Virus record (IMG/VR): IMGVR_UViG_3300017750_000143
Coordinates: 1 to 21,506 of that record
Length of the DNA: 21,506 nt
From: a virus
Strand: one strand, 5' to 3'
In this document: positions 1 to 21,506 of the stretch, one piece after another
How the letters are laid out: every line of letters begins with the position of its first letter
Position numbering within the stretch: the stretch's first letter is position 1
Program-made: the position numbers and the translations under genes
The notes under the pieces: generated by a model
The model's database searches: none
What the model saw: only the letters and a program-made list of their open reading frames with translations
What the model was told of the DNA's origin: nothing

Positions 1-609
1 CTTGCGTTGCGTCATATGGAACTACCTGTGGGAGATTTTATCCGTGATGGATTGGCTTCCGACGTACCAGAGTTATCGCGGGAACTACTGGAGTCAAACG
101 TCAAAGACGAACAGAACCACGACTTGGCACTTGGTTACATTGCCAATGCTTACGGGACTGATCCAAAAGCTGAGGCTGAAGCGCTACGGCTACGTGATGC
201 TTGGACAGCGCATTCGGATCATACGATCCTCAAAGCGATGGTTGCCGAGCGTGCAATTTTCTTCGTTCTTTTACCATTGCTGCGCGCTAATGGTGACCCT
301 GGAATGCGTACCGTAAGCGCAGATATTAGCAGGGATGAGCAGATCCACGTTGCAACTAATTCAATTGTTTGTAGAGAGTTAGGGCTAGAGATTTCTCCTA
401 GTCTGGACAAGCTACGTAAGGCAACTATTAATTGGGTAATGCAACCACTTGGTAGCAATACCGATAAATATTTAGACAAAAAATTTTGGCTGGATTCTAG
501 TGATAATTTGATGTATCAAGGCAAAGCTCCTGAACTTTCCTTTACTAAGTCAGCCAGAATGATAGCGTTTTTTGAGCACTCGAATGACAATCTCCCCCAA
601 TACGCTTAA
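1..609 (+). CDS. nrdB: Class I ribonucleotide reductase beta subunit (ferritin-like di-metal protein), 5' truncated
   Basis: The frame is open from base 1, so the gene probably begins upstream; 202 codons are visible. Class I beta subunits hold a di-metal site in a four-helix ferritin-like bundle and generate the radical used by the alpha subunit to make dNTPs. Numbering from the first visible codon, two ExxH motifs are seen, DEQNH (E37, H40) and DEQIH (E113, H116), with E83 in AERAIFF and E7 in HMELP at suitable spacings to complete six ligands. The spacings E7-E37 (30), E37-H40 (3), E83-E113 (30) and E113-H116 (3) resemble NrdB. The residue four after the first His, where the radical Tyr sits in classical NrdB, is Leu44; the nearest Tyr residues are 46 and 51. 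Cyanopodovirus reductases, once called class II, are known to have a small class I beta subunit, and the place just before the structural genes fits. Another ferritin-like oxidase is possible. Confidence 0.7.
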   Translation, partial: LALRHMELPVGDFIRDGLASDVPELSRELLESNVKDEQNHDLALGYIANAYGTDPKAEAEALRLRDAWTAHSDHTILKAMVAERAIFFVLLPLLRANGDPGMRTVSADISRDEQIHVATNSIVCRELGLEISPSLDKLRKATINWVMQPLGSNTDKYLDKKFWLDSSDNLMYQGKAPELSFTKSARMIAFFEHSNDNLPQYA

Positions 610-766
610 GTTCCAGTACGAAAAATTGGACATGATAAAATCTCGTTTAGCGGAAGCATTTCCACACGAGTTAATCAGACCCTCAGACACACAAGCTGAC
701 ATCTTTTATAAAGCTGGTCAGGCAAGTGTTGTCAAATTTATAAATGATTTATTAGATGAAACCTAA
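584..766 (+). CDS. Small unknown protein, 60 aa
   Basis: An ATG at 584 overlaps the end of the reductase gene by 26 bases, and the stop shares its last base with the next ATG (TAATG), so the product is probably translationally coupled on both sides. The protein starts MTISPNTLKF, is mostly helical in appearance and ends in an amphipathic stretch, VVKFINDLLDET. An in-frame TTG at 572 would add four residues, but ATG is preferred. No domain is recognised. There is no signal peptide, membrane segment or cysteine. Its position between the dNTP gene and the head genes gives no firm clue to function. Confidence 0.6.
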   Translation: MTISPNTLKFQYEKLDMIKSRLAEAFPHELIRPSDTQADIFYKAGQASVVKFINDLLDET

Positions 767-1020
767 TGTGTCTTGCAAATTTGTTTGGAGTTCCCAAACC
801 AAAGGATCCGCCTAAGCTACCTCCTATTCAAAAGAAAGCTCCTGAACAACCAAAAACTCCTCCCAAACCTCAGTCCCTAACTCCAAAAGGTGATAAACCT
901 AAGGTTGCTTTTGCTAAAAAGATGTCAGCTAGAAATGCCAATCGTATTGGTGCAAGCGATCTAAAGATTCCGCTACAGCAAACTGCATCAGGCGGACCGA
1001 CTGGAGGACTTAATGTTTAA
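766..1020 (+). CDS. gp7.3-like small virion/tail assembly protein, 84 aa
   Basis: A low-complexity, basic protein rich in Pro and Lys (about residues 9-48, with repeated KxPP and PKPP pieces), followed by a more ordered C-terminus with SARNANRIGASDLKIPL and the ending GGPTGGLNV. In T7, gp7.3 sits directly before the portal gene, is of similar size (99 aa), is Lys/Ala rich and ends GGGINI; it is needed for tail assembly and adsorption. Position, composition and the C-terminal GGxN motif all match, though overall identity looks low. The start overlaps the previous stop by one base, and the last 8 bases overlap the portal start, whose GGAGG ribosome site (1003-1007) lies inside this gene. Confidence 0.6.
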   Translation: MCLANLFGVPKPKDPPKLPPIQKKAPEQPKTPPKPQSLTPKGDKPKVAFAKKMSARNANRIGASDLKIPLQQTASGGPTGGLNV

Positions 1021-2596
1021 AGCGAAAGAACGGTACAACCAACTGTCAACTGACAGGCATCAGTTCCTAGATATTGCAGTTGAGTGTTCTGGACTGACGC
1101 TGCCTTATTTGATTACTGATGATCTAAATGTAAAACAGAATCACAGACGACTAATTACACCATGGCAATCAGTTGGTGCCAAGGCGTGTGTGACTCTAGC
1201 GGCAAAATTAATGCTTGCCTTGCTACCTCCACAGACTTCATTTTTCAAACTACAAGTACGTGATGACAAGCTAGGTGAAGAACTACCAGCTGAAGCACGT
1301 AGTGAACTTGACCTTTCATTTGCAAAAATGGAACGTATGGTCATGGATAAGATCGCTGCTTCAAGTGATCGTGTTGTCGTACACCAAGCACTCAAGCATT
1401 TGATTGTTGGTGGTAATGCACTGATCTTTATGGGTAAGGATGGCCTTAAGAACTTTCCTTTAAACCGTTATGTAGTTAGTCGTGATGGAAATGGCTATGT
1501 ATGTGAGATCGTTACTAAGGAACTTGTAAGTCGCAAGCTTCTTGAATTAGATCCTACGCCTGATCCAAACCGTGTCTCTAATAAAGGGAATCACGACGAA
1601 GATGCAGAGGTCTTTACCTATGTACGTCGTGAAGATAATGGATCATGGATATGGCATCAAGAAGTAGATGACAATATCATCCCTGATTCCCGAAGTACAG
1701 CACCTGCTGATGCATCTCCTTGGTTAACTCTTCGATTCAATTCTGTTGATGGAGAGGACTACGGAAGAGGCAGGGTAGAGGAATTTCTAGGTGATCTCCG
1801 CTCACTTGAATCTTTAAGTCAAGCTCTTATTGAAGGCAGTTCGGCTGCAGCCAAGGTGATTTTCCTTGTCAATCCTGCAGCTAGTACAAAACCACAGACC
1901 ATTGCTAAAGCTGGTAATGGTGCAATCGTTCAGGGTCGTCCTGAAGATGTAGCTGTCGTGCAAGTCGGTAAGACTGCTGACTTCGCTACTGCGTCACAGA
2001 TGGCACAGCAGATTGAGCGTCGTTTAGGCGAAGCATTCCTGCTGCTGAACATTCGTCAATCAGAACGTACAACTGCTGAAGAAGTACGTCTTACACAACT
2101 CGAACTTGAACAACAACTCGGTGGACTATTCAGCCTGTTGACTGTTGAGTTTCTCAAACCATACCTGGCTCGAACCTTGATGGTTATGCAACGTAGTGGT
2201 TCTCTACCAAAGATCCCTAAAGACTATGTTCAACCACAGATTGTGGCTGGTGTTAATGCACTTGGTCGTGGTCAGGATCGAGAAAGTCTTACTGCTTTTA
2301 TTGGCACTATTGCTCAGACATTAGGACCAGAAGCATTGATGAAATATATCGATCCTTCTGAAGCTATTAAACGTCTTGCTGCTGCACAAGGTATTGATGT
2401 TCTCAACCTAATTAAGACACCAGAACAGATGCAGCAAGCTATGCAACAACAACAGTCTCTGGCTTCACAACAGTCCCTTCTCAATCAAGCAGGACAAATG
2501 ATGTCAGCTCCTCTGATGGATCCAAGTAAGAATCCTGATGCTGCTCAGATGGCACAACAACTCACCCAACAACAAACACCCCAACAAGATGGCTGA
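1013..2596 (+). CDS. gp8: Portal protein (head-to-tail connector, T7 gp8-like)
   Basis: A 527-residue protein, close to the 536 of T7 gp8. It forms the dodecameric ring at one capsid vertex through which DNA is packaged and ejected, and on which the tail is built. The N-terminus (KERYNQLSTDRHQFLDIAVECSGLTLPYL) and the following WQSVGAKACVTLAAKLMLALLPP segment are typical of podovirus portals, as is the later run AFLLLNIRQSERTTAEEVR near residues 340-362. The tail (about residues 470-527) is very rich in Gln and Met (QQAMQQQQSL, TQQQTPQQ). The start ATG has GGAGG five bases upstream, the clearest ribosome site among the structural genes. The gene overlaps the upstream gene by 8 bases and the scaffold gene by 8. 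Confidence 0.95.
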   Translation: MFKAKERYNQLSTDRHQFLDIAVECSGLTLPYLITDDLNVKQNHRRLITPWQSVGAKACVTLAAKLMLALLPPQTSFFKLQVRDDKLGEELPAEARSELDLSFAKMERMVMDKIAASSDRVVVHQALKHLIVGGNALIFMGKDGLKNFPLNRYVVSRDGNGYVCEIVTKELVSRKLLELDPTPDPNRVSNKGNHDEDAEVFTYVRREDNGSWIWHQEVDDNIIPDSRSTAPADASPWLTLRFNSVDGEDYGRGRVEEFLGDLRSLESLSQALIEGSSAAAKVIFLVNPAASTKPQTIAKAGNGAIVQGRPEDVAVVQVGKTADFATASQMAQQIERRLGEAFLLLNIRQSERTTAEEVRLTQLELEQQLGGLFSLLTVEFLKPYLARTLMVMQRSGSLPKIPKDYVQPQIVAGVNALGRGQDRESLTAFIGTIAQTLGPEALMKYIDPSEAIKRLAAAQGIDVLNLIKTPEQMQQAMQQQQSLASQQSLLNQAGQMMSAPLMDPSKNPDAAQMAQQLTQQQTPQQDG

Positions 2597-3347
2597 AACA
2601 TTTACTTATGACAACTCACCGGATACAGAGGTACTTACTGATGAAGAACAAGATTCTCTAGCAGTAGGTGAAGAACTTATGGATCAGCAGGAGAACCTCC
2701 TGGCTGGTAAATATAAGAATGCTGAGGAACTTGAGTCTGCATATATCGAGCTGCAACGAAAGCTTGGTGGTGACTCTGAGGATGGTGATGAAGGTATGGC
2801 AGAAGAAGATAGTGAAGAGTCTGATGAAGAAAGTAGCTTTGCGGCTGAGATGCTTACATCAGCATCACAAGAGTTCTATGAAAATGGTGAGCTATCTCAG
2901 GAAACCTTTGATGTACTGTCAGAACTAAGTAGTGGTGAACTACTTGAGACGTACATGTCTATGCAACCTGAACCTGCTGCAGACCTTACAGGTGATGATA
3001 TCAATGAACTAAAGGCAGCAGTCGGTGGGGAAGAAGCTTATAACCAGATTACTAATTGGGCTGCTTCAAGTCTTGCAGATGCAGAACTAGATGCATTTAA
3101 TGCGACTATTGACAACGGTACACCAGCACAAATTAAAATGATTATGGCTGGCTTGCAAGCTCGCTACCAACAAGAAAATGGCTACGAAGGTACTCAACTA
3201 CAAGGTAAACCTCCGTCCAGTTCCAGTGATGTATTCCGTAGTCAGGCTGAGGTTGTTGATGCAATCTCTGATCCTCGTTACGACCGTGATCCTGCATATC
3301 GTAATGATATCTTGATTAAACTAGAACGTTCTGATGTTACATTTTAA
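2589..3347 (+). CDS. gp9: Capsid assembly scaffolding protein (T7 gp9-like)
   Basis: The product is 252 aa, against 307 in T7 gp9. Scaffolding proteins line the inside of the procapsid, guide capsid protein polymerisation and leave before or during packaging. The ATG at 2589 (MAETFTYD) is chosen over an in-frame TTG at 2538 because only the former gives the expected MAE N-terminus. Features: the family motif GKYKNAEELESAYIELQRKLG near residues 39-59, a strongly acidic stretch (EDGDEGMAEEDSEESDEE) near 63-83, then helical sequence and a C-terminal segment rich in Asp, Tyr and Arg (SDPRYDRDPAYRNDI) that fits the capsid-binding end. It directly follows portal, and its TAA overlaps the hli start by one base. 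Confidence 0.92.
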   Translation: MAETFTYDNSPDTEVLTDEEQDSLAVGEELMDQQENLLAGKYKNAEELESAYIELQRKLGGDSEDGDEGMAEEDSEESDEESSFAAEMLTSASQEFYENGELSQETFDVLSELSSGELLETYMSMQPEPAADLTGDDINELKAAVGGEEAYNQITNWAASSLADAELDAFNATIDNGTPAQIKMIMAGLQARYQQENGYEGTQLQGKPPSSSSDVFRSQAEVVDAISDPRYDRDPAYRNDILIKLERSDVTF

Positions 3348-3538
3348 TGACAGTTATTAAAGAAGACGGCGGTCGTACAAACATTTACGCAATTGAACCT
3401 CCTATCTCATTTACACCAGTGTACGAAAATCACAGTCAAAAATCAGAGAAACTAAATGGACGCCTAGCAATGCTAGGTGTAATAGCTGCGCTAGGTGCGT
3501 ATGCCGTTACTGGTCAACTTATACCTGGAGTTTGGTAA
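3347..3538 (+). CDS. hli: High-light-inducible protein (Hli, small CAB-like)
   Basis: A 63-residue protein with the chlorophyll-binding signature E34-x-x-N37-G38-R39-x-A41-M42, followed by one membrane helix (about 40-55) and the GQLIPG ending typical of cyanobacterial and cyanophage Hli proteins. These thylakoid proteins bind chlorophyll and carotenoid and protect photosystem II from excess light. In an infected cell the phage copy is thought to help keep phage-made D1 working. The N-terminal 30 residues are soluble. The start is coupled to the scaffold stop (TAATG), and its own stop is coupled to the next small gene. hli between scaffold and psbA is the arrangement known in psbA-bearing T7-like cyanophages. 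Confidence 0.95.
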   Translation: MTVIKEDGGRTNIYAIEPPISFTPVYENHSQKSEKLNGRLAMLGVIAALGAYAVTGQLIPGVW

Positions 3539-3615
3539 TGCCACAAGGTAAAGGTACATACGGTCCGAAGAAAGGTCGTCCACATAAGAAGGAAGGTAAG
3601 AAAGGTGCCTGCTAA
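3538..3615 (+). CDS. Very small basic Gly/Lys protein, 25 aa
   Basis: A 25-codon reading frame starting MPQGKGTYGPKKGRP and ending KKGAC; 8 of 25 residues are Lys. Its ATG shares a base with the hli stop, and a GGAG ribosome site lies at 3527-3530, seven bases before the start. The MPxGKGTYG opening resembles tiny conserved proteins that I recall from cyanophage genomes, function unknown. The high positive charge suggests nucleic acid or membrane binding, but that is inference only. The last 11 bases overlap the next small gene. Confidence 0.6.
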   Translation: MPQGKGTYGPKKGRPHKKEGKKGAC

Positions 3616-3730
3616 AAGAAAACCCTCATCAAAAAAAGTCAAAGGGGCCGATGGTAAAGCCTGCTGGAAAGGTTACTCATATGCAGGAACCAAGAACGGC
3701 AAAGACAAGTGTGTCAAAACCAAAAAATAA
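3605..3730 (+). CDS. Very small basic protein with CWKGY motif, 41 aa
   Basis: The frame starts at GTG 3605 with a good ribosome site AAGGAAGG (3589-3596) eight bases upstream, inside the preceding small gene. The product is Lys-rich: a basic N-terminus (PAKRKPSSKKVKG), then DGKACWKGYSYAGTKNGKDKC. The Cys-Trp-Lys-Gly-Tyr core and the KNGKDKC ending recur, from memory, in small proteins of marine cyanophages and pelagiphages; no function is known to me. Cys20 and Cys36 could bind metal or form a disulphide. No in-frame ATG is available near the start. Confidence 0.6.
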   Translation: MPAKRKPSSKKVKGADGKACWKGYSYAGTKNGKDKCVKTKK

Positions 3731-3753
3731 ACCACCTAACTATTTATTAAAAA

Positions 3754-4092
3754 ATGAAATCTATTATTATTGCTAGTCTTCTTGTCGCCGCTGGTGGCTC
3801 AGCTCATGCTGGTCCCTACGTCAATGTAGAAACCAATTCAGGCTTCGTCGGATCTGACTACACAGGATCAGCTACTGATGTACATATCGGTGTAGAAGGT
3901 AACGGCTGGTATCTTCAGGGAGGACCTGCTCTACTTGCACCGGACAATGCTGATGGTGAAGTAGAACTATCAGGTAAAGCTGGGGGTTCTTATGGAATCA
4001 ATGAAGCACTCTCTGTCTACGGAGAAGTGTCATTCTTGACTGGAGATACGAACAGCTACGGCACTAAGGCCGGACTTAAGTATAATTTTTAA
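3754..4092 (+). CDS. Secreted beta-barrel-like protein, 112 aa
   Basis: The N-terminus is a clear Sec signal peptide: MKS, a hydrophobic core IIIASLLVAAGG, and a probable cleavage after SAHA (residue 19). The mature 93 residues alternate polar and hydrophobic positions in strands separated by Gly, Asp and Asn turns (SGFVGSDYTGSATDVHIGV, YLQGGPALL, VELSGKAGGSYGI, LSVYGEVSFL), and end in GLKYNF with a terminal Phe, as in outer-membrane beta-barrels. It is too short for a normal porin, so it may be a small barrel, form oligomers or be a barrel-like surface protein. Similar small proteins occur in cyanophages. It follows a 23-base gap and has no Shine-Dalgarno site (AAAAA before ATG). Its role may be in the host envelope; this is inference. 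Confidence 0.7.
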   Translation: MKSIIIASLLVAAGGSAHAGPYVNVETNSGFVGSDYTGSATDVHIGVEGNGWYLQGGPALLAPDNADGEVELSGKAGGSYGINEALSVYGEVSFLTGDTNSYGTKAGLKYNF

Positions 4093-4099
4093 TAGCTAA
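4088..4099 (+). repeat. 12-base direct repeat, left copy (brackets psbA)
   Basis: The sequence TTTAATAGCTAA begins in the last codons of the barrel-like gene and recurs exactly at 5290-5301, just after psbA. The two copies enclose psbA and its 100-base leader. Confidence 0.5.
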
Positions 4100-4108
4100 A
4101 TAGAATAA

Positions 4109-4127
4109 GGGAGGTGCAATTCCTCCC
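4109..4127 (+). promoter_or_regulatory. RNA hairpin upstream of psbA (GGGAGG/CCTCCC, loop TGCAATT)
   Basis: A perfect 6-bp stem (4109-4114 with 4122-4127) closes a 7-base loop, TGCAATT. A possible outer stem pairs AGCTA (4094-4098) with TAGCT (4129-4133). No T-tract follows, so it is not a classic intrinsic terminator. An almost identical hairpin lies at 6900-6918 before the capsid gene. It could be an RNA processing or stabilising element in the psbA leader. A 108-base gap (4093-4200) holds this hairpin and otherwise A/T-rich sequence without a convincing promoter or ribosome site. Confidence 0.6.
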
Positions 4128-4200
4128 CTAGCTCTAGCCAGCCAAGGCTTAAAACTGGTCTTACTTAACTTTACTTACCCAACCATGAACTATTACTTAA

Positions 4201-5280
4201 ATGACCTCTGTACTTACAAGACCACAACAACTAAATAACTGGGAAGCCTTTTGTAAATGGGTTACCTCTACTAACAACCGTCTGTATGTCGGTTGGTTTG
4301 GAATCCTGATGATTCCTACGCTCCTTGCAGCAACCATTTGTTTTGTTATCGCCTTCCTAGGCGCACCACCTGTAGACATTGATGGAATTCGTGAACCAAT
4401 TGCAGGATCGATCCTGTACGGAAATAACATTATATCGGGAGCAGTTGTCCCGTCTTCAAATGCTATCGGACTCCACTTCTATCCCATCTGGGAAGCAGCC
4501 AGTCTCGATGAATGGCTATACAACGGCGGACCATTCCAGCTTGTTGTCTTCCACTTCCTTATCGGTATCTACTCTTACATGGGACGCGAATGGGAACTTA
4601 GCTACAGGCTAGGTATGCGTCCTTGGATCTTCGTTGCTTACTCAGCACCTGTCGCTGCGGCCAGTGCTGTCTTCTTGGTATATCCCTTTGGACAAGGTTC
4701 TTTCTCAGATGCGATGCCTCTTGGCATTTCCGGCACCTTCAACTACATGCTTGTCTTCCAAGCTGAACACAATATTCTTATGCATCCTTTTCATATGCTT
4801 GGTGTTGCCGGCGTATTTGGTGGGTCTTTGTTTAGCGCTATGCACGGCAGTCTTGTCACGTCTTCGCTCATTCGTGAGACGACTGAGGATGTAAGTCAGA
4901 ACAACGGATATAAGTTCGGTCAGGAAGAAGAGACCTATAACATTGTTGCAGCTCATGGCTACTTCGGACGACTCATCTTCCAATACGCATCATTTAATAA
5001 CTCACGTTCGCTTCACTTTTTCCTGGCTGCTTGGCCTGTGGTTGGCATTTGGTTCACTAGCCTTGGTGTTAGCACTATGGCTTTCAATCTTAACGGATTC
5101 AACTTTAATCAATCCATTGTCGATAATGGGAATCATGTCATTCCTACTTGGGCCGATATTCTCAATAGAGCAGGACTTGGAATGGAAGTAATGCATGAAC
5201 GTAATGCTCACAATTTCCCACTTGATCTAGCAACAGCAACTACCACTGAGGTAGCACTGGCTGCACCATCTATCGGATAA
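4201..5280 (+). CDS. psbA: Photosystem II reaction centre protein D1
   Basis: A full-length 359-residue D1, intact and without an intron. D1 carries the primary photochemistry of photosystem II in the thylakoid membrane and turns over rapidly; phage copies keep photosynthesis running as host D1 is lost. All key residues are at canonical numbers: Tyr161 (Tyr-Z), Asp170, Glu189, His190, His332, Glu333, His337, Asp342 and Ala344 for the Mn cluster, His198 (P680), His215 and His272 (non-haem iron), Ser264 (QB). Residue 130 is Glu, the high-light form. The C-terminal extension after Ala344 ([15 protein letters not shown]) is the normal processed tail. The stromal loop reads [14 protein letters not shown] rather than the common host TTEVESQNYGYKFG, a phage-like variant. 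The ATG lacks a Shine-Dalgarno site. Confidence 0.99.
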
Positions 5281-5289
5281 CTTTTTTTA

Positions 5290-5301
5290 TTTAATAGCTA
5301 A
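5290..5301 (+). repeat. 12-base direct repeat, right copy (brackets psbA)
   Basis: TTTAATAGCTAA, identical to 4088-4099. It lies in the 23-base gap after psbA, ten bases after the psbA stop and following a run of seven T. The T-run has no obvious stem before it, so a terminator here is not supported. Confidence 0.5.
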
Positions 5302-5303
5302 CT

Positions 5304-5507
5304 ATGTCACAACTTGTTCGAGATACTTCGGGTCTTTCAATTCCGACACATGACTACCTTTCTTTTACCTATGTTTCCTCAGGAAACGGTGCTGGAGAAG
5401 TCAGTACAATTACATATAAAACTGGTGGATCTAGTGGTACTACTGTTGCTGTAGTCACTATGGCTTACAACAGTGATAACAAACTAACCTCTTTGACTTT
5501 GGTATAA
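5304..5507 (+). CDS. Small conserved phage protein, 67 aa, unknown
   Basis: The product begins MSQLVRDTSGLSIPTHDYLSF and continues as alternating strand-like segments: TYVSSGNGAGEVSTITYKTGG, then TTVAVVTMAYNSDNKLTSLTLV. It has no Cys, no signal peptide and no membrane segment. The layout looks like a small all-beta domain of the kind found beside tail-fibre and virion decoration genes in marine phages; similar short proteins starting with this motif are familiar, but I know no function. Its TAA shares a base with the ATG of the repeat protein that follows, so the two are probably translated together and may act together. No Shine-Dalgarno site precedes the ATG. Confidence 0.65.
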   Translation: MSQLVRDTSGLSIPTHDYLSFTYVSSGNGAGEVSTITYKTGGSSGTTVAVVTMAYNSDNKLTSLTLV

Positions 5508-6499
5508 TGTCTGTTCACTTTGATTTTGCTAACGGAAAATTTGTTTATACTTGGCAAGTCATAAGTGATGACGGCATAAAGTATTTCACAAGTGACGGCC
5601 AGTTAGTAACTAAAAACAATCTTATTCCTTCAGTGGGTACTCTTGCATTCCTTGAGTACACCACCGCTTCCGTATCTTCATTCCAAGTAAAGTCATATGG
5701 TGGTGTCAATTTTGACGTTGATTGGGGTGATTGTTCTACAGAAACAGGTATCACATCAAACGCTAAAGATCACACCTATTCTACTTCAGGTGTTTACAAG
5801 ATAAAAATTACACCAGCACCAGGTTCTACTTTTCGACCCAGACAATTTGGTGCGACTAACTACGAAACTAATTTAACTAAAGTCGAAGGTACTGGTGGCA
5901 GTAATCTTGGGACTAGTATAGTAGACGCTTTTAGAGGCTCAACTACGTTAACTTCTTTTGGCCGCATTGATACGTCTAGTGTTACACTTATGCAAAACGC
6001 TTGGAACTCGTGTACTGGACTTACATCTTTTCCTTTAATCGATACTTCAAATGTAACTTCTTGCGGTGGTGCGTGGGGTGCGTGTAGTGGATTAACATCG
6101 TTTCCTGCTTTGGATTTCTCAAGTGCAACCAATGTAGGTCAAGCATGGAACGGCTGCTCTAATCTTGTAAGTTTTCCTTCAGTAGATTTCTCAAATGTAA
6201 CCTCTACTTTTCGTAGAACATGGCGTTCTAATACATCCTTAACTACATATCCTGCAAATCAATTCGATAACATTCAGGTTACAGCGTCTAATGCATTTGA
6301 AGACGCATTTAGAAGTTGTGCTCTGACTGCTCAATCTATCGAAAATATTCTAACTTCACTAGATACTTTTGGTGGTATTAATATGTCTTTAGGTATTGGT
6401 TTTGGTACAAACGCTGGCAAGTCAACTTGGAGCACTGCAGCAAACACTGCATACGATAACCTAGTCACTAAAGGCTGGACTATTACTAATAACTCATGA
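5507..6499 (+). CDS. PKD-like plus BspA/DUF285-type repeat protein, putative virion adhesin
   Basis: A 330-residue protein in three parts. Residues 1-50 are a short beta-rich lead. Residues 55-105 resemble a PKD/Ig-like domain: VDWGDCSTE (D72-W73-G74-D75) and HTYSTSGVYKIKI (89-101), the classic WGD...HTY pattern. Residues 141-236 hold four 24-residue repeats with the pattern A-W/F-x-x-C-x-x-L-x-S-F-x-x-I/L/V-D-x-S, as in BspA-type leucine-rich (DUF285) surface proteins; a fifth, weaker unit follows (RTWRSNTSLTTYP). The C-terminus (260-330) has the HEAT-free ending typical of these proteins, LTAQSIENIL and YDNLVTKGWTITNNS. There is no signal peptide, so a virion or intracellular protein is more likely than a secreted one. 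It is coupled to both neighbours. Receptor or surface binding is inferred from the fold class. Confidence 0.75.
   Translation: MSVHFDFANGKFVYTWQVISDDGIKYFTSDGQLVTKNNLIPSVGTLAFLEYTTASVSSFQVKSYGGVNFDVDWGDCSTETGITSNAKDHTYSTSGVYKIKITPAPGSTFRPRQFGATNYETNLTKVEGTGGSNLGTSIVDAFRGSTTLTSFGRIDTSSVTLMQNAWNSCTGLTSFPLIDTSNVTSCGGAWGACSGLTSFPALDFSSATNVGQAWNGCSNLVSFPSVDFSNVTSTFRRTWRSNTSLTTYPANQFDNIQVTASNAFEDAFRSCALTAQSIENILTSLDTFGGINMSLGIGFGTNAGKSTWSTAANTAYDNLVTKGWTITNNS
5927..6214 (+). repeat. Four tandem 72-base (24-residue) BspA-type repeat units
   Basis: Units begin AFRGSTTL, AWNSCTGL, AWGACSGL and AWNGCSNL at residues 141, 165, 189 and 213 of the repeat protein. The DNA is diverged between units, but the protein pattern is regular. 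Units 2-4 have Cys at position 5. Confidence 0.7.
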
Positions 6500-6660
6500 C
6501 CTATCACGTTTGCCACGGCGCTGGAGCTGTGCATTTTATCGAGGTTTCTGAAGGAACTAGTTTTGCTTCAGGTCAACCTACTATTGAAGAATTTACTGAC
6601 GAGGCTTTAGCTAAAGAAAGAGCTATTGAACTTGGTTACGTTTTTGAAGAGGAGTCTTAG
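6496..6660 (+). CDS. Small acidic protein, 54 aa, unknown
   Basis: The ATG at 6496 overlaps the previous gene's TGA (ATGA). The product starts MTYHVCHGAGAVHFIEVSEG and continues with a Gln-Pro turn and a helix, EEFTDEALAKERAIELGYVFEEES. The N-terminal half looks like a beta hairpin; the second half is an acidic helix with the xEALAxxRAxELGY pattern seen in short phage proteins that accompany tail or adhesin genes. No domain is named. Coupling to the repeat protein suggests a partner, chaperone or accessory role, which is inference. Confidence 0.6.
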   Translation: MTYHVCHGAGAVHFIEVSEGTSFASGQPTIEEFTDEALAKERAIELGYVFEEES

Positions 6661-6783
6661 GACTAGTTGTACTAAGTCCGTTCATCGGATACCGTCGATC
6701 AGGACAAGATACCAATCACGGGATTCGACGCATGACATGAGGTGACATGGAACGGGGTCCCTCAGTTCTCTATTGGAGGATAT

Positions 6784-6885
6784 ATGCCAAACGTTGAAGT
6801 TCGTCAGCGTGTGCGTGAGCAAGCCAAAGCTATCAAAGAGCAGAAGCTTGTTTATCGCGGTGTAGCTTACCTTAAAAGCCGCTAA
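6784..6885 (+). CDS. Very small YRG-motif protein (DUF4278-like end), 33 aa
   Basis: A 33-codon frame with the best ribosome site of the island, GGAGG at 6775-6779, four bases before the ATG. The product is a basic helix, VRQRVREQAKAIKEQ, then KLVYRGVAYLKSR. The LxYRGxxY motif is the hallmark of DUF4278, a short family common in cyanobacteria and cyanophages with no known function. The stop TAA lies in the possible outer stem of the hairpin at 6900-6918. The 123-base stretch before it (6661-6783) holds no ATG-started gene of note. Confidence 0.6.
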   Translation: MPNVEVRQRVREQAKAIKEQKLVYRGVAYLKSR

Positions 6886-6899
6886 GTAGTTCTGTCATT

Positions 6900-6918
6900 G
6901 GGAGGTGCAAATCCTCCC
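6900..6918 (+). promoter_or_regulatory. RNA hairpin upstream of the capsid gene (GGGAGG/CCTCCC, loop TGCAAAT)
   Basis: A 6-bp stem (6900-6905 with 6913-6918) and a 7-base loop, TGCAAAT, differing from the psbA-leader hairpin (4109-4127) in one loop base. A possible outer stem joins CTAAG (6882-6886) to CTTAG (6918-6922), using the base next to the inner stem. It has no following T-run. Its position right after a small gene's stop and before a highly expressed gene parallels the first copy. Confidence 0.6.
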
Positions 6919-6936
6919 TTAGTAATTGGCGTTGGC

Positions 6937-7004
6937 CTTCTACGGAAGATACCCTTCGCCGTCTAGACGGTGGGAATAGACCACAAAAATTTTTGATCGA
7001 TCAA
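6937..7004 (+). promoter_or_regulatory. Structured capsid-gene leader: UACG hairpin and three palindromes
   Basis: Four symmetrical elements lie in the 159-base gap before the capsid gene. CTTC-TACG-GAAG (6937-6948) forms a stem closed by a C(UACG)G tetraloop. CCGTCTAGACGG (6959-6970) is a perfect 12-base palindrome flanked by CCC and GGG. AAAAATTTTT (6985-6994) and TTGATCGATCAA (6993-7004) are also perfect. The GAAG at 6945-6948 could pair instead with CTTC at 6954-6957. They may be RNA processing or stability elements, or protein-binding DNA sites; no promoter consensus could be confirmed. Confidence 0.5.
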
Positions 7005-7044
7005 GAAACTGTTACATATTTAATTTTATTTTTAGTTTAAAAAA

Positions 7045-8169
7045 ATGGCACATCAAAGTTCTACATTGACCACCAACCTTACACGGCCTGGTCAATCTAA
7101 CGCTGCGGGAGACGCCCGCGCTCTCTATCTGAAGTTGTTCAGTGGAGAAATGTTCAAAGGGTTCGAGAATAACGCGATTGCTCGTGACCTCGTTATGAAG
7201 CGCACCCTGAAGAACGGTAAGTCTCTTCAGTTCATCTACACCGGTCGTACAACGGCTGAATATCACACCCCTGGTAATGCAATCCTTGGCAACGGCGATG
7301 GTGCACCTCCAGTGGCCGAGAAGACCATCACTGTTGATGACCTTCTGATCAGCTCTGCCTTCGTATATGAGCTCGACGAGACTCTTGCTCACTTTGAATT
7401 GCGTGGCGAGATCTCTAAGAAGATCGGCTATGCACTTGCTGAAAAGTATGACCGTCTGATCTTCCGTGCTATCACACGTGGCGCACGTTCTGCATCACCA
7501 ATCACCAAGTCCAACTTTGTTGAACCCGGTGGAACTCAGATCCGAGTTGGTGCTTCTACTAACGAGTCTGACGCATACTCTGCAACTGCTCTGGTAGACG
7601 CCTTCTACGACGCCGCTGCTGCGATGGCCGAAAAGGGTATCAGCCAAGACGGGAGGGTCGGGGTCTTAAATCCTAGACAATATTATGCGTTGATCCAGTC
7701 AGTGGGTGAGAACGGTTTGGTCAATCGCGACGAGCAGGGTTCCTCTCGTCAAAGCGGCCAAGGCATCGTTGAGATTGCTGGCATCAAGATCTACAAGAGT
7801 ATGAACATCCCGTTCCTTGGCAAGTACGGTACCAAGTATGGCGGCACCTCTGGTGTCACTGATCCTGGTAACACTGGTGACTTTATTGGAGTTGCTGCTG
7901 AGAACGCTTCTGGCGCTACTACCGGAATCAATAACGACTACGGTACTGCTGCTGAGTTGGGATCTAAGTCCTGCGGCATCATCTTCCAGAAGGAAGCCGC
8001 TGGCGTTGTTGAGACCATCGGACCACAGGTTCAAGTAACCAGTGGAGATGTATCAGTTGTATACCAAGGAGACGTAATTCTTGGGCGTCTCGCGATGGGG
8101 GCGGACTACCTGAATCCCGCTGCTGCTGTTGAGCTGCACGTGGGTTCTACTGCACCTTCTGCATTCTGA
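7045..8169 (+). CDS. gp10: Major capsid protein (T7 gp10-like)
   Basis: A 374-residue protein, against 344 for T7 gp10A; it forms the HK97-fold shell. The N-terminus MAHQSSTLTTNLTRPGQSNA, then ALYLKLFSGEMFKGFENN and KRTLKNGKSLQFIYTGRTTAEYHTPG near residues 52-80, are typical of podovirus capsid proteins, as is the later RVGVLNPRQYYALIQ near 203-217. Codon use is richer in G and C at third positions than that of the neighbours, as expected for the most abundant virion protein. The ATG follows TTTAAAAAA with no Shine-Dalgarno site. It has its own leader and a strong terminator, so it is probably expressed apart from, and above, its neighbours. There is no room for a T7-style gp10B extension before the terminator in the zero frame. 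Confidence 0.97.
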   Translation: MAHQSSTLTTNLTRPGQSNAAGDARALYLKLFSGEMFKGFENNAIARDLVMKRTLKNGKSLQFIYTGRTTAEYHTPGNAILGNGDGAPPVAEKTITVDDLLISSAFVYELDETLAHFELRGEISKKIGYALAEKYDRLIFRAITRGARSASPITKSNFVEPGGTQIRVGASTNESDAYSATALVDAFYDAAAAMAEKGISQDGRVGVLNPRQYYALIQSVGENGLVNRDEQGSSRQSGQGIVEIAGIKIYKSMNIPFLGKYGTKYGGTSGVTDPGNTGDFIGVAAENASGATTGINNDYGTAAELGSKSCGIIFQKEAAGVVETIGPQVQVTSGDVSVVYQGDVILGRLAMGADYLNPAAAVELHVGSTAPSAF

Positions 8170-8183
8170 TTTTTATTTATATG

Positions 8184-8211
8184 GGGATCCTTCGGGGTCC
8201 CTTTTTTTTTT
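8184..8211 (+). terminator. Intrinsic terminator after the capsid gene
   Basis: A 7-bp stem, GGGATCC (8184-8190) with GGGTCCC (8195-8201), closed by a TTCG loop, C(UUCG)G, followed by ten T (8202-8211). One pair is U-G. This is the strongest terminator in the window. It stands where T7 has its terminator between genes 10 and 11, and would reduce transcription into the tail genes. Confidence 0.93.
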
Positions 8212-8215
8212 AACT

Positions 8216-8872
8216 ATGACAACTCCTACAACTATTGATCTCGATACCGAACTATCCGCAGTTAATTCAATCTTGGGGAGTATCGGTCAGGCTCCGGTGA
8301 CATCCCTAGGCGGAATTACTAACCACGTTAGTTCTTCAGAAATCGCTAATACTTTTGAAAACCCTGAAATTGCTTTCATCTATAACCTGCTAAAGGAAGC
8401 TAACCTAGAGGTACAGAGCGAAGGCTGGTCTTACAACCGTGAAGACCATTACAAGTTTACGCCTGACACCAACAAACATATTTTTATTCCTAACAACGTC
8501 CTGCAAATGGATGTCTGTGAAGAAGAGTTGTACCGAACTACTGACGTCGTCAAACGTCAAGGTAAGCTATACAACAAAGTCGAACACACCTACGAATTCG
8601 ATAAAGCCATCGACATGAACGTCGTGTGGTTATTTCCTTTTGATGACCTGCCTCAACCTTTCAAGCGTCTGATTGTCGCTAAGGCTGCTGGCCGAGCTGC
8701 TACACAGCTTGTATCTAACCCAACTCTTGTGCAGCTACTTGCACAGCAAGAGGCTTATACCCGTGCAATCTGCCTCGAGTACGAATGTAATCAAGGTGAT
8801 CATAACTTCTTAGGCTTTGGTCATGATCAAGGCTATCGCTCCTATGAACCGTTCCGAGGACTACGTCGCTAA
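8216..8872 (+). CDS. gp11: Tail tubular protein A (T7 gp11-like)
   Basis: The product is 218 aa, against 196 in T7. It forms the upper tail ring that joins the portal to gp12. The start MTTPTTIDLDTELSAVNSILGSIGQAPVTSL is characteristic: this family begins with a short lead, then LxAVNxxLxxIGxxPV. Later family features are the LLKEANLEVQSEGWSYNRE segment near residues 58-76, and KRLIVAKAAGRAATQLV near 152-168. The ATG at 8216 is chosen over an in-frame TTG at 8129, which lies inside the capsid gene. The start is only four bases after the terminator's T-run and has no Shine-Dalgarno site, so translation initiates on a very short or read-through leader. Confidence 0.93.
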   Translation: MTTPTTIDLDTELSAVNSILGSIGQAPVTSLGGITNHVSSSEIANTFENPEIAFIYNLLKEANLEVQSEGWSYNREDHYKFTPDTNKHIFIPNNVLQMDVCEEELYRTTDVVKRQGKLYNKVEHTYEFDKAIDMNVVWLFPFDDLPQPFKRLIVAKAAGRAATQLVSNPTLVQLLAQQEAYTRAICLEYECNQGDHNFLGFGHDQGYRSYEPFRGLRR

Positions 8873-11628
8873 TGACAAGTATTACACAAACAATACCTAA
8901 CTTTTATGGTGGTATTTCTAAGGTACCTGATACCCAAAAAGGACAAGGTCAAGTAAAGGATGCTTTGAATTGTATTCCTGAGATCAATTCAGGTTTAATT
9001 AAACGTCCTGGTGCACGTCGTGTTGGTACCTCAGCTTTGTCTGGAGCTACCTCTACTGGTACTTGGTTTCATTATTATCGTGATGAAATAGAAGGTAGTT
9101 ATATAGGTCAAGTACAGACAAATGGTGCTGTTAATATGTGGTCCGCAGAGACAGGAACCTCTCTCAATGTTACCTATGAAAGTGGTCAAGAAACCAATTT
9201 AAAGAACTACTTAAATAGTGGCACAATATCTAGTGAGACTCTTCAGTTCACCACTATTAATGATAGTACACTTGTTTGTAATCGCAATGTAACGACTGCG
9301 ATGGGTACAGCTACTACTGATGCACGTCCACATACTTACTCTGCTTTTGTTGAATTAAAACAGGTGCAGAATGGTAGGCAGTATGGTCTTAACATTCAAA
9401 ACCCTACATCAACCTCATCTCTTACTACTATCACTACTGCAACACAAGTAGTTGCTAATCCAACTGGTGAGGGTTATACAACCTTTAGTGGTAGTCAGGG
9501 TCACTGTCCTCATATAGGTACGAAAGTATTCACAATTAATGGTACTGCTGCTCCACAATCTGGTGCTACCAACCTTGTGTTTCGTCTAACGGTGACAGGT
9601 CAACAGGGTCCAGAACCAAATGCCAATGTAGTTGATCAGGCTAGTGAATACACCTGTTCATATTCCCATAGGCTTGAATTGCTACACGGTGGAGAAGGCT
9701 GGGCTGTTGGTAGTGCAGGCAATGTGACGCTGGAAGGTAAGAGCTACCCAATCAATATCAACAAGGTTGAAACCGTAGATGTACGAGCATCAATCAAAGC
9801 TATACGTCCTGACCCAACACCATTTGACCAGCAGACAAATGTTACTCCTGACAGCATCCTAGGTGGTATCACCTCTGAGTTATCTGGAACCAACATCAAC
9901 TTTGAGGTTATTGGTAACGGGATTTATTTGTACAGCAACTCAGTCAACTTCACTGTCGAAGCACAAAACACTGATCTAATGACTGTCATAACCGATCAGG
10001 TGAACGACATCACTGGTTTGCCGTTTCAATGCAAGCACGGATACATCGTCAAGGTTGCTAACAGCAGCTCTGCTGATGACGATTATTACTTGCGCTTTGA
10101 GGGTACTGGTGGTGGATCTGGTCCTGGTAGTTGGGTTGAATGTGCACAACCAGGGATTCTTAAATCAATTGATTCCTTGACAATGCCGATTATGATTCAA
10201 CGTCAAGCTAACGGATCATTCCAGGTAAAACTTATTCAGTTTGATGTACGTGAGGTTGGTGATGATAGTACTCTGTATAACCCTAGTTTTATTGGTAAAT
10301 CAATTAATAAAATTATATTCTTTAGAAATAGACTTGGCTTCCTTAGTGATAAGAATTTAATTCTATCTAGACCGGGTGACCTTACTAACTTTTTTGTCAA
10401 TACTGCCTTAACCTTTTCCGGTACTGACCCTATTGATATTAGTGTTAGTTCTAAATACCCTGCAATTCTGTTTGATGCTCTTGAAGTAAATACTGGTCTA
10501 ATTATATTTGCTGGTAACCAACAGTTCCTGCTCGCTACTGATTCGGACATCTTAAATCCCGAAACAGCACGAATAAGTAATATTAGTACTTATAACTATA
10601 ACACTGCTGTACCTCCATTTTCTTTAGGTACATTAGCTGGCTATCTAGACAATTCTGGAGCCTTTAGTAGGTTCTTTGTTATGTCTAAAGTTCAACGTGA
10701 GGGCGAACCAACAGTCGATGAATTAAGTAAAGCTGTTTCCAATTTGTTAAGCAAAGAGATTAATCTTGTTGCTGACTCACGAGAGAACACTACTATCTTT
10801 TTTGGCAAGAAATCAAGTGATGAAGTCTTTGGGTATAAGTACTTTAGTATTGGCGATAAGCAATTTCAGTCTTCTTGGTTTAGATGGAAGCATACTCGAC
10901 CTCTTTCTTATCACTGTTGTGTAGATGATACATACTATTTTGTTGATGACCAATTTTTCTTACAACGCATTGATTTAATTCGCGATGATGAGTCTACCTT
11001 TACTAAAAATGGTAAGGAGTATGGTGTCTATCTAGATAATTACGTCAGTGCTTCTGGAGGAAACTACAGTGCAACTACTCGTAAAACTACCTTTAATTTA
11101 AGCTGGTTATCTAGCATTACAGATAAGACTGTAGACCTTGCTGCAGTTAAAGAGGGTTCTTCTGGAACCATTGCCTTAAACATCGATGTACCTTCGAGTG
11201 GTACGTCTGTAACTGTTGATGGTGATCATTCAAGTGGAAGTATTTTATTTGGGTACCTGTATACCATGCAGGTTGATTTACCTAGGTTCTTTGTACAGAA
11301 AGTTGTAGGTGATAAAACCATTAACGAAGAACGTGGAAGCCTAGTTGTTCATCGCATTAAGCCTTCGTTTGGTCGTCTTGGTCAATACAACACAGTTCTA
11401 ACTCGTACTGGTAAGACTGGTTACGTTGCTGAGTTCACATCATCTACATTTGATCAGTACAACATTGCTGATGTACAGGTAGAAGATGAGTTCATTGGCA
11501 CCGTACCTGTGTATGAAAAGAATAATAACTTTAACTTATCAATTCAATCAACATCACCACTTCCCGCAACACTTATCTCTTTGACCTGGGAAGGTGATTA
11601 TTCACCCAAATACTATAGAAATGTCTAA
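8872..11628 (+). CDS. gp12: Tail tubular protein B (T7 gp12-like nozzle)
   Basis: A 918-residue protein, longer than T7 gp12 (794). It forms the hexameric tail nozzle. The start MTSITQTIPNFYGGISKVPDTQKGQGQVKDALNCIPEINSGLIKRPGARRVG is the family's hallmark (ISxxPDxxxxxxQVxxxxNxxP, then GLxKRPG). The central NKIIFFRNRLGFLSDKNLILSRPGDLTNFF near residues 480-509 is also highly conserved. The middle (about 150-400) is rich in Gly, Ser and Thr strands and accounts for the extra length. Start and stop are coupled to the neighbours: TAATG with gp11, and an 8-base overlap with the gp13-like gene. Confidence 0.95.
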   Translation: MTSITQTIPNFYGGISKVPDTQKGQGQVKDALNCIPEINSGLIKRPGARRVGTSALSGATSTGTWFHYYRDEIEGSYIGQVQTNGAVNMWSAETGTSLNVTYESGQETNLKNYLNSGTISSETLQFTTINDSTLVCNRNVTTAMGTATTDARPHTYSAFVELKQVQNGRQYGLNIQNPTSTSSLTTITTATQVVANPTGEGYTTFSGSQGHCPHIGTKVFTINGTAAPQSGATNLVFRLTVTGQQGPEPNANVVDQASEYTCSYSHRLELLHGGEGWAVGSAGNVTLEGKSYPININKVETVDVRASIKAIRPDPTPFDQQTNVTPDSILGGITSELSGTNINFEVIGNGIYLYSNSVNFTVEAQNTDLMTVITDQVNDITGLPFQCKHGYIVKVANSSSADDDYYLRFEGTGGGSGPGSWVECAQPGILKSIDSLTMPIMIQRQANGSFQVKLIQFDVREVGDDSTLYNPSFIGKSINKIIFFRNRLGFLSDKNLILSRPGDLTNFFVNTALTFSGTDPIDISVSSKYPAILFDALEVNTGLIIFAGNQQFLLATDSDILNPETARISNISTYNYNTAVPPFSLGTLAGYLDNSGAFSRFFVMSKVQREGEPTVDELSKAVSNLLSKEINLVADSRENTTIFFGKKSSDEVFGYKYFSIGDKQFQSSWFRWKHTRPLSYHCCVDDTYYFVDDQFFLQRIDLIRDDESTFTKNGKEYGVYLDNYVSASGGNYSATTRKTTFNLSWLSSITDKTVDLAAVKEGSSGTIALNIDVPSSGTSVTVDGDHSSGSILFGYLYTMQVDLPRFFVQKVVGDKTINEERGSLVVHRIKPSFGRLGQYNTVLTRTGKTGYVAEFTSSTFDQYNIADVQVEDEFIGTVPVYEKNNNFNLSIQSTSPLPATLISLTWEGDYSPKYYRNV

Positions 11629-12061
11629 GTACATTTATCCACTAACTAAAGAGGTCGCTGTTCATGTGGCCTCTAATTTGCGCCCTGAGGACCGTAGAGA
11701 ATGCACAGAGGGTCATGGTCATAATCCTCTGCTTGCTCTCCTTGGAGGCGCTTCTAGTGGTTACTCAGCAGCCTTCATGATGCCTAACGGTAAATGGGGT
11801 GCTGCTGGAGGAGTTGGTCCCGAGAACGGGATCTGGATGCTATGCACTCCTGAAATACACAACTATCCAAAGACCTTTGCACGTGAATGTAAACGTCTTA
11901 TTGAAAGTAGACCAGAGAAGATGCTGTGGAATATTTGCGATAAACGCAATGTAGTCCATCTAAAGCTTCTTCGATTTCTAGGATTTAAGTTTCTACGTGA
12001 AGTTACTTATGGTCCTAACAATTTAACCTTTATAGAATTTTGCCGTGTGCGAACCAGTTAG
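11621..12061 (+). CDS. gp13: gp13-like protein, GNAT-like
   Basis: A 146-residue protein, against 138 in T7 gp13. The ATG at 11621 (MSKYIYPLTKEVAVHVASNLRPEDRREC) overlaps the gp12 end by 8 bases; an upstream TTG at 11594 is less likely. The N-terminal pattern LTxEVAxxVAxxLRPEDRxE, and the C-terminal NVVHLKLLRFLGFKFLREVTYGPN, look like a GNAT acetyltransferase fold, as in the gp13 family, which is needed for virion assembly but has no proven transferase activity. A flexible GGASSGYSAAFMMPNGKWGAAGG segment sits mid-chain. The order between gp12 and gp14 is that of T7. Confidence 0.8.
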   Translation: MSKYIYPLTKEVAVHVASNLRPEDRRECTEGHGHNPLLALLGGASSGYSAAFMMPNGKWGAAGGVGPENGIWMLCTPEIHNYPKTFARECKRLIESRPEKMLWNICDKRNVVHLKLLRFLGFKFLREVTYGPNNLTFIEFCRVRTS

Positions 12062-12779
12062 CTTAGGTCTTATGGCCACCGGTCAAGCAGCTAGTGCCTT
12101 TGGTGGTCTTATGTCTGCAAGTGATCAGAAAAAGGCGCAAGTAAAAAAATACAAAAGAGACCTTGAAATTCAACGTGTAAAATGGGACGGAGAACGTGGT
12201 CTTTACAAAACCCGTGTAGCTGAATACAAAACCGAAATTCAAGAAAATGGTTTGAAGGCTAGCCGAGCTTATGCCGACGAACAAAGTAAACTTGACGATC
12301 TATTTAACGAAGCTGCGGTGAAGGCACAAGAATCCTTTGCTCAACTTTCTGCAAAACAAAAATACTTTGGATCTGGTAAAAATGCTAAGCGATTAGAGGC
12401 ACGTGACCTGAAAGATTTTGGTAGAAGGCAATCTTTAACAGTATCTAATCTGGTCCGTGCTCGCGAAAATTATCAAGGTAATGTAGAAAATATACGAGAA
12501 CGTTTGCGATCATCAAACCGTAATGCTTACTCTAAAGTTCAGTTTAAGCCTCAACCAGGTTTTGCACCTCTAAAACCAAATACTGATATGACTGCAGCTA
12601 CTTTGCAGTTTGTTGGTGGTATTGCATCTGCAGCATCTTCTGGGATTAGTTCATATAACAGTTTGAAAGCGCCTAATATTAAGACTGATTTTTTTAATCC
12701 AAATGTAGATTTTTCTTCCTTAATGGACTTTGACTTCTATGGAAAAGTTCCTAGTTCTTTTAGTTTTAATAAGCAATGA
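12045..12779 (+). CDS. gp14: Internal virion protein B (T7 gp14-like)
   Basis: A 244-residue protein, against 196 in T7. It starts at GTG 12045, read as MCEPVSLGLMATGQAASAFGGLMSA; MCEPV-type openings are common in podovirus gp14 proteins, and the hydrophobic N-terminal helix is followed by a long charged coiled coil (about 25-150: QKKAQVKKYKRDLEIQRVKWDGERG). In T7, gp14 is ejected first and forms a pore in the outer membrane. A second Gly/Ala/Ser-rich stretch (about 184-204, TAATLQFVGGIASAASSGISS) could insert in a membrane. It overlaps the gp13-like gene by 17 bases and gp15 by 4 (ATGA). Confidence 0.85.
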   Translation: MCEPVSLGLMATGQAASAFGGLMSASDQKKAQVKKYKRDLEIQRVKWDGERGLYKTRVAEYKTEIQENGLKASRAYADEQSKLDDLFNEAAVKAQESFAQLSAKQKYFGSGKNAKRLEARDLKDFGRRQSLTVSNLVRARENYQGNVENIRERLRSSNRNAYSKVQFKPQPGFAPLKPNTDMTAATLQFVGGIASAASSGISSYNSLKAPNIKTDFFNPNVDFSSLMDFDFYGKVPSSFSFNKQ

Positions 12780-15247
12780 CTTCATCTTTTCAATCATTTA
12801 GTCGAGGAGGTCAATTTCAACCATCGCAAGTTGATCTAGGTTCACAACAACAGGAACAAGTTAATCAACAAAACGTTCAAGGTTTAGAACGTAACTCTCA
12901 AGCTCAGTATGATCTCGATACTCAATCAGCTAGGGAAATTGAAAAGGCTGCACAAGGTCTCGCTGAGTTTTCTACTTCACTTTCAGACATTCTGATCGAT
13001 AGACAGAAGAAAGAAAACGAAAAGCTAATGCTGGAAGGTATGCGTGAGTACTGGTTAAATGGTGCTTCTGAAGAGGAACAAACTGCTTTCAAGGAAACAG
13101 AAGGTCAGCTCAATGAAGCACGTTCTGCTGCTGACCAAGCTGCAGGCGATTACGAAGCCGGTGGTGGTAGTGCCTTTGTAGCAGAAGGTCTTCGTAACCT
13201 TTCAGGGTGGAAGGCGTATGGCTTTGCTAAGGCAATGCTTCAACAAGCTGGAACCAATTACGGCACGTACCAAGTACAACGTGGTGACGAGCTTGGTATT
13301 AACGATATCTCAGACCCTAGAGAACGAGCTGCTATCCAACAACAAATTAGAGAAGAGTATCTGAAAACCTTCGCGGAAATGAATCCGTTGTTGTTAGATA
13401 ATTATTTGTTTCCTTCAATGCGTAAGTTTGAAGAAGCAGATTCCTTAGCTTTTGCTAATCGTCAAGCTAAACTATTTGCAGCAAACAGACAGTTAGAACG
13501 TACTCATTCTATGGTTACGCTTTTTCAATCTACTGATCCTGATGCTATTGCTAAAGGTATTTTAGAGTGGGAACAAACTTATCTTGGTCAGTATAATGGA
13601 AGCCGGAAGTTGGCACGAGCTGCGGCTTACCAAGAAATTTTAAAAGGCATTGATAATAAAACGATTTCTGGTATAGCTCTTTACAATGCATTGACTCAAT
13701 CTAACATCGAACAATTTGATGGTAGTGGGTTTAAATCCTTGGCAAAAATGCATCCAACTGAATATGGTTTTTTAATAGATATTGCTGAGTCAGCTTATTC
13801 TCAAGATGTAAGGCGTACAAGTGATTTTATACGTGCCCGTGAAACGGAACAAGTCAATACACTCATAGAGCAGTTTAACAATTCAGATGGAAGTGAAGCG
13901 ACAAAGCGTGAGCTCCTAAAAAATGCTCCACAGTTTACGTATCCTGAGTCTTACCAACAATTAAACAAGTTGGTTTCTAATGAAGATCACAAAGATACGC
14001 TTACAATTCAACAAATTCAGGAGCTCATGCAACGTGGGATTCATCCTCCTGATTCTTTAGTAAAGCAAATTAACGATAAGATCACACATGCACAGTTTAT
14101 TAAAGATATTGGCGAGAGTGAAGATGTACTTCCGCCTAAAGAAGTTCTCGCAAGCAACCTAGAAAAACTTGAGTCTCATATCAGAGGTATGGTCCGCAAA
14201 TCAGATTTTGACGGTCCACAAACTAAGTTTGGTTTCGACAACACCAAAGCATATTATTTAGATCAATATCGTCTTATTAAAGCCGAGAACCCCGGTATTG
14301 ACTCTAATGTTGCTGCTAATCAAGCAATGGTTTTAGCTATCGAAAAATCAGAAGAAAATAAAAGAGGTTCCGCTACATGGTTCAAACCTCCTTCTGGTTT
14401 TGAAAATAAAAATAAACCTGCTTTTAATCGAGTTAGTAAGGCGCTAGCCAATGGCACTGATGATTGGCGCGATGGTCTGGAAGGACTTGATAAACAAACA
14501 AAACAACTTAATGATTCACTTAAAGCTAGAACAGGTATTCCCACTTTTTGGAAAGACCTTGCTCGTTACCACGGTATTGACCGGTTTGAACTTATCAACG
14601 CCAACCTTAGGGCGTACGGATATGAGGAGTTCAAAGCACCCAAAGCATCTTTGATTGTTGCTGGGTTACCTCGTGATCAACAACATTTAATCAATTTCCA
14701 GAGTACTGGTTCTCGTGAAATGCGAGCTACGGTCAAAGAATCCAAATGGTTCTTAGATAAAGTCGCTCATGTTGAGTCCGAGGCTTATGGTGGCTACGAC
14801 GCTTTTAACCTAGGTGGTTATAATCGTGGTCGTACATCCATCGGTTCTGGTAACAGTCAAACAGACTTAGACAAACCAATCTCTACCATGACTGTTGGTG
14901 AGATTAAAGAACGACATGCGGCTGAAACTATCCACGCTGTTGGTCGTTATCAATTTACTAGACATGCATTTACTGATGTCATCAATAAACTTGGAATTAA
15001 AGATGACGTTGTGTTTGACGGACCTTTACAAGATCTCTTTGCACTGACTCGTGCAGTAATGAGAGTTCGTGAATGGAACCAAGGTACTGTTCTTGGTTTG
15101 TCAAATGAATGGGTTGGCCTTGAAAACTACGATGACGCTACTGTTCAACAAATGGTAGGCATTGCACAGAGGCTCCCGGTGTATATGCAGCTTCATACTC
15201 TTACTCCGGCTGCTGCTAAGGCACTGCCGCTAGTCAATAGAAACTAA
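12776..15247 (+). CDS. gp15: Internal virion protein C (T7 gp15-like) with C-terminal lysozyme-like domain
   Basis: The product is 823 aa, against 747 in T7 gp15. In T7, gp15 with gp16 forms the periplasmic DNA-ejection tube. Residues 1-60 are Gln-rich; the middle is long helical sequence with much Glu, Gln and Lys. Residues about 655-800 look like a phage lysozyme-like domain: VESEAYGGYDAFNLGGYNRG (666-685), TMTVGEIKERHA, then AVGRYQFTRHAF (721-732), the AxGRYQ signature of muramidase-like folds. The catalytic acid is probably E667 or E669. In T7 the murein-cutting domain is instead at the N-terminus of gp16. The N-terminal part fits gp15 by order and size; the enzyme activity is inferred from motifs. 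Confidence 0.85.
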   Translation: MTSSFQSFSRGGQFQPSQVDLGSQQQEQVNQQNVQGLERNSQAQYDLDTQSAREIEKAAQGLAEFSTSLSDILIDRQKKENEKLMLEGMREYWLNGASEEEQTAFKETEGQLNEARSAADQAAGDYEAGGGSAFVAEGLRNLSGWKAYGFAKAMLQQAGTNYGTYQVQRGDELGINDISDPRERAAIQQQIREEYLKTFAEMNPLLLDNYLFPSMRKFEEADSLAFANRQAKLFAANRQLERTHSMVTLFQSTDPDAIAKGILEWEQTYLGQYNGSRKLARAAAYQEILKGIDNKTISGIALYNALTQSNIEQFDGSGFKSLAKMHPTEYGFLIDIAESAYSQDVRRTSDFIRARETEQVNTLIEQFNNSDGSEATKRELLKNAPQFTYPESYQQLNKLVSNEDHKDTLTIQQIQELMQRGIHPPDSLVKQINDKITHAQFIKDIGESEDVLPPKEVLASNLEKLESHIRGMVRKSDFDGPQTKFGFDNTKAYYLDQYRLIKAENPGIDSNVAANQAMVLAIEKSEENKRGSATWFKPPSGFENKNKPAFNRVSKALANGTDDWRDGLEGLDKQTKQLNDSLKARTGIPTFWKDLARYHGIDRFELINANLRAYGYEEFKAPKASLIVAGLPRDQQHLINFQSTGSREMRATVKESKWFLDKVAHVESEAYGGYDAFNLGGYNRGRTSIGSGNSQTDLDKPISTMTVGEIKERHAAETIHAVGRYQFTRHAFTDVINKLGIKDDVVFDGPLQDLFALTRAVMRVREWNQGTVLGLSNEWVGLENYDDATVQQMVGIAQRLPVYMQLHTLTPAAAKALPLVNRN

Positions 15248-15249
15248 TT

Positions 15250-18200
15250 ATGCAAGATCAAGTGATGTACGATCCCCTAATTAGGGATCAAGTCGAAGCA
15301 GATGACTTTGCTGAAGATACGTCTATCCGATTAACTGATAAATACGAAGAACAACCTGAACAGCAACCTGAACAGCAAGCACGTAACGACGAAAACACAC
15401 TTGATGGTCAGCCGGATCAATTCAATGATTTTGGTGATGTTGTTCGTGAAATTGTTACTGCAGGAGCTGCTGGTTTACAACAGACAGCCTCTGATGTAAC
15501 CACTCTGCCTGAACGTGCCTTTGATATGGCTACAGGCGGTGATGTCGAAAACCCTGACTTTGATCCCTTTGGAGCTTTTACTAACCCCATTGAAACTCGT
15601 ACTTGGTGGGGAGGGGTTCTCAAGACTTTGGTGAACTATGGCACCTTGGCATTTGTTCCCGTTCCCGGTGCACGTATCGGTAAGGTGGCTGGTGCTACAA
15701 CTAAACTGGGATCACTCGGTCGAAGTGCACTCGTAGGTGCAAAGGTTGACCTAATTGCTTCAGGTTCACAGGAGGGAAATGCTCTCCAAATTATTGCTGA
15801 ACGTACTGGTATTGATATACCTCTAGCTACCAAAGATACTGATCACCCTGCATTGAAGACGCTTAAAAATGTCGTTGAAGGTATGGGTATTGGAGCCATT
15901 ATGGATGGTGTTTTTCTTGCCATTAAAGGTCCTGGCGGATCTGCTGATGTTGTTTCACGTCAAGAGTCATCAAAAGCAAGGCATGACACCATGTCTGTTA
16001 AACAGGTTCAGGAAAACCCTGAAGCTTTTGGAGGCTACAAAAACAAACCTGTAGCTGATATTCATCAAGGTAACGTCCGTTCTGGTGGTACCGCCGATGG
16101 TGTTTATCGACAACAACAACGTATTCGTCACGAGAAGAGCGCTGAGCGTGGGTCTACTGACTCTCTTGTGACTGAGATTGAAGCCGAACGTATTGCTCGT
16201 GGTAATCCTGATGTAAGTGATGAAGTCACCACACGGCTAATGAAAGAATTTGCTTCTTCTAGCTATGTAACTAGAGAGGTAGCAGCAGCTCGTAAAGCTG
16301 GTGTTCCTTTACATGAGGTTTGGCAAGACTCTATGAAGAGTATGCAAGAAATGTTAGACGGTAGAAATGCAACTGACATTACTCCGCGTGAATGGGCTGA
16401 TGATTTTTATAGCCAGGGTATTAAAAGAAAAATCAAACTTGAGGACGGTAGCTTTGAAGAAATTGAGGTGATGAACCCTAATGCTATTGCTGCTGCTGAT
16501 CTCATTAAAGGATCCTTGCTTAAAGAGATTCGTGACCTTGGTATTTCCGGTCGTGAACTTCAAGATTTTTATGACCTTGGTGATGTAGATGGTCCTGGGC
16601 AAGCTTTGTTTGACAAGTTTGCTGCCTTGACTGTTATGACTAAAAAGTCACGAAGATTTGCCGGTTATGACCTGCGTTCTGTCGGAGGTTTGGACGTACC
16701 TAAGAAGGTTGATTTCGAAAAGGAAGTCTCTAAAGAAGTTCAGGAATCAATTGATGCTTTCCGTACTGCCTATGACATGGCTGGTGAAAGTGGTGACAAT
16801 GAGCTTTTTAAAACCTATATGGAAACGGCTTCCATGATGGAAGATGCACGTAATTTAGATGATTTAGATTCCTTCTTACGTAAAAAAATGCGTGGCGGTG
16901 AGTTCAACGGTCGCAAACAAACCGGTGAACTTGTTAAGGAACTTGAAGGTGTAATGATTCACAGCGTTCTTAGCGGTCCTAAAACCCCAGTAAGAGCCAT
17001 TATGGGAACTGCTTCTGCGGCTTATCTGAGGCCATTTGCCACAGCTTTAGGTGCCACTTTAACTGGTGATGTAGTTACTCGTAAGGCATCTTTGGCAGCT
17101 TTAAACGGCATGGTCGAGATGATACCTGAGGCTTTTACTCTTTTCCGTAAACGTCTCAATGGATATTTCTCTGGTGATATGGCTACTGTTCAATCTCGGT
17201 ATGCCGAGGTTACTAGGCAAGACTCACAGTGGCAGATGTACGGCGATTGGGCTGAGAAACGTGGCACCGATGCTGATAAAGCAGTTTTCCGTTTTGCAAA
17301 TATGGCTCGCGGCATAAACGACAGCAACCTGTTCACGTTTTCCACCAAGATCATGGCTGCAACTGATGACACCTTTGGTCATATCCTTGCTCGTGGAAAG
17401 ATGCGTGAACGTGCTATGCGTGAATCTCTTGATATGGCAAGTAAAGGTGACATTACTGAAATTACTCCTGCTATTTTAAAAAGAGCAGAAGATAAATTCT
17501 ACTCACAGATATTAGATGCTGACGGTAATATCGTTGACGATGCCGTGAAGTTTGCTAAGCGTGAAGCTACTTTGACTCAAGATCTTGAAGGTTTTTCTAA
17601 GGGACTAGAGAACTTGTTTAACCAGAACCCTTGGGCCAAACCGTTTTTCCTGTTTGCACGTACTGGTGTTAACGGTCTACAACTGACTGCCAAATACACA
17701 CCTGGATTTAATCGTTTGGTTAAAGAGCACAATGTTATTGCACGTGCTACTGCAGATGATGTTACTTCTGGAAATCTAACTAAGTATGGCATAAATACCT
17801 TTGAAGAGTTGCAGAACGCTAAGGCACTTCAGAAAGGTCGGATGGCAATCGGTTCTTCAGTAATCACCCTAGCCTCCATGATGTGGATGTCTGGCAACAT
17901 GTCTGGTGATGGTCCTACTGATCGTCAGATGCGTCAGTCCTGGGTTGATGCTGGATGGCGTCCACGTACTTTTACTGTTGGTGGCGTTGAACTTGGTTAT
18001 GAAAGTTTTGAACCATTCAACCAAATTATGGCAACAGTTTCCAATATTGGAGACCATAGCTTACTTATGGGAGAGGAGTGGACTGAAGATCAATTACTAA
18101 AGGTGGCTATGGTTGTAGCTCAAAGTGCTGCAAGTAAAAGCTACTTAACTGGCCTTCAACAGTTCGTAGACCTGTTTTCACCTGGTCAACAAGGTGGTCA

Positions 18201-18903
18201 TAACAGGATCATTGCAAGCTTGATGAACAACACTGTTCCCTTATCTTCAATGAGAAATGAATTGGGTAAATTGTTTAATCCATATATGAAAGAATTGAAT
18301 TCTGGTATTACAGATTCTATTCGTAACCGAAACCAAATTAGTGAAGGGTTGAGCGGTCAACCGTTACCTGTCAAGTATGACATGCTCAACGGCAAGCCAA
18401 TTAATGATTTTAACTTTATTAATCGTGCTTGGAATATGTTTTCGCCTATCCAATTTAATTTAGACCAGGGTCCTGGTCGTAAGCTGCTTTTCCGCAGTGG
18501 TTATGACGCACGGCTTTCTGTTTACTACGCACCTGATAACACTGATCTTTCTGAACTGCCTGGAGTCCGATCTAAATTCATGAAAGCTATTGGTGATCAA
18601 AATCTAGAGGCTGAACTTAACCGTCTTTCGACTGAACCGCGTATTCAGGCAAGTATTCGAAAAATGGAACGTGATCGTAATAATGGTGCACGTGATAATG
18701 ATCCTATGAAGTCTTACTATCACACACAGGAAATTCGTAATTTATTTAATGCAGCTAGAAAACGAGCTTGGTTTTTAATTATGAATGAACCTGATGTTCG
18801 GGCTGCTATTAATGAATCTCAAACTAAGCGTCAGTCTGCTTTTGATTCAAAGATGGAATCTACCTACGGACAAATTGATTCAGTCCTTAACATACCTAAG
18901 TAA
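15250..18903 (+). CDS. gp16: Internal virion protein D (T7 gp16-like)
   Basis: A 1217-residue protein, against 1318 in T7. It is the largest ejected protein and, in T7, spans periplasm and inner membrane. Here residues 30-50 are a Gln/Glu repeat (EQQPEQQ), followed by helical segments with hydrophobic patches (about 120-155 and 862-882). The segment DAGWRPRTFTVGGVELGYESFEPFNQIM near 900-927 is of a type well conserved in podovirus gp16 proteins. No SLT or lysozyme motif is visible in the first 200 residues, unlike T7. The ATG lies two bases after the gp15 stop, and the stop shares a base with the tail-fibre start. Identification rests on size, order and that segment. Confidence 0.88.
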   Translation: MQDQVMYDPLIRDQVEADDFAEDTSIRLTDKYEEQPEQQPEQQARNDENTLDGQPDQFNDFGDVVREIVTAGAAGLQQTASDVTTLPERAFDMATGGDVENPDFDPFGAFTNPIETRTWWGGVLKTLVNYGTLAFVPVPGARIGKVAGATTKLGSLGRSALVGAKVDLIASGSQEGNALQIIAERTGIDIPLATKDTDHPALKTLKNVVEGMGIGAIMDGVFLAIKGPGGSADVVSRQESSKARHDTMSVKQVQENPEAFGGYKNKPVADIHQGNVRSGGTADGVYRQQQRIRHEKSAERGSTDSLVTEIEAERIARGNPDVSDEVTTRLMKEFASSSYVTREVAAARKAGVPLHEVWQDSMKSMQEMLDGRNATDITPREWADDFYSQGIKRKIKLEDGSFEEIEVMNPNAIAAADLIKGSLLKEIRDLGISGRELQDFYDLGDVDGPGQALFDKFAALTVMTKKSRRFAGYDLRSVGGLDVPKKVDFEKEVSKEVQESIDAFRTAYDMAGESGDNELFKTYMETASMMEDARNLDDLDSFLRKKMRGGEFNGRKQTGELVKELEGVMIHSVLSGPKTPVRAIMGTASAAYLRPFATALGATLTGDVVTRKASLAALNGMVEMIPEAFTLFRKRLNGYFSGDMATVQSRYAEVTRQDSQWQMYGDWAEKRGTDADKAVFRFANMARGINDSNLFTFSTKIMAATDDTFGHILARGKMRERAMRESLDMASKGDITEITPAILKRAEDKFYSQILDADGNIVDDAVKFAKREATLTQDLEGFSKGLENLFNQNPWAKPFFLFARTGVNGLQLTAKYTPGFNRLVKEHNVIARATADDVTSGNLTKYGINTFEELQNAKALQKGRMAIGSSVITLASMMWMSGNMSGDGPTDRQMRQSWVDAGWRPRTFTVGGVELGYESFEPFNQIMATVSNIGDHSLLMGEEWTEDQLLKVAMVVAQSAASKSYLTGLQQFVDLFSPGQQGGHNRIIASLMNNTVPLSSMRNELGKLFNPYMKELNSGITDSIRNRNQISEGLSGQPLPVKYDMLNGKPINDFNFINRAWNMFSPIQFNLDQGPGRKLLFRSGYDARLSVYYAPDNTDLSELPGVRSKFMKAIGDQNLEAELNRLSTEPRIQASIRKMERDRNNGARDNDPMKSYYHTQEIRNLFNAARKRAWFLIMNEPDVRAAINESQTKRQSAFDSKMESTYGQIDSVLNIPK

Positions 18904-21506
18904 TGGCAACTACACTAACAACTGAACATTCTTATACAGGTAATGGCTCCACTACTAATTACTCTGTCACATTTACATATTTAAAAGAAGCAGATGTCAA
19001 GGTAACACTTGATCATGTTGCTACAACTGCATACACATTTGCTAACGCTTCAACCATTTCATTTACTACTGCTCCTGCTAATGGAGTAGGTATCCGTATC
19101 TTCCGTGATACTGATGTAGATGCAGCCCGATTTGTCTTTTCTTCAGGGAACTCTCTAAAATCTGGTGAGTTAAACGAAAATATTGATCAACTTTTATATG
19201 CTGATCAAGAGCTCATTAGTGAAGATGGGTTATCTAATGAAAGCGTCTCAACCTCAAAGTTACGTGACCTTAACGTCACCACAGCTAAGATAGCTGATAG
19301 TACGGTCACCACAGCTAAGATAGCTGATAGTGCGGTTACTTCAGCAAAGATAGCTGATAGTGCGGTTACTTCAGCTAAAATCGTCGATGGCACAATTGTC
19401 AATGCCGACATCAACGCTAGTGCAGCTATTGCTGGTTCTAAGCTGGCTGATAGTAGCGTCGATCTAGATAAGATTGTTGATGCTGATGTTGTTGAAAGCA
19501 GTGGTTATTCTACTAGCTGGGCTTCTGATGACACTAAGATTGCCACTGTAGGCTCATTAGCTGCACGGCATGATCTTGTTGTCAACACAGATGTAAATCC
19601 TCCTAGTACTGCTCAAACAGGTAAACAGTGGCTTAGTACTGCACCTGGTAACCAAGTCCACAAGATTTACGATGGTAGTGGTTGGCGTACTGTTGCTGTT
19701 GGTCAGCCATACACTCCTGCAACTACAACTGTTGTTCGTTATGTGGATGTCACTAACGGTAGTGATGCTTCTGACGTAACAGGTTTTCTACCTCAAGCAC
19801 CACTTCAATCAATTGGTCGTGCACTGACACTTGTCAACGCATCTGGTACTGGTGATGGAACTTTAATTAAAGTGGCTCCTGGTGTATATCAAGAGACACT
19901 ACCACTACGTATCAAGAAGAACAACATCTCGATTGTTGGTGAGTCATTACGTAGTTGTTTTGTGCATCCTACGGTTGTAACTGAAAACAATGACATGTTT
20001 GAGGTTGATAGTGGGTCTTATATTTCAAACCTCACCCTGCTTGGTCTTAAGGTACCTACATCTGACCAAGGTTCGCGTAACAACAGCCTTGACAACGATG
20101 CAACGTATGGTTTACCTAGCAACCAACCGTTCTCTGTCAGGTTCCGTACTGATGTTCAACCTGTCATCCTGAAGAGCCCGTACATTCAAAACTGTACACA
20201 CTTCAGTGATGCACACTTTGATAACGCTAACTTCGATCCAAATAGCTTCCCATCAACTGATAGTCAAACATATAGTGCTGTAGCAGGTGACCAAACCTCT
20301 GCACCTTGTGGTGGTGGTGTGTTAATTGATGGAGCTGCTGTTAGTTCTAGCAGCCCAATTCGTAGCATGGTTGTGGATGCTTTTACTCAGATCACACTTG
20401 ATGGTCCTGGCATTCTTGTTACTAATAATGGTTATGCACAGTTAGTGTCGTTCTTTGGCACTTTTGCTCATTACCACGCTAAAGCTAAGAACGGTGGTCA
20501 GATTAACTTGTCTAACTGTGTTAGTGACTTTGGTCGTTATGGTCTGATTGCTGATGGTAAGAGTCCTTCTGCTATCGCTACTGCTACGGCAAGCGCAGCT
20601 AACTCTGGTGCTACTACTATTACTATTGGTGCTATTGCAACTGCTGGTTCTTTCCACGGTACTGTAAGCCGTCCTTTGGATCACATGATGGTGACCATTG
20701 ACGGTGTTGATTATGGTGTTGTAAGTAGTACTGCTAATGGTTCTGGTTGGAATATCGTCCTAACGTCTGGACTTACTTCTAACATTACTAATACAACAGT
20801 AAGCTTTGCTCTTCGTTCTTATATCAGCACTGGTGGACATACCTTTGAATATGTAGGTGTTGGTACTGACTATGGTGATCACCCTGATAATGGTGGTGTA
20901 CCTGTTGAAGCAAATCAAGTCATTGAACTTAATGGCGGTAAGGTTTGGCAATCAAGCACCGACCATGTTGGTAAGTTTAAAGCTGGTAATGTCCTTGTTG
21001 TTAATCAAGTCTCTGAAACTGTAGATCTTAAAGCTACAACTGTTACAGGTGATATTACGGTTACTGGTACTGTTGATGGTCGTGATGTAGCAGCAGATGG
21101 TACAAAGCTAGATGGTATTGCAGCTGGTGCTTCTGCTTATACAAATAGTGATGTTGATACCCATCTTAACCAATCGACTGCAGCTACTAACGAAGTTTTG
21201 AGTTGGAATGGTTCTGATTATGATTGGGTTGCTCAATCTGGTGGTGGTGGTGGTGGTGGTGCGTCTGACATCAATGGTCTGTCCGATGCTGTTACGAACA
21301 GTTCTGGTGGAACAATTGGGGTAGGAACAGGCGCACTTGCTAATGATGATGGTTCGACCAACCTTAATACTGCTTTTGGTAAAAACGCACTTAATGGTGC
21401 AACTTCAGGTGCTGGAAATACCTCTGTAGGATATGCAGCTTTAAGTCAAGTTACTACTGGTACGCAAAACACTGCAGTTGGTAGTCAATCAATGACTGCT
21501 GCAGCC
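18903..21506 (+). CDS. gp17: Tail fibre (T7 gp17-like N-terminus), 3' truncated by window end
   Basis: The frame is open to the end; 868 codons are visible. Residues 1-105 match the T7 tail-fibre N-terminal domain that docks on the tail: TLTTEHSYTGNGSTTNYSVTFTYL, then GVGIRIFRDTD and FVFSSGNSLKSGELNENIDQLLYADQE. Residues 125-164 are four 10-residue stalk repeats (VTTAKIADST). From about 278 there is a beta-helix-like region, VRYVDVTNGSD and APGVYQETLPLRI (DUF1565/pectin-lyase-like). Residues near 720-740 carry the fibre motif DGRDVAADGTKLDGIAAGA. Six Gly (780-785) precede a region with TAFGKNAL, TSVGYAAL and TAVGSQSM repeats like trimeric adhesin heads. It is trimeric by family. The receptor-binding end lies beyond the window. 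Confidence 0.93.
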   Translation, partial: MATTLTTEHSYTGNGSTTNYSVTFTYLKEADVKVTLDHVATTAYTFANASTISFTTAPANGVGIRIFRDTDVDAARFVFSSGNSLKSGELNENIDQLLYADQELISEDGLSNESVSTSKLRDLNVTTAKIADSTVTTAKIADSAVTSAKIADSAVTSAKIVDGTIVNADINASAAIAGSKLADSSVDLDKIVDADVVESSGYSTSWASDDTKIATVGSLAARHDLVVNTDVNPPSTAQTGKQWLSTAPGNQVHKIYDGSGWRTVAVGQPYTPATTTVVRYVDVTNGSDASDVTGFLPQAPLQSIGRALTLVNASGTGDGTLIKVAPGVYQETLPLRIKKNNISIVGESLRSCFVHPTVVTENNDMFEVDSGSYISNLTLLGLKVPTSDQGSRNNSLDNDATYGLPSNQPFSVRFRTDVQPVILKSPYIQNCTHFSDAHFDNANFDPNSFPSTDSQTYSAVAGDQTSAPCGGGVLIDGAAVSSSSPIRSMVVDAFTQITLDGPGILVTNNGYAQLVSFFGTFAHYHAKAKNGGQINLSNCVSDFGRYGLIADGKSPSAIATATASAANSGATTITIGAIATAGSFHGTVSRPLDHMMVTIDGVDYGVVSSTANGSGWNIVLTSGLTSNITNTTVSFALRSYISTGGHTFEYVGVGTDYGDHPDNGGVPVEANQVIELNGGKVWQSSTDHVGKFKAGNVLVVNQVSETVDLKATTVTGDITVTGTVDGRDVAADGTKLDGIAAGASAYTNSDVDTHLNQSTAATNEVLSWNGSDYDWVAQSGGGGGGGASDINGLSDAVTNSSGGTIGVGTGALANDDGSTNLNTAFGKNALNGATSGAGNTSVGYAALSQVTTGTQNTAVGSQSMTAAA
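19275..19394 (+). repeat. Four tandem 30-base repeats in the tail fibre stalk
   Basis: Units start at 19275, 19305, 19335 and 19365. Units 1 and 2 are nearly identical (GTCACCACAGCTAAGATAGC...), unit 3 differs at a few bases and unit 4 is degenerate. They encode VTTAKIADST-like decapeptides. The near-identity of the first two suggests recent duplication or exchange. Confidence 0.85.
21240..21257 (+). repeat. (GGT)6 microsatellite encoding a poly-Gly linker in the tail fibre
   Basis: Six exact GGT codons between SQ-type stalk sequence and ASDINGLSDAV. Slippage would change linker length in whole residues without breaking the frame. Confidence 0.8.

Follow-up and report, generated by a model that had tools for sequence, protein, structure and literature searches.

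Among the factors that shape the mortality of the ocean's dominant picocyanobacteria are the cyanopodoviruses (PMC9860041). What is known about the passage of their short tails through the cyanobacterial envelope comes mostly from analogy with T7, as in the reasoning on P-SSP7 (PMC5345008). The T7 virion holds eight copies of gp15 and four of gp16 (PMC11784390). In T7, the transglycosylase is at the N-terminus of gp16. The placement of a murein-cutting enzyme on a gp15-type protein is also already known. The gp15-type protein gp36 of phiKMV features a C-terminal lysozyme whose activity was shown (Lavigne 2004, Briers 2006, cited in PMC5380687), and SP6 gp36 and a K1-5 protein are listed as lysozyme-bearing gp15-type proteins (PMC5380687). 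Likewise, the gp15-like proteins of K1E and K1-5 contain lysozyme activity, such swapping being called thematic (PMC8954989). In Pectobacterium phage PhiM1, cryo-EM resolved a lysozyme-like domain (Gly718-Ser903) in the C-terminal part of the ejection protein of the gp15 type, which forms an octamer; the gp16-type protein of this phage has an endolysin-like insert at residues 268-528 (PMC11440229).

The stretch of viral DNA analyzed here, called the window, comprises 21,506 bases, and its nearest named phage is the T7-like Synechococcus phage S-TIP37. Its gp15-like gene sits between gp14-like and gp16-like genes, in the order gp14-gp15-gp16:

12045..12779, + strand, gp14-like internal virion protein (Pfam T7_gp14, E 3.3e-7)
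12776..15247, + strand, gp15-like internal virion protein, the putative tunnel protein, 823 aa (ORF, S-TIP37 identity, fold, gene order)
15250..18903, + strand, gp16-like internal virion protein, 1217 aa (PHROG internal virion protein phrog_6651, 1.9e-272)

In front of its capsid gene, the window carries a gene resembling psbA (photosystem II D1) at 4201-5280, and the S-TIP37 record annotates psbA at the equivalent place. Further ORFs were assigned by eye: a 63-aa ORF at 3347-3538 resembles a high-light-inducible protein, and a 330-aa ORF at 5507-6499, in the interval from psbA to the capsid gene, seems to contain BspA-like leucine-rich repeats. A 112-aa ORF at 3754-4092, which starts like a signal peptide and ends in Phe, resembles a small outer-membrane beta-barrel protein, which would be unusual for a phage.

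The gp15-like protein is 44-45% identical to the S-TIP37 protein at the equivalent position over nearly the whole length. By phmmer, gp15 found no match in the PDB, and its residues 1-639 found no chain, T7 gp15 included; the Pfam matches to A2M_bMG2 (E 0.071) and DUF6161 (E 9.1) were taken as chance. The AlphaFold model (46-row alignment, mean pLDDT 72.3) led to T7 by structure, with the following part of gp15 as the region of likeness:

13097..14362, + strand, helical tunnel/scaffold part of gp15, residues 108-529 (VIA-align, Foldseek to T7)

The top three VIA-align rows are T7 gp15/core chains, namely 9jyy_G (Z 7.7, model residues 110-406), 7eyb_A (Z 7.4, residues 108-525) and 6yt5_A (Z 7.2, residues 145-529), although Z scores of 7.0-7.7 lie in the middling, common range of the tool's own scale and the rmsd of these matches is high, e.g., 7.1 over 256 residues. 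Foldseek ranked the T7 ejectosome tunnel 7k5c_A first, as a weak match (E 0.017, prob 0.97), and gave no PDB match at E <=0.001 for the whole model. At such middling scores, the modeled protein appears to have the helical fold of the T7 gp15 type. The assignment is persuasive because the two parts of gp15 match the two expected families, the second part being the following C-terminal domain:

14723..15199, + strand, lysozyme-fold (lambda-lysozyme-like) domain, gp15 residues 650-808 (pLDDT, 1am7_A, profile, phrog_90)
14774..14776, + strand, E667, the predicted catalytic acid (conserved Glu, lambda lysozyme alignment)
14936..14956, + strand, AVGRYQF motif, residues 721-727 (conservation, aligned with lambda lysozyme AGRYQL)

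The original prediction had seen a lysozyme-like pattern at about residues 655-800 of gp15, with VESEAYGGYDAFN at residues 666-678 and AVGRYQF at 721-727. Both motifs stand exactly as claimed, and the pattern was borne out by homology, profile, shuffles and model. The predicted interval of 14762-15175 corresponds to residues 663-800, and the folded domain is slightly larger (about 650-808). Searched by tblastn with the whole gp15, a set of 50,697 phage records gave matches in 25: two S-TIP37 records over nearly the whole protein (44%), two P-GSP1 records in the N-terminal part, and 21 cyanomyovirus records whose match is confined to residues 659-787 (29.5-30.1%, E 1e-6 to 3e-6; S-CAM22 with 29.5% and E 1e-6, S-RIM8 with 30.1% and E 2e-6 to 3e-6). 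These cyanomyovirus proteins are annotated as 'endolysin', 'lysozyme murein' or hypothetical. In viral contigs, 66 loci with the lysozyme domain were found from the domain alignment, and at 14 viral-contig loci besides the window (L024, L030, L032-L043) the domain forms the end of a gp15-like ORF. Across the aligned domains, E667, A721, G723 and Q726 are invariant (67/67, the window counted), the Glu column being ambiguous for the short-spacer 'GEGGYN' domains, in which it varies with where the gaps are set; F747 and Q752 are identical in 66/66. The peptide patterns of the scan included YGGYNAFN and MTVGEI, so that conservation at these two sites is partly by construction.

An HMM was built from the rows of 23 non-gp15 relatives, which contained no gp15 row and had themselves been picked because tblastn found them similar to the domain in the window; the cyanomyovirus matches of the whole gp15 do not depend on this choice. 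It finds window gp15 at residues ~655-805 with E 1.2e-25 and, among 778 ORFs, S-TIP37 (E 1.4e-31) and S-RIP1 (E 1.7e-9), with nothing beyond these three at E <=10 and no gp16. The real gp15 C-terminus scores 87.5 bits with this HMM, whereas 1000 shuffles reached 7.3 at most; the match is not due to chance. Pfam and NCBIfam contain no family that recognizes the domain in window gp15. The PHROG 'endolysin' families phrog_90 and phrog_1200 were matched by 29/29 (window E 5.7e-5) and 24/29 domain rows, respectively. Therefore, the label 'transcriptional regulator' of phrog_34632, the best PHROG for the gp15 C-terminal region, was taken as a mislabel.

Residues 651-810 are modeled with block-mean pLDDT values of 73-95. 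Lambda lysozyme (1am7_A) is the fourth VIA match, covering model residues 651-796 (Z 7.0, rmsd 4.8, 121 residues, 20% identity), and the only murein enzyme among the best 50 matches listed. In the alignment to lambda lysozyme, E667 falls on the Glu of 'AWSEG', which we take to be Glu19, the catalytic acid of lambda, and AVGRYQF on AGRYQL. A search with the domain profile gave lambda lysozyme as a weak match (E 0.42-0.44) in which the Glu and GRYQ line up, and the domain is therefore named lambda-lysozyme-like, not a proven member of the family, which presumably corresponds to CAZy GH104 (lambda R) and is marked by a transglycosylase reaction with 1,6-anhydro products. A stronger profile match was obtained for 11mn_A, a '66 kDa protein' (E 7e-4). 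It is thus confirmed that gp15 residues ~650-808 constitute a domain of lysozyme fold in which a Glu is conserved. As the same domain occurs in large cyanomyovirus proteins, one might regard the protein at the gp15 position as a virion lysozyme outside the ejectosome, i.e., a separate tail or head protein. This is very improbable, as the gene order gp14-gp15-gp16 argues against it, as do the top-ranking structural match to T7 gp15 across ~420 residues and a scaffold common to the gp15-like proteins of many cyanopodoviruses. Very probably, the gp15-like protein forms the ejection tunnel of a T7-like cyanophage and bears, fused to its C-terminus, a murein-cutting lysozyme/transglycosylase domain of the lambda type.

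The gp16-like protein begins, as predicted, with a Gln/Glu-rich stretch (28% Gln+Glu in residues 1-60). It matched neither Pfam nor NCBIfam, nor the lysozyme-domain profile, nor any of six local enzyme profiles. By hhalign, its N-terminal profile reached a probability of 0.1% against T7 gp16 1-158 (SLT), and the protein gave no match to the lysozyme profile. The T7 transglycosylase, correctly placed at the gp16 N-terminus by the original prediction, was picked up in a scan of this kind and served as positive control (Pfam SLT, residues 15-127, E 1.7e-31). Still, Pfam fails to recognize the enzyme domain of window gp15 as well. Since the AlphaFold model of gp16 residues 1-500 is unusable for fold comparison (mean pLDDT 30), the absence of an enzyme applies to the level of sequence. 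At this level, window gp16 appears to be free of a detectable wall-cutting domain, and the claimed lack of a lysozyme-like motif agrees with the profiles. Of the expectation that an enzyme with a conserved Glu occurs only in gp15, the gp15 part stands, and the part on a missing SLT domain in gp16 holds for the sequence comparison.

The survey covered the gp14-gp17 region of 25 named isolates, i.e., 23 cyanopodoviruses, one roseophage and one pelagiphage. Within the gp16-like proteins, a murein enzyme was found in 0/26 phages (window plus 25; Pfam, E <=0.1), the scan comprising 24 pieces from 22 phages, the S-RIP1 start piece and four more. The gp16 genes of S-CBP3 (L010:4379-8193) and S-RIP1 (L015:3980-7977) each appear split into two ORFs, L015:3980-4768 being probably the start of the latter. 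These data bear on the possibility that the gp15 domain is mainly murein-binding or structural and that the active enzyme resides in gp16, as an inserted domain like that of PhiM1, or elsewhere in the virion. PhiM1 indeed has both a gp15-type lysozyme-like domain and a gp16-type endolysin-like domain at 268-528 (PMC11440229), and a diverged enzyme insert in window gp16 remains conceivable given this insert, the blindness of Pfam to the gp15 domain and the unusable gp16 model. However, a binding-only role would not require the observed conservation of E667 and the motif, and no enzyme profile matches any gp16 surveyed, which makes a mainly structural gp15 domain improbable.

In 15 of the 23 cyanopodovirus isolates, the gp15 C-terminus bears one of five enzyme families. 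The lambda type occurs in S-TIP37 and S-RIP1 (gp15 at L015:1608-3971). Phage_lysozyme2-like enzymes are assigned to P60 (above the cut-off in one scan and below it in another), Syn5 and S-TIP28 (both below the cut-off) as well as SS120-1 and S-CBP42 (both by homology to the former three, SS120-1 being in the seed of that profile). SLT domains reside on gp15 of S-CBP3 and S-CBP4 only, glucosaminidases on that of S-SRP01, DSL-LC07 and S-CBP1, and SleB-type Hydrolase_2 domains on that of S-RIP2 and S-SBP1 (above the cut-off) and S-B28 (below). In S-SRP01 and S-CBP4, the first enzyme is followed by an M23 peptidase as second domain, and weaker M23-like second domains occur in P60, DSL-LC07 and S-CBP1. 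According to a 2017 review (PMC5380687), virion lysins that combine two lytic domains are found solely among phages infecting Gram-positive bacteria; the tandem of glycosidase and M23 peptidase in S-SRP01 (L011:1352-4510) and S-CBP4 (L020:886-3990) is predicted to be an exception. Whole-genome scans found SLT in 3/24 records (S-CBP3 gp15, S-CBP4 gp15 and T7 gp16) and Phage_lysozyme in 0/25, and located the matches to glucosaminidase, M23 and Hydrolase_2 in gp15 or in short separate genes. In P60, S-SRP01, DSL-LC07 and S-CBP1, one enzyme family is present both as gp15 module and as separate short gene, the latter being a possible source of the former.

The scans detected no gp15 enzyme in P-SSP7, P-GSP1, NATL1A-7, 9515-10a, P-SSP10, P-SSP2, P-SSP3 and NATL2A-133, nor in CRP-114 or HTVC011P. 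In the eight cyanopodoviruses among these, neither gp15 nor gp16 shows a murein enzyme, and seven of them are Prochlorococcus phages by record or name. The gp15 proteins of P-GSP1 (624 aa) and NATL2A-133 (620 aa) end before the enzyme slot, and this shortness supports a true absence of the enzyme. In P-SSP7, NATL1A-7 and 9515-10a, C-termini are present which match no enzyme profile. The Tangaroavirus C-termini of 9515-10a and P-SSP10 (L013:3230-3976, L098:3230-3976) show GRFQ/GKFQ in register with the lysozyme profile and no clear Glu (hhalign probability 5.6%), a hint that gp15 possibly ends in a degenerate, dead lambda-type lysozyme there.

Most enzyme families at the gp15 end probably share a lysozyme-like fold, whereas M23 has a different one. 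The scaffold in front of them is common to phages with different enzymes, as shown by the comparison of window gp15 with DSL-LC07 (E 6.5e-17) and S-SRP01 (E 3.2e-11), and also to the enzyme-less P-GSP1 (E 2.3e-18). The alignment stops before the enzyme in 25/30 cross-type gp15 pairs with a BLASTP match, given a tolerance of 30 residues and a manual placement of the enzyme starts according to the profile bounds. Two of the remaining five reflect an M23-like module common to P60 and S-CBP1/DSL-LC07 (38% identity), and three extend into lysozyme-like regions. The Hydrolase_2 modules of S-B28 and S-RIP2 are 46% identical, and no other BLASTP match was reported between these two. A detectable gp15 module is present in 14/15 Synechococcus phages vs 1/8 Prochlorococcus phages (host from the record, for P-SSP7 from the name), for which a Fisher p of 2.5e-4 overstates the evidence because relatedness is uncorrected, some gp15 proteins are identical (P-SSP2 and P-SSP3) or 78% identical (P-SSP10 and 9515-10a) and P-SSP2, the one Synechococcus exception, has this host only by its record. 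A thinner cell wall in Prochlorococcus might conceivably account for such a host split.

That the activity had moved from gp16 to gp15, as originally proposed, is not supported as stated: SP6, K1-5, phiKMV and PhiM1 already have the gp15-type placement on record, and the enzyme family at the gp15 C-terminus varies from one cyanophage to another. A single ancestral transfer would account for an enzyme on gp16 in T7 and on gp15 in the window, but five different families at the cyanopodovirus gp15 end and the restriction of SLT at this place to two phages (S-CBP3, S-CBP4) make it unlikely. The differing families rather suggest repeated acquisition or exchange. A swappable C-terminal slot fits better than a move from gp16. 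We tentatively propose that the cyanopodovirus gp15 C-terminus is such a slot on a conserved tunnel scaffold, holding interchangeable enzymes (lambda-lysozyme-like, Phage_lysozyme2-like, SLT, glucosaminidase or SleB-type Hydrolase_2, alone or with M23 peptidase) which may be chosen per host wall, with the slot vacant in the majority of Prochlorococcus phages. On this view, the wall cutter of the virion would evolve fast and be matched to the host, as a tail fibre is. An internal core protein gene was previously found to be phylogenetically incongruent, and genetic exchange was suggested (PMC4646655); the text of that study makes no mention of lysozyme, peptidoglycan or glucosaminidase.

After adsorption, gp15 of the window phage would be ejected into the periplasm together with gp14 and gp16 and assemble into a tunnel, its C-terminal domain opening the peptidoglycan locally with E667 as presumed acid. 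This domain would thereby take over the wall-opening job of the T7 gp16 N-terminus. Proteins of the T7 gp15 type form an octamer in the virion and a hexameric tunnel in the periplasm, and gp15 of the window phage may do likewise. With the wall cutter carried by the tunnel protein, its dose, its position and the time at which it acts might be unlike those in T7, and it would be present as the tunnel forms instead of arriving with gp16. As originally suggested, such a placement may also bear on how the ejectosome partners assemble and in which order they act. Moreover, an enzyme type exchanged on a constant scaffold would be a candidate host-range determinant, testable by swap or deletion of a single domain in a tractable cyanophage. 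Besides, several murein enzymes are hereby flagged among the hypothetical proteins of deposited genomes.

A lambda-type enzyme at the gp15 end and the cyanopodovirus-wide pattern were not found in print in the literature searched. T7 shares the gp15 fold and gene order with the window, whereas its enzyme is the SLT domain at gp16 residues 15-127 and its gp15 has no Pfam match. The lysozymes of SP6 gp36 and of the K1E/K1-5 gp15-like proteins sit on a gp15-type protein as in the window, but belong to the Phage_lysozyme family (SP6 gp36 residues 770-905, Pfam E 6.6e-10) and not to the lambda type. Likewise, phiKMV gp36 carries its lysozyme at the C-terminus of a gp15-type protein; judged by eye, we take this enzyme to be T4-lysozyme-like, and it could not be aligned meaningfully with the profile of the domain in the window. 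PhiM1 resembles the window in the lysozyme-like domain in the C-terminal part of its gp15-type protein and differs in the second, endolysin-like domain of the gp16-type protein, none being detected in window gp16. The endolysin-annotated proteins of the cyanomyoviruses S-RIM8 and S-CAM22 belong to the window's domain family (~30% identity), but on a different carrier protein and in a different virion type. In S-TIP37 (MH540083), gp15 features the same domain at the same place, with 45% whole-protein identity to the window, and is annotated as 'hypothetical protein', not as an enzyme.
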